Origin: an uncultured Methanobrevibacter sp.
GTDB lineage: Archaea > Methanobacteriota > Methanobacteria > Methanobacteriales > Methanobacteriaceae
Length of the DNA: 49,333 nucleotides
Reading direction: 5' to 3'
NCBI GenBank assembly: GCA_900314635.1
Contig: OMVY01000014.1
Span: forward strand, 1-49,333
In this document: piece by piece, positions 1 to 49,333 of the stretch
Position numbering within the stretch: the first letter of the stretch is position 1
Layout of the letters: every line of letters begins with the position of its first letter
The notes under the pieces: generated by a model
The model's database searches: none
Told to the model about the DNA's origin: nothing
What the model saw: the letters and a program-made list of their open reading frames with translations, nothing else
Made by a program: the position numbers and the translations under genes

Positions 1-138
1 ATACATATTATTATATTGGCTCCACTCATTTATTAAGTTTTTTGTCCTTATTTTTAAAAAATAAAAGATTTAACGAACTAAAAAGATTTTTTCAAAAAAT
101 GCTATTTTTTTAAAATCACACCAATTTGTGACAGTCCC
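1..138. mobile_element. Terminal end of an insertion sequence (body lies to the left)
   Basis: Read from 138 leftwards on the minus strand, this end begins GGGACTGTCACAAATT and continues to GTGATTTT. That is the same 27-bp terminus seen at 49235, with two mismatches. The outer tip faces right, so the element body extends left out of the window. No transposase reading frame lies in these 138 bases. The IS family is not identified; Methanobrevibacter ISM1-type elements with inverted repeats of about this length are one possibility from general knowledge. Confidence 0.7.
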
Positions 139-283
139 ATCATCGTATTAGTTATACTGAATAAAAAAAACTAAAAATTTTAGTAAGAATGATTAAAGAT
201 TTTAAATCCGAAAATCAAAGATAATATAAGATAGTGAAAAAATTAAACCTAGAACTGAAAAACTGTTAAAAATGGATGATAAC

Positions 284-886
284 ATGAAGATTGTAGGAAT
301 TTGTGGAAGTCCCAGAGACGGAGCAAGCGAATATCTGTTAAGGCTTGCAATAGCAAAGCTGGATGAAGAAGAGGAATTTGAAAGCGAGCTCTTTACAGTT
401 CGAGAGAAATCAATATCCCCCTGCACTCACTGCAACCATTGCGTGGAAAATCCTGGAAAGTGCTCAATCGACGATGACATGAATGAGATATACGACGCTC
501 TAAGACAGGCAGATGGAATCATCATGGCAAGCCCTGTCCATTTTGGAAGCATATCCGCCCAATTGAAAGCCGTGATTGACAGATGCCAGGCATTGATAAT
601 GGAAGACACTGACATATTCAAATACAAGGCGGGAATGTCAATCGTAGTGGGCGGAGACCGTTCAGGAGGCCAGGAATTAGCTATTCAGCAGATAAACGCA
701 TTTTACATGTTGAATAAGATCATCCCAATAAGCGGAGGATCATTCGGCGCAAATCTTGGAGCATGCCTCTGGTCACAAGACAGCGATGCAGAAGGAGTAA
801 AATCAGATGAATACGGCCTTGAAACCTTGGATATGACAATCAACAACTTCAAGGAATTTCTGCTTGAATTCCATAAAATGGTTTAA
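284..886 (+). CDS. Flavodoxin-fold NAD(P)H-dependent iron-sulfur flavoprotein
   Basis: This is an FMN-binding reductase of the NADPH-dependent FMN reductase/iron-sulfur flavoprotein family, likely cytosolic and acting in electron transfer or oxidative-stress protection. The N-terminus has the phosphate-binding loop GICGSPRDGAS. Near residue 50 a compact cluster, CTHCNHCVENPGKC, fits the unusually spaced 4Fe-4S ligands of these proteins. The middle ASPVHFGSISAQLKAVIDR segment is the usual flavin-contact and dimer helix. The frame could start at 272, but GGATGAT lies just before the ATG at 284 and MKIVGICGSPR is the usual family start, so 284 is preferred (200 aa). The gene appears monocistronic. 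The electron donor and acceptor cannot be inferred. Confidence 0.85.
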   Translation: MKIVGICGSPRDGASEYLLRLAIAKLDEEEEFESELFTVREKSISPCTHCNHCVENPGKCSIDDDMNEIYDALRQADGIIMASPVHFGSISAQLKAVIDRCQALIMEDTDIFKYKAGMSIVVGGDRSGGQELAIQQINAFYMLNKIIPISGGSFGANLGACLWSQDSDAEGVKSDEYGLETLDMTINNFKEFLLEFHKMV

Positions 887-984
887 TTTTATGAAATAAG
901 CCGATATAATCATTTAAATACATGATTAAATTTATATAATAATAACAATGTATATTAAATAAGAAAGTATTATAAATGAACTTT

Positions 985-1110
985 GAATTATATAAAAACT
1001 TCTATTTCCAATTGAATGGAGTTTTTAAATCTATTTCCAAATAGAACAAAACATGATAATTCCCATTCGAATAGAAAAACTAGATAATTTCCATTCCAAA
1101 TAGAATGAAA
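985..1110 (+). promoter_or_regulatory. Promoter and four related palindromic boxes before the flippase gene
   Basis: A TATA-like ATTATATAAAAA lies at about 987-998. Four related boxes follow: CTATTTCCAATTGAATGG near 1002-1019, the perfect inverted repeat TCTATTT-CC-AAATAGA at 1030-1045, CCCATTCGAATAGAA at 1062-1076, and CCATTCCAAATAGAATG at 1091-1107. They share the half-sites CTATTT and AATAGAA or ATTC and GAAT. They lie between the expected transcription start and the ATG at 1170, as expected for a repressor operator array or a structured leader. No regulator is assigned. Confidence 0.5.
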
Positions 1111-1169
1111 CTATTAATTTCTTAATTCAAACTATGACCAAACTTTCATTATTATAAAACGGTGCTAAA

Positions 1170-2723
1170 ATGGCTTCTAAACTAGTAAAAGGCAGTGCAA
1201 TAATCCTGATTGGAAACATAATCTTCCGTATCGGAGGATATGTACAGCGTTTTATCATGGCAACCCTCCTTGGACCGGCTGCATATGGTATCTGGGGACT
1301 GACCACTCCTTTTCAAGGAATCTTCCAGACATTGTCAGCAGCAGGACTTCCTCCTGCAATAGCTAAATACATTTCCGAGTATACTGCTTTGGAAGAAGAA
1401 GACCTTGCACGGCAGACTATTTTTACCGCACTCAAGATAATGCTCTTTCTAGGCATATTCTTCGGATTTGTAATGGTATTCATTGCAGCTCCAATATTCA
1501 CCGACTTCTTTAGAAAGCCTGAAGCATTGCTTCCTCTTCGTGCGGTTGGATTGATGACTCCTTTCAGCGTAATCGTGGGAGCTTTCAGAGGCGCATTCCA
1601 GGGAGTATATAAGATGGAATATATCTTATATACCAGAGCAATAGAGCAAATCGTCATGATATTGGCAGGTACAGCTCTTGTACTACTTGGACTCTCCACA
1701 TTAGGTGCTGTCCTAGGTACTGTGCTTGGATTTGCAGTCGCTGCAGTATCTGCGATTTACATATTCAAAAGATACATGAACAAATATATCGCTCCAAAGA
1801 ATCCCAACTTCGACTTCCCTCTAAAAGCCGAATTGAAACTTGCAGGACGTCTAGTTAAATTCGCAATACCTGTTTCCATTACAGGACTTGCTGAAATGGG
1901 AATCTACAGCATCTGCACATTCATAATGGGAGCATTCCTGACTGCTGCGGCTGTCGGATACTTCACTGCGGCAGATCCTATTGCAAGACTTCCTTTAATC
2001 GTGTCCATTTCACTAGCTACAACAATTCTTCCAGCTGTTTCCGAAGCATATGCATTAGAAGACAGAAAACAACTTCAAAAATATGTCAACGACGCATACA
2101 AATATGGAATGGTGCTTGTGATTCCAATGTGTGTTGGAATAGCCGTCTTTGCAAAGGAGATACTTGGCCTTGTATACTTTACCAACGGAGCATACATGAA
2201 CGGAGGAACAGCTCTTTCCATTCTGGTAATTGGAATGACATTCTATTCAATCTATTCAATCAGCGGAAGCATACTGCAGGGAATTGGAAACCCTAGAATT
2301 CCAATGTACATTCTTCTCCTCGGCTGTGTCGCCACAGCATTTCTAGGATATTACTTCATCCCTATCTATGGAATCGCCGGAGGGGCATTGGCCACTACAA
2401 TAACCTCACTGGGCATGATGATTCCTATGGTAATCATAACACACAGAATCACCAAGACCCATGCTCCATACATGTTCCTGTTAAAAATCACAATCGCATC
2501 CATAATCATGGGACTGCCTGCTCTTGTATTGCCTGACAATTTACTGGGATTAATCGCAGGCCTTATAATCTGTCCTATTATCTATGTCATATTCATAGTG
2601 CTATTGAGAACATTGTCCCACGAAGATATTGAAGGATTCAGAGGACTTGCTGGAAAATTCGGCCCAATGAAGAAATATGCCAACAAATTCCTTGATGTTC
2701 TGGATAAATACAGCTACAATTAA
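1170..2723 (+). CDS. Polysaccharide/lipid flippase, MATE/MOP superfamily (RfbX/MurJ-like)
   Basis: A 517-residue integral membrane protein with about 14 hydrophobic segments, the usual size for the polysaccharide transporter branch of the MOP flippases. The start MASKLVKGSAIILIGNIIFRIGG and the motif LLGPAAYGIWGL are typical of this branch; the QGIFQTLSAAGLPPAIAKYISE region is the second signature. It probably moves lipid-linked sugar or peptide precursors across the membrane for pseudomurein or surface polysaccharide. The start is set by GGTG five bases before the ATG. It stands alone, preceded by palindromic boxes. Substrate cannot be read from sequence, and a MATE drug exporter is less likely. 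Confidence 0.85.
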   Translation: MASKLVKGSAIILIGNIIFRIGGYVQRFIMATLLGPAAYGIWGLTTPFQGIFQTLSAAGLPPAIAKYISEYTALEEEDLARQTIFTALKIMLFLGIFFGFVMVFIAAPIFTDFFRKPEALLPLRAVGLMTPFSVIVGAFRGAFQGVYKMEYILYTRAIEQIVMILAGTALVLLGLSTLGAVLGTVLGFAVAAVSAIYIFKRYMNKYIAPKNPNFDFPLKAELKLAGRLVKFAIPVSITGLAEMGIYSICTFIMGAFLTAAAVGYFTAADPIARLPLIVSISLATTILPAVSEAYALEDRKQLQKYVNDAYKYGMVLVIPMCVGIAVFAKEILGLVYFTNGAYMNGGTALSILVIGMTFYSIYSISGSILQGIGNPRIPMYILLLGCVATAFLGYYFIPIYGIAGGALATTITSLGMMIPMVIITHRITKTHAPYMFLLKITIASIIMGLPALVLPDNLLGLIAGLIICPIIYVIFIVLLRTLSHEDIEGFRGLAGKFGPMKKYANKFLDVLDKYSYN

Positions 2724-3076
2724 ATTACTAATTTAAAATCGGCAATTTCTAAAATAATGAAAAAATTATAAAGAATATTTTTTTTATTTAAAATTTTCAA
2801 GTTTTTTTTAATTAATCCACCACTATTTTATCAGTTGAAAATTTTAAGATTTTTCGATGTGAAAATAATTTTAAAATCGAAAATGATATTTTAAACTACA
2901 ATTTATCTTATTTTAGCGATTAAAAGAAATATAATTATTTTTTTAGAGCAAAAATGCTTTTTTATGCTAAATATAAAAAATAAAACTTATTTTTAAGGAT
3001 ATAGATAAAAATATCTTAATAAAAAGGTTTAATTAATAAAAAAGACATATTATAAATCAATATAAATTTAGGTTAA
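2724..3076. other. AT-rich intergenic stretch, no gene seen
   Basis: About 350 bp of A/T runs between the flippase and the ModE-type gene. An inverted repeat, ATTTTTCGAT near 2849-2859 against ATCGAAAAT near 2876-2885, could form a weak hairpin. No coding frame with a credible ribosome site was found. Confidence 0.5.
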
Positions 3077-3090
3077 TTTATATATAATAT
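3077..3090 (+). promoter_or_regulatory. TATA box of the ModE-type regulator gene
   Basis: TTTATATATAATAT lies 31-44 bases before the ATG at 3121, a good archaeal TATA element. It predicts a transcript start close to 3110-3115 and a very short leader. Confidence 0.55.
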
Positions 3091-3120
3091 GGGTAAAAAA
3101 ATAAAAAAGGGACGATTTGA

Positions 3121-3846
3121 ATGACAGACGTAACTGCGGGTGTTGAATATAATATCAATGTCGATGGAAACTCATTTTTATTAAATGAAAAGAAATTCAA
3201 ACTCTTGACATACATCAATGAAACAGAATCCATAACAGAAGCTGCAAAGCTTACAAAAATTTCATATAGAACAGCGCTCAATTATATTGACAAAATGGAG
3301 ACCTCTCTGGACATAGCTGTTGTAAGCACTAGAAAAGGAGGAAGCGGCGGTGGAGGGGGCACCAAGCTCACTGCCGAAGGATTGCAGATATTGAAGGAAT
3401 GCAAAAAGATCAATGCCATCATGGAGCTTCATAGGGAAACCAATGAGCTAGAAGCTGAAATCATTAACATAGATGCAGAAAAGGGAGACATGACCCTTAA
3501 AATCAAGGATCTGGAACTGACCATTCCTTTAAACAAGCAATATGCCGTAGGAGATAAGATTCTGGCATTAATCAGCTATGACAATATTTCCATCACATTA
3601 AGACCTCATAAATCCAGCCTTTACAAGGCACTGCAACCTCAAAACTCAAGCATAAGAAATGTCCTGGAAGGAACAGTCACCGAATTGAAATTAAAGGATG
3701 AAACCGTTAGAGTCAGGATAAATGTCAGCGGAGTAGACATATACGCAGACATTACATTGTCAGCTTTGAAGGACTTGAATCTTGAACTTGGAAAAGAAGT
3801 GTTCATATCATTCAAAGCACTGTCAATAGCTACCTTGAAATTATGA
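3121..3846 (+). CDS. ModE-type molybdate/tungstate-responsive regulator
   Basis: A 241-residue regulator with an N-terminal LysR-like winged helix-turn-helix (about residues 20-105). ITEAAKLTKISYRTALNYIDKME is the helix-turn-helix, and the glycine-rich wing GGSGGGGG followed by TKLT is the hallmark of ModE. The C-terminal half (about 115-241) holds two TOBE/Mop-like oxyanion-binding segments. Proteins of this type bind molybdate or tungstate and control uptake and cofactor genes, which matters in a methanogen using Mo/W formylmethanofuran dehydrogenase. The gene is followed by a ferredoxin on the same strand. No mod/tup transporter lies in this window, so the regulated targets are elsewhere or unknown. 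Confidence 0.88.
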   Translation: MTDVTAGVEYNINVDGNSFLLNEKKFKLLTYINETESITEAAKLTKISYRTALNYIDKMETSLDIAVVSTRKGGSGGGGGTKLTAEGLQILKECKKINAIMELHRETNELEAEIINIDAEKGDMTLKIKDLELTIPLNKQYAVGDKILALISYDNISITLRPHKSSLYKALQPQNSSIRNVLEGTVTELKLKDETVRVRINVSGVDIYADITLSALKDLNLELGKEVFISFKALSIATLKL

Positions 3847-3945
3847 TTTTCAAATCTTGAATGATTTTTTATTGAAATTGCAATTAAAGTTATAAGGCTT
3901 TAATGCAATATCTAATATCATAAGCTTACAGGTGATATTATTCAT

Positions 3946-4167
3946 TTGACTATTGATGTTGATGAGGAAAAATGCATAGGCTGCGGAAAATGCAAGGAAA
4001 TATGTCCAAAGGGAGGATATATTTGGAAAGTCGATGACGTCGCCCACGTGATAGGTCTGGAATTCTGCCATGCCTGCACTCTATGCGTGATGAAATGCCC
4101 TACTGATGCAATAATTTTCCTGAGACGTCCTGGAGATTATGAAAAATACTATGGACAAAAAGATTAA
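3946..4167 (+). CDS. Small 2[4Fe-4S] ferredoxin
   Basis: A 73-residue electron carrier with two classical cluster motifs: CIGCGKCKEICPKG at residues 11-23 and CHACTLCVMKCPTD near 45-58, each C-x2-C-x2-C-x3-C-P. The start is a TTG preceded by AGGTGAT about ten bases upstream; no ATG is available in frame before the first cluster, so the non-ATG start is well supported. It follows the modE-like gene and precedes hisB by 23 bases on the same strand, so co-transcription with hisB is possible. Its redox partner is unknown; proximity to a Mo/W regulator suggests, as inference only, service to a molybdo- or tungsto-enzyme. Confidence 0.88.
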   Translation: MTIDVDEEKCIGCGKCKEICPKGGYIWKVDDVAHVIGLEFCHACTLCVMKCPTDAIIFLRRPGDYEKYYGQKD

Positions 4168-4190
4168 TGATAAATTTATAAAAGTGATTC

Positions 4191-4769
4191 ATGATGAGAA
4201 CCGCTGAACTTACAAGAAAAACATCTGAAACAGATATTGAGATAGAACTTGATATCGATGGAACTGGAAAGTATGAAATCGACACCGGTGTCAATTTCTT
4301 CAATCACATGCTGGAATCCTTTTCAAGACACAGCTTTATTGATTTGAAAGTCAAGGCTGTCGGAGACATTGAAATAGATGACCACCATACAATCGAGGAT
4401 ACAGGAATCCTTCTAGGAGAAGCCTTCCTCAAAGCTATTGGTGATAAAAAGGGAATAAGGCGCATGGGTCATGCAATCGTTCCAATGGATGATTCCGTAG
4501 CTACTGTGGCTATTGACATCAGCGGCCGTAGCTATTGCAATATGAATCTCGAATTCAAAAATGATAAAATCGGAGACATGACAGCAGATATCCTAGTTCA
4601 CTTCTTTGAATCCTTTGCAAGCAGTGCCAAGATAAACATTTATGGAACTGTTGAAGGGTCAAATGATCACCACAAGGCGGAAGCTGTCTTCAAGGCATTT
4701 GCAAAATCAATCTATGATGCCTGCAAAATCGAACACGATGAAATTTTAAGTACAAAAGGAGTTTTATAG
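4191..4769 (+). CDS. hisB: Imidazoleglycerol-phosphate dehydratase
   Basis: Catalyses the dehydration of imidazoleglycerol phosphate to imidazole acetol phosphate in histidine synthesis. The 192-residue length matches monofunctional HisB. Metal-binding signatures are present: [13 protein letters not shown], the [11 protein letters not shown] motif, and [15 protein letters not shown] near the end. Two adjacent ATG codons (4191 and 4194) are both possible; GTGAT lies just upstream and the family start MRTAE favours the second. It sits 23 bp after the ferredoxin gene. A hairpin and T-rich tract overlap its stop codon. Other his genes are not in this window, which is normal for dispersed archaeal his genes. 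Confidence 0.95.
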
Positions 4770-4799
4770 TCCCTAAACTCTTTTCTTTTTTTATTTTTT
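4754..4799 (+). terminator. Probable hisB terminator
   Basis: AAAAGGAGTTT (4754-4764) can pair, with one bulged G, to AAACTCTTTT (4775-4784), followed by a long T-rich tract. The hisB stop codon lies in the loop, so this is a terminator abutting the gene end. Confidence 0.5.
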
Positions 4800-5087
4800 A
4801 AAAAAATCTATAATTTTTAAGCCTGCACTATTTTTAAATTAAAAAAATCTAATTTTTTAAAGTTGCTCTATTTTTAAATTTTTTCTTTCAAAATGAGAAA
4901 AATAATTGTTTTTAATAAAGTAACCCTTCTTTTTAATTAAAAATAGTTTGAATTATAACGAATTAAAAATATGATATCTGAAAAATGAGAAGTGGATAAA
5001 TTAAAATAAAAAAATAGAAAATAAATTTTGTTGATTTGAGATTTGATTTAATTTGATTTGATTTGAAATTTGTTTAAAAAAGAAAAG

Positions 5088-5113
5088 AAAAAGTAGCTGA
5101 AAAGCTACTTTTT
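5088..5113 (-). terminator. mtd terminator hairpin
   Basis: AAAAAGTAGCT (5088-5098) and AGCTACTTTTT (5103-5113) form a perfect 11-bp stem with a four-base loop, 18 bases after the mtd stop on the minus strand. Further T-rich sequence follows on the minus strand, fitting intrinsic termination of a highly expressed gene. Confidence 0.75.
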
Positions 5114-5130
5114 AGTAATAATCAGCAAAC

Positions 5131-5961
5131 TTATTCTGGTTTGCAGATTAAGTCAGTCTTACGTCCAGGGTTACCTTCTTTCATGTGAGGGGTTCTTAAA
5201 ACAGTATCGTTTGCTTTCTCAATGTCTCTTGCTTCTTGTGCTAATTTAGCAGCAGCGCCAGCAATTTCGTGAGCAGCAGCAACTAATGGGATAAAGTTTT
5301 CGAATCCTTTGGTCATGAAACAACCTTTCATGTCTAAACCTGCAACAGATCCAGCCATTTCATATGCAGCAATAGCTTTTGCTTTTGCGTATGGGTTGGA
5401 GAATTCACCAGCTTCTGCAGCTTTTTCTGCAGTAATGATGAGTTTAGGTAACTCGATTTCTTCTCCTGCGTCAGCAGCAGCAATAACAGCGTCAAGAGTT
5501 TGTTGTACTAATCTTAAAGCTCCGGTTTCAGCTAAAACTTGGAGAATGTTTGCGTTGAAAATAGCCATTTCAGTTGGGTCTAACCATTCTCTTTTAGCAC
5601 CGATCATTGGGTCGGACATTACAATGATGTAACCTAAGCCTTGTTCATCCATTTCATCTTTCTTACCTTTACCAGGTGCGTCACCAATGATAATAGCAGG
5701 AATGTCTTTTTCAGATAATAATTCTCTTGCTCTAGCTGGTCCAGGTGCACCAGGGTTTGGGCTGATGAAGATAGCGAAATCAGGATCGAATTGATCTAAT
5801 TTAGGAACAACATCTTCAACTTGTTCTGGGTTCATTTTAGCTCCAGATCCAAATACTCTTACGTCGATGTTTGGTCTGTCTGCTCTTTCGTCTAATAATA
5901 AGTCTAATACTGGTGAAGTACCAATATTTCCGCTTTTTACAATACCAATTTTAACTACCAT
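5131..5961 (-). CDS. mtd: F420-dependent methylene-tetrahydromethanopterin dehydrogenase
   Basis: Mtd reversibly oxidises methylene-H4MPT to methenyl-H4MPT with coenzyme F420 in hydrogenotrophic methanogenesis; it is cytosolic and needs no metal or flavin. The 276-residue length matches the family. The start VVKIGIVKSGNIGTSPVLDLLLDERADR is diagnostic, as are FISPNPGAPGPARARELL and the C-terminal RTPHMKEGNPGRKTDLICKPE. Codon choice is clean and repetitive (GCT, GAA), typical of a highly expressed gene. GTGAT precedes the ATG, a TATA element lies about 70 bases upstream, and a strong terminator follows, so it is a single-gene transcription unit. Confidence 0.97.
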   Translation of the reverse strand: MVVKIGIVKSGNIGTSPVLDLLLDERADRPNIDVRVFGSGAKMNPEQVEDVVPKLDQFDPDFAIFISPNPGAPGPARARELLSEKDIPAIIIGDAPGKGKKDEMDEQGLGYIIVMSDPMIGAKREWLDPTEMAIFNANILQVLAETGALRLVQQTLDAVIAAADAGEEIELPKLIITAEKAAEAGEFSNPYAKAKAIAAYEMAGSVAGLDMKGCFMTKGFENFIPLVAAAHEIAGAAAKLAQEARDIEKANDTVLRTPHMKEGNPGRKTDLICKPE

Positions 5962-6027
5962 AGTATCACAAGTATATGTTTAGTATTTAGTTAATAAGTA
6001 TTTTTGTTTTAAAATCAAATCAAAAGA

Positions 6028-6042
6028 TTTATATAATATAAA
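6028..6042 (-). promoter_or_regulatory. mtd TATA box
   Basis: On the minus strand this reads TATATTATATAAATC, about 70-80 bases upstream of the mtd ATG, implying a leader of roughly 45 bases. The surrounding stretch to 6325 is A/T-rich with no gene visible. Confidence 0.5.
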
Positions 6043-6325
6043 AAAATTTTCTTAAAACAAGTGATTAAAGAATGTTTTAAATAAAAAAACAAATGAAAAA
6101 AGCTTTATTATTAAAAATAGTAATTAAAACAAGAAATTTTTGATTTTAAATAGATATTATAAATTTAAAAATTGAAAAATTAGGGTAAAAACCCATAAAA
6201 AATAGTAAAAATTAGAGAGAAAAATCTTAAAAAAATTTAAAAATTAGGGTAAATTTCAAGAAAAAATAATAAAAAATTTGAAAAAAAAGAGAAGAGATTT
6301 AAAAAAACTTCTGGAGATAAAAAAA

Positions 6326-6979
6326 TTAGTTAAAATTTTCCAAATAATTATCGATTTTATAACCGAAAGAATCCTGGTAGAATTTCATAATCAGACCTAC
6401 CAAAATAGCTGCAGCTACAGTTCCTTCACGAACACCCCGAAGATAACCAAAGAAGTACAAGGACAATAATACAGCGATGATAACCAGACTACTGTCAAAT
6501 AGGGGCTTGAATTTGCCGTATTCCATATTAATCGCTTCGGATAAGACACTTATTGCAGCATCCCCAGGAAGCATGGTAATATCCGATTTGATTTCGATTA
6601 TTATTCCAAAAGCAAGTACAAAACAGCTGAGAAGACATACAATCCATTTAGCCAAATAAGAAACCGGGCTTAAAAAGTTGATGGCCCAGACCATGAAGTC
6701 GATGAAGTAGCCGAATATGAAACATACCACCATCTGGGAAAACAATTTGATTTCAAACTTCCTTAAAACTACAAACTGAAGGACTACAAGAAGCAGATTG
6801 AAAATAATTGTATATCCTCCAACAGTTAAATAAGGAATGCCCAGACTCAGGACATAGGGAATAGAAGAGATGGAAGAAGTTCCCAAATCGCTTTTGATTG
6901 ATAACGCTATGCCCAGAGACATTATGGCAACACCAATCATCATCATTGAATATCTTAGAATTATCTCTTTAGTTTTCAT
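6326..6979 (-). CDS. YitT/YczE-family integral membrane protein
   Basis: A 217-residue membrane protein with about five to six transmembrane helices. The opening region IMSLGIALSIKSDLGTSSISSIPYVLS and the later internal echo FGIIIEIKSDITMLPGDAAISVLSEAI match the duplicated D-x-G or D-x-x-x-x-P pattern of the YczE/YitT/DUF6198 proteins. These are widespread, poorly characterised bacterial and archaeal membrane proteins, sometimes called putative transporters. GGTG lies five bases before the ATG. It lies 109 bp downstream of the GT-B protein on the same strand, perhaps in one unit. Function unknown. Confidence 0.75.
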   Translation of the reverse strand: MKTKEIILRYSMMMIGVAIMSLGIALSIKSDLGTSSISSIPYVLSLGIPYLTVGGYTIIFNLLLVVLQFVVLRKFEIKLFSQMVVCFIFGYFIDFMVWAINFLSPVSYLAKWIVCLLSCFVLAFGIIIEIKSDITMLPGDAAISVLSEAINMEYGKFKPLFDSSLVIIAVLLSLYFFGYLRGVREGTVAAAILVGLIMKFYQDSFGYKIDNYLENFN

Positions 6980-7088
6980 GAATACACCAAAAAATCAAAT
7001 TAAAAAAATAAAAAGTCTAGCATGAGCTAAAAAAAACTAGTTACTCCAAAAGCAATAAAAATTAATCTCAAGATTAAAGCAAAAAAGA

Positions 7089-8204
7089 CTACCTGAAAGC
7101 CTTCCTTTGATTCCAAATCCTTCGGGCAGAAGACAATCCGCTTCTTTTGGAATTGTAATCAAAGTTGTTGATGAGTTCCACTATCTTATCAATGGCTATC
7201 TCGCTGTTTTTAATCAAATCCCCACTGTTCAATCCCTTCAAATGCTCAAATGTTTCTGGAATGTCTTGAATCTTGACAATCGGCATGTTCAACTCATTTG
7301 CAAGGTCGACGCTTCCATGGGTCTTGTGAAATCCTTCGATTTTGATGGAAGGAACATTCAAGACTCCGGCTTCAATAGTTATGCCCATTCCAGCAGCAAA
7401 TATGAGGGAGGATGAGGCATTTAAAAAACTTACAAGATCCACATGCTCCTCAAGAACCTTCACATTTGGAGAGATTACAAAGCTTTCCACAAATTCCTTT
7501 TTAAACCTGTAAGGTGCGATGAGCACTTGAAGATTAAGGGCTTCCAGAGCTTCAACCAAAGGCGGGATATCCTCGTCCTTCAAGTCCCCTCCTAAAACAG
7601 CAAGGACAAAATCGCGAACGGCAAATTCATCATATATGTCTTCCCTGATTATGAGATTTCCATCAAGGTAGTCTTCAACATATTTGGCCATCGGATATCC
7701 TTTAATGTTTACAACATTTCTCAATTGGTACTTCTCTTTTACAAGGCTTTCGTATTTCTCGCTTGGAACTGTGACAATATTCGCCTGAGATATTACTTCA
7801 ATTGGATTGTAGATGTCCTGTTCGATATGCAGTATAGGAATTCCCAGCAGGTTTGCAGCTATTATGGATTTTCTAACATCCCCTGCATTTCCTGCGGTTA
7901 TGAGGAGATCTATCTTCCTGCCTCTAAGGGCATTGAATGCCTTTAAAATATCACGGGAAATAAGATAAGCAAGCTTTGGAGTTGAGTTTCTGGCACCTCT
8001 TCGACCTTCCCCTATGGATAACAGCTCATCACAGTAAGGTTCTAAAAAGGTCTTTGCTGACTCTCCATGATAAAGTCCGATGATCTTATCTATTTTGAAG
8101 TTGAGCTTATCCTCTTCATCAAGATTTCGAAGCTTTTTAACAACAGGAATAATTGTTTTTGCCGGAGTGATCTCCCCTGCGATAGCTATTGTCATGGAGT
8201 CCAT
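7089..8204 (-). CDS. GT-B fold glycosyltransferase/epimerase-like protein
   Basis: A 371-residue soluble protein. The N-terminal domain has TIAIAGEITPAKTIIPVVKKL, LLITAGNAGDVRKSIIAANLLGIPILHIEQD and a later segment, IKGYPMAKY. The C-terminal domain has FVLAVLGGDLKDEDIPPLVEAL and AAGMGITIEAGVLNVPSIKIEGFHKTHG. This arrangement matches the two Rossmann-like domains of GT-B enzymes such as UDP-GlcNAc 2-epimerase or MurG-like transferases. The start has AAGGTG before the ATG at 8204. It is probably involved in nucleotide-sugar or cell-surface chemistry, but donor and acceptor are unknown and no sugar gene adjoins it apart from a membrane protein downstream. Confidence 0.65.
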   Translation of the reverse strand: MDSMTIAIAGEITPAKTIIPVVKKLRNLDEEDKLNFKIDKIIGLYHGESAKTFLEPYCDELLSIGEGRRGARNSTPKLAYLISRDILKAFNALRGRKIDLLITAGNAGDVRKSIIAANLLGIPILHIEQDIYNPIEVISQANIVTVPSEKYESLVKEKYQLRNVVNIKGYPMAKYVEDYLDGNLIIREDIYDEFAVRDFVLAVLGGDLKDEDIPPLVEALEALNLQVLIAPYRFKKEFVESFVISPNVKVLEEHVDLVSFLNASSSLIFAAGMGITIEAGVLNVPSIKIEGFHKTHGSVDLANELNMPIVKIQDIPETFEHLKGLNSGDLIKNSEIAIDKIVELINNFDYNSKRSGLSSARRIWNQRKAFR

Positions 8205-9275
8205 GGTTACACCTTGAATTTTTTAGAAAGTTTTTATTAGTAAAATTTTAATTGTGTAGATATAGATTAGTGATTTTCAAATATTTGAAAATTATCATCG
8301 AATTAAAATAATCGATTTTTCGATTCATTAAATTAGCGTTTTTTAAATCATCCGTTAAAATAATTGATTGGATATTTAAGCAATTAATATGAAAATTTGA
8401 AGTAAAAAATCGATATTTATCTAAATCTAGTTTTCTGACTAATTAGAATTTTATCTTTTTACAATATAAATCTTATTAGTGTGAATGTTTATTAGTGCTG
8501 AATGAAAAAAATTTGGATTTTTTAATGAAAGTGAAAAAAGAATCACTTAAAAAATTTCTAGTTTTAAAAAAAGAACAATTTTTTTCTCCTGTGAAAAATT
8601 AGAAATTTTCTAGAGATGAAAATTTTGTTAAAAAAATATGGATTTTTTTACAATATAGTAAAAAATTCTATTATCTACAAAAATTTGATGATAAAAATAT
8701 CAAAAGTAATACTAATTTAAGCCAAAATAGATGATAATATCATTTTTGTATCAAAAAATTACCAAAAAACCTTGATATTGCAAAGTATATACAATGACAT
8801 TAAACTGAAGATAACATGCCGACGAATGATAATAACATTAAAAGATCAAAAAATAAAAATCTTAAAAATTTTACACTTGAAATATATGTTAAACATTATC
8901 GTTGAGTTACAAGAATTTTAAAATGCAATGTCATGACAACTCGATTTACACTTGAAATATACGTCTAAGAGTTGTAAATTAAAAAATAAGTACTTTTACA
9001 ACTATTTGTATATGAAATGTATAGTAAATGAGTTTTTTTACAACTCATGAAAAATAAATGGAATCCAAAGCCATATGAGAATTGTAAAAAAATAGTTCCC
9101 GGCATGTTTAAAAATAATGTCGACTAAAAATAGCACAGAGCTATTTAAAAAATAATATTCATTAAAAATAGTTCTAGGAATATCTAAAAAATAATATCCG
9201 CAAAAAATAACTCAATAAAAAAAATTATACAAAAATTAAAAATGCAATTTAAAAAAAATAAAAATTAGAAGAAAT
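8205..9275. other. Long gene-poor stretch with short repeated motifs
   Basis: No coding frame is credible in this roughly 1.07-kb stretch. TTTACACTTGAAATATA occurs near 8870-8886 and again near 8945-8961. GAGTTAC or GAGTTGTAAA, or their complements, occur near 8903, 8970 and 9038. The same two motifs recur on the other side of the 9276-9965 gene. The remainder is A/T runs. Confidence 0.45.
9128..9146 (-). terminator. Possible terminator hairpin downstream of the AbrB/coiled-coil gene
   Basis: AAATAGC (9128-9134) pairs perfectly with GCTATTT (9140-9146) around a five-base loop, about 130 bases after the gene's stop on the minus strand. It is flanked by A/T runs, so either strand could use it. 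Confidence 0.3.
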
Positions 9276-9965
9276 TTATTCTTCCTTAGATTGATCCAGG
9301 ACATAAGTATCCTTAATCATATCAGGTCTTAAATCATTTTCATCAGGCTGTCTGTTGAATAAACGATCAATGAAGCTCATGTTTTTATATCTTTCTACAA
9401 GAAGCCTGTATGCAGTGATGATATTATTCTTCTCCATGGTCTCCTTGAGATTTTCAGACAGCTGCTTGTTGATAGCTGAAAGTTCGATATCCTTGGCATT
9501 GACTATCTCATCATGCCTTTTTCTTTCCTTGAGGATATCATCCTGAGCTTTGGCCTTTGCAGCATCAGTTTTTTCACGCTCGATTCTAATCTCTTCATTG
9601 GCTTGCTTTAAGAGTTTGTCCTTCTCATCGATGGTATCATAACATTTTTGAAGAGAAGCCTTGTTTTCCTCAATCAAATCAATGATCTCCTGATTCTTTT
9701 GAGCGATTTTCTGATTATGCTCTTCTGTGATGTCATTTATATTAGAATTAGCTTCACTACGTTTTTCCTTAAGCTCATTGATAGCATTGTTCTGATTATC
9801 AATTTCAGCTTTAAGATCTTCTATTTCATCCTGGAGAGATTCATATTCGCTTAATCTAAGAATCATAACTTTCTCTCCACCTTCAAACTCATCCTTTTTA
9901 GACAAGTCTATACGGTAAGTGAAACTATTCCCTCTTTTATATTGTTTTACCTCTTTTTCCAACAT
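9276..9965 (-). CDS. Coiled-coil protein with a possible AbrB-like N-terminus
   Basis: A 229-residue, highly charged protein. Residues about 9-38 (KRGNSFTYRIDLSKKDEFEG and on to KVMIL) follow the pattern of SpoVT/AbrB swapped-hairpin DNA-binding domains (RGNS...I.....L..GD.V), although the sequence is diverged. From about residue 40 to 185 it is an uninterrupted coiled coil rich in Glu, Lys, Asn and Ile. The C-terminus (YKNMSFIDRLFNRQPDENDL) is short and globular or amphipathic. No signal peptide or membrane helix. The gene stands alone between two motif-rich gene-free stretches of 0.9-1.1 kb. The AbrB match is inference; function unknown. Confidence 0.6.
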   Translation of the reverse strand: MLEKEVKQYKRGNSFTYRIDLSKKDEFEGGEKVMILRLSEYESLQDEIEDLKAEIDNQNNAINELKEKRSEANSNINDITEEHNQKIAQKNQEIIDLIEENKASLQKCYDTIDEKDKLLKQANEEIRIEREKTDAAKAKAQDDILKERKRHDEIVNAKDIELSAINKQLSENLKETMEKNNIITAYRLLVERYKNMSFIDRLFNRQPDENDLRPDMIKDTYVLDQSKEE

Positions 9966-9984
9966 ATGAATCCCATTGAGAAAT

Positions 9985-10425
9985 AATTCTTATATAATAT
10001 TATATATGATAACTCATTTTATATAAACTTATTTTAATGATAACTCAAATGATATCAAAAATATGGAAAAATAAAGATGAAATAATTGGATAATAAAAAA
10101 AATATCCTCTTAAAAAATGCTTGAGTTTTTATGAGTTACAAACTTAGATTTGGTGAAATTTTTGAGTTAACATTCAATAATTTAACAATGAAAAATAAAT
10201 AAAAGTTTACAGTACCGTTTCAAGTGTAAAACTATGAGTTACAAATTAAAATTTAGATCCTGAAAAGAAGATGCCTTGATAATAACATTTGAGAAATTAT
10301 AAAAAGTGATGCGGCCCATATAGATGATAGCGGTAATAAATTAAAAAATAAATTGAAAAAAATATGCTGTAATATATACATTAATGTATAAAAATACATC
10401 ATGTAATATCATTGAGTTACTTTGT
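9985..10425 (-). promoter_or_regulatory. Promoter and repeated TGAGTTA boxes upstream of the AbrB/coiled-coil gene
   Basis: A TATA-like ATATAATATTATATAAG lies near 9985-10003 on the minus strand. TGAGTTA or its complement occurs near 10009, 10041, 10132, 10163, 10234 and 10413. AAGTGTAAA near 10222 is the complement of the TTTACACTT motif found downstream of the same gene. Spacing is irregular. These look like binding sites, possibly for the gene's own product. Confidence 0.4.
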
Positions 10426-10429
10426 AATG

Positions 10430-10919
10430 TAAAATAGTCACAAAACATCTACAAATAGTTATCATAAAATAAGGATAATAAAAACATATTAAATAAAAAT
10501 AAGAAAAAATAGAGATTTATAGAAAAAATAAACAAAAAAACTCAAAAATTAGAAAAAATAAATGAAAATAAGAAGTTTAAAAAAATTGAAAAAAATTAAT
10601 AAAAAAATCTGCAAAAAAACTTCACAAGGAAAAAATTCTTTTTGAAAAATAGAAAGATCTAAAAAAATTAAAAAAATAAAAAATTTATTGTAGAAAAAAT
10701 GACAATTTTTTTATATCTTATATAAAATTTTAAAATCAAGGAGAAAAAAATTAATATATTGGATATCCTAAAAATTATGAAAAATTTAGAAAAAAATTAA
10801 TATATTGGATATCTCAATATTTAGAAAAAATTAGATAAAAAATTAAATAAATATTTTGTTATTAAATAAAAAAATTTAATGAATAATTAAAAAAAATCAA
10901 AAAAAGAGATTAAAAAAAT
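10430..10919. other. Gene-free A/T-rich stretch with a direct repeat
   Basis: No gene is seen. AATTAATATATTGGATATC occurs twice, near 10749-10767 and 10796-10814, about 48 bases apart. The rest is runs of A with scattered T, downstream of the cfbB stop on the minus strand. Confidence 0.5.
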
Positions 10920-12386
10920 TTAATCCAATTCTGAAATATTGCGGGTAAAGTTGTATGCAAAATTAGGATGGGAACAAGCATGTATATGAATATAATTAGC
11001 CAACGTATTAGCTACAGCAATACCATCCAATCCATTGCCCTGACCTCTGCCTCTTAGCACATCAAAGGCATAAACTGAATCTTTATCTATATCCAGCTTT
11101 GTATAATGGAACTCATGAGCTCTGAATATATCTCCTTCATTTGAAATCAGATTATCTCTGCTGGCTCTTGCAACCACATAATTCAAGCCCTGGACCTTTG
11201 GAGTCATATGGGATGGATATGGAATCGCATCTACCATATTATGGCCGTCAATGGATTTTGAAAGATAAATCAAACCTCCGCATTCTGCATAAATAGGTCT
11301 GTCCTCATTATGGAATGTTCTTAGAGATTCTATCATTGACTTATTTTCGGATAAATCTTTAGCAAATACTTCAGGATAACCTCCGCCTATATACAATGCA
11401 TCCACATCAGGAATCTCGTTGTCCTTATATGGAGAGAATGGGATGATTTTGGCACCATTATCTTCAAGAGCCTCCAAAGTCTCCTTGTAATAAAAAGTAA
11501 AGATCTCATCCAATGCAACACCAATTTTTAAAGGCATCTTATTGCCAGTCTTCCATAAGTCATCTTTAGATGAATCATCAGTAACCTTCAAATTTATTGC
11601 ATCATTGGTATGCTTGTTGAAATCATCATCATGGGGATTGATAAATGAATTGACATTACCTCCTGTATTTTCCTTAGCAATCTTATAGTGCTCCTCCATG
11701 TTTGTAGGCAAACTAGCTATATCCAAAAGAGCATCCAAATCTATATATTCCTCGGCAATTTTACCCCAGTGTTCTATGTTTTGCTGGATCCTATCACGTT
11801 CCAAAGCCGGTACCAGTCCGAGATGCCTTTGCTCTACTGCAATCTCATCGTTTCTAGGAATTCCTCCTATGACTGGAACGCCTGCAAGTTTTTCAACGGA
11901 TTCCTTGGCTTTTCTAAAATGCCTGTCACCTTTGACTTTGTTTAAAATGACACCTTCAATACGGACATCCTCATCAAGAGCCTTGAATCCTAGAACCACT
12001 GCTGCAGCACTTTTAACCAAACTGCGTGCATCCATGATCAAGACTACCGGCGCATCCAGAGCCTTGGCGATTGAAGCTGTATTGCCTATATCGCTGATAG
12101 GACTGATTCCTTCATAAAGACCTCTTACACCTTCTATGATGCCTATCTTGGATTTAGATATCTTCATGCCTCTTTTATAGCATCCTATTACCTGCTTTTC
12201 ATTCATGAAAAAGGAATCCAGATTCCTAGAATCGTTTCCTGTAGCCATGGTATGATAGGAAGGGTCTATAAAGTCCGGACCTACTTTGAAAGCTTGGACG
12301 TTTTTATCTGAAAGCGCCTTCATGATTCCTGTGGAAATAGTTGTCTTTCCTACTGCGCTTCCAGTTCCAGCGAGAACAATATTCAT
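10920..12386 (-). CDS. cfbB: Cobyrinate / Ni-sirohydrochlorin a,c-diamide synthase (CbiA/CfbB family)
   Basis: An ATP- and glutamine-dependent amidase that converts the a and c acetate groups of a sirohydrochlorin-derived ring to amides, for coenzyme F430 (CfbB) and/or cobalamin (CbiA). The N-terminal dethiobiotin-synthetase-like domain has the P-loop [10 protein letters not shown] (residues 7-16) and [12 protein letters not shown]. The C-terminal class I glutaminase-like domain has [11 protein letters not shown] and [10 protein letters not shown] with Cys369. Between them is an unusual Asn/Asp/Lys-rich linker, about residues 238-283. No Shine-Dalgarno site precedes the ATG, and the TATA box lies only 26-27 bases upstream, so the mRNA is probably leaderless. 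Sequence alone does not separate CfbB from CbiA; many methanogens use one enzyme in both pathways. Confidence 0.88.
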
Positions 12387-12408
12387 AATTTATAATTATA
12401 TGGTATTT

Positions 12409-12416
12409 TATATAAA
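12409..12416 (-). promoter_or_regulatory. TATA box giving a leaderless cfbB transcript
   Basis: TTTATATA on the minus strand is centred 26-27 bases before the A of the cfbB ATG at 12386. This is the standard archaeal TATA-to-start distance, placing transcription initiation at or next to the start codon. There is no ribosome-binding sequence in between. Confidence 0.6.
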
Positions 12417-12594
12417 TCTACCTAAATAAATCCTAAAAAATATAATATTCATAAAAAAACTAAATATACAATAGAAAAAATAGAATTTTCTAAATAAAAA
12501 ATCTAAAAATATACAATAGAATAGATGAGAATACTTATATCAAATCCAAAATATCGAATATTAATAAAATACTTTTCAAATGGGGATAAAAAAA

Positions 12595-12610
12595 TTATAT
12601 AATATATAAA
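12595..12610 (+). promoter_or_regulatory. TATA box of the radical SAM/HhH gene
   Basis: TTATATAATATATAAA lies 44-59 bases upstream of the ATG at 12654, with AGGAGG six bases before that ATG. Confidence 0.5.
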
Positions 12611-12653
12611 ATACATAATAAAACCAATTGAAAAAAAGAATAGGAGGATTGAC

Positions 12654-13769
12654 ATGAGCACAATGGAAAAGATGCAGGTTTTAAGTGATATGGCACAATA
12701 TGACTTATGCGACAAGGTCAGCGATTTCAAGAAGTCTCAAGTAAATCTTCCTGGAATCTACCATGCATGCGGAGCAAACGGCTGCCAGGTTCCAATATTC
12801 AAGACACTGATGTCAAATAAATGCAAAAACGACTGCAAATATTGCATAAACCAAAGCAAAAATAACTTTACAAGAATGGAGCTTTCTCCTGAAGAATTGG
12901 CTAAAGTATTCCTGCACTACTACAACAATGGATATGTTGACGGACTTTTTCTAAGTTCTGGAATATCCAATAACATCGACGATACAATGGAAAAGACCAT
13001 TGAGACAACAAGACTGCTTAGAAAGGAATACGGATATCAGGATTATATACACCTTAAAATCATCCCTGGAGCAAGCAAGGACTCAATTAAAAGAGCCATG
13101 AGTCTTGCCGACAGGGTAAGCATAAACATAGAAGCGGCAACCAAATCCGGCCTTGATGAAATCAGCTCTACAAAAGATTACAACAAGGACATACTGAAGA
13201 GAATAGATTGGATAAACGAAATCAAAAGAAAGAATCCCTCCTACATAAAATCAGGTCATACCACTCAATTGATAATTGGAGCAAATGATGAAACAGATTT
13301 TGAAGTATTGAAGAGAGTGGATGAGTTATATAAAAAAGTTAATCTACAGACAAGCTATTTCAGTCCATTCACACCTATTGAAGGAACAGATCTGGAAGGC
13401 CATGAAGCCTGCAGCAACAGGAGAACAGCACAATTATACCATGCAAATGCTCTTGTAAATGACTATCATTTCAAAATGGATGAGATGGTCTTTGATGAGA
13501 ATGACCTTTTGTATCTGAATGAAGACCCAAAGATACTTGCAGCAAAGGAAATGGATATCTTCCCTGTAGAAATCAATTCTGCACCGTATACAGAACTTAT
13601 AAGAGTTCCTGGAATAGGTCCGAAATCTGCAAGAAGAATCATGAACATACGAAAGAAAATGCCGTTTAAAAAGCTTTCAGAGCTTCAAAAGCTGGGTGTT
13701 GTAATTAAAAGAGCAGAACCTTATATAAAATTAGACGGAAACTATCAAACCGCTTTGGATTTATATTAA
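12654..13769 (+). CDS. Radical SAM protein with helix-hairpin-helix domain, putative DNA modification/repair
   Basis: A 371-residue radical SAM enzyme. Cys57, Cys61 and Cys64 (CKNDCKYC) form the C-x3-C-x2-C cluster site. A preceding Cys-rich segment, HACGANGCQVPIFKTLMSNKC, is characteristic of this subfamily. The C-terminus (about 317-355), VPGIGPKSARRIMNIRKKM, is a helix-hairpin-helix DNA-binding motif. The layout fits the family TIGR03916, putative DNA modification/repair radical SAM proteins, which in many bacteria adjoin a uracil-DNA-glycosylase-like gene. No such partner adjoins it here. AGGAGG six bases before the ATG fixes the start. It is divergent from cfbB and followed by leuA. The substrate is unproven. 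Confidence 0.85.
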   Translation: MSTMEKMQVLSDMAQYDLCDKVSDFKKSQVNLPGIYHACGANGCQVPIFKTLMSNKCKNDCKYCINQSKNNFTRMELSPEELAKVFLHYYNNGYVDGLFLSSGISNNIDDTMEKTIETTRLLRKEYGYQDYIHLKIIPGASKDSIKRAMSLADRVSINIEAATKSGLDEISSTKDYNKDILKRIDWINEIKRKNPSYIKSGHTTQLIIGANDETDFEVLKRVDELYKKVNLQTSYFSPFTPIEGTDLEGHEACSNRRTAQLYHANALVNDYHFKMDEMVFDENDLLYLNEDPKILAAKEMDIFPVEINSAPYTELIRVPGIGPKSARRIMNIRKKMPFKKLSELQKLGVVIKRAEPYIKLDGNYQTALDLY

Positions 13770-13908
13770 ATATCTTGTATATTTTTCAATATATAAAATA
13801 AAATTAGTTAAAAATTTCAATATAAAAAAAGAAGATAACTATAAAAATTTATTTAAAATAAAAATATAAAAAATAATAACAAATCTCATAGAAATAAGAG
13901 GGCTTAAT

Positions 13909-15471
13909 ATGGAAAAAGTATTTGAAACAATAAATATCGAAGATTTAAAGAGCAACATGAACATGCCGAAAACAGTAAAGATCTTTGATACCACATTGAG
14001 AGATGGAGAACAAGCCCCTGGAATATCCTTGACCGTAGATGACAAAATCAATATAGCAAAAAGGCTGGACACTCTTGGAGTGGATACAATAGAAATAGGT
14101 TTCCCAGTATCTTCCGAAGGAGAAAAGGAAGCAGCAAGAAGAGCTGCTGATCTCGGATTCAATGCAACATTATGCGGTCTTGCCAGAACTAAAGAAAAGG
14201 ATATCAATGCAGTTATAAACTGCAATCTGCCTTATGTTCACACATTCATAGCAACCTCCCCTCTGCACAGGCAGTATAAATTAAAAAAATCTCGGGAGGA
14301 GGTCATAAGCACTGCAGTAGGAGCAGTTGAATATGCAAAAGACCATGGACTAAAGGTGGAATTTTCAGCAGAAGATGCAACCAGAACAGAATTGGATTTT
14401 CTACTGGAACTATACAAGGAAGTGGAAAACGCAGGAGCGGATGTAATCAATGTTCCAGATACTGTTGGAATTCTGGTGCCTCCTACAACAGAAAAACTTA
14501 TTCAGGAAATAAAATCAAATATCAATGTCCCTGTAAGCCTTCATTTCCATAATGATTTCGGCCTTGCTGTGGCAAATTCCATCGTAGGCATAGAGCAGGG
14601 GGCAAGCCAGGTCCACTGCACTATAAACGGAATAGGTGAAAGAGGAGGAAACGCATCCCTTGAAGAGCTTGCGGTTTCTCTTAAAGTTGCATACAACATG
14701 GACTTATCCATAGACACCACACAGCTCTATGACATATGCAACTTTGTCGGATATCTCACTGGAATAAAAATACCTCCAAACAAGCCGGTTATTGGAGAAA
14801 ATGCCTTTGCCCATGAAGCGGGAATACATGTAGACGGCATATTGAAAAACGCCATGACTTATGAACCTATAAGTCCTGAAGTTGTAGGGCATAAGAGAAG
14901 AATCGCACTTGGAAAGCATACAGGACATGCAGCTATAAAATCCAAGCTGGACAAGCTTGATATAGAACTTACAGAAAAGCAGCTTTGCGATGTTTACAAT
15001 CAAGTCAAGGCTCTTGGAGACAAAGGGAAAAAAGTATCCGATATAGAACTGCAGTCCATTGCAATTTCAGAATTAAGCACTGGAGAAAAGGAATACATCA
15101 AGCTTCTCGGTCTCAATGTGATTACAGGAGAAAGCGTTTCAGCAACAGCTACAGTAAAACTTGAGATTGAAGGAGAGGAGTATGAAACCGCTGAAATCGG
15201 AGTAGGTCCTGTAGATGCCGCAGTGAATGCGATAAAGGAACTGGTCAATGAGATTGTTGAGATAAAATTAGAAGAATACCGTCTTGAAGCGGTTACCGGT
15301 GGAACAGATGCATTGGCAGAAACATTTGTTATGATATCCGATGATGACGGAAACCAAGCAACAGGTAGATACACCAATGACGACGTAATCATTTCAAGTG
15401 TTGTTGCAGTATTGAATTCAATAAACAAGATTCTTGCAATTAGAGAACTTGAATCAAAACATGAAAATTAA
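13909..15471 (+). CDS. leuA: 2-isopropylmalate synthase
   Basis: A TIM-barrel acyltransferase condensing acetyl-CoA with 2-oxoisovalerate, the first committed step of leucine synthesis. Signatures are IFDTTLRDGEQAPGISLT (residues about 25-42), VHTFIATSPLHRQYKLK, HFHNDFGLAVANS with the metal-binding histidines, and the C-terminal allosteric LeuA-dimer domain (about 390-520) ending in the usual TGGTDALAETFV region. At 520 aa it matches archaeal LeuA. The related citramalate synthase CimA and homocitrate synthase AksA were considered; the HTFIATSP motif and the AEFSAEDATRT-like region are closer to LeuA, while AksA lacks the regulatory domain. GAGGG precedes the ATG. Leucine feedback inhibition is expected for the family. 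Confidence 0.85.
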   Translation: MEKVFETINIEDLKSNMNMPKTVKIFDTTLRDGEQAPGISLTVDDKINIAKRLDTLGVDTIEIGFPVSSEGEKEAARRAADLGFNATLCGLARTKEKDINAVINCNLPYVHTFIATSPLHRQYKLKKSREEVISTAVGAVEYAKDHGLKVEFSAEDATRTELDFLLELYKEVENAGADVINVPDTVGILVPPTTEKLIQEIKSNINVPVSLHFHNDFGLAVANSIVGIEQGASQVHCTINGIGERGGNASLEELAVSLKVAYNMDLSIDTTQLYDICNFVGYLTGIKIPPNKPVIGENAFAHEAGIHVDGILKNAMTYEPISPEVVGHKRRIALGKHTGHAAIKSKLDKLDIELTEKQLCDVYNQVKALGDKGKKVSDIELQSIAISELSTGEKEYIKLLGLNVITGESVSATATVKLEIEGEEYETAEIGVGPVDAAVNAIKELVNEIVEIKLEEYRLEAVTGGTDALAETFVMISDDDGNQATGRYTNDDVIISSVVAVLNSINKILAIRELESKHEN

Positions 15472-15519
15472 TTTGATATTTTATTGTAAAGTTTAGATAA
15501 GAAAAATTTCTTCTAAGAT

Positions 15520-15665
15520 TTACAATAAAAAATTTCTATTTTTCCAAATCCTAGAAAAAATTCTAAAAAAAATTTCTATTTTTGCAGTACTAGAAAATAT
15601 TTACAAAAATTTCTATATTTTCAATTTCCGGATAAAATTTTAATTTCTATTTTTTTCATTTTCTA
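15520..15665 (+). terminator. Serial T-rich terminator tracts after leuA
   Basis: AATTTCTATTTTT or a close variant occurs four times between leuA and the convergent DUF63 gene (near 15529, 15568, 15608 and 15642). Multiple spaced T tracts of this kind fit archaeal stepwise intrinsic termination of the plus-strand transcript. No strong hairpin accompanies them. Confidence 0.45.
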
Positions 15666-15727
15666 TCAAAAAAAATACAAAAATATATTTTAATCATATT
15701 TTTATTTTATTCATAAAAATCAGTGAA

Positions 15728-16519
15728 TTATGTAGCTATTGCAAGGGTTAGAAAGTTTCTCATTCCAGGTGCCAAACCTAATACAAATACCGCTAATTTT
15801 AATAAACCTTTAGCTGTTTCGTCTTCAATATATTGATCGATTATGTAAATTACTGCAACTATTACAATAATTTTTAAAATATACATGCTAAGAGCTGTAT
15901 CAGTTAGTGAATATATTGCATTTGATAAAATATGCTGTTCTGAATAATTGAAAAAATCTACAGCTATGAAAGTTGAAGAAGCATCAAACATATGGGCGGA
16001 AATTATGGCAAGATTGATCTTGTCCTTGAATAAATCCCATGCAAATCCTACCGCAATAAAAATGCATGTGAAAATCAGCCATGCAATGAAAACATAAATC
16101 ATTGCTTGAATATTCAAGTGTGGAATCAATATCAAATTGGGAATTGCCAAAATCGCTCCAATTAAAAACAATGAATATCTGTAATCAATGTTTTTTCTAT
16201 TGTATAGATATATGCAGAAGAGCAGAGACGCAATAGTTGTCAAACCTACAAGGATGTAAAGGCCAGGAGTTATCAAAAAGACAGTTTTTGGGTAGATGCC
16301 GTTGTCCACCAATGCACGTGTGGAAGAACCCCATATGATAAATGGTATCAATGAGAAAATAATGGATTCAGGATCTATTTCAATCTTCTTAAACATCCTT
16401 ATTATTGCAATGATAAATAAAACAAGTATTAGAGAGTAGACAACTGTGTTGAAAATAGTATATCCTGAGAAAAATGTGCTTTGAATTATTTCAGGTAAAA
16501 AAGTATCAACTGTCGGCAT
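15728..16519 (-). CDS. DUF63 family membrane protein
   Basis: A 263-residue protein with about seven or eight transmembrane helices, matching DUF63, a family nearly confined to Euryarchaeota. Recognisable segments are SLIPFIIWGSSTRALVDNGIYPKTVFLITPGLYILVG and AHMFDASSTFIAVDFF, with the conserved polar residues R, D, H and D buried in helices. The C-terminal LAVFVLGLAPGMRNFLTLA is also typical. GTGAT lies a few bases before the ATG. It follows the PHP gene by 53 bp on the same strand, so the two are probably co-transcribed. The family has no known activity, though polar residues within helices suggest an intramembrane enzyme or transporter. Confidence 0.85.
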   Translation of the reverse strand: MPTVDTFLPEIIQSTFFSGYTIFNTVVYSLILVLFIIAIIRMFKKIEIDPESIIFSLIPFIIWGSSTRALVDNGIYPKTVFLITPGLYILVGLTTIASLLFCIYLYNRKNIDYRYSLFLIGAILAIPNLILIPHLNIQAMIYVFIAWLIFTCIFIAVGFAWDLFKDKINLAIISAHMFDASSTFIAVDFFNYSEQHILSNAIYSLTDTALSMYILKIIVIVAVIYIIDQYIEDETAKGLLKLAVFVLGLAPGMRNFLTLAIAT

Positions 16520-16572
16520 TTTATCACACGTTATGATTAAAAATGGATAAAAGAAAAATTTTAAAAAAAATT

Positions 16573-17238
16573 CTACTCGTTACGTTTTGGATATTTGTGC
16601 AAGACTTTCTTATACAAGACTTCGCGAGCTATGAGCCAATTGGATGTTCTATGGCCGAATGCCTTGCAGCGGCCGTGCTTGATGGCTTTCAAGATTCCAT
16701 CTACGGAATCGTCCCCTCTTGTGTTGACTTCTGTATAACAGTCTCCAATAGAATCTAGAAAGTGTGAATCGCTTGCGCCTATGGTAGGCAGATTGCGCTG
16801 TTCGGCGAGATTTTTAGCCTGCTTGTTTGAATATCCGAAAATATATCTGGCATTTTTAATCTCGACGCCATCAACCCCCAGGTTCTTATCAACTTTGCAA
16901 AACAGGCCGTGCCTGTAATATGAAAATGGATGGGGAACGATTGCAAGACCTCCAGCATCATGTATCCTGTCAATTGTTTCAACTGCTGACAAGCCTTTAG
17001 GAATAATCTCATCGCATCCAAGACCTAGTATATGGCCTTTTGCTGATGAAATTTCTATGGAAGGAACAACAATCATGTTTCCTCCATATGAACGGGCAAC
17101 TCTGGAACCTTCAATAACATTGTGGTCGCTAATGGCTATTGCTCCAAAACCCTTCTTCTCAGCTTGAATGAGAATGTCTAGTGGATCACTTCGAGCATCT
17201 CCTGAATAAACACTATGTATATGTGGATCAAATTTCAT
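16573..17238 (-). CDS. PHP-domain metal-dependent phosphoesterase
   Basis: A PHP domain protein of 221 residues. Metal-binding motifs run in order: DPHIHSVYSGDA, AIAISDHNVIEG, PSIEISSAKGHILGLG, IVPHPFSYYRHG and IGASDSHFLDSIGDCYTEV. These are the four classical PHP motifs, so the active site appears complete. Family members hydrolyse phosphomonoesters or nucleotides. Translation is set at the ATG at 17238, which has GAGGAAC just upstream; the longer frame from 17262 would place that ribosome site inside the coding sequence. It precedes the DUF63 gene by 53 bp. The substrate is unknown. Confidence 0.85.
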   Translation of the reverse strand: MKFDPHIHSVYSGDARSDPLDILIQAEKKGFGAIAISDHNVIEGSRVARSYGGNMIVVPSIEISSAKGHILGLGCDEIIPKGLSAVETIDRIHDAGGLAIVPHPFSYYRHGLFCKVDKNLGVDGVEIKNARYIFGYSNKQAKNLAEQRNLPTIGASDSHFLDSIGDCYTEVNTRGDDSVDGILKAIKHGRCKAFGHRTSNWLIAREVLYKKVLHKYPKRNE

Positions 17239-17262
17239 TATAGTTCCTCTAGTTATAAGCAT

Positions 17263-17816
17263 CGTTTTTTATAAATTTTTGATAGCCTAAATTATTATAA
17301 ACAAATATAATTTAGATTTAATATTTAATAAACTTTTTTTATTATTTTTAAAAAAAATAATTTAAAAAACTCCAATAGGGAATAAAAAAATAATTAAAAA
17401 AAACCTAATATGTGATAAAAAAAATAATTTGAAAGAATATCTTAATATAGGAAAAAAAATAATTTGAAAGAATATCTTAATAATGAAAAAAAATAATTTG
17501 AAAGAATACCCTATTCGATAAAAAAAAATACTAAAAAAATTAAAAGATAAAATATATTAAAAAAATTCTACAATTGCAAAAATTTTGTCAAATAACAGAA
17601 AATAGAGGGATTTAGAATAAAAAAATATTTTCAAAATAAGCTAGATAAAGGCTTAATTTGGAAAAATAAGCCCTCATATTTTATATTAGATAAAAATTTT
17701 TTTAACTTAGAAAAAATTAAAGAAATAGATGATGAATTAAAAAAATTAATTTCAAATTTTATCACCATCATAAAAAAATTTCATAAACAATAGAAAAAAA
17801 GAAGTATCTAGAAAAA
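17263..17816. other. Gene-free A/T-rich stretch with tandem repeats
   Basis: About 550 bp without a gene. The unit AAATAATTTGAAAGAATA occurs three times (near 17422, 17457 and 17491, about 35 bases apart), each within a longer similar block. The rest is A/T runs. Confidence 0.55.
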
Positions 17817-18854
17817 TTATCTTCTTAAATACTCCATGGATTTGACAAGACCAACAGTTCCTGTCATCATAACATCTCCAGCAGGAGTAGCATAATAATA
17901 ATCCATATTTGTATCTTCAATAATTCCTCTTCTAGGACCTGCAACAATTACTTTTTCTATTTTGGAAATCGGATTGAGAGCAAAAGCTCCATGTCCTCCT
18001 TCACAGTAGACATCTTCATGCTTGATAGTGCCGTCTGCAAGCAGATTGACCAATTCCTCGAATCTTTCAGGAGTCAGGCTTGATGTGTGATGCTCGAAAA
18101 CCCCTTGAATCAAGCCATCTTCAATAGATGCAACAGTTGTGTGTCCATTTCCTATATCCATGACAATAAAACTCTTTAAATCAGCCACATAATCATCATA
18201 GCACATGCCCACTATGGATGCGAATTTTGTATCCATGACAACCGGCTTGATATCTGTTTGATTTTCCAGTGATTTGATAACAGATTGCATGCGGGTAAAG
18301 TATTCAGGAACCTCATTATATTCCATTGCAAATACTTCCGGGACCTTTGGGCTGTCTAGCTTTTCTCTTATTTTTTCAAATCTGAAGTCCCTGTCTCCCA
18401 TGTCCTCGCTGTATCCATGATCTTGAACGGCTACTGCAATCTCATCCACTTCCAAATCAAGTTCGAATTGTGAGAATATGTCAATGATTTGATTCACATC
18501 AACATCCTTAAGTGGAATTAAATCATAATCCTTGAATTCATCTGAATAGTCAGAAATTTCAAAACCATATGATTTCACCTGGTTTAAATCATCACGTATT
18601 GTCTTTGCAGCCAATTCATTAAAAACTATTTTATATCCTTTTTCAAGATGTTTCTGGCAGCTTTGCTTTATATGGCCCCCTCCCATGATAACTCCATCAA
18701 AATATATGTCGTTATCGCACTTTTCTATCAATTTAGATATTTTCAAGTGAGGAGATGGTATGACCATCTTTAGAGAGTTTTCTATCTCCTTTTCTGTATC
18801 ATACAGCAGTATGTCTTCAGTGCCTGTTCCAACATCGATTGCTAAAATTTTCAT
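17817..18854 (-). CDS. DUF1786 family protein (ASKHA-like fold)
   Basis: A 345-residue cytosolic protein matching DUF1786, an archaeal family often misnamed as pyruvate formate-lyase activating protein. The N-terminus MKILAIDVGTGTEDILLYD and the later FIVMDIGNGHTTVASIEDG resemble the two phosphate-binding loops of actin/hexokinase/Hsp70-type ATPases. VIMGGGHIKQS and IVAGPRRGIIED are further conserved segments. The start has only a weak GAAGAA upstream. The gene is isolated between A/T-rich stretches of about 0.4-0.6 kb. The enzymatic role is unknown and there is no pyruvate formate-lyase nearby. Confidence 0.75.
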   Translation of the reverse strand: MKILAIDVGTGTEDILLYDTEKEIENSLKMVIPSPHLKISKLIEKCDNDIYFDGVIMGGGHIKQSCQKHLEKGYKIVFNELAAKTIRDDLNQVKSYGFEISDYSDEFKDYDLIPLKDVDVNQIIDIFSQFELDLEVDEIAVAVQDHGYSEDMGDRDFRFEKIREKLDSPKVPEVFAMEYNEVPEYFTRMQSVIKSLENQTDIKPVVMDTKFASIVGMCYDDYVADLKSFIVMDIGNGHTTVASIEDGLIQGVFEHHTSSLTPERFEELVNLLADGTIKHEDVYCEGGHGAFALNPISKIEKVIVAGPRRGIIEDTNMDYYYATPAGDVMMTGTVGLVKSMEYLRR

Positions 18855-19093
18855 ATTCTTCTATTTGTCATGAAGATATATAAATTATTTTAATTCAGAG
18901 AATTTCCAATAATAATCCAAAATCATGCAAAAAACTCAATAAATAAAATTATAATATACTGTAAAAAAGTAAAAAATTAGCTTTTTTATAAGAAAATTTA
19001 AGGAAAATTCTACTTATAACTTATAACTTATAACTAAAAAAGAGAGAAAAACCATTAAAAATATGAACTAAAAAATAGCCCAATGTATAAATT
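18855..19093. other. Intergenic stretch with a short TATAACTTA repeat
   Basis: ACTTATAACTTATAACTTAT at 19012-19031 is a run of three TATAACT units. The same unit forms the long array at 20755-21010 upstream of the ParA gene. Nothing else is recognised here. Confidence 0.45.
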
Positions 19094-19119
19094 TGTACTA
19101 CAAAGGTTTAAATAGTACA
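19094..19119 (+). promoter_or_regulatory. TRP-box-like inverted repeat over the trpB2 promoter
   Basis: TGTACTA (19094-19100) and TAGTACA (19113-19119) form a perfect seven-base inverted repeat. A TATA-like TTTAAATA (19107-19114) lies between and partly under the right half. In Methanothermobacter, TrpY binds TGTACA TRP boxes and controls trpE and trpB2 transcription, so this is a good candidate TrpY operator. A second TATA-like ATATAAAATA lies at 19125-19134. Confidence 0.6.
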
Positions 19120-19248
19120 TTGAAGATATAAAATAGTGTGCCTAAAAATAATAAAAAAATTCAGGCACTTGAATAAAAAATTGAAATATGAAATCTTATT
19201 TAAATTCCATATTAAACTTATAAAATCATTAAATTAGGAGAATCAAAT

Positions 19249-20547
19249 ATGTACAAAATACAATTATCAAGTGATGACGTACCAACCAAATGGTATAATA
19301 TTAATGCTGACTTACCTGTAGAACTTCCTGCACCTAAAAACAGTAAAGGAAGAGACCAAATTTCCACACTTCCTGATATATTCGTAGGAGAATGTCTCAA
19401 TCAGGAATTCTCGACGGACCGATACATTTCAATCCCTAAAGAGGTAAGAGAAATCTATCAGCAGATAGGAAGACCTACACCTCTCTATAGAGCTACAAAG
19501 CTTGAAGAGAAGCTGAACACTCCTGCCAAAATATACTATAAGAGAGAAGACACCTCTCCAACAGGAAGCCACAAGCTGAACAGTGCATTGGCACAGGCAT
19601 ACTATGCAAGAGAACAGGGAATTGAAAGAGTAACTACAGAAACCGGAGCAGGCCAATGGGGTAGCGCATTAGCACTTGCATGTTCCATGATGGGAATCGA
19701 CTGTACAGTATACATGGTTAGAGTATCATATGATCAAAAGCCATTCAGAAAAGGAGTCATGCAGCTTTACAACTCTACAATACACGCATCTCCAAGTACT
19801 AATACAGAAGTTGGAAGAAAAGTACTTGAAGAGACTCCGGACACCCCAGGTTCTCTTGGAATAGCTATTTCAGAAGCAGTTGAAGACGCTTTATCCGATG
19901 ACAATGTCAGATACACTTTAGGAAGCGTATTGAACCACGTAATCCTTCACCAGACAGTAATCGGACAGGAAATCAAGACACAGCTTGAAATCGCAGAGGA
20001 AGAGCCTGATACAATGATTGCCTGTGTCGGAGGAGGAAGTAACTTCGGTGGAGCAATGTTCCCATTCATGAAGGACAAGATAGACGGAAACAGCGATACA
20101 GAATTCATTGCTGTTGAGCCTTCAGCATGTCCAACACTTACCCAGGGAAGCTATGATTATGACTTCGGAGACAATGTAGGATTCACCCCATTATTAAAGA
20201 TGTACACATTAGGACACGAATTTGTAGCACCTTCCGTGCATGCCGGAGGACTCAGATACCATGGAATGAACACACAAGTATCCCTCCTGACTCATGAGGG
20301 CTACATAACTCCTAAGGCTGTCCATCAAAGAGATGTATTCACAGCTGGCCAGATGTTTGCAAACTGCGAAGGCATCATTCCAGCTCCTGAGACCTGTCAC
20401 GCTATTGCAGCTACTATTGACGAAGCTCGCAGATGCAAGGAAACCGGCGAGGAGAAAACCATTGTCATGAACTTCTCAGGACATGGATTAATGGATCTTA
20501 AAGGTTACGAAAGCTTCATAGATGGAAGCCTTGAAAACAGCAAATAG
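19249..20547 (+). CDS. trpB2: Tryptophan synthase beta-like protein, TrpB2 type
   Basis: A PLP-dependent enzyme making tryptophan from indole (or indole delivered with TrpA) and serine. At 432 residues it is longer than TrpB1 and has the TrpB2 N-terminal extension (WYNINADLPVELPAPKN). The PLP lysine is Lys109 in SPTGSHKLNSA, and the phosphate-binding loop is VGGGSNFGG. ETGAGQWGSALALA and PSVHAGGLRYHGM are further conserved blocks. AGGAGA sits before the ATG. TRP-box-like repeats upstream suggest tryptophan-responsive control. TrpA and the rest of the trp operon are not here, as expected for TrpB2 as an indole-salvage or second beta enzyme. Confidence 0.93.
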   Translation: MYKIQLSSDDVPTKWYNINADLPVELPAPKNSKGRDQISTLPDIFVGECLNQEFSTDRYISIPKEVREIYQQIGRPTPLYRATKLEEKLNTPAKIYYKREDTSPTGSHKLNSALAQAYYAREQGIERVTTETGAGQWGSALALACSMMGIDCTVYMVRVSYDQKPFRKGVMQLYNSTIHASPSTNTEVGRKVLEETPDTPGSLGIAISEAVEDALSDDNVRYTLGSVLNHVILHQTVIGQEIKTQLEIAEEEPDTMIACVGGGSNFGGAMFPFMKDKIDGNSDTEFIAVEPSACPTLTQGSYDYDFGDNVGFTPLLKMYTLGHEFVAPSVHAGGLRYHGMNTQVSLLTHEGYITPKAVHQRDVFTAGQMFANCEGIIPAPETCHAIAATIDEARRCKETGEEKTIVMNFSGHGLMDLKGYESFIDGSLENSK

Positions 20548-20556
20548 ATATATTTT

Positions 20557-20627
20557 AGAGAACTTTAAGTTCTCTTTTTAACTTTTCCTCAAAATCACAA
20601 TAGGATAATTGAAAAATTATCTTATTG
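20557..20627 (+). terminator. Double terminator hairpin after trpB2
   Basis: AGAGAACT (20557-20564) pairs with AGTTCTCT (20568-20575), followed directly by TTTTTAACTTTT. A second hairpin, CAATAGGATAAT (20598-20609) with ATTATCTTATTG (20616-20627) and one wobble pair, is followed by CTCTTTTTTT. Both fit intrinsic terminators for trpB2. Confidence 0.7.
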
Positions 20628-20754
20628 CCTCTTTTTTTACTAAAAACCCTATTATAATAAACTCTTTTTTTATAAAAAACTATCTTTAACATTAGCAAAA
20701 CCCCATTTTATCCAGAGAAATTAAATATATTTTTTAAAAATTTTATTGAAAATT

Positions 20755-21010
20755 ATTACTTATAACTTATAACTAATAACTTAAAAGTAAAAACTTAAAA
20801 CTTATAAATTAAAAGTTATAAAGTAAAAGATATAACTTAAAAGATATAAGTTAAAACATATAACTTAAAACTTATATAGTATAAGTTATAAATTATAATA
20901 TATAACTTAAAAGTTTTAACTTAAAAGAAATAAGTTATAAATTAAAAGTTTTTAGTAAAAAGATCTAAATTAACAGATATAACTTAAAAAGTAAAAGTTA
21001 TAACTTAAGA
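20755..21010. repeat. Degenerate TATAACTTA repeat array upstream of the ParA gene
   Basis: About 255 bp made almost wholly of variants of TATAACTTAAAAG, in both orientations. AACTTA occurs about eleven times directly (for example near 20764, 20779, 20792, 20834, 20872, 20913, 20979 and 21003), and TAAGTT occurs inverted near 20847, 20882 and 20931. Spacing is irregular and there are no unique spacers, so it is not CRISPR. It ends about 90 bp before the ParA start. By position it could be a centromere-like parS site or an operator; this is inference. Confidence 0.6.
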
Positions 21011-21096
21011 AAAATGAGTAAAAATCTTAATTTTATTAAAACTTTTAAATCAGACTAATTTAATAATCAATGGGTACAAAAATCAGGAGAATTTAG

Positions 21097-21867
21097 ATGG
21101 CGGAAACAATAGCTGTAATGAACCAAAAAGGAGGCTGTGGAAAGACAACAACTGTTGTCAACCTTGCTACCTCATTGGCTTTGATGGGAAAGGCCGTGCT
21201 TGTTGTAGACATGGATCCACAGGCAAATACAACAACCAGCTTTGGAATAAACAAGACAGAAATAAAAAATACTGTATATTCAGCACTTGTAAAAGACTGC
21301 AGCGTGCAGAAGGCAACTATACAAACAAAAGTTGAAAATCTTTTCATACTTCCAAGCAACATTGATTTAAGTGGAATAGAAGTGGAATTATCACAGAAAG
21401 AAAACTATCATATAGCTTTGAAAAATCTGCTTGAGCCTATCAAAGGAATATTCGATTACATAATCATAGACCTGCCTCCATCATTAGGAGTAATCACTAT
21501 CAACTCATTAATAGCTGCAGATAGCGTTTTAATACCTATACAAGCGGAATACTTCGCTCTTGAGGGACTGGCTGATTTAATGAACACAATCAAACTTGTA
21601 GAGACACGTCTTAGAAGTCCGACTCCAATAAAAGGCATCTTATTAACACTCTATGATGCGAGAACCAGATTGGGAAGGGAAGTCTACTCAGAGCTTAAAA
21701 AATACTTCAAAGACGAGGAATACATCTTCAAGACAGTTATTCCTAGAAACATACGATTGGCTGAGGCTCCTAGTTATGGAAAGCCATGCATATTGTATGA
21801 TCCAGAAAGCAAAGGTTCCCAAAGTTATTTGAGACTGGCAAAGGAACTTTTAGAACTAGAACAATAA
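21097..21867 (+). CDS. ParA/Soj-family partitioning ATPase
   Basis: A 256-residue ATPase of the ParA/MinD superfamily, chromosomal Soj size. It has the deviant Walker A KGGCGKTTT with signature Lys11 and Lys16, Walker A' VVDMDPQANTTTSFG, and Walker B YIIIDLPPSLG. PSNIDLSGIEVEL and VIPRNIRLAEAPSYGKP are typical of Soj. There is no N-terminal HTH, unlike plasmid type Ia ParA. ParA binds DNA non-specifically as an ATP dimer, and its ATPase is stimulated by the ParB N-terminal peptide. AGGAGA precedes the ATG. It lies between a repeat array and a gene encoding a ParB-like N-terminal peptide, suggesting a partition locus. A chromosomal role is likely, as no plasmid replication gene is seen. Confidence 0.92.
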   Translation: MAETIAVMNQKGGCGKTTTVVNLATSLALMGKAVLVVDMDPQANTTTSFGINKTEIKNTVYSALVKDCSVQKATIQTKVENLFILPSNIDLSGIEVELSQKENYHIALKNLLEPIKGIFDYIIIDLPPSLGVITINSLIAADSVLIPIQAEYFALEGLADLMNTIKLVETRLRSPTPIKGILLTLYDARTRLGREVYSELKKYFKDEEYIFKTVIPRNIRLAEAPSYGKPCILYDPESKGSQSYLRLAKELLELEQ

Positions 21868-22016
21868 AAAAACATTTCGATATGCATAATAAAATTGAAA
21901 AGACTGAAAATAAATTTCATAATTAGAATTCAATATTTGATTAGAACTGTAAATAAACATTTACAGACTAAGCCAATAGCTAAAAATTAAAAAAAATACA
22001 AAAAGGGTTTGGTATT

Positions 22017-22742
22017 ATGGCAAAAAAAGAAAGAAATTCAGGTTTAGGAAGAGGCTTGGACTCTTTGATTCCTAATATAGCTGAGGAAAAAGAAGTCGAA
22101 GAAGGAATATCATTAGAAGATCTCATGAAAGATTCCGAAGAGGAAATAGAAGAAGTTGAAGAAACTGAAGCTATTCAAGAAGAAACAGCAGCTGAATCTG
22201 AAACTATTCAGGAAAAAACAGAAACAGAAGAAATTCAAGAAAATACTTCTGAAGAGGAAAATGAAATTGAAGAGACCGAAGAATCATCACAAAATTTCAC
22301 AAATGTTCTAGGAAACGATGATGAAATAGTAGAAGAAAAATCTGAAACAGCAAAAGTTGATTACAAGGAAGAATTATCAACAAGAACAGTGGACAGACTC
22401 AAGGAAAAATCAGCTCAAGAAGAAGCATCAAAAATTCAAGAGAAAGATTCAATTAAAGACATACTTGATGATGAAAACATACCAAATATTGAAGACTCAT
22501 TGAATATAAATGAAGATGAAAGCTTTTTATCAAAAGAAGATGAAAAGAATATATCTGAAATCATTGAAACTGTTGAAAAGAATCCAAGAATTACCTTGTG
22601 GTCAGCAAAATCAGCAGCCGTATTAAGGTATTTGAGAAAAACTCAGCCGGAATTCAGCATATCCAAAGAGGCTTCAAGACTCATTGATGAGGCAATAGCT
22701 GAGGAATACCCTGAAATCTGGACTTTATTTAATCATTTATAA
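22017..22742 (+). CDS. Acidic protein with ParB-type N-terminal peptide; no CTPase domain or ParB HTH
   Basis: A 241-residue protein encoded 150 bp after the ParA gene on the same strand. Residues 9-19, GLGRGLDSLIP, match the ParA-stimulating N-terminal peptide of ParB/Spo0J. The GERR-type CTP-binding domain and central helix-turn-helix of ParB are absent. Instead, residues about 24-185 are Glu-rich and low complexity, probably disordered. The C-terminus (about 188-241; RITLWSAKSAAVLRYLRK, SISKEASRLIDEAIAEEYP) is a compact basic-then-helical module that may bind DNA or dimerise, perhaps a ribbon-helix-helix or histone-like fold. It is best read as an unusual ParA partner. The upstream ribosome site is weak (GGTTTGGTATT). 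Confidence 0.7.
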   Translation: MAKKERNSGLGRGLDSLIPNIAEEKEVEEGISLEDLMKDSEEEIEEVEETEAIQEETAAESETIQEKTETEEIQENTSEEENEIEETEESSQNFTNVLGNDDEIVEEKSETAKVDYKEELSTRTVDRLKEKSAQEEASKIQEKDSIKDILDDENIPNIEDSLNINEDESFLSKEDEKNISEIIETVEKNPRITLWSAKSAAVLRYLRKTQPEFSISKEASRLIDEAIAEEYPEIWTLFNHL

Positions 22743-22846
22743 TTAAAAGCCGTAATGCCAAGTATTAAATTTAAGTAAGATGCTGTTTACTCATACAAAA
22801 ACAGGAAAGAAATAATAGTTAAGTTAATCCCCATAAAAAAACAAAT

Positions 22847-22877
22847 AAATGAGTGAAGTTTATTCTTTCACTCATTT
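22847..22877. terminator. Bidirectional terminator between the ParB-like and YbjQ genes
   Basis: AAATGAGTGAA (22847-22857) pairs perfectly with TTCACTCATTT (22867-22877) across a nine-base loop. It lies between convergent genes, so it can serve both. Confidence 0.6.
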
Positions 22878-22927
22878 AACTAGTTGATAGAATATATCTG
22901 TTTTTTATAGAAAAATATTTTATGTAA

Positions 22928-23287
22928 TTAAAATACCCTTTCATTATCCTCTTTTTTCTCAATTACAACAGCGGTTCCATAAGCAAGAACTTCCTGCATG
23001 TTCTGGGAAATGCTGTCTGAATCCATCCTGAGTGAGATGATTGCATTGGCTCCCAGATCCTTTGCATGTTCAATGCAGCGCTGGACGGACTCATCTCTTG
23101 AATCCTCCATCATGGTAACATACTGCTTGATTTCTCCACCTAAAATACCTTTGAGGCCTGCGCCTATATCTCCGCCTAAGCCTCTTGCACGTACGGTAAG
23201 ACCATATACAAAACCTTTGACTTCCACTACCTTGTATCCAGGGACATAATTGGAAGTTGAAATTGGAAATTCTTCAAAACTAACCAT
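22928..23287 (-). CDS. YbjQ family (DUF74) protein
   Basis: A small YbjQ-type protein of 119 residues. It has the typical VPGYKVVEVKGFVYGLTVRARGLGGDIGAGLKGILGGEI block, a helix with MMEDSRDESVQRCIEHAKDLGANAIISLRMDS, and a final beta strand, EVLAYGTAVVIEK. Members form pentameric rings and are annotated as putative heavy-metal-binding proteins, without firm function. The ATG at 23287 has GGTG six bases upstream; the longer GTG start would use that site as codons. It is separated from the radical SAM gene upstream by about 110 bp. Confidence 0.88.
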   Translation of the reverse strand: MVSFEEFPISTSNYVPGYKVVEVKGFVYGLTVRARGLGGDIGAGLKGILGGEIKQYVTMMEDSRDESVQRCIEHAKDLGANAIISLRMDSDSISQNMQEVLAYGTAVVIEKKEDNERVF

Positions 23288-23398
23288 TTTTAACACCTTT
23301 GTAAACTTTAAGTAATTATATGTGCTTGTTCATTATAAATATCTCTTTTAAATAATCGATGAATCATTTATTAAGAATGAATAAATATTGAATATTAG

Positions 23399-24475
23399 CT
23401 AATGATTCAACAAGCTCTCCACTTCTTTTTTATGTTCAAACAACACACATCCTCCATCATGGTCTTCAGTCAGGATGCCATCTTCTCGAAGGGACTTGAA
23501 AAATCCAGACTCCAGAACCTCCAAAATGGTGGCGTCCCTGACATTGATATCAGAATATGGTGAGGCAGGACAAGGTTCTGCACCGCCATGATAATTGATA
23601 TGGAAAAATCCTCTCCCAGCAGCCAGACAGCCTCCAGTTGACTTTTCATCTCCTGGAAAAGACATGAAGAGCATTTCAGGATGCTTTTCCCGCAAATCAG
23701 CAATCTCCTCCATTAGTAACTCCCTCTCCTCATCACTTGGAGCAAGATTTGCATTGCCGTCGACAGGAACAAATTCTATAAAGAACAATACCTTGCAGCC
23801 AGAGCTTTTCAAAAGATTTATAAATTCTTCAGAAACTGCATAATTCAAATTATCTTTTGTAACGGTTACTGATGCACCGAAAATCAAATCATTATCCTTC
23901 ATCAGCTGCATTGAATCTGTAACCTGGCTGTAGACCCCTTCACCTCTTCTGGAATCAGTAACATCCCTGTCTCCTTCTATGGAAAATACAGGAATGAGAT
24001 TTCTATTACCATCAAAGAGCTCCAGATAATTGCCATTCAATAGGGTTCCATTAGTAAATACAGGGAATAGTATTTCTGGAAAATTGCTTGCCTTGAGCAG
24101 AACATCCTCCCTCATCATAGGCTCGCCTCCTGCAAGAACTATGAAGCTTATTCCCAGATTTCTTGATTGCCTGAAGATATCCTCCCACTGGCTATCAGAG
24201 AGAGGGATCTGATGATGGTCGTTGTTAGTTCTAGAGTAGCATCCGACACAGTTGAGATTGCAATCGGCAGTTATGCTTGCAATTAGAAAAGCTGGAATGT
24301 TGATATCCTGTTTGAGATATTCCTCCCTTGTTTTTGTAGCATTTCTTGTTGATTTTGCAAAACCCGCTAGAAACAAGGCTTCCTTTGGATTTTTCAAAGT
24401 TGCTTTTATGGAATCTTTTACTATGTTTTCCACGCTTCTCGCCAAATATTCCTGAATATTGAAATCTTCCTGCAC
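23399..24475 (-). CDS. Radical SAM protein with extra C-terminal cysteine region
   Basis: A 358-residue radical SAM protein. The cluster motif is Cys72, Cys76 and Cys79 in ADCNLNCVGCYS. LAGGEPMMREDVL is the usual second motif, and PVFTNGTLL and FSIEGDRDVTDSRRG follow along the barrel. The C-terminal part has Cys residues in GGCLAAGRGFFHINYHGGAEPCPASPYS and GGCVLFEHKKEV, resembling SPASM or twitch-type auxiliary cluster regions of peptide- and cofactor-modifying enzymes. The start is GTG, with GGAGAT six bases upstream. No precursor peptide gene was recognised next to it, and the substrate is unknown. Confidence 0.82.
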   Translation of the reverse strand: MQEDFNIQEYLARSVENIVKDSIKATLKNPKEALFLAGFAKSTRNATKTREEYLKQDINIPAFLIASITADCNLNCVGCYSRTNNDHHQIPLSDSQWEDIFRQSRNLGISFIVLAGGEPMMREDVLLKASNFPEILFPVFTNGTLLNGNYLELFDGNRNLIPVFSIEGDRDVTDSRRGEGVYSQVTDSMQLMKDNDLIFGASVTVTKDNLNYAVSEEFINLLKSSGCKVLFFIEFVPVDGNANLAPSDEERELLMEEIADLREKHPEMLFMSFPGDEKSTGGCLAAGRGFFHINYHGGAEPCPASPYSDINVRDATILEVLESGFFKSLREDGILTEDHDGGCVLFEHKKEVESLLNH

Positions 24476-24680
24476 CTTTAATCTCCTTAAATCTTAATCA
24501 TTTATTCGAATTACTAGCTATCCAATTTAAAATAATACAGATTAACAATTTAACCAATAAATTAATCATTAAATGAATTATCTATAACAATTTTTAAATC
24601 ATCCTGTACAATATTGTTGCTCGAATACATATAAAAGTTTTTTGAATAATTAAATAGGTTTAATAACTATAAAACATATA

Positions 24681-24696
24681 TTTAGGTATACCTAAA
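24681..24696 (+). promoter_or_regulatory. Perfect 16-bp palindrome TTTAGGTATACCTAAA
   Basis: This sequence is its own reverse complement and lies 22 bp before the methyltransferase ATG at 24719, in the core promoter or leader position. TTAGG..CCTAA symmetry is typical of DtxR/IdeR/MntR metal regulators, which exist in methanogen archaea. The regulator assignment is inference. Confidence 0.55.
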
Positions 24697-24718
24697 AACT
24701 TAAGATATGGTGAATATG

Positions 24719-25360
24719 ATGAAAACTGACAAGGAATACAAGGAATTATCCATCAAGGAATTTAACAAGGCGGCGGAAAAATATGAAAGTGGAAATGCAG
24801 GAATATATGAAATGTGCAAGAGGGACTATCCTCCAATTCTAGAAGAAATAAGAAAAACAGAATTTGAAACACTTCTCGATGCAGGATGCGGAACCGCTCC
24901 AATGATAAGCCTGCTCCAGGAGGAATACAGCAATAAGAAATATACTGGAATAGACCTCTCACCCAAGATGATAGAAAAGGCAAAAATGAAAAACCTGCCC
25001 AATACCGAATTTATTGTGGGAGACTGCGAAAACCTGCCTTTTGAAGAAAACTCATTCGACATAGTAATCAATTCACAAAGCTTTCATCACTATCCAAATC
25101 CACAGGACTTTTTCAACAGCGTTTACAAAGTGCTCAAACCAGGCGGCAAGCTCATATTAAGGGACAATGCAGCCAACAAGCTGTTTACATGGTTTGCAAA
25201 TAAGGTTGAACTGCCTCTTGCAAATCTTACAGGCCATGGAGATGTCAAGATGCATACTCTTGAAGAGGTAAGAGGATATTGTAAAAAAGCTAATTTAAAA
25301 GTAGAAAAATTGGAACAGCAGTCCAGGTTCAGAATGCATCTGGTAGCTGTAAAGGAATAA
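24719..25360 (+). CDS. Class I SAM-dependent methyltransferase
   Basis: A 213-residue methyltransferase of the Methyltransf_11/UbiE-like group. The SAM-binding loop is LLDAGCGTAPMISLLQEEY, followed by YTGIDLSPKMIEKAKMK with the acidic end of strand 2, then VGDCENLPFEENSFDIVINSQSFHHY and VLKPGGKLILRD. The substrate is a small molecule or metabolite, not predictable. The ATG at 24719 has GGTGA five bases before it and is preferred over the upstream in-frame ATG at 24707, which overlaps that site. A perfect 16-bp palindrome sits in its promoter, suggesting metal- or redox-responsive control. Confidence 0.85.
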   Translation: MKTDKEYKELSIKEFNKAAEKYESGNAGIYEMCKRDYPPILEEIRKTEFETLLDAGCGTAPMISLLQEEYSNKKYTGIDLSPKMIEKAKMKNLPNTEFIVGDCENLPFEENSFDIVINSQSFHHYPNPQDFFNSVYKVLKPGGKLILRDNAANKLFTWFANKVELPLANLTGHGDVKMHTLEEVRGYCKKANLKVEKLEQQSRFRMHLVAVKE

Positions 25361-25433
25361 TTTTTGATTCTGTACAATGGAATGATTTATAGTTAAACCC
25401 CTCTAAAAGCATTGAAAAAACATGTAATAATAA

Positions 25434-26102
25434 CTAAACACCATCTAAAAGCATTGTGGAAACAAGTTCAAGCTCCCCATCGCATTTAGGACACTTGTCA
25501 AAGGGATTTATCATTCTGGGAATTTCCCTTCCGCATTCAGGGCATTTTATTTGCCTGTCCTCATAGTCTGTGCCTAATTCCACAACATAAATATATTCAG
25601 GATCTGTCTTCAAATCATCAATGTCATAATTCGCCATATCCTCAATCAATTCTTTAAAATCAAATCTGGCAGTTTCAATAGCTTCTTCTTTTGATTCAAA
25701 GTCATTGACATCATATTTTTTGATTGTTTTATTCTCAACAATGTCTTTTATCTCAACTTCATATATGGTGGATAAGAAATATCTGTGTTTTTGACGAGAG
25801 CTCAGCTTTATATTGTTCGGCCTTCTTTTCAATGCATCCAAAACCATTTGCATGGCTTCTTCTGAATCAAGATTTGAAAATTCCCTGATGGAATACAGCT
25901 TCACATTCTTATCACAATGAGAGCAATAGCTTTCAAAAGTATCTCCCTTTATCAAGGCCTTCTCTGAAGGGTCTTCTTCGCGAAGCATCACCCTGTGGTC
26001 GAAGATCTCTCTTGTATCTGGATCGATATAGAACAAATCGGTCCCATCATTTTCAAATTCAAAACCGCATTCATCGCAAACCAGTTTCATCGCCAGACTC
26101 AT
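25434..26102 (-). CDS. Protein with two zinc-ribbon cysteine pairs at each end, function unknown
   Basis: A 222-residue cytosolic protein. The N-terminus has CDECGFEF and, about 50 residues later, SYCSHCDKNVK. The C-terminus has KCPECGREIP and DKCPKCDGELEL. These make two likely zinc ribbons around an alpha/beta middle. The last CPxCG/CPKC pair looks like an archaeal transcription-factor or RNA-polymerase-type ribbon. The start at 26102 is chosen because GGTGAT sits five bases upstream; the longer frame would start inside that site. I do not recognise the family. It is downstream of the HAD gene on the same strand, separated by a tandem-repeat gap. Confidence 0.65.
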   Translation of the reverse strand: MSLAMKLVCDECGFEFENDGTDLFYIDPDTREIFDHRVMLREEDPSEKALIKGDTFESYCSHCDKNVKLYSIREFSNLDSEEAMQMVLDALKRRPNNIKLSSRQKHRYFLSTIYEVEIKDIVENKTIKKYDVNDFESKEEAIETARFDFKELIEDMANYDIDDLKTDPEYIYVVELGTDYEDRQIKCPECGREIPRMINPFDKCPKCDGELELVSTMLLDGV

Positions 26103-26111
26103 GTAAATCAC

Positions 26112-26250
26112 CCTAAAAAAATTATTGATATTTTAAAAAATATATGGAAAATTTAAATCCTCAAAAAAAATTATGGATATTTTAAAAAATATATGGAAAA
26201 TTTAAATCCTCAAAAAAAATTATGGATATTTTAAAAAATATAAGGAAAGT
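26112..26250. repeat. 49-bp tandem repeat, about 2.7 copies
   Basis: The unit contains TGGATATTTTAAAAAATATA and ends GGAAAATTTAAATCCTCA. It repeats at 49-base spacing, with the marker TTTAAATCCT at 26152 and 26201. It fills the gap between the HAD and zinc-ribbon genes. It carries a long TATA-like AAATATAT in each copy, so it may be a duplicated promoter of the downstream minus-strand gene, or just slippage. Confidence 0.6.
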
Positions 26251-26274
26251 TAATGACGGAAATCATATCAAAAC

Positions 26275-27063
26275 CTAAAAATCAATATCCAAAACCTGGG
26301 AGATATCATTTATCACATGATCTGCCTTGGATTTCAGACTGTCCGGAGCATTTCCAGTTTGCTCCAAAGTCAAAACGGCTACATCGGCATGGGAAAATGC
26401 AAGAACATCATTAGGGCCGTCGCCAACCATCATTACCTCATATCCTTTGTCCTTGAGGCTTTTGACAACACCTGCCTTTCCTTCCGTGGTTACTGAACCG
26501 TATCCATGGCTTGCCGGAACATCTAAAAAAGCGGCAAGCATCTTGATTGCTCCCTTCCTGTCACCTGATGCGATATAGACTTCAATTCCATTGCCCTGAA
26601 GTTTGGATACGGTATCTGCAGCATTTTCAAATAGCTGTCCCGCAGTTGTGATTGTATATGCAACTCTTTTCTCAGCAACATTCAAAATAAGAGCGGAACC
26701 TATGCACAATTCCATTCTTGGTACCTCTTCCATTAAAATAGGAAGGCCTTCGGTAATGTCTGCTATGATTGTATCGTCGTTTCTTAAGATCTCATCGACT
26801 TCATCATCACTGACAGGCATGGAAGAATAGCTGACATCATAGCCAATGTCATAATCCACAATAAGGTCCCAGACACGCATGTCCTGATTGATTTTTTTCA
26901 AGCAGTCTATGTTGAACTGCAGTACGACAAGAGCAGCTGTTTCCATCTTGTCAATCAGGTCGAGAGAGTTGATATTTGTGATGAACTCCCCTGAAGAGAG
27001 GTCTTTTATGATTCTGTATCTGTGTACCAATGTTCCTGAATTATCAAATACTACGGCTTTCAT
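26275..27063 (-). CDS. HAD-superfamily hydrolase, P-type-ATPase-like soluble domain
   Basis: A 262-residue soluble HAD protein. Motif I is DNSGTLV at residues 7-13, with nucleophile Asp7 but no second acid; DxSGT or DxTGT is the P-type ATPase form, not the DxDGT of ordinary HAD phosphatases. Motif II is IASGDRKGA, and motif III/IV is VMMVGDGPNDVLAFSHADVAV, very like the GDGxND motif of P-type ATPases. Methanogens encode such stand-alone catalytic domains (for example MJ0968, from memory). There are no membrane helices. The likely activity is phosphatase; the substrate is unknown. It is followed by a repeat gap and the zinc-ribbon gene. Confidence 0.8.
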   Translation of the reverse strand: MKAVVFDNSGTLVHRYRIIKDLSSGEFITNINSLDLIDKMETAALVVLQFNIDCLKKINQDMRVWDLIVDYDIGYDVSYSSMPVSDDEVDEILRNDDTIIADITEGLPILMEEVPRMELCIGSALILNVAEKRVAYTITTAGQLFENAADTVSKLQGNGIEVYIASGDRKGAIKMLAAFLDVPASHGYGSVTTEGKAGVVKSLKDKGYEVMMVGDGPNDVLAFSHADVAVLTLEQTGNAPDSLKSKADHVINDISQVLDIDF

Positions 27064-27401
27064 TTCAATCCTCCCTTAACTTGACTATTAAAATCGTTAT
27101 TAAATAGAATTTTTATCTTTGCTATGTTTTTCATAACTTAAAAATTTTGTTAAAAAAATAAATTAAAAAAATTCTCTGATATTGAATATATAAAAAAAAT
27201 AATTAAAAAATCTCTCGGAATATTGAATAATTAAAAAACCTTCCTTGATATTGAATAATTAAAAAAAATAAAAACTGATTGAAAAATACCAAACATTATA
27301 AACCTTGACAAATATAACTATATTATTATATCAAAATTATAATTATCAAAAAATTAGATTATGAATCTTATCTAGTTATTTAAAAATAAAAAGGTGTTTT
27401 A
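27064..27401. other. Divergent intergenic stretch, HAD gene and gatA
   Basis: About 340 bp of A/T-rich sequence between divergent genes. TTGAATAATTAAAAAA-like units repeat loosely (27180-27260). A TATA-like TATAACTATATTATTATATC lies near 27308-27327 upstream of gatA. No gene is seen. Confidence 0.45.
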
Positions 27402-28781
27402 ATGACAGTCCTTGAAAAATTAAATTCCATTAAAAATCAGGAAATTACTGCAAAGGAAAATGTGGAGAACTACATTAAGGTAATTGAAGAAAAAAACGAT
27501 GATATTAACTCATTCTTAGAAATCAACAAGGAAGAAGCTTTGGCAAAGGCTGAAGATATTGATGCAAGAATCAAGGCTGGAGAAGAAGTCGGAGCTCTTG
27601 CAGGCCTGGTATTCGGTATCAAGGCGAATATCAATGTGGAGGATTTCATCATATCCGCAGCTTCCAAAACCCTGGAGGACTACATAGGAAGCTATGATGC
27701 AACTGTCATCAAAAGAATAAAAGCCGAAGACGGAATCATCATCGGAATCAACAACATGGATGAATTCGCAGCAGGAAGCTCATGTGAAACCTCATACTAC
27801 GGTCCTGTAAACAACCCTGCAGCACCTGGAAGAATCCCTGGAGGCTCTTCTGGAGGAAGCGCGGCAGCTGTAGCAGCAGAGATGTGCGACATTGCAATCG
27901 GATCAGACACCGGAGGTTCAATCAGAAACCCATCCTCCCACTGTGGAGTGCTTGGATTCAAGCCTACTTATGGAGCTGTTTCAAGACAGGGACTTCTCGA
28001 CTTGTCAATGAGTCTCGACCAAATTGGTCCGATGGCAAATGACATCACTGGAATCACACTTGCATTGGACACCATTGTCGGATATGACAGAACAGAATGC
28101 ACAACATTGAAATGGGAGGCTCCGAACTTTACAGAAGTGGCTTTAAGCATTGAAGGGGAAAAGCCTCTTGAAGGCATGAAAATAGCTACTGTAAAGGAAT
28201 TCAGAGAAGTCACCGACGACACAATCAATGAAAAGATTGATGAAGCCATAGCAAAGCTCGAAGCCCTTGGTGCTGAAGTCGTGGAACTCGAGTTCGGATA
28301 CATAGATATCTGTCTTCCTACATACTACCTCATCAACTATGTGGAATTCTTCTCAGCTACAAGAAAATATGATGGAAGAAAATACGGTTCCAGAATTGAA
28401 GAGGTATGCGGAGACGAGGTATTGAGAAGAATCAAAATGGGCTCATACATTTCACAAAAGGAATTCAGCGGCAAGTATTACCAGAAAGCTCTTGAATCCC
28501 GTTCCCTCATCAGACAGGAAATCAACAAGATGCTTGAAGGGGTGGACCTGATTGTGGGACCTACAGTTCCTAAGCTGCCTCACGAAATCGGTGCAGAGCT
28601 TGACACCATGGAAATGTATGCCTACGATGTTTTAACTGTAATTGCAAACCTTGCAGGTATTCCGGCAGCAAGCATAAAGGCTGGAGAAGTAGATGGAATT
28701 CCAGTAGGTCTTCAACTGCAGGCAAAACCTCAGGATGATGCAAAAATCATAAAAGCGATGGCTGCTTTTGAAAAGGCATAA
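27402..28781 (+). CDS. gatA: Asp/Glu-tRNA amidotransferase subunit A
   Basis: GatA is the amidase subunit of GatCAB; it releases ammonia from glutamine to convert Asp-tRNA(Asn) (in archaea mostly this role, with GatDE serving Glu-tRNA(Gln)) to Asn-tRNA(Asn). The amidase triad is visible: Lys74 in VFGIKANIN, cis-Ser149 in PGGSSGGSAAA, and nucleophile Ser173 in GSDTGGSIRNPSS. Length 459 is typical. AGGTG lies six bases before the ATG. gatB and gatC are not adjacent, as is common in archaea. A T-tailed hairpin ends the unit. Confidence 0.95.
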   Translation: MTVLEKLNSIKNQEITAKENVENYIKVIEEKNDDINSFLEINKEEALAKAEDIDARIKAGEEVGALAGLVFGIKANINVEDFIISAASKTLEDYIGSYDATVIKRIKAEDGIIIGINNMDEFAAGSSCETSYYGPVNNPAAPGRIPGGSSGGSAAAVAAEMCDIAIGSDTGGSIRNPSSHCGVLGFKPTYGAVSRQGLLDLSMSLDQIGPMANDITGITLALDTIVGYDRTECTTLKWEAPNFTEVALSIEGEKPLEGMKIATVKEFREVTDDTINEKIDEAIAKLEALGAEVVELEFGYIDICLPTYYLINYVEFFSATRKYDGRKYGSRIEEVCGDEVLRRIKMGSYISQKEFSGKYYQKALESRSLIRQEINKMLEGVDLIVGPTVPKLPHEIGAELDTMEMYAYDVLTVIANLAGIPAASIKAGEVDGIPVGLQLQAKPQDDAKIIKAMAAFEKA

Positions 28782-28822
28782 AACTCAAAACTTTTGAAAA
28801 AGCATGATGAATTAGTTTTTAT

Positions 28823-28841
28823 AATAGCTGAAATAGCTATT
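28823..28841 (+). terminator. gatA terminator
   Basis: AATAGCT (28823-28829) pairs with AGCTATT (28835-28841) around a five-base loop, followed by TTCTTTTTTTATTTTATTTT, about 40 bases after the stop. Confidence 0.7.
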
Positions 28842-28906
28842 TTCTTTTTTTATTTTATTTTAATTTAATCCTATTTTCTATTTTTAAAATTTCAAGAGGT
28901 CTCGAA

Positions 28907-29593
28907 ATGACACAAAACAATTCTGATAATAATGGCAAATCTTCAAAAAATAAAAATCCGTGTAAAAATCAGATAAGAAAATTCAAAAAGCAGATAACCG
29001 AGCTTGAGGAAAGACTCGAAATCGAAGACATCAAAAGGCAGGAAGCCGAATGGAGTCTTGAAGAGAAGAAAGATGAAATCAAAGACTTGAAAAGCCAGAT
29101 AGACCTTAAAAATGTTGAAATAGATGAATTAAACCAGGATGCAAAGGAAAAGGATGAAAAGATAAGCAAATACAAGAACACTCTTCTTAAATCCAAATAT
29201 GAAAAAGAGCAGCTCGAATGGAAGATCAAGAACGAAATCAACAATGAGAAGTCAAAGTTGAAAGAGCTTGATGAACTGGATAAGAAGATAAAGGAAAAAG
29301 AAGCGATAATTGAAGACAAGCAGGACCAGATAAAGTATTTGAGAACTTTAATAGACGACTACAAGGAGCAGATAAGAAACAATACCGACTCACTGGAACT
29401 GCAGCTTAAGAAGATTTCCAAAACCTATGAGAGCCTGATAGCACAGAAGGACATGATTATTGAAAAGCAGGACAAGTTAATTGAAGACTTGTCTTCTTCC
29501 AGCAAGCAGGCGGCAAAAGCCAGTCAGGATACCATTACAAGTCTTGAACTTCAGATAGGCAATTATCGCGAAATGATTAAAAAAATGGAATGA
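28907..29593 (+). CDS. Coiled-coil protein, function unknown
   Basis: A 228-residue protein that is coiled coil almost throughout (about 22-225), rich in Lys, Glu, Asp, Gln and Ile, with no globular domain, signal peptide or membrane helix. The first 20 residues are Asn/Ser/Lys rich and disordered. GAGGT sits seven bases before the ATG. It follows gatA after a terminator, so it is probably a separate unit. It resembles the 9276-9965 protein only in being coiled coil; that one has an extra N-terminal domain. Possible structural or cytoskeletal-like role, unproven. Confidence 0.6.
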   Translation: MTQNNSDNNGKSSKNKNPCKNQIRKFKKQITELEERLEIEDIKRQEAEWSLEEKKDEIKDLKSQIDLKNVEIDELNQDAKEKDEKISKYKNTLLKSKYEKEQLEWKIKNEINNEKSKLKELDELDKKIKEKEAIIEDKQDQIKYLRTLIDDYKEQIRNNTDSLELQLKKISKTYESLIAQKDMIIEKQDKLIEDLSSSSKQAAKASQDTITSLELQIGNYREMIKKME

Positions 29594-29702
29594 ATTAATA
29601 AAAAATGTTTCAAAAAAGATGAAAAAGAATAGAATAATAGTGAATTTTAAAAATAAGAATAATTAGCATCGATACAATAATTTTAAAAAAATGACAATCC
29701 AC

Positions 29703-30086
29703 CTATAAGTCAATAGTCAATTTGACTTCATCACCATCTTCGAAACCATACTTATCCCTCAGCTTGTACTTGGCAATGAATTCAAGATAATGTTCTTCAT
29801 GAGTTGTCTTGGCGGGAAATACTATGGCTCCGGCAATATCCTCATTCAAATAAGCTTTGATGTATTTGACTGCTCCGAACCCCTCATCCGGCTGGATGAC
29901 ATTATTACAACTGTTTTTCATGAGTTGAATATCCTCAAGCTTTCCCTCATCCACAATAATATTCAAAGTTCCTGGAAATGGAGTGAATCCGCATTTTTCC
30001 ATGAATTGATTCTTGTAAAAATCCTGGCCTAAAAAGTAGGCGGCTTTTCCCAAACCAGTTGTAACAGTACCTGTAATTTCCATCAT
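29703..30086 (-). CDS. ribK: CTP-dependent archaeal riboflavin kinase
   Basis: Archaeal riboflavin kinase (DUF120 family) makes FMN from riboflavin using CTP instead of ATP. The 127-residue length is close to the characterised Methanocaldococcus enzyme. Signatures are ITGTVTTGLGKAAYFLGQ (nucleotide site), CGFTPFPGTLNIIV, and the C-terminal LRDKYGFEDGDEVKLTI. Two adjacent ATGs (30086 and 30083) follow GAGG; either is possible. Unlike many archaeal homologues, no N-terminal HTH domain is fused. It is downstream of the GpgS-like gene on the same strand, with a 60-bp gap. Confidence 0.9.
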   Translation of the reverse strand: MMEITGTVTTGLGKAAYFLGQDFYKNQFMEKCGFTPFPGTLNIIVDEGKLEDIQLMKNSCNNVIQPDEGFGAVKYIKAYLNEDIAGAIVFPAKTTHEEHYLEFIAKYKLRDKYGFEDGDEVKLTIDL

Positions 30087-30147
30087 ATATCCTCATAAAA
30101 CTATAATACCAAGCAAAAGCTTTTAAAATAAATTAAACAATCATTTT

Positions 30148-31860
30148 TCATAAACTATACAAATGAACAAAGGAATCTCTGTCTGATGTCATGAAATGCC
30201 TTATTGATGTATTGTTCCTGTCCTTGAATTCAATTGTACCATTATGGACTCCATTATCGAACTCGTAGGTTCCGTTTTCAATATCTTCATGATTGAAGCT
30301 GCATACTACCTCATCGTCAAGAGATATTGAATAAGAGGAATCATTATCGAATATTCCAACAGATGACAATACTGATTCATTATCCATGGTGAGATTGAAG
30401 AAAGTAGCATTTTCCGCTATTTGATTTACACTGAATTCCACATTTCCTTCCAGTTTTTCTTTGAGTTCAGTGAATTTAATATTGTGAATTACAACGACTT
30501 TTTCAAATATTGAAGTGATCCGGCTGTTTGCGATCACATCACCTACTGTAACATCCAATGAGTCAATCACCTCATCAGGCAGTCTGAATGTATCTCCTTC
30601 TCCATCCCTTGATGTATTTACAAGATATTTCTCTCCTCCAATAATCATGGTATCATTTGCAGTCATCTCCATCGTTCTAAGAGCATCTTGAGGAATTCTC
30701 ACAACATCGGTTTCATTATCCGGAGATGCTTCGATGGTATATGGACCTCTCACGGAAATTGTATCATGATAATTGTCTGATGAGTAGACAAGATTTCTTG
30801 AAGTGAGTTCGACTGAAACACGGCCGTCTGAAAATGTGGTGGCTGAGAGAAATGTTGAAAGCATCAATACAAGAATCAAACCGGATATGATAACAGGAAA
30901 ATGCATGTTGATAAATGACCTGAGTGAAATCCTTGCATCGCTCTTTCTTAAGATAGGTACTGATTTTCTTATGATTTGAATTATGTAGTAAATAGTCAAT
31001 ACCGCACCTATGGCGACTACAAGTCCGGCAACAATCAAAGGAATGGCTGGGACAAAGAAAAGCATGAAGAGACCTAGAATTACCAGAGACAATGACATGA
31101 TTGCCATTCTAATATAATTGCCCAATGTATCCATCATTGTGACACGGCCGTAATTGACAGCGCGGTCAATGATTGTCCTGACCACTTCATTAGCCATCTT
31201 ATTCAAATTGGCTAGAGGAGACATGTCATGATTTATCTCGCCGATGTCGACTTCGACTATCTTGATTCCATGAACATCAGCATCAAGGACGATTCCTACA
31301 TCGACTCCGTAGTCCTCCTCGAATTTGATCTTGTTCAATGCGGAACGTTTTCCTGCAAACTGGCCGCTTAAAGGCTGTTCGAAGTTGAGTTCCGGGAAAA
31401 AGAAGCTTAAAAGAGGTTTTGCTGTAAGTTCGGTGACACGGCCGCTTTCACGGGCGAATTTGGTTTTTGTAATATCCGCCTCGCCTTCGAGAATCGGACG
31501 GATCATGGTATCTATCTTGTTGGTGGACAGATTTGAAATATCCGCATCGATGAAAACGAGTATGTCCCCTTTGGAGTGCTTTACTCCTGTTTTGATAGCG
31601 GAACCTTTGCCTTGGTTGGTTATGTGTCCGATAACAGTAGCTCCAGCCTTTTCAGCCTCTTCAGTAGTTCTATCTGTTGAACCGTCGTCAACAACAATGA
31701 CTTCGTCCACATAGGACAATTTAAGTGCTGTTGATACGACCTGACCTACTGTAGGCTCTTCATTGTATGCAGGAATGATAACTGATACAGACTGCTTCTT
31801 AGGACTTGTATTTTTAAATGAAGCAAACAATAATACCATGAGCACTATTAACCAAGACAA
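30148..31860 (-). CDS. GpgS-like (GT2/GT81) glycosyltransferase with membrane anchor and external beta domain
   Basis: A 570-residue protein. An N-terminal helix (1-16) precedes a GT-A catalytic domain (about 22-240): VSVIIPAYNEEPTVGQVV, EVIVVDDGSTDRT, and DXD at 105-107 (FIDADIS). GRVTELTAKPLL, FFPEL and QPLSGQFAGKR are signatures of glucosyl-3-phosphoglycerate synthase (GT81). Three membrane helices follow (about 251-297 and 321-342). Residues 343-570 are Asn/Ser/Thr-rich beta segments, probably outside the cell, with two AbrB-like repeats (VVRIPQDALRTMEM and TFRLPDEVIDSLDV). The start is TTG, with GGTGA four bases upstream. GpgS is normally soluble, so the fusion is unusual. It may glycosylate a lipid or surface acceptor. 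Confidence 0.75.
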   Translation of the reverse strand: MSWLIVLMVLLFASFKNTSPKKQSVSVIIPAYNEEPTVGQVVSTALKLSYVDEVIVVDDGSTDRTTEEAEKAGATVIGHITNQGKGSAIKTGVKHSKGDILVFIDADISNLSTNKIDTMIRPILEGEADITKTKFARESGRVTELTAKPLLSFFFPELNFEQPLSGQFAGKRSALNKIKFEEDYGVDVGIVLDADVHGIKIVEVDIGEINHDMSPLANLNKMANEVVRTIIDRAVNYGRVTMMDTLGNYIRMAIMSLSLVILGLFMLFFVPAIPLIVAGLVVAIGAVLTIYYIIQIIRKSVPILRKSDARISLRSFINMHFPVIISGLILVLMLSTFLSATTFSDGRVSVELTSRNLVYSSDNYHDTISVRGPYTIEASPDNETDVVRIPQDALRTMEMTANDTMIIGGEKYLVNTSRDGEGDTFRLPDEVIDSLDVTVGDVIANSRITSIFEKVVVIHNIKFTELKEKLEGNVEFSVNQIAENATFFNLTMDNESVLSSVGIFDNDSSYSISLDDEVVCSFNHEDIENGTYEFDNGVHNGTIEFKDRNNTSIRHFMTSDRDSFVHLYSL

Positions 31861-32178
31861 ATTTTCACCTCTTGAACTAGATTATAAAAAATGATTATCC
31901 TTATAATATATTATCTATGTTTGTAAAGGTATATAATCATTAAGTTTTTAAACTACAGTTTCAAGGTGAGAATCTAGTTTTATTTTTCGAAAAATCATTA
32001 ATTGAAATCGACTTAAGCTTCAAATTCACGCCATAGTAAAAAACATCACAATCATTTATCGGACTTACCCTGCCATAATTATAATAAAGTTTTATGGAAT
32101 TTCAGAAAGAAAATTCTTTAATTAATAAACTATATGAAAAATAATCAATGGCAGAATAAACCATGAAACTTATTTGGC
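31861..32178. other. Intergenic stretch between the glycosyltransferase and the HEPN array
   Basis: About 320 bp with mixed composition, less A-run-rich than other gaps. No gene, hairpin or RNA was recognised. Confidence 0.4.
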
Positions 32179-32592
32179 CTATTTTAATTTATTTAATGCA
32201 TTGAAAACAAATAAAGAATCATCTTGGGATTCCAGGGCTGTTCTTTTAAAATTTTTACTTGGACTTTCGTAATCAACTTTATTACGATTTTTTCTTAAAG
32301 CTTCTAAAGCATTGCCTATGTCTAAACCAATAGTTTCATTGTTTAGTTCAATTGCATTTCTAAAAATATTTTTAGTTGCAGAATGAACCTTTCCAGACCC
32401 TGAACGTAACATCTTTTCAAATTTATCATTATAAAAAATTTTATTTTTTATCAAATAATCTCTAGCCTCGCAAAAAGCACTAAAATAAAACCTGTTGATA
32501 GCTGTCCTTAAATAAGCTTCATCATCACTTGATAGCAGAAGAGATCCTAATTCATGCAGCCAATACCAATTAAAATCATCAGACGCACTCAT
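32179..32592 (-). CDS. HEPN-domain protein, module 1 (intact)
   Basis: A 137-residue all-helical protein. Residues 27-49, centred on YLRTAINRFYFSAFCEARDYL, match the helix of HEPN domains (R.AI.RAYYA.F.AA...L), and residues 99-109, LRKNRNKVDYE, match the downstream LR..R..ADY motif. The canonical RxxxxH RNase His is replaced by the R-x-x-V-D-Y form used in several HEPN families. The ATG at 32592 is chosen because GGAGGG lies just before it; the start overlaps the end of the upstream partner gene by 14 bases. HEPN proteins are often toxins or RNases in toxin-antitoxin and defence modules. This is the only intact HEPN of three. Confidence 0.75.
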   Translation of the reverse strand: MSASDDFNWYWLHELGSLLLSSDDEAYLRTAINRFYFSAFCEARDYLIKNKIFYNDKFEKMLRSGSGKVHSATKNIFRNAIELNNETIGLDIGNALEALRKNRNKVDYESPSKNFKRTALESQDDSLFVFNALNKLK

Positions 32593-33274
32593 AACAACCC
32601 TCCCGATAGATAATTGTTTTATATAAAACATCATATTCATGTCTTTTAGCTAATTTGCGTTTGAATGGATAAAACCTGCTTGAAGAATCCCAATCAAAAC
32701 ATTTAATATAAATTCCTAAAAAATTTTCATATGTAAAATCATCTTCAACTACTTTAAGGCATATTTCAACATCTTCAGACATTATGGATTTGGATAGGGA
32801 ATAAACATCAAATAATAAATCCATCAAATCGTTGTGATTACTATATTTGTATAAAAAATAATTAACTTCCAATATATCTCCATCTGCAATATTGAAATAC
32901 GGCTTTAAAGGGCCGATATAATTATGATTTTTATAAATTTCCAAATAAAAATATTCCAAGCTTCCAGAGCCATAATGGAGAATGTATTTTAAATCTTCCT
33001 TACTATTGAAATTCCTAATAAAGCTTTTTATTTCATGAAATACTTTCTCCATTTTCCCATCTTCCAATTGTTCTATTTCAATGCAATGGTTAAAACCACT
33101 TATATTGTTTAAACTAATTTTATGCATTAAGCCATCATAATCATTTCCAAAGGAATTCATTTTACTCTTTAAATTATAAAATTCATTATTCAAATTTTCT
33201 TCATTCATCAAACCGACAAAATCATTGCCAAAATTCAAATCCATTTCATTTGTTAAATCATCTTTATTTATCAT
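32579..33274 (-). CDS. Unrecognised partner protein of the HEPN module 1
   Basis: A 231-residue acidic, aromatic-rich protein of no family I recognise. Its C-terminal two thirds (about 105-231) is homologous to the products at 33475-33837 and 34192-34737. Shared segments are LEIYKNHNYI, YFNI, NDLMDLLFDVY, ICLKVVEDDF, YENFLGIYI and KRHEYDVLYKT. The N-terminus has two copies of a short FGND(F/Y)(V/D)GLM element. It overlaps the HEPN start by 14 bases, implying translational coupling. The conserved order partner-then-HEPN suggests an antitoxin or effector-sensor role, but this is inference. The ribosome site GTGATGAT is also shared with module 3. Confidence 0.65.
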   Translation of the reverse strand: MINKDDLTNEMDLNFGNDFVGLMNEENLNNEFYNLKSKMNSFGNDYDGLMHKISLNNISGFNHCIEIEQLEDGKMEKVFHEIKSFIRNFNSKEDLKYILHYGSGSLEYFYLEIYKNHNYIGPLKPYFNIADGDILEVNYFLYKYSNHNDLMDLLFDVYSLSKSIMSEDVEICLKVVEDDFTYENFLGIYIKCFDWDSSSRFYPFKRKLAKRHEYDVLYKTIIYREGCYECV

Positions 33275-33329
33275 ATCATCACTTTTTTATCACCACTGAA
33301 CTTGTATAAAAACAAAAGCAAAATTTCGA

Positions 33330-33470
33330 ATTAAATAATCCTTAGCCTCGCAAAAGGCGCTAAAATAAAACCTGTTGATAGCTGTCCTTAAATAAGCTTC
33401 ATCATCACTGTCAAGCAGAACAGACCACAAATTCATGAAGCCAATACCAATTGAAATTATCAGAAGTCAT
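33330..33470 (-). pseudogene. HEPN gene remnant, module 2 (frameshifted and truncated)
   Basis: The minus strand from 33470 reads MTSDNFNWYWLHE, nearly the start of the other HEPN genes, then shifts frame. The segment for YLRTAINRFYFSAFCEA and KDYLIRN follows in another frame and then stops being homologous near 33330, where sequence matching the upstream region of the partner genes begins (CTTGTATAAAAACAAAAGCA). So at least one frameshift and a recombination-type 3' truncation removed the C-terminal half. It lies four bases after the module 2 partner stop, the same spacing as module 3. Confidence 0.75.
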
Positions 33471-33474
33471 GAAA

Positions 33475-33837
33475 TCACCACATAAACACATAAATTTTAT
33501 ATAAGACTCCAAGTTCGTGCCTTTGAAACAGTTCTTTTCTAAATGGGAAAAAGTTATCTACATCCTCGATATCAAGTTGGATATAAATTCCTAAAAGGTT
33601 TTCATAGTACATGTCCCCATCTACTAATCTAAGACATATGACAACATCATCAGAAATCATAGATCTAGACAAGTGATAAACATCAAGCAAAAAGTCCATC
33701 AAGTCATTGTCCTCAATGTTTTCATATATAAAGTAATTAATCATCTGTCTGTCTTCATCTCGGATGTTGAAATAGGAATCCAGGGAATTAACATAATTGT
33801 GATTTTGATAAACATCCGTACTGTCCTGCGAACACAT
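33475..33837 (-). CDS. N-terminally truncated HEPN-partner protein, module 2
   Basis: A 120-residue protein equal to the C-terminal part of the module 3 partner (NYIDALDSYFNIRDEDR region onward), with shared FNIRDEDR, NYFIYENIE, NDLMDFLLDVY and YENLLGIYIQ. About 60 N-terminal residues are missing compared with the 181-residue paralogue. AGGTGA lies four bases before the ATG, so it could still be translated from sequence fused from the upstream module. Its HEPN partner is dead, so it may be a surviving orphan antitoxin or simply decaying. It is 21 bp from the end of the module 3 HEPN remnant. Confidence 0.55.
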   Translation of the reverse strand: MCSQDSTDVYQNHNYVNSLDSYFNIRDEDRQMINYFIYENIEDNDLMDFLLDVYHLSRSMISDDVVICLRLVDGDMYYENLLGIYIQLDIEDVDNFFPFRKELFQRHELGVLYKIYVFMW

Positions 33838-33858
33838 AAATTCACCTTAAAAATATGA

Positions 33859-34187
33859 TTATAATTTTCTTAAAGTATTAAAAACAAAAGACGAAAGGTT
33901 TTCAGACTTAAGAGCGGAATATTTACTCTTCTTTTAGAACGGAATTCCTTAGAAAGTTTATAAATTTCTCTAGTAGCAGAATGAACCTCACCTGAGTTTG
34001 ATTTGAGCTCATCTTTTAATTTTTTATTGTAATAAATATTATTTCGTATTAAATAATCTCTAGCCTCGCAAAAGGCACTGAAATAAAACCTGTTGATAGC
34101 TGTCCTCAAATAAGCTTCATCATCACTTGAGAGCAGAAGAGATCCTAATTCATGCAGCCAATACCAATTGAAATTATCAGAAGCCAT
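33859..34187 (-). pseudogene. HEPN gene, module 3 (internal deletion and frameshift)
   Basis: The open frame ends at 33870 (105 aa). Residues 1-80 closely match module 1, including AYLRTAINRFYFSAFCEARDYLI. After about residue 84 the frame yields an unrelated hydrophobic tail. In another frame the minus strand reads SKYSALKSENLSSFVFNTL and then RKL with a stop at 33859-33861, matching the C-terminal SLFVFNALNKLK of module 1. The stretch carrying LRKNRNKVDYE is missing. Thus an internal deletion plus a frameshift has removed the conserved second HEPN motif. It starts four bases after the partner stop. Confidence 0.75.
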
Positions 34188-34191
34188 GGTA

Positions 34192-34737
34192 TCACCTCAT
34201 AAATATGGAAGTCTTATAAAAAACACTACGAGCATGCCTTTCATGTAGCTTGCATTCGAATACTTCAAAATCATCCAAGCCGCAGATATCTATTTGAATA
34301 TAAATTCCTAAAAGATTTTCATATAACAGGTCGCCTTCAACGAGTCTAAGGCATAATACAACATCACCGGATATCTCTAATTTAGACAATCGGCAAATAT
34401 CAAACAAGAAGTCCATCAAATCGTTGCCCTCAATGTTTTCATATATAAAATAATTAATCGCCAGCCTGTCTTCATCCCGGATGTTGAAATAGGAATCAAG
34501 GGCATCAATATAATTGTGTTTTTTATAAATCTCCAAATAAAGATCCTCCAAGTTCATGGGATCATAATCCATAGCATAATGCCTCTTATATTCCATAAAT
34601 GCCTTATTAATAGACTTTATTAAATCCTGAAAGAACTTATCCATATTTTCATCCTTGAAAGACTTGATTTTTTCAAATTTTATATCGTCATTGTTGCTCA
34701 AATTCATTTCATATACTAAATTTTCCTTGTTTAACAT
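34192..34737 (-). CDS. Unrecognised partner protein of the HEPN module 3
   Basis: A 181-residue paralogue of the 32579-33274 product, with LYLEIYKKHNYI, YFNIRDEDR, NYFIYENIEGNDLMDFLFDI, LCLRLVEGD and YENLLGIYIQ. The N-terminal segment (KFFQDLIKSINKAF, corresponding to KVFHEIKSFIRNF) is also related. No known domain is seen. Its stop codon, TGA, lies in the GAGGTGA ribosome site of the HEPN gene, which starts four bases later, so the pair is tightly coupled. It appears full length while its HEPN partner is broken. Confidence 0.65.
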   Translation of the reverse strand: MLNKENLVYEMNLSNNDDIKFEKIKSFKDENMDKFFQDLIKSINKAFMEYKRHYAMDYDPMNLEDLYLEIYKKHNYIDALDSYFNIRDEDRLAINYFIYENIEGNDLMDFLFDICRLSKLEISGDVVLCLRLVEGDLLYENLLGIYIQIDICGLDDFEVFECKLHERHARSVFYKTSIFMR

Positions 34738-35079
34738 ATCATCACTTTTTTTATCACCATAAAAACTTGTATAAAAACAAAAGCAAATTTTCGAATCAAA
34801 TAAGTAAAACTACTTTGTTTCTTTTTATTTAAATAATTTTGCTTTAAAATTAAATTTTAAGAAATATTAAGGTTTAATATAGTTAATAAATAGTAAACTA
34901 ATTATAAAATTAAAAATAAAGGCTTTTTAGTTAATATATAGTTTTACATAGTAAACCCAAAAGTAGTGCGATAAAATAAGAAAAATAAGTTTAAATAGAC
35001 AAATTTGAAAAAATAGTCAATTTAGAAATTAAAAAATAAAAAATAACCCTATTTGAAGTTAAAAAAATAAAAAAAGAAT
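34738..35079. other. Upstream region of HEPN module 3; promoter sequence shared with module 1
   Basis: CTTGTATAAAAACAAAAGCA near 34766-34785 is repeated at 33301-33320 upstream of module 1, both after a run of ATCATCACTTTTT. On the minus strand TTTTTATACAAG is a possible TATA element. The remainder is A/T-rich with no gene. Confidence 0.45.
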
Positions 35080-35100
35080 AAAAAGGTGAAAAACCTTTTT
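35080..35100. terminator. Hairpin after the purine permease region
   Basis: AAAAAGGT (35080-35087) pairs with ACCTTTTT (35093-35100) over a five-base loop. It lies about 170 bases beyond the permease stop on the minus strand and would also end any rightward transcript. Confidence 0.5.
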
Positions 35101-35137
35101 ATAAAAACTTTTCTCCATGTGAAAAAAAATCAAAGGC

Positions 35138-35280
35138 TCAAACTTTTCCGCTTGCGGAAAAGTTTGCAACTCCCCCAAGCCGTTCACACAGCAAAGGAGT
35201 TAAAAACCTTTTGATCAAACTTTTGGCCGAAGGCCAAAAAGTTTGGCCGAAGCCCCGAAAAGTTTGGTTTATAAACCGAA
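35138..35280. repeat. Cluster of hairpins sharing AAACTTTT..AAAAGTTT arms
   Basis: Two strong hairpins: AAACTTTTCCGC (35139-35150) with GCGGAAAAGTTT (35153-35164), and AAACTTTTGGCC (35217-35228) with GGCCAAAAAGTTT (35232-35244). TTTGGCCGAAGCCCCGAAAA follows, then the self-complementary CTTCGGTTTATAAACC-type palindrome at 35262-35281 overlapping the permease stop. GC-rich stems in an AT-rich genome stand out. They may be terminators or a mobile hairpin element. Confidence 0.5.
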
Positions 35281-36615
35281 GAAAAGATAAATTGCAAATA
35301 TAATGATGAGTACCCATACGAGAGGGTGCATCTCTTTTGCCTTTCCGTCTGCAATAGCTGCAACAGCATAGGTTACGAAACCGAATGCGATACCTAATGT
35401 GATTGAGTATGTTAAAAGCATCATCACAATGGTTGCAAATACAGCTGCAACAGAGACGAGGTTGTCCCATTCGACTTCCTTCAATTGGCCCATCATCAAT
35501 ATACCTACCATTACAAGAGCACATGCTGTAACAGGAGAGGTAAACAGGGAAAGGATGAGAGGTGAGAAGACGATAGCTATGAGGAAGAATATACCAGTGA
35601 ATACTGCGGTAAGTCCGGTTCTACCACCGACACCGATACCGGTTGAGCTTTCCACATAAGCGGTCTGAGGGGAGGTACCTAAGATTACACCGATGAGTCC
35701 GCCTACTGCATCTCCGATAAATGCGTTTTTGATTCCTTTGAATTCACCGTTTTCATCTTCAGGGAATCCTGCTGATTGAGCCAGACTGATTAAAGTACCG
35801 GTTGTATCAAAGAATATGAAGAAGAGGAATGAGAAGAGAATCATGATTAAATCCAGAGGATTGGTTGAGAAGAGCTCTCCAAATCCTGATGCGAATCCGA
35901 AAAGAACAGTGGTGTCAAAGCTGAATGAGATTATTTCCTTTGGAATTGCAGGCATGAAGATGTCTCCGCCGACACCGAATCCAGCTGCTGTGAAAATGAC
36001 ACCGATGATTGCGGTAATAATTAAACCAATGAATACTGATGCAGGAACTTTCTTGATGTATAAGACAATGGTAATGAGAATACCGATCAGTGCTAAAAGC
36101 GCAGGAGCGGAAGTAAGTGCTCCAAGGCCTACGAGGTTTGCAGGATCAGCAACGATTATTCCAGCACCTTTCAAACCGATGAATGCTAAAAAGAGACCAA
36201 TACCGGCACCGATAGCCAGTTTTAAATCTTTAGGGATTATGCGCACGATGGTTTCCCTTAAACCAGTGATTGTAATCAAGAAAAAGATCAAAGTTGATAT
36301 AAATACTGCAGCAAGAGCTGCGTTCCAGCTTAAACCCATACCGAGAACTACAGTATAGGTGAATAATGCGTTCATACCCATTCCTGGAGCAAGTCCTACC
36401 GGATATTTGGAAATAAGTCCCATTACAATACAGGCGATACCTGCTGCAAGGGCTGTGGAGAAGAATACGCTTGTTGCAGGCATTCCAGCATCTGCAAGCA
36501 TGGTTGGGTTTACTCCAAGCACATAGGACATAGCTAAAAAGGTAGTAAGTCCAGCAATGAATTCAGTTTTAATATCTAATTTTTCATCACTCATATTGAA
36601 TAGATTATCTAACAT
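35269..36615 (-). CDS. NCS2/AzgA-family purine permease
   Basis: A 448-residue proton-coupled nucleobase permease of the AzgA (guanine/hypoxanthine/adenine) branch, with about 12-14 membrane helices. Signatures are EFIAGLTTFLAMSYVLGVNPTML at the N-terminus, GLAPGMGMNALFTYTVV, FFIFFDTTGTLISLAQSAG, and GTSPQTAYVESSTGIGVGGRTGLTAVFTG. The ATG at 36615 has GAGGTG four bases before it; a longer TTG start would lie inside the site. A palindrome, ACTACAGTGTAGT, sits at 36631-36643 just upstream, suggesting repression. The substrate is inferred as guanine, hypoxanthine or adenine. Confidence 0.92.
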   Translation of the reverse strand: MLDNLFNMSDEKLDIKTEFIAGLTTFLAMSYVLGVNPTMLADAGMPATSVFFSTALAAGIACIVMGLISKYPVGLAPGMGMNALFTYTVVLGMGLSWNAALAAVFISTLIFFLITITGLRETIVRIIPKDLKLAIGAGIGLFLAFIGLKGAGIIVADPANLVGLGALTSAPALLALIGILITIVLYIKKVPASVFIGLIITAIIGVIFTAAGFGVGGDIFMPAIPKEIISFSFDTTVLFGFASGFGELFSTNPLDLIMILFSFLFFIFFDTTGTLISLAQSAGFPEDENGEFKGIKNAFIGDAVGGLIGVILGTSPQTAYVESSTGIGVGGRTGLTAVFTGIFFLIAIVFSPLILSLFTSPVTACALVMVGILMMGQLKEVEWDNLVSVAAVFATIVMMLLTYSITLGIAFGFVTYAVAAIADGKAKEMHPLVWVLIIIFAIYLFFGL

Positions 36616-36630
36616 AAAACACCTCAAAAA

Positions 36631-36643
36631 ACTACAGTGTAGT
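36631..36643 (-). promoter_or_regulatory. Operator-like palindrome before the purine permease gene
   Basis: ACTACA-G-TGTAGT is a perfect six-base inverted repeat around one base, 16 bp upstream of the ATG and directly before the ribosome site. A repressor bound here would block transcription or early elongation. No regulator is identified. Confidence 0.45.
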
Positions 36644-37164
36644 AGAATGAAAAAACTTAAATTTAATGATATTCACTCATGACAATATTTTTATAAAATT
36701 TATTAAATAAAGCCCATAAAAAACGAATGATTTTATAAAAAAAGGAATGTTCATTAAATATATTAAGTTTTCATAATTTTATTTTAAGTTAAATTATATA
36801 ATAAGTTTTTCTATAATTATCTAATCATTGAAATAAATTTAAAGATTTTCTTGATTTGAAGTTTGAAATAGATTAAATATTGGATTTTACTTTGATTGGT
36901 TTGTATTATTTGAATTTGAAATCCAAGCTTTTTAAGGAATTTAAAGTAAAATCTAAAAGTATTACTTTTCATTAGTTCGAATAGGGGTTTTAAAATTAGT
37001 TAAAAATTGATTTTTATCATAATGAAAAATTATTAAATAGGAGGTTTGATAAAGAATAAAAAAGTTAAGAATTTTAAAAATTACAAGAATGGAAAAATTG
37101 CAGAAGAAAATGCCAACTTGAAAAATCCTTCTGTAATGGAATTATTAAACCAGGAGCTAATAAC
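36644..37164. other. Divergent intergenic stretch, purine permease and tex
   Basis: About 520 bp without a supported gene. A TATA-like TTATATAATAAG lies near 36794-36805. AGGAGG at 37040 is followed immediately by a TTG-started 50-codon frame ending near 37198; the spacing is too short and the frame overlaps tex, so it is not annotated as a gene. Confidence 0.4.
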
Positions 37165-39351
37165 GTGCTTATTTCTGAAGAATTGTCTAAAGAGCTGAAT
37201 ATAAAAAAATCACAAGCCGAAAGCGTGATAAGACTTATAGATGAGGGAAACACCATTCCCTTCATTGCAAGATACAGGAAGGAGGCCACAGGCTCCCTTG
37301 ACGATGAGGTATTGAGAAGATTTGATGAGAGATTGAAATACCTCAGAAACCTTGAAGACAAGAAGAACACCGTCCTTGAAAGCATATCCTCCCAGGGAAA
37401 ACTGACCCATGAATTGGAGAAGTCCATCGCCGAAGCCATGACCCTGGTTGAAGTAGATGATTTGTACAGGCCCTACAAGCCCAAAAGAAGGACACGTGCA
37501 ACCATAGCCCGTGAAAAAGGATTAGAAGGGCTTGCTGACACCATTCTAGCACAGGAAATCGAGGTCCCGGTAGAGGAAGTCGCAATGGACTACATCACCG
37601 CAGAGGATGATGACATTGAAGATGAAAAGAGAGTGCTAAGTATAGAAGATGCAATAGAAGGCGCCCAGGACATCATAGCAGAAGAGATATCAGACAATGC
37701 GAACTTCCGCTCATTAATCAGGGAGCTGAGCTTTGAAGATGGAAAGCTCGTCTCTCAGGCAAAGGACAGTCAATCCGAGTCAGTCTATGACATGTACTAC
37801 GACTATAGCGAGGACATATCAAAAATAGCAAGCCACAGGGTTCTTGCAATCAACAGGGGAGAGAAGGAGAAGTTCCTCAAAATCAAGATAAGCGCGCCTG
37901 AGGAAGATATTCTAAGCTATCTCGCAAGGCATGTTCTTATAAACAAAGGCAGCAAGCCGACACAGCCTGTTTACAATGAATATACTGAAGAAGTCATCAG
38001 GGAGGCGATAGCAGATTCCTACAAGAGACTGATAGCACCCGCCATTGAAAGGGAGCTTAGAAGCCAGCTGATGGAGGAGGCTGAGGACAAGTCCATAAAA
38101 GTATTTTCCAAAAATCTGGAGCAGCTGCTGATGCAGGCTCCTATCATCAATAAAGTAGTTCTTGGATGGGATCCGGCATTTAGAACAGGCTGCAAGCTGG
38201 CTGTTGTGGATGAGTATGGAAAGGTGCTTGACACCTCCCTAGTATTTCCAACAGAGCCTCAAAACAAAATAGCCGAGGCAAGGTCCGTTGTCCGGGATTT
38301 GATTTTCAAATACGACATCAATCTTATAGCAATTGGAAACGGAACAGCATCAAGGGAGTCCGAACAGATAGTAGCTGATATCATAAAGGATCTGGATGTC
38401 CAGTATGTGATAGTGAACGAAGCTGGGGCAAGCGTATATTCTGCAAGCAAACTGGCTACAGAAGAGTTTCCGGACTACAATGTAGGAGAGAGAAGCGCTA
38501 TTTCAATAGCCAGGCGGCTTCAAGATCCTCTTGCAGAGCTTGTGAAAATAGACCCGAAATCCATCGGAGTTGGCCAGTACCAGCACGACATGAACCAGAA
38601 GAAGCTGTCCGAGTCACTGGACCATGTTGTTGAAAAATCAGTCAACGAAGTGGGAGTTGATGTGAATACTGCTTCAGTCTCACTTATGGAGCATGTTTCA
38701 GGAATTTCAAAGTCAATTGCAAAGAATATTGTATCCTACAGGGAGGAGAATGGAAGGTTCTCTTCCAGAAAAGAACTTCTTAAAGTCAAAAAGCTGGGGC
38801 CGAAGGCATACGAGCAGTGTGCTGGATTCATGAAGGTAAGCGATTCCGAAAACCCGCTGGACAATACAACTGTCCACCCTGAATCATATGAGGCAACTGA
38901 AAAGCTATTGAAAACACTTGGATATTCAATCCATGATGTTGGAAGCATAAGGGAATCCGACCTTGATTTAAGCGATGCCCAGTATGAGGAGCTTTCTAAT
39001 AAATTAGAGATTGGAGAGATAACACTCAGGGATATTGTAAAGGAATTGAAAAAGCCTGGAAGGGATCCTAGAGAAGAAATGCCGCAGCCTATCTTAAGAA
39101 AGGATGTTCTGACCATGGAGGACCTTGAAGAGGGAATGGTCATCAGCGGAACTGTGAGAAATGTGGTTGACTTTGGAGCATTTGTTGATATCGGCGTGCA
39201 CCAGGACGGCCTTGTCCATATCTCACAGCTTGTGGAGAACAGGTTTGTAAAGCATCCCCTCGATATTGTAAGCGTTGGAGACATTGTTGACGTCAAGGTC
39301 CTGGATGTTGATGTGGCAAGGCATAGGATACAGCTGTCCATGATTCTTTAA
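37165..39351 (+). CDS. tex: Tex-family RNA-binding transcription accessory protein
   Basis: A 728-residue Tex protein, full length for the family. The N-terminal helical part has the typical SVIRLIDEGNTIPFIARYRKEATGSLDDEVLRRFDERL (as in Tex_N). The YqgF/RNase-H-like domain follows (about 330-450; GWDPAFRTGCKLAVVDEYG, AIGNGTASRESEQIV). HhH motifs (about 495-560; MEHVSGISKSIAKNIVSYREENG, KLGPKAYEQCAGFM) come next, and a C-terminal S1 domain (about 650-728; ISGTVRNVVDFGAFVDIG and HISQL). It binds nucleic acid and affects transcription in bacteria. It is mainly bacterial, so its presence in an archaeon suggests transfer. The start is GTG with AGGAGC about eight bases upstream. Confidence 0.93.
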   Translation: MLISEELSKELNIKKSQAESVIRLIDEGNTIPFIARYRKEATGSLDDEVLRRFDERLKYLRNLEDKKNTVLESISSQGKLTHELEKSIAEAMTLVEVDDLYRPYKPKRRTRATIAREKGLEGLADTILAQEIEVPVEEVAMDYITAEDDDIEDEKRVLSIEDAIEGAQDIIAEEISDNANFRSLIRELSFEDGKLVSQAKDSQSESVYDMYYDYSEDISKIASHRVLAINRGEKEKFLKIKISAPEEDILSYLARHVLINKGSKPTQPVYNEYTEEVIREAIADSYKRLIAPAIERELRSQLMEEAEDKSIKVFSKNLEQLLMQAPIINKVVLGWDPAFRTGCKLAVVDEYGKVLDTSLVFPTEPQNKIAEARSVVRDLIFKYDINLIAIGNGTASRESEQIVADIIKDLDVQYVIVNEAGASVYSASKLATEEFPDYNVGERSAISIARRLQDPLAELVKIDPKSIGVGQYQHDMNQKKLSESLDHVVEKSVNEVGVDVNTASVSLMEHVSGISKSIAKNIVSYREENGRFSSRKELLKVKKLGPKAYEQCAGFMKVSDSENPLDNTTVHPESYEATEKLLKTLGYSIHDVGSIRESDLDLSDAQYEELSNKLEIGEITLRDIVKELKKPGRDPREEMPQPILRKDVLTMEDLEEGMVISGTVRNVVDFGAFVDIGVHQDGLVHISQLVENRFVKHPLDIVSVGDIVDVKVLDVDVARHRIQLSMIL

Positions 39352-39577
39352 TTGATGTTTAAACATTAATTCTTATTTTTTTTTGAAAAAATCATAAAAT
39401 TATTGTCCATATACTGAAAAAATAAAAATAGTACTCATATACTGAAAAAAATACAATCTTAAAATTAAAATAGGATTAATTGTATAAATATTATAAAGTA
39501 ATGTAAATATTTTTTTAATATTTGCTAAAATACGAAAATAAAAATTTATTAGATTAATTAAAAAATGGGGAATTAAT

Positions 39578-40555
39578 ATGTGTACAGCAGCAAGCTATTT
39601 AAGCAGGGATTTTTACTTTGGACGCAACTTCGATTATGAAATATCATACAATGAAACTATCAGGATAACACCAAGAAACTATCCTCTCTCATTTAAAACA
39701 CAGGATACAATAGAAAGCCACTATGCCTTCATTGGAGTGACTGCTGGAATCGACGCATATCCATTATACTATGATGCGACAAATGAAAAGGGCCTTTCAA
39801 TCGCAGGACTCAACTTTGCAGGAAATGCCTATTATCATGAAATGGATGATGAAAAGACAAACATTGCTCCTTTTGAAATAATTCCATGGATTCTGTCACA
39901 ATGTGCAAGCGTATCCGAGGCATTGGAACTTTTAAAAGACATGAATGTCGTAAACATTGCATTTTCAGACCAGCTTCCTAATTCAGACCTTCACTGGATG
40001 ATAGCAGATAGAAAGAGCTGCATAGTAGTGGAATCAGTAAGAGAAGGATTGAAAATCTATGACAATCCTGTTGGAGTCATGACAAACAATCCTCCTTTCG
40101 ACAAGCAGCTCTTTACCTTGAACAACTACAGGCACTTGTCAGCAAAAAATCCTGAAAACACATTCTCTGCAGACTTGAATCTGGATGAATACAGTCGTGG
40201 AATGGGAGGCATAGGACTTCCAGGAGACTTGTCATCCTCAAGCAGATTTGCAAAAGTCGCATTTACAAAAATGAATTCAAAGTCATCTGAGGACGAGGAT
40301 TCAAGCGTGAGCCAGTTCTTCCACATATTAGGATCAGTTGAACAGCAGAGAGGACTGACATTCATTGAGGAGCCTGACAAGTATGAGATTACAATATACT
40401 CTTCATGCGTGAATGCTGATAAGGGAATCTACTACTACAGGACATATGACAACAGCCAGATCAATGCAGTGGACATGCACAGGGAGGATCTTGATTCAAG
40501 TGAATTGATTTCCTATCCTATGATTGAAAAGCAGAATGTGAATTATCAGAATTGA
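39578..40555 (+). CDS. Bile salt hydrolase (choloylglycine hydrolase family)
   Basis: An Ntn hydrolase that cleaves the amide of glycine- or taurine-conjugated bile acids. The length of 325 fits. The catalytic set is visible: Cys2 after Met removal, Arg16 and Asp19 in GRNFDY, Asn79 in GLNFAGNAYY, Asn170/171 in VMTNNPPFD, and Arg223 in GLPGDLSSSSRF. The last motif favours bile salt hydrolase over penicillin V acylase. GGGGA precedes the ATG. The gene stands alone. In gut methanogens it gives bile tolerance; the best-known homologues are in gut Firmicutes, so lateral acquisition is likely but not tested. Confidence 0.9.
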   Translation: MCTAASYLSRDFYFGRNFDYEISYNETIRITPRNYPLSFKTQDTIESHYAFIGVTAGIDAYPLYYDATNEKGLSIAGLNFAGNAYYHEMDDEKTNIAPFEIIPWILSQCASVSEALELLKDMNVVNIAFSDQLPNSDLHWMIADRKSCIVVESVREGLKIYDNPVGVMTNNPPFDKQLFTLNNYRHLSAKNPENTFSADLNLDEYSRGMGGIGLPGDLSSSSRFAKVAFTKMNSKSSEDEDSSVSQFFHILGSVEQQRGLTFIEEPDKYEITIYSSCVNADKGIYYYRTYDNSQINAVDMHREDLDSSELISYPMIEKQNVNYQN

Positions 40556-40726
40556 AAAATTAATATGATAGGAATTAGTTAGATAATTCCTATATCCTTT
40601 TTTTATTTAGATATGTTAAAAATAGATAGATTATTCATTTCTTTTTTTTATAAGAGTCTATTGCAAGAAAACCTTATATTACCACATCAATGAACATCAA
40701 AGTTCTGATTTACAATAGAATCTAAA
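40556..40726. other. Intergenic stretch after the bile salt hydrolase gene
   Basis: No gene is seen. TTAGATAATTCCTATATCC-TTTTTTTATTT near 40579-40605 has a T-rich end and may terminate the bile salt hydrolase transcript. Confidence 0.35.
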
Positions 40727-40838
40727 TGAAATTTTAATTAAAAAAAACTTTATAATTTAAAAGATTAATATTAATATGGAGAATAGTTATCACATCTCAT
40801 TATTAATCGACTATTCTCCATTTATTTAAAGCAATTTA
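40727..40838 (+). repeat. Hairpin repeat, copy A, upstream of the gtr-like cluster
   Basis: About 110 bp shared with 44666-44774. The core is TTAATATTAATATGGAGAAT, then AGTTATCACATCTCAT, and a right arm ACTATTCTCC. GGAGAATAGT (40778-40787) pairs with ACTATTCTCC (40810-40819), a perfect ten-base stem. It is directly upstream of the frameshifted GtrA gene and could be a shared promoter, terminator or riboregulator. Confidence 0.7.
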
Positions 40839-40879
40839 CTTATTTTAAAACTCAATAATGAGAATTCTGGAGTTTGATT

Positions 40880-41238
40880 ATGGATTTGACAAAAGAACTG
40901 ATAGCATATGTTTTCTTTGGAGTCTTGACAACAATAGTCAACTTCATAACCTACTTCTTATTCGAAGGAGTTTTTGGCATATTATCGCCTGGTTTGTCTC
41001 TGTATTATTCGCATATATCACTAACAGGATTTGGGTATTTGAAAGCAAAGATGACAATATAATCAAGGAAATATTCCTTTTTTATGGAGGAAGAGTTTTT
41101 TCAGGAGCAATTGACACCGCGCTTATGTATGTATTCATCAGCATTTTGATGACTGGTGACTTATTTGCAAAAATAGTGGTTCAAGTTGTGGTTACAATTT
41201 TAAATTATGTCTTCAGCAAATTTCTTGTATTTAAATAA
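40880..41238 (+). pseudogene. GtrA-family membrane flippase with a frameshift in a T run
   Basis: The frame from the ATG at 40880 (GGAG seven bases upstream) encodes MDLTKELIAYVFFGVLTTIV and NFITYFLFEGVF, the first GtrA helix. It then leaves the family. From 40976 the neighbouring frame gives WHIIAWFVSVLFAYITNRIWVFES and the remaining helices to 41238. Adding one T to TTTTT at 40971-40975 would restore one continuous protein of about 119 residues. GtrA proteins flip polyprenol-phosphate sugars. This is a homopolymer frameshift: mutation, phase variation, ribosomal slippage or sequencing error. It sits before the GT2 gene, as GtrA/GtrB pairs usually do. Confidence 0.85.
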
Positions 41239-41351
41239 AATAATTTAATTCCACAAGTTTATATTTTTCAATAAACAACCCTATTAATAATAAACAATAT
41301 AAACAACAATAAACATAAAATAACACATCTATTAAAAACTTAGGGATAATA

Positions 41352-42290
41352 ATGAAAACAGCCATTCTAATACCATGTTATAATGAATCAATGACTATTA
41401 AAAAGGCCATAAACGACTTCCAAAAGGTATTGCCTGATGCAGATATCTATGTATATGACAACAATTCAACCGATGGCACCGATGAAATAGCTAAAGAAGA
41501 AGGTGCTATTGTTAGATACGAATACAGGCAGGGCAAAGGAAATGTAGTAAGGTCAATGTTTAGAGACATAGACGCCGACTGTTATATAATGGTAGATGGT
41601 GATGACACATATCCCGCAGAGGCAGCAGTTGAAATGGAAAAGCTTGTTCTCGAAGGAAAAGCCGACATGGTCATTGGCGATAGGCTTTCATCAACTTATT
41701 TTACAGAAAACAAAAGGCCCTTCCATAATACTGGAAACAAATTCATGAGAAAAGCAATCAACACTATTTTTAGAAGTGATTTACATGACATTCTAACTGG
41801 AATGAGAGGATTCAGCTATGACTTTGTAAAATCCTATCCTGTCATTTCAAAAGGATTCGAGCTGGAAACTGAAATGAGCATCTTCGCACTTGACCACAAC
41901 TTCAAGATTGAGGAAATCCCAATAGACTACAGAGACAGAATTGAAGGAAGCGAATCAAAGCTCAACACCTATTCAGATGGCTATAAAGTAATAAAAGTAA
42001 TTATAACATTATTTAGAGACACCAAACCATTGGCATTCTTTTCTATCATAACAGGAATTCTTGTAATCATTGCTTTATATTATTTCATACCTATTCTTAT
42101 AAACTATTTATACACAGGCTATGTTTTGAGAATTCCAACACTTATCGTAGCGGCCGTGACATTCCTGACAGCTGTGATGATATTTTTAAGTGGACTTATC
42201 CTTCAAGTGCTTAAAAAACAGCACGACCAAAACTTTGAGCATCAGCTAACATTAATTAGATTAAACAAGCAAAACAGAGATGAATTTTAA
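41352..42290 (+). CDS. GtrB/DPM1-like polyprenol-phosphate glycosyltransferase
   Basis: A 312-residue GT2 enzyme, probably moving a sugar from a nucleotide donor to polyprenol phosphate on the cytoplasmic face. The GT-A domain (1-225) has AILIPCYNESMTIKKAI, VYDNNSTDGTDEIA, DXD at about 82-84 (MVDGDDTYP), and LTGMRGFSYDFVKSYP. Two C-terminal helices (about 228-250 and 260-285) anchor it. TAGGGATAATA precedes the ATG. It lies between the GtrA gene and the large GT-C-like protein, forming a gtrABC-like trio for adding one sugar to a surface polymer. Confidence 0.85.
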   Translation: MKTAILIPCYNESMTIKKAINDFQKVLPDADIYVYDNNSTDGTDEIAKEEGAIVRYEYRQGKGNVVRSMFRDIDADCYIMVDGDDTYPAEAAVEMEKLVLEGKADMVIGDRLSSTYFTENKRPFHNTGNKFMRKAINTIFRSDLHDILTGMRGFSYDFVKSYPVISKGFELETEMSIFALDHNFKIEEIPIDYRDRIEGSESKLNTYSDGYKVIKVIITLFRDTKPLAFFSIITGILVIIALYYFIPILINYLYTGYVLRIPTLIVAAVTFLTAVMIFLSGLILQVLKKQHDQNFEHQLTLIRLNKQNRDEF

Positions 42291-42335
42291 TATCTGAAAT
42301 ATTTAAAAGGGTTTAATCCTAAAAAAGGAGATAAC

Positions 42336-44570
42336 ATGGATTTTAACATCAACAAAATGGAGTTATTAAAGACAACCGTCATTTCTTTAATGCTTACTTT
42401 TCTTGCAGAATTGTATGTTTCGATTATAGAAAATACAACTCGACTTTCACAAGTAGGCAAACTAGTAAGTTTAAGAAAACTAATTGAATTTTTCACTTTG
42501 GAACAGTGCATAATTTTCTTCATAATCATTTTCATGGCTATTTATCTCTATTACAATCCCGATTTAAGGAATAAAATCGGTGAATTCATATATAAATATC
42601 GTTACCCTCTGGCTTTAGCTCTTCTAGTAGTTTTAGTTTTATTTGAAATAAACGGATCATCTATCGGAGCCTGGGACCAGCCAATTATCAACAGCACCCA
42701 CCAATCACTTTTGGGAAGTGCTAGATCAACACAATCTGATGAATGGCGTATCTTTACTCCTTTTACACTCTCCCAGTATCTGAATGACTTTTCATACTTT
42801 TCATCCATTCCAAGAGCCAGCCCCACAGACATGTTTGCAATTTATGGCGCTCCTATCTGGACAATTTTGATGATTTTCAGACCCTTCCAAATAGGCTATC
42901 TGTTCTTATCTCCTGCAAAAGGATTGTCATTTTACTGGATTAGCAGATTAATTGCCTTGCTCCTGGTTTCATTTGAAATGGGAATGCTGATTACCAATAG
43001 AAATAAAACTCTTTCATTGGCATATGCAATCATGATAACATTTTCTCCAGTTGTCCAGTGGTGGATTTCAGTAAATGCTTTGGTTGAAATGTTGATATTT
43101 GGCCAGCTTGCTGTTTTATTGCTTTATCACTATATGAAAACGAAAGATTACAAGAAAAGGTTGATTATTGCTTTGGGATTTGCAATAAGCCTTGGCGGAT
43201 ATATATTTACAATATATCCAGCATGGCAGATTCCATTGGGCTATGTATTTTTATTTTTAGCAATCTGGGTATTCTTAGACAATTACAAGGACTTTGAATT
43301 TAACAAATTGGATATTGGATTTGCATTATTATCCCTAGCCATAGTGGGTGCGGGAGGTTTATATTTCCTCCATACATCCGGCGATACAATTGAAATCGTT
43401 AGAAACAGTTTATATCCTGGAGGAAGACATTTTATCGGAGGGCTTGATTCAAGCCAGTTCAAAGGGGAAACAGGATTTTTACAATCATTATGCAATTATA
43501 TCAATTCAATATTCTACCCATTGAATCTCGATTCAGCTTTCTCTTCAGCAGCAGGAATTTCAAGACTGGATTCATTTTTCTATGATTTCTTCCCGGTTCC
43601 TTTGATATTATACATATTCATTACTTTTGTTGAAAAAAACAGGGACAAGCTTTTAAATTGCCTAATAATTGTTTACGTTCTACTTGCAGTATTATCCATA
43701 TTTGTTTTCCCTGAATATGTGTATAAAATTACTTTTATCAGCAATACTATTCAAAGGAGACTAATTCTGGCATTAAGTCTATTGAACGTGTTGATCTTAT
43801 TCAGGTCTCTTAGCCTCTTAAGGACAGATTCGATCAACAGGCATGTCAATAATATAAAAAACAACAACCTAATACTGGCAGTCATTTCCATAGCAATAGC
43901 TGGAGCAGTATTTTTCCTAAGCACTTCAAGTGGTTTTGGAATAATAGGAAAAGCACTATTCATTCCAGTTTTAATTGTTTCAATATTCATTCTTGGAATT
44001 ACACTCTTCATTATCTTCAAATCATCTGATAAGAAATATGCTAACATGTTCCTGGTGATGTGCATACTCATTAGCGCCATGGGCGGAGGATTGGTGAATC
44101 CAATCGAGTCAGGAATAGGCTATTATGACCTTGAACCAGTGCAGTTTGTTGAAGGTCTAGTTCAAGAAAATCCAAATGCGAATTGGATTGTTGTTGGAGA
44201 AAGAGAAATGCAGGACATGTTTATTGCTGCAGGCGCCCATACTATTACCAGTGTGAATACATATCCTGATTTTGAAGAATGGGAGAAAATAGATCCTGAT
44301 CATAAATTTGAAGACGTTTATAACAGATATGCTCACATGAATGTCAATCTCAGCGCAAATGAATCAAGCAAATTTGAACGTGTGCCTGGAAGAGAGGATA
44401 TCATAAGCCTGACTTTGAATGTGAATGACTTGGAAAAATTAAATGTGACTTATATTGAAAGCGAACAGGATTTAAGCGAGTATTCTAATGACAATGTTGA
44501 ATTTGAAAAGATTTATTCCTATAGAAATTTGAAGATTTTTAAAGTCAATTATTTAGATAATAATTATTAA
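42336..44570 (+). CDS. Large multi-pass membrane protein, probable GT-C-type glycosyltransferase
   Basis: A 744-residue protein with an N-terminal helix, a cluster of about 12-14 membrane helices (about 15-610), and a C-terminal soluble domain (about 620-744). The first large external loop has SARSTQSDEWRIFTPF and conserved acids; YPAWQIPLGYVF and PGGRHFIGGLDSSQFKGETG are notable later. This is the plan of GT-C enzymes that use polyprenol-phosphate sugars. By position it is the GtrC-like transferase of the GtrA-GtrB-GtrC trio. AGGAGATAAC precedes the ATG and it follows the GtrB gene by 45 bp. No close family name is recognised; the acceptor is unknown. Confidence 0.75.
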   Translation: MDFNINKMELLKTTVISLMLTFLAELYVSIIENTTRLSQVGKLVSLRKLIEFFTLEQCIIFFIIIFMAIYLYYNPDLRNKIGEFIYKYRYPLALALLVVLVLFEINGSSIGAWDQPIINSTHQSLLGSARSTQSDEWRIFTPFTLSQYLNDFSYFSSIPRASPTDMFAIYGAPIWTILMIFRPFQIGYLFLSPAKGLSFYWISRLIALLLVSFEMGMLITNRNKTLSLAYAIMITFSPVVQWWISVNALVEMLIFGQLAVLLLYHYMKTKDYKKRLIIALGFAISLGGYIFTIYPAWQIPLGYVFLFLAIWVFLDNYKDFEFNKLDIGFALLSLAIVGAGGLYFLHTSGDTIEIVRNSLYPGGRHFIGGLDSSQFKGETGFLQSLCNYINSIFYPLNLDSAFSSAAGISRLDSFFYDFFPVPLILYIFITFVEKNRDKLLNCLIIVYVLLAVLSIFVFPEYVYKITFISNTIQRRLILALSLLNVLILFRSLSLLRTDSINRHVNNIKNNNLILAVISIAIAGAVFFLSTSSGFGIIGKALFIPVLIVSIFILGITLFIIFKSSDKKYANMFLVMCILISAMGGGLVNPIESGIGYYDLEPVQFVEGLVQENPNANWIVVGEREMQDMFIAAGAHTITSVNTYPDFEEWEKIDPDHKFEDVYNRYAHMNVNLSANESSKFERVPGREDIISLTLNVNDLEKLNVTYIESEQDLSEYSNDNVEFEKIYSYRNLKIFKVNYLDNNY

Positions 44571-44665
44571 TTTATCATCACACAAAATGCGAGAGAATAA
44601 ATTAAATGCTTATGTTCCCTATAAATTCCATTAAAGTAGTGAAAAACAACCATCACAATTGCTTA

Positions 44666-44774
44666 AATGAAATTTTTACTAAAAAAATTTAATAATCTGA
44701 AAGGTTAATATTAATATGGAGAATAGTTTATCACATCTCACATTAATACTATTCTCCGTTATTAAAAACAATTT
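44666..44774 (+). repeat. Hairpin repeat, copy B, downstream of the gtr-like cluster
   Basis: Homologous to copy A over about 110 bp. The shared core is GGTTAATATTAATATGGAGA and TTTATCACATCTCACATTAA, with the stem GGAGAATAGT (44718-44727) and ACTATTCTCC (44748-44757). The loop differs in length by a few bases. It lies 96 bp after the large membrane protein's stop, so the two copies bracket the GtrA-GtrB-GT-C genes. Confidence 0.7.
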
Positions 44775-44889
44775 TCTTTTTCTAAAACCCTAATTTTCAT
44801 AATTTTACATTTTTCTGAGAAAATCATCGATATAATATTAAACTATTTAAAATACACAATCATTTTTAATATAACTACACTAGAAATTA

Positions 44890-46014
44890 TCAAATACTTT
44901 CTTCATCCACTAGTTTTAAAGCTTCCTCAATGACTTTCCACATATCAAAATATTGATACATTCCAAGTCTTCCACCAAATATTACATTTTCTTCCTTTTC
45001 TGCCACTTCCTTATATTTCTCGTAGAGTGCGGAATTCTTCTCATCATTTACTGGATAATACGCTTCTTGGCCTTTTTCCCATTGTTTTGGATATTCTCGA
45101 GTAATAATTGTTTTATCTGAATCCTTATCTGTTCCCAGTTCATTTGCCGGAATTTCAAAATGCTTGTGTTCAATAATTCGAGTGAAAGGAGTCTCTGCAT
45201 CTGTATAATTAATGACGGCATTTCCCTGATAGTTGTTGGTGTCCAGAGTTTCTGATTCAAATTTCAATCCCCTGTATTCAAGCTCTCCAAAGCAGTAGTC
45301 AAAGTACTGATCTATCATTCCAGTAAATAGGATCTTGTCTGCCATTTCCATGTATTCTTCTTTTTTGTCAAAGAAATCAGTATTCAATCTGACTTCTATA
45401 CCTTCTAAAAGTTTTTCTATGATTTTAGTATATCCTCCAATAGGTATTCCCTGATAGGAATCATTGAAGTAGTTGTTGTCATAGGTAAATCTTACAGGCA
45501 GTCGTTTGATAATGAAAGAAGGTAATTCTGTACATTCCTTGCCCCATTGCTTCTGGGTATAGCCTTTAACAAGCTTTTCATAGATATCATTTCCAATCAA
45601 TGAAATAGCTTGCTCTTCAAGGTTCTTAGGTTCCTTAATACCAGATTCTTTTTTCTGCTCTTCAATTTTTGCTTTGGCTTCCTCTGGAGTTCTGACTCCC
45701 CACATCTGGTAAAAGGTGTTCATATTGAAAGGAAGGTTGTATAATTCGCCCTTATAATTAGCAACAGGTGAGTTTGTGTAACGGTTGAATTCAGCAAATT
45801 GATTGATGTAATTCCAGACTTCCTTATTTGAAGTGTGGAATATATGTGCACCATATTTATGGACATTTATTCCCTCTTTTTCTTCTGTGTATACATTTCC
45901 ACCAATATGGTCACGTCTTTCGATTATCAGACATTTTTTACCTTTTTTAGTCATTTCATGTGCAAATACTGAGCCGAACAGGCCGGAACCTACTATTAAA
46001 TAATCATATTTCAT
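44890..46014 (-). CDS. glf: UDP-galactopyranose mutase
   Basis: A flavoprotein interconverting UDP-galactopyranose and UDP-galactofuranose, for surface polysaccharide. The length of 374 is typical. The FAD-binding start YDYLIVGSGLFGSVFAHE and RRDHIGGNVYTE are diagnostic, as are YGAHIFHTSNKEVW, NLPFNMNTFYQMWG, the LPSFIIKRLPVRFTYDNNYFND active-site region, and GRLGMYQYFDMWKVI. GAGATG lies before the ATG. It follows the GT2 fusion gene by 86 bp on the same strand, suggesting they build a galactofuranose-containing glycan together. Confidence 0.95.
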   Translation of the reverse strand: MKYDYLIVGSGLFGSVFAHEMTKKGKKCLIIERRDHIGGNVYTEEKEGINVHKYGAHIFHTSNKEVWNYINQFAEFNRYTNSPVANYKGELYNLPFNMNTFYQMWGVRTPEEAKAKIEEQKKESGIKEPKNLEEQAISLIGNDIYEKLVKGYTQKQWGKECTELPSFIIKRLPVRFTYDNNYFNDSYQGIPIGGYTKIIEKLLEGIEVRLNTDFFDKKEEYMEMADKILFTGMIDQYFDYCFGELEYRGLKFESETLDTNNYQGNAVINYTDAETPFTRIIEHKHFEIPANELGTDKDSDKTIITREYPKQWEKGQEAYYPVNDEKNSALYEKYKEVAEKEENVIFGGRLGMYQYFDMWKVIEEALKLVDEESI

Positions 46015-46100
46015 TTTTACATCTCGAAGTATAATTCTTAAAAAAAATCAGATTAAATATTTTACCTTAGGTCAAATATAAACACGATTTTATATTGCAA

Positions 46101-49100
46101 TTAAAACCAAGAAACAAACCTATATCCACTGGAGCAAATCACATACTGTTCTTTAAGGCCAGTGCTTTTGAAATTGTAAAATTCAATTTTCTTCTCTCTT
46201 AATAATTCTTCTACACGAGCCATGGTATTCTTCTCGCCTTGCCTATCATAATCATCAATTATAATTACAAATTCATCTGCCAGATTATTATCAATTAAAG
46301 ACCAAACATTTGATCTTGAATACTCCAGTTCATGAAATTCGGGCTCTGAAATAAATCCCTGAGGCCCATCGATAATTATTAAATCAAATTTATTATCTCC
46401 AGTCGCTTCATCAAAATCTTTAAATCTTAAATTTTCTGTGTCATTATAAGTAAAAGTTTCCACATCTCTTTGTACTATATCCACATTGCTTTCAATATTT
46501 AATTTGTTTGAAAAATTATCAATCCAAAGCTGGTCGCCTTCAATAATTAATAAATGTGAATCATTGTAGTATTTAGCATATTGAGTAGTCATTTTAGAAG
46601 TCTGACCTAATCCCAACTCCAAAATATTCTTGGGCTGAACTTCATCCAGTATCCTATACAAAGTGTACATAAATGAATAGTTTGAAGCAGAATTATTTAA
46701 AGAGAAATTCTTTTTACTTAACCAGACTGATTCCTTTACAGTGTCATTGAAAATTTGAGCATAATTTATTTCCTTAACCCTATAGGTTATTTCCTTAATT
46801 CTTTTTAATTCTTCATTATGATTTACATCATTTTTAACCACGCCTTTTTTAATCAAATCAGCTGAGATTAAAAGGTCATTGATTTTAGATTCATATTTTT
46901 TATGAGATTCTTTCAATTCTTCAGATTTGAATGACAATTCATTTTTGACTTCTTCAAGCTCTTTTTTAGAATCTTTTAATTCCTTATTCAATTTTTTTTC
47001 TCTTTTTGTAGATTTTTTAAGTTCTTTAGTCAATTTATTATGCTCTTTTTTATAAAAAGTATAACTACCACTTTTATTTAACAATCTTTCTTTTAATGAC
47101 ATTCTTCCAGCACCTTTAGTCATTCTTAAGGGTTTAGTGATTTTCCAACTTTTGGAATTTTTCATAGCATTATTTTCTTTTTCTAATTTTTTGATTTTTT
47201 TCTTCAACCTTTTTTTATCTTTTTTAAGAGATTTATTTTTCTTATTTAACTCAAATAAGTCCATTGATAAATCAAATTCTTTTAAATTATCAGATTTTAA
47301 TACATTAATTAATAAATGTTTATTTTTAAACCATAACATGTCCATATATCTATTTAGTAATTTTTCATCATCCTCAATTAGTTTAAAATTCTCTTTAATC
47401 TTATAAAAGAAATCTTCCCTATATTCATCTTCAACTTTCTCAAACCAATGAAAAATAGAGTGAATCTTAAAATTATACAAACGTTCTTCAAATATATCGA
47501 ATAAATCATAGCTCTTGAAAACATCAATCACTTGATCTGCTACTTGAATAGTATCTGAATATTTTTCATAGTGAGAAGCAGTTGTAGAGCCTTCTCTACG
47601 TCTCCTTTTATAATAATGTTTTCTAATGAAATACACTCTTTTTGCAGCTAAAAAAACTTTAAAGAAGAAAACATTGTCTTCAAATTTCAATCCTTCAGGG
47701 AATCTAGCATCTATTCTTGAAAGGAATTTTCTATTAAATAATTTATTGCATGGGCTTACTGCAACAGAAATTGTTTTACTGGATAAATCATTATAATTAA
47801 ACACCTTGTCTCCAACCATTTCAGTTATAAAGTCCATATTATAATAATCAATTTCAGAATATACCTTGGTTACATCATCATAATTTATTAACTGAAACAT
47901 AACAAAATCCAAATATTTCTCTTCACAACAATTATATGTTTCTTCTAAAGTATTTAAGTCTAAAAAGTCATCAGAATCCATGAAATAGACATATTCCCCT
48001 CTAGCCAATTCTATCGCCCTGTTTCGAGCAGCACCCTGACCTTTATTGGATTGAGTTAATACTTGAATCCTATTGTCTTTTTCTGCATAAGATTCTAAAA
48101 TATTCAATGAATTATCTGTAGATCCATCATCAATGCAAATGAGTTCAATTTCTTTAAGTGTTTGATTTAAAACGCTATCCAAACATTGTGGTAAATATTT
48201 TTCTGTGTTGTAAACTGGAAGAATAACTGATATTTTAAGTTTTGAGTCTTTTTCTTTTTCTGGAATCGGTTCTGCTCCTTGAGTTAATCTATAATAATTA
48301 TAGGAAGTTGACTCTAAAACCGAATTGTATTTTTTTAAAGTATTAGGTTTAATTTCAATACTGTTTAAGTCCATTTTAGAAAATTCATCTTTAGCAAGCT
48401 CATAATATTCTTCGAAATTACATGAAATAATATAGTTTGTAATTTGAGTAATTTTAAAGTTGTAGAATTCATTTATAAACTCCTCAAAATACCCTTCATC
48501 TTTTAAAAACTCTTCAATTAAGTCACAAATCCTAAAAATGTCTATTTGGTTGGATTTAGTATTATTTACAGAATTAGGGTTAGACAGTCTATAATGATAA
48601 AAATACTCAGGTACAAAAGATATTTTTTTAGCTCGAATCATTGATTTAACGTGGAATGGAGTGTCATCAAAAGCAACGTCCAAATCAAAACGGAAATTAT
48701 CATATCGATCTAAAAATTCTTTTTTATAAAGCTTTGACCAAGGAGCAAAGGAAGCATTTAAAACATAATGTTTGACATCATGATAATCAAAAGTAAAATT
48801 ATCAAAATCTGCTCCTTTAAATACTTTATCAAAATCAAATCCGGGGTTGCTGTAATCTACAGGTTCACCATCTCTAAATCGAGCAATTTTAAAAATCACC
48901 AAGTCAGAATCATTATTTACAGCATTTTTATATAATTTTTCGAATGCATTAGGCAAAATGTAGTCATCCGGATCAAAGAAATATATGTAATCCCCTTTTG
49001 CATTATCTAAAGCCATATTTCTTGCAGAACCACATCCTCCATTAGGTTTGGAAATAACTTTAACACGTTCATCATTACTTGCAAAAACATTTAACATCTC

Positions 49101-49234
49101 AAGAGAATTGTCTGTTGAGCCATCATTCACACAAACCATTTCAAAATTAGCAAAAGTTTGATTCAATACACTTTCCATTGCTTCTTTAAGGAAAGGTTCA
49201 GCATTATAAACAGGAACGACAACAGATATTTTAG
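46101..49234 (-). CDS. GT2-GT2-coiled-coil-methyltransferase fusion, 5' end disrupted by an IS
   Basis: In frame from 49232 the sequence encodes KISVVVPVYNAEPFLKEA, then MESVLNQTF (ATG at 49178), to a total of about 1043 residues. Domain 1 (GT-A) has VCVNDGSTDNS and FFDPDDY. Domain 2 (about 314-600) has KISVILPVYNTEKYLPQCLD, CIDDGSTDNS and MDSDDFLD. A coiled coil follows (about 640-795) with the SWKITKPLR motif, and a C-terminal class I methyltransferase-like fold (about 845-1025) with ILELGLGQTS and FDLIIIDGPQG. It probably builds and methylates a glycan. No start codon lies between the ATG at 49178 and the TGA within the IS terminus, so translation from 49178 would lack the domain 1 nucleotide-binding strand. 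Partial. Confidence 0.8.
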
Positions 49235-49333
49235 GGGACTGTCACAAATTTGGGTGATTTTTCAACAAATCAGTTTTCCATCCCAAAATCTTAATTTAAG
49301 ACCAAATCGTGTCAATACTCCCTCAAAAGTTCT
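49235..49333. mobile_element. Terminal end of an insertion sequence (continues past the window)
   Basis: Begins GGGACTGTCACAAATTTGGG and reaches TGATTTTTC, the same terminus as at 138 reading left. The remaining 70 bases have no coding frame. It has inserted into the GT2 fusion gene next to the KISVVV codons, and its in-frame TGA blocks read-through into that gene. Confidence 0.75.

Follow-up and report, generated by a model that had tools for sequence, protein, structure and literature searches.

A probable chromosomal SegAB partition locus in a Methanobrevibacter-type methanogen, with a predicted regional centromere and a tethered, putatively ParA-activating peptide

Comparison with described partition systems

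SegB of S. solfataricus uses a ribbon-helix-helix domain, and its ChIP-seq motif is TCTAGA-S-TCTAGA (PMC12284271). The presence of SegAB in Euryarchaeota is already known, and the appearance of the archaeal centromere, its clustering and the variations of SegAB in Euryarchaeota were open questions in 2016 (PMC5120986). In a SegAB study of 2025, no site was recovered in the vicinity of segAB when Thermococcus sibiricus was examined with the Sulfolobus motif, and different sites were supposed to exist there (PMC12284271). In the pSM19035 system, omega binds 7-bp repeats in either orientation with one dimer per repeat, and full activation of ParA needs at least four contiguous heptads (PMC9499535).

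The gene pair described here lies in a window of 49,333 nucleotides, the whole stretch of DNA that was analysed, and is very probably the locus by which a Methanobrevibacter-type methanogen partitions its chromosome through SegAB, with a regional centromere and a tethered ParA-activating peptide. As in SegAB of Sulfolobales, a ParA-type ATPase is followed by a SegB with a C-terminal ribbon-helix-helix domain, a site is found upstream of segA, and further sites occur mainly near segAB (PMC12284271). The Sulfolobus motif TCTAGASTCTAGA and the TTATAA-S-TTATAA found here also have an identical 13-bp palindromic hexamer-S-hexamer layout in a 7-bp register (PMC12284271). The two systems differ by the core of the motif, which is TTATAAS here and TCTAGAS in Sulfolobus, by the position of the sites, which are mostly intergenic and tandemly iterated here while most Sulfolobus sites are intragenic, and by the ParB-type peptide carried by the present SegB, no counterpart of which was detected in the solved SegB chain of S. 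solfataricus.

The locus shares with bacterial ParABS (Soj/Spo0J) a ParA/Soj-type ATPase and an N-terminal GLGRGL(D/E)xLIP peptide and, in Methanobacteria, a cluster of several short sites in the vicinity of the replication origin. In contrast to ParABS, it has no ParB CTPase/Srx domain, no HTH and no 16-bp parS, the DNA-binding end being that of SegB. An analogy may also be drawn with delta/omega of pSM19035, which has a ribbon-helix-helix partner and contiguous 7-bp repeats, in either orientation, over a promoter; its four-heptad minimum approximates the size of the perfect distal sites found here (about four heptads). However, delta/omega is a plasmid system, its heptad is WATCACW rather than TTATAAS, and its N-terminal peptide is different.

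The ATPase and its partner protein

The segA/parA gene (positions 21097..21867, forward strand) encodes a Walker-type ParA ATPase of 256 residues. It contains the Walker A motif NQKGGCGKTT and matched AAA_31 with an E value of 2e-65, in agreement with the preliminary description of this DNA, which had placed a ParA ATPase with an intact Soj-type motif set here. When compared with PDB sequences, the protein matched bacterial ParA/Soj at 9e-75 to 1e-54, and only at 2.7e-17 entry 7dut, which we take to be S. solfataricus SegA (entries 7dut, 7dv3 and 7dwr). Judged by these pairwise scores, the ATPase appears closest to bacterial chromosomal ParA/Soj, to which it is far nearer than to SegA, and in this it departs from Sulfolobales SegAB.

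The partner protein, encoded by segB (22017..22742, forward strand), comprises 241 residues. The peptide GLGRGLDSLIP, a candidate ParA-activating peptide, was present at residues 9-19 (22041..22073, forward strand), exactly as had been claimed. The sole PDB sequence match of the first 25 residues was T. thermophilus Spo0J (1vz0; KPSGLGRGLEALLPK), at a weak E value of 0.92 because the peptide is so short. The N-terminal pattern LGxG(L/I)xxL(I/F/L) was found in all 46 orthologues with an intact N-terminus in a first survey and in 37 of 37 loci in a second survey, which overlapped the first; a ParB-type peptide was also found in the Thermococcus-like SegB (MKKKKALGRGLEAIIS). The earlier proposal that this peptide is ParB-like is therefore supported by its wide conservation and by the match, though weak, with Spo0J. 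The peptide is followed by an acidic low-complexity linker (22074..22580, forward strand) of very variable length across species, ranging from about 20 residues in the G046/G047 group to more than 200 residues in Methanobrevibacter.

No Pfam family matched the partner in a full-length search, which means that neither ParBc nor a ParB HTH is present and confirms that the ParB CTP-binding domain and HTH are absent, as the preliminary description had stated. Searches of Pfam and NCBIfam with the partner and with 22 aligned C-terminal domains gave nothing usable. In contrast to this, a profile built from the 22 partner C-terminal domains and searched against PDB sequences matched S. solfataricus SegB over 52 of 53 positions, with E values of 9e-9 (7dv2) and 1.8e-8 (7duv), and phmmer with one orthologue alone matched the two solved SegB sequences at 2.5e-8 and 2.7e-7. 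Weak matches of the profile with histone H2B were set aside as chance helical similarity. A structure model obtained from the single sequence was poor (pLDDT 69), while an alignment-based AlphaFold model (40 sequences) reached a pLDDT of 87.5 as a monomer in which the ribbon-helix-helix strand was not formed. The best Foldseek matches of the alignment-based model were 7dv2_A and 7dv2_C (the SegB-DNA structure), and they were weak (E 0.24, rmsd 11.8). Because of this monomer model and the weak Foldseek support, the SegB assignment rests on the sequence profiles.

By this sequence criterion, residues 189-241 of the partner (22581..22739, forward strand) are a SegB-type ribbon-helix-helix DNA-binding domain, with RITLW (22587-22601, forward strand) as its predicted DNA-contacting strand, and the gene pair is therefore assigned to a euryarchaeal SegAB system. 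A reading in which the partner lacks any known DNA-binding domain is wrong. The view taken in the preliminary description, of a DNA-binding solution unlike parABS or SegAB, was not borne out either, since the C-terminal profile matches the solved SegB sequences over essentially all positions; the profile search and structure prediction that it had proposed identified SegB by profile and gave a weak match by structure. With its conserved ParB-type peptide, its acidic linker and its SegB-like C-terminal domain, the partner thus reads as a ParB peptide, a tether and a SegB DNA-binding domain joined in one protein. The strand is RITLW in both euryarchaeal groups with TTATAAS and KIGVW in S. solfataricus, a thin, two-state comparison that is consistent with a link between strand and motif.

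The heptad array upstream of segA and its conservation

The repeats that had been reported in front of segA are real and sharper than claimed: they form a phased 7-bp array and not merely TATAACTTA-type repeats. This array, (TTAWAAS)n, comprises about 37 units in both orientations (20746..21015, no strand assigned), and we predict that it serves as centromere and as operator of segA. Read by position, the unit is T-T-A-W-A-A-S, in which S is C or G at about equal frequency. Its autocorrelation amounted to 0.63, 0.74 and 0.66 at lags of 7, 14 and 21, vs. about 0.3-0.4 at most other lags, and the mean of the three lags (0.674) exceeded that of 500 dinucleotide shuffles (0.406 ± 0.017, maximum 0.470) by about 16 SD. 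When the whole window was scanned with a weight matrix of the heptad, the only matches were the array and a satellite site of about four contiguous heptads (TTATAACTTATAACTTATAACTAA), which is intergenic (19007..19041, no strand assigned); the reversed control gave 0 matches.

Of 60 genomes sampled from the phylum, 59 contained a segB match. The survey of Methanobacteriales that had been suggested, for the order of parA, downstream gene and repeat, found both pair and array to be conserved: segA preceded segB in 47 of the 47 loci having upstream sequence, and TTATAASTTATAA (at most 1 mismatch) was found upstream of segA in 40 of 42 orthologous loci, for a total of 1 control match. The two genes overlap or nearly overlap in deeper branches. 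Among 37 loci with 6-kb flanks, motif matches peaked in the upstream kilobase bin, with 172 matches vs. 0 in the control. Against a genome GC content of about 50%, the element was conspicuous as an AT island of about 55 bp. The motif was found again in the segA promoter of the Thermococcus-like genus (g71). A palindromic motif upstream of segA and motif sites near segAB, recognized by sequence motif, are thus both present.

Absence of the array with conservation of the pair, which the preliminary description would have held against its view, was observed only at the segA promoter of genome G049, which is devoid of the motif, and, in degenerate form, in G032, where the motif has drifted and the 7-bp period persists; G049 possesses six perfect sites elsewhere. 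Pair and array are kept across the order, the earlier reading of a partition locus is supported, and the array is probably a centromere, as had also been proposed.

Several related loci deserve mention. Genome G034 contains a second, diverged segAB-like pair (L077, contig C1, at about 478.5 kb), the partner of which is without the LGRGL peptide and the upstream array of which has a spacing of 8 bp rather than 7 bp (autocorrelation 0.55-0.60 at 8, 16, 24 and 32); this pair is a natural test of spacing vs. protein. Another segAB pair (L076, G055:C37) belongs to another archaeal phylum, in which it is rare (a match in 2 of 60 genomes). It adjoins a broken cdc6-like gene, its upstream sequence contains TTATAACTTATCACTTATCA, and the pair has the appearance of a mobile or acquired element. 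At L197 (G082:C2), a SegB-like C-terminal domain is encoded downstream of a non-ParA AAA ATPase. A plasmid search for SegB-like proteins gave one distant match only, on NC_014254.1, a Methanohalobium plasmid.

Sites around segAB and the proposed role of the locus

Whole genomes were scanned for further sites with sequence patterns and reversed-pattern controls. In the four closely related genomes of g18, a genus that we take to be Methanothermobacter, every 20-mer match with at most 2 mismatches fell in 4-5 places over about 65-85 kb adjoining orc1 (control 0). In the 1.75-Mb genome G047, all ten 20-bp motif matches (at most 2 mismatches) were found in five places between 1,286,883 and 1,362,113 (control 0), the start of orc1 being at 1,278,216. 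G037, G043 and G045 repeated this layout, with sites at about +16, +40, +59 and +85 kb from orc1, and an additional place near +8 kb was found in G037 and G047. Several short motif sites near the origin were thus present in the four g18 genomes and in G040/G042, and not in the Thermococcus-like genus (g71), where the distal sites cluster around segAB and orc1 is 419-575 kb away. In G195 (segB at 858,979-859,134), TTATAAS sites were found at 0.1, 1.0, 16.8, 69 and 80 kb from segB. In G049, the six perfect four-heptad sites (TTATAAGTTATAACTTATAAGTTATAA) are 31-94 kb from segAB. The inspected sites were mostly outside long ORFs.

At least four of the G049 sites (1,073,612, 1,075,252, 1,080,654 and 1,092,045; L096-L100 are G049 sites spanning 1,073,612-1,136,474) have tens of bp of common flank (AAGTGTAATAGCTAGAGAGAATT) besides the four heptads, and the site at 1,098,008 has part of it. 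Because the flanks are common as well as the heptads, these sites look as if they had been copied as longer units.

With the promoter site left out, clustering within 100 kb of segB, tested against uniform placement, gave P values of 2.8e-2 to 1.7e-4 in nine of ten genomes and was not significant in the tenth (G038); these values are descriptive, given that each genome yields few matches, that the genomes are relatives of one another, that the radius of 100 kb was set post hoc and that two limits on mismatches are combined in the site lists. Where AT content was very high, distal sites were hard to separate from background: in G000 and G036, control matches were about as numerous as real 13-mer matches, and for some AT-rich genomes of Methanobacteriaceae the exact search with 14-mers gave counts close to background.

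It is unlikely that the array serves solely as an operator through which segAB is autoregulated and that the pair has a role other than segregation, such as the positioning of another cargo. ParA-family ATPases do position other cargoes (PMC12462528), and in Methanobrevibacter most motif copies are in the segA promoter region. Yet the motif is found again between genes at remote places away from the flanks of segAB, the perfect sites of G049 are all elsewhere than at segA, and in Sulfolobales SegAB has been demonstrated to partition the chromosome (PMC12284271). Still less probable is a reading of the heptads as unwinding or initiator-binding repeats of the replication origin and not as SegB sites. 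Though segAB and orc1 are 9-42 kb apart in most of the complete genomes of Methanobacteria that were examined, the sites of the Thermococcus-like genomes and of G049 are near segAB with no distal site within 100 kb of orc1, the paralogous segAB of G034 is accompanied by a separate array spaced at 8 bp, and sites are spread across 65-85 kb. We regard as very improbable that the partner belongs to an entirely new category of ParA adaptor whose DNA-binding domain has no relation to SegB, as initially thought: it is recognized by no Pfam or NCBIfam family, but its C-terminal domain matches two solved SegB sequences over the full length with an E value of about 1e-8, and the gene order is that of SegAB, with an identical 13-bp site layout. 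That the array is functionless AT-rich low-complexity DNA or a decaying mobile repeat, to which its 13% GC in an AT-rich genome might point, is hardly credible given its strict 7-bp phase and conserved S position, its persistence, sharply visible, in genomes of about 50% GC and in most relatives with segAB, the conserved positions of distal sites between species and reversed-pattern controls near zero. The operator, origin and noise explanations fall short because the distal sites follow segAB rather than orc1.

We consider it fairly likely that euryarchaeal SegAB is, as a whole, a hybrid machine, in which a bacterial-type ParA/ParB-peptide interface is combined with a SegB domain and acts on a hitherto unrecognized regional centromere of short tandem TTATAAS-heptad sites over about 65-100 kb around segAB, this centromere being common to Methanobacteria and the Thermococcus-like genus and swollen to one large array beside segA in Methanobrevibacter. 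Beyond the gene pair, its domains, the array periodicity, the conservation and the clustering of the sites, which are properties of the DNA itself, we infer that SegAB binds DNA, stimulates its ATPase, acts in segregation and is autoregulated. SegB dimers would bind contiguous 7-bp TTATAAS units through their C-terminal ribbon-helix-helix domain and line up in rows on the array in front of segA as well as on the short tandem sites around segAB, which together would form the regional centromere. Such rows of SegB on heptads would represent the partition complex, the sites marking the region to be moved. The flexible acidic linker would present the N-terminal GLGRGLDSLI peptide, which would dock on a nucleoid-bound dimer of the ParA-type ATPase and cause ATP hydrolysis, and pulling by the ParA gradient would then separate sister origin regions. 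SegB bound to the array in the segA promoter may also repress segA, leading to autoregulation.

As far as we found in a search of the literature accessible without subscription, the site motif of Euryarchaeota is new, together with its arrangement in tandem heptads and its clustering, as is the combination of a bacterial-type ParA and a ParB peptide with SegB, though the original SegAB paper may already note part of the observation on the peptide. If G195 is T. sibiricus, TTATAAS sites are found near segB in the very species in which the Sulfolobus motif gave none (PMC12284271). The TTATAAS motif is the predicted euryarchaeal SegB centromere, and provides a concrete candidate centromere in two euryarchaeal classes, with short, testable sites. 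The locus further suggests that the ParA-activating peptide of ParB is modular and can be joined to unrelated DNA-binding domains; this would help to trace the evolution of partition systems.
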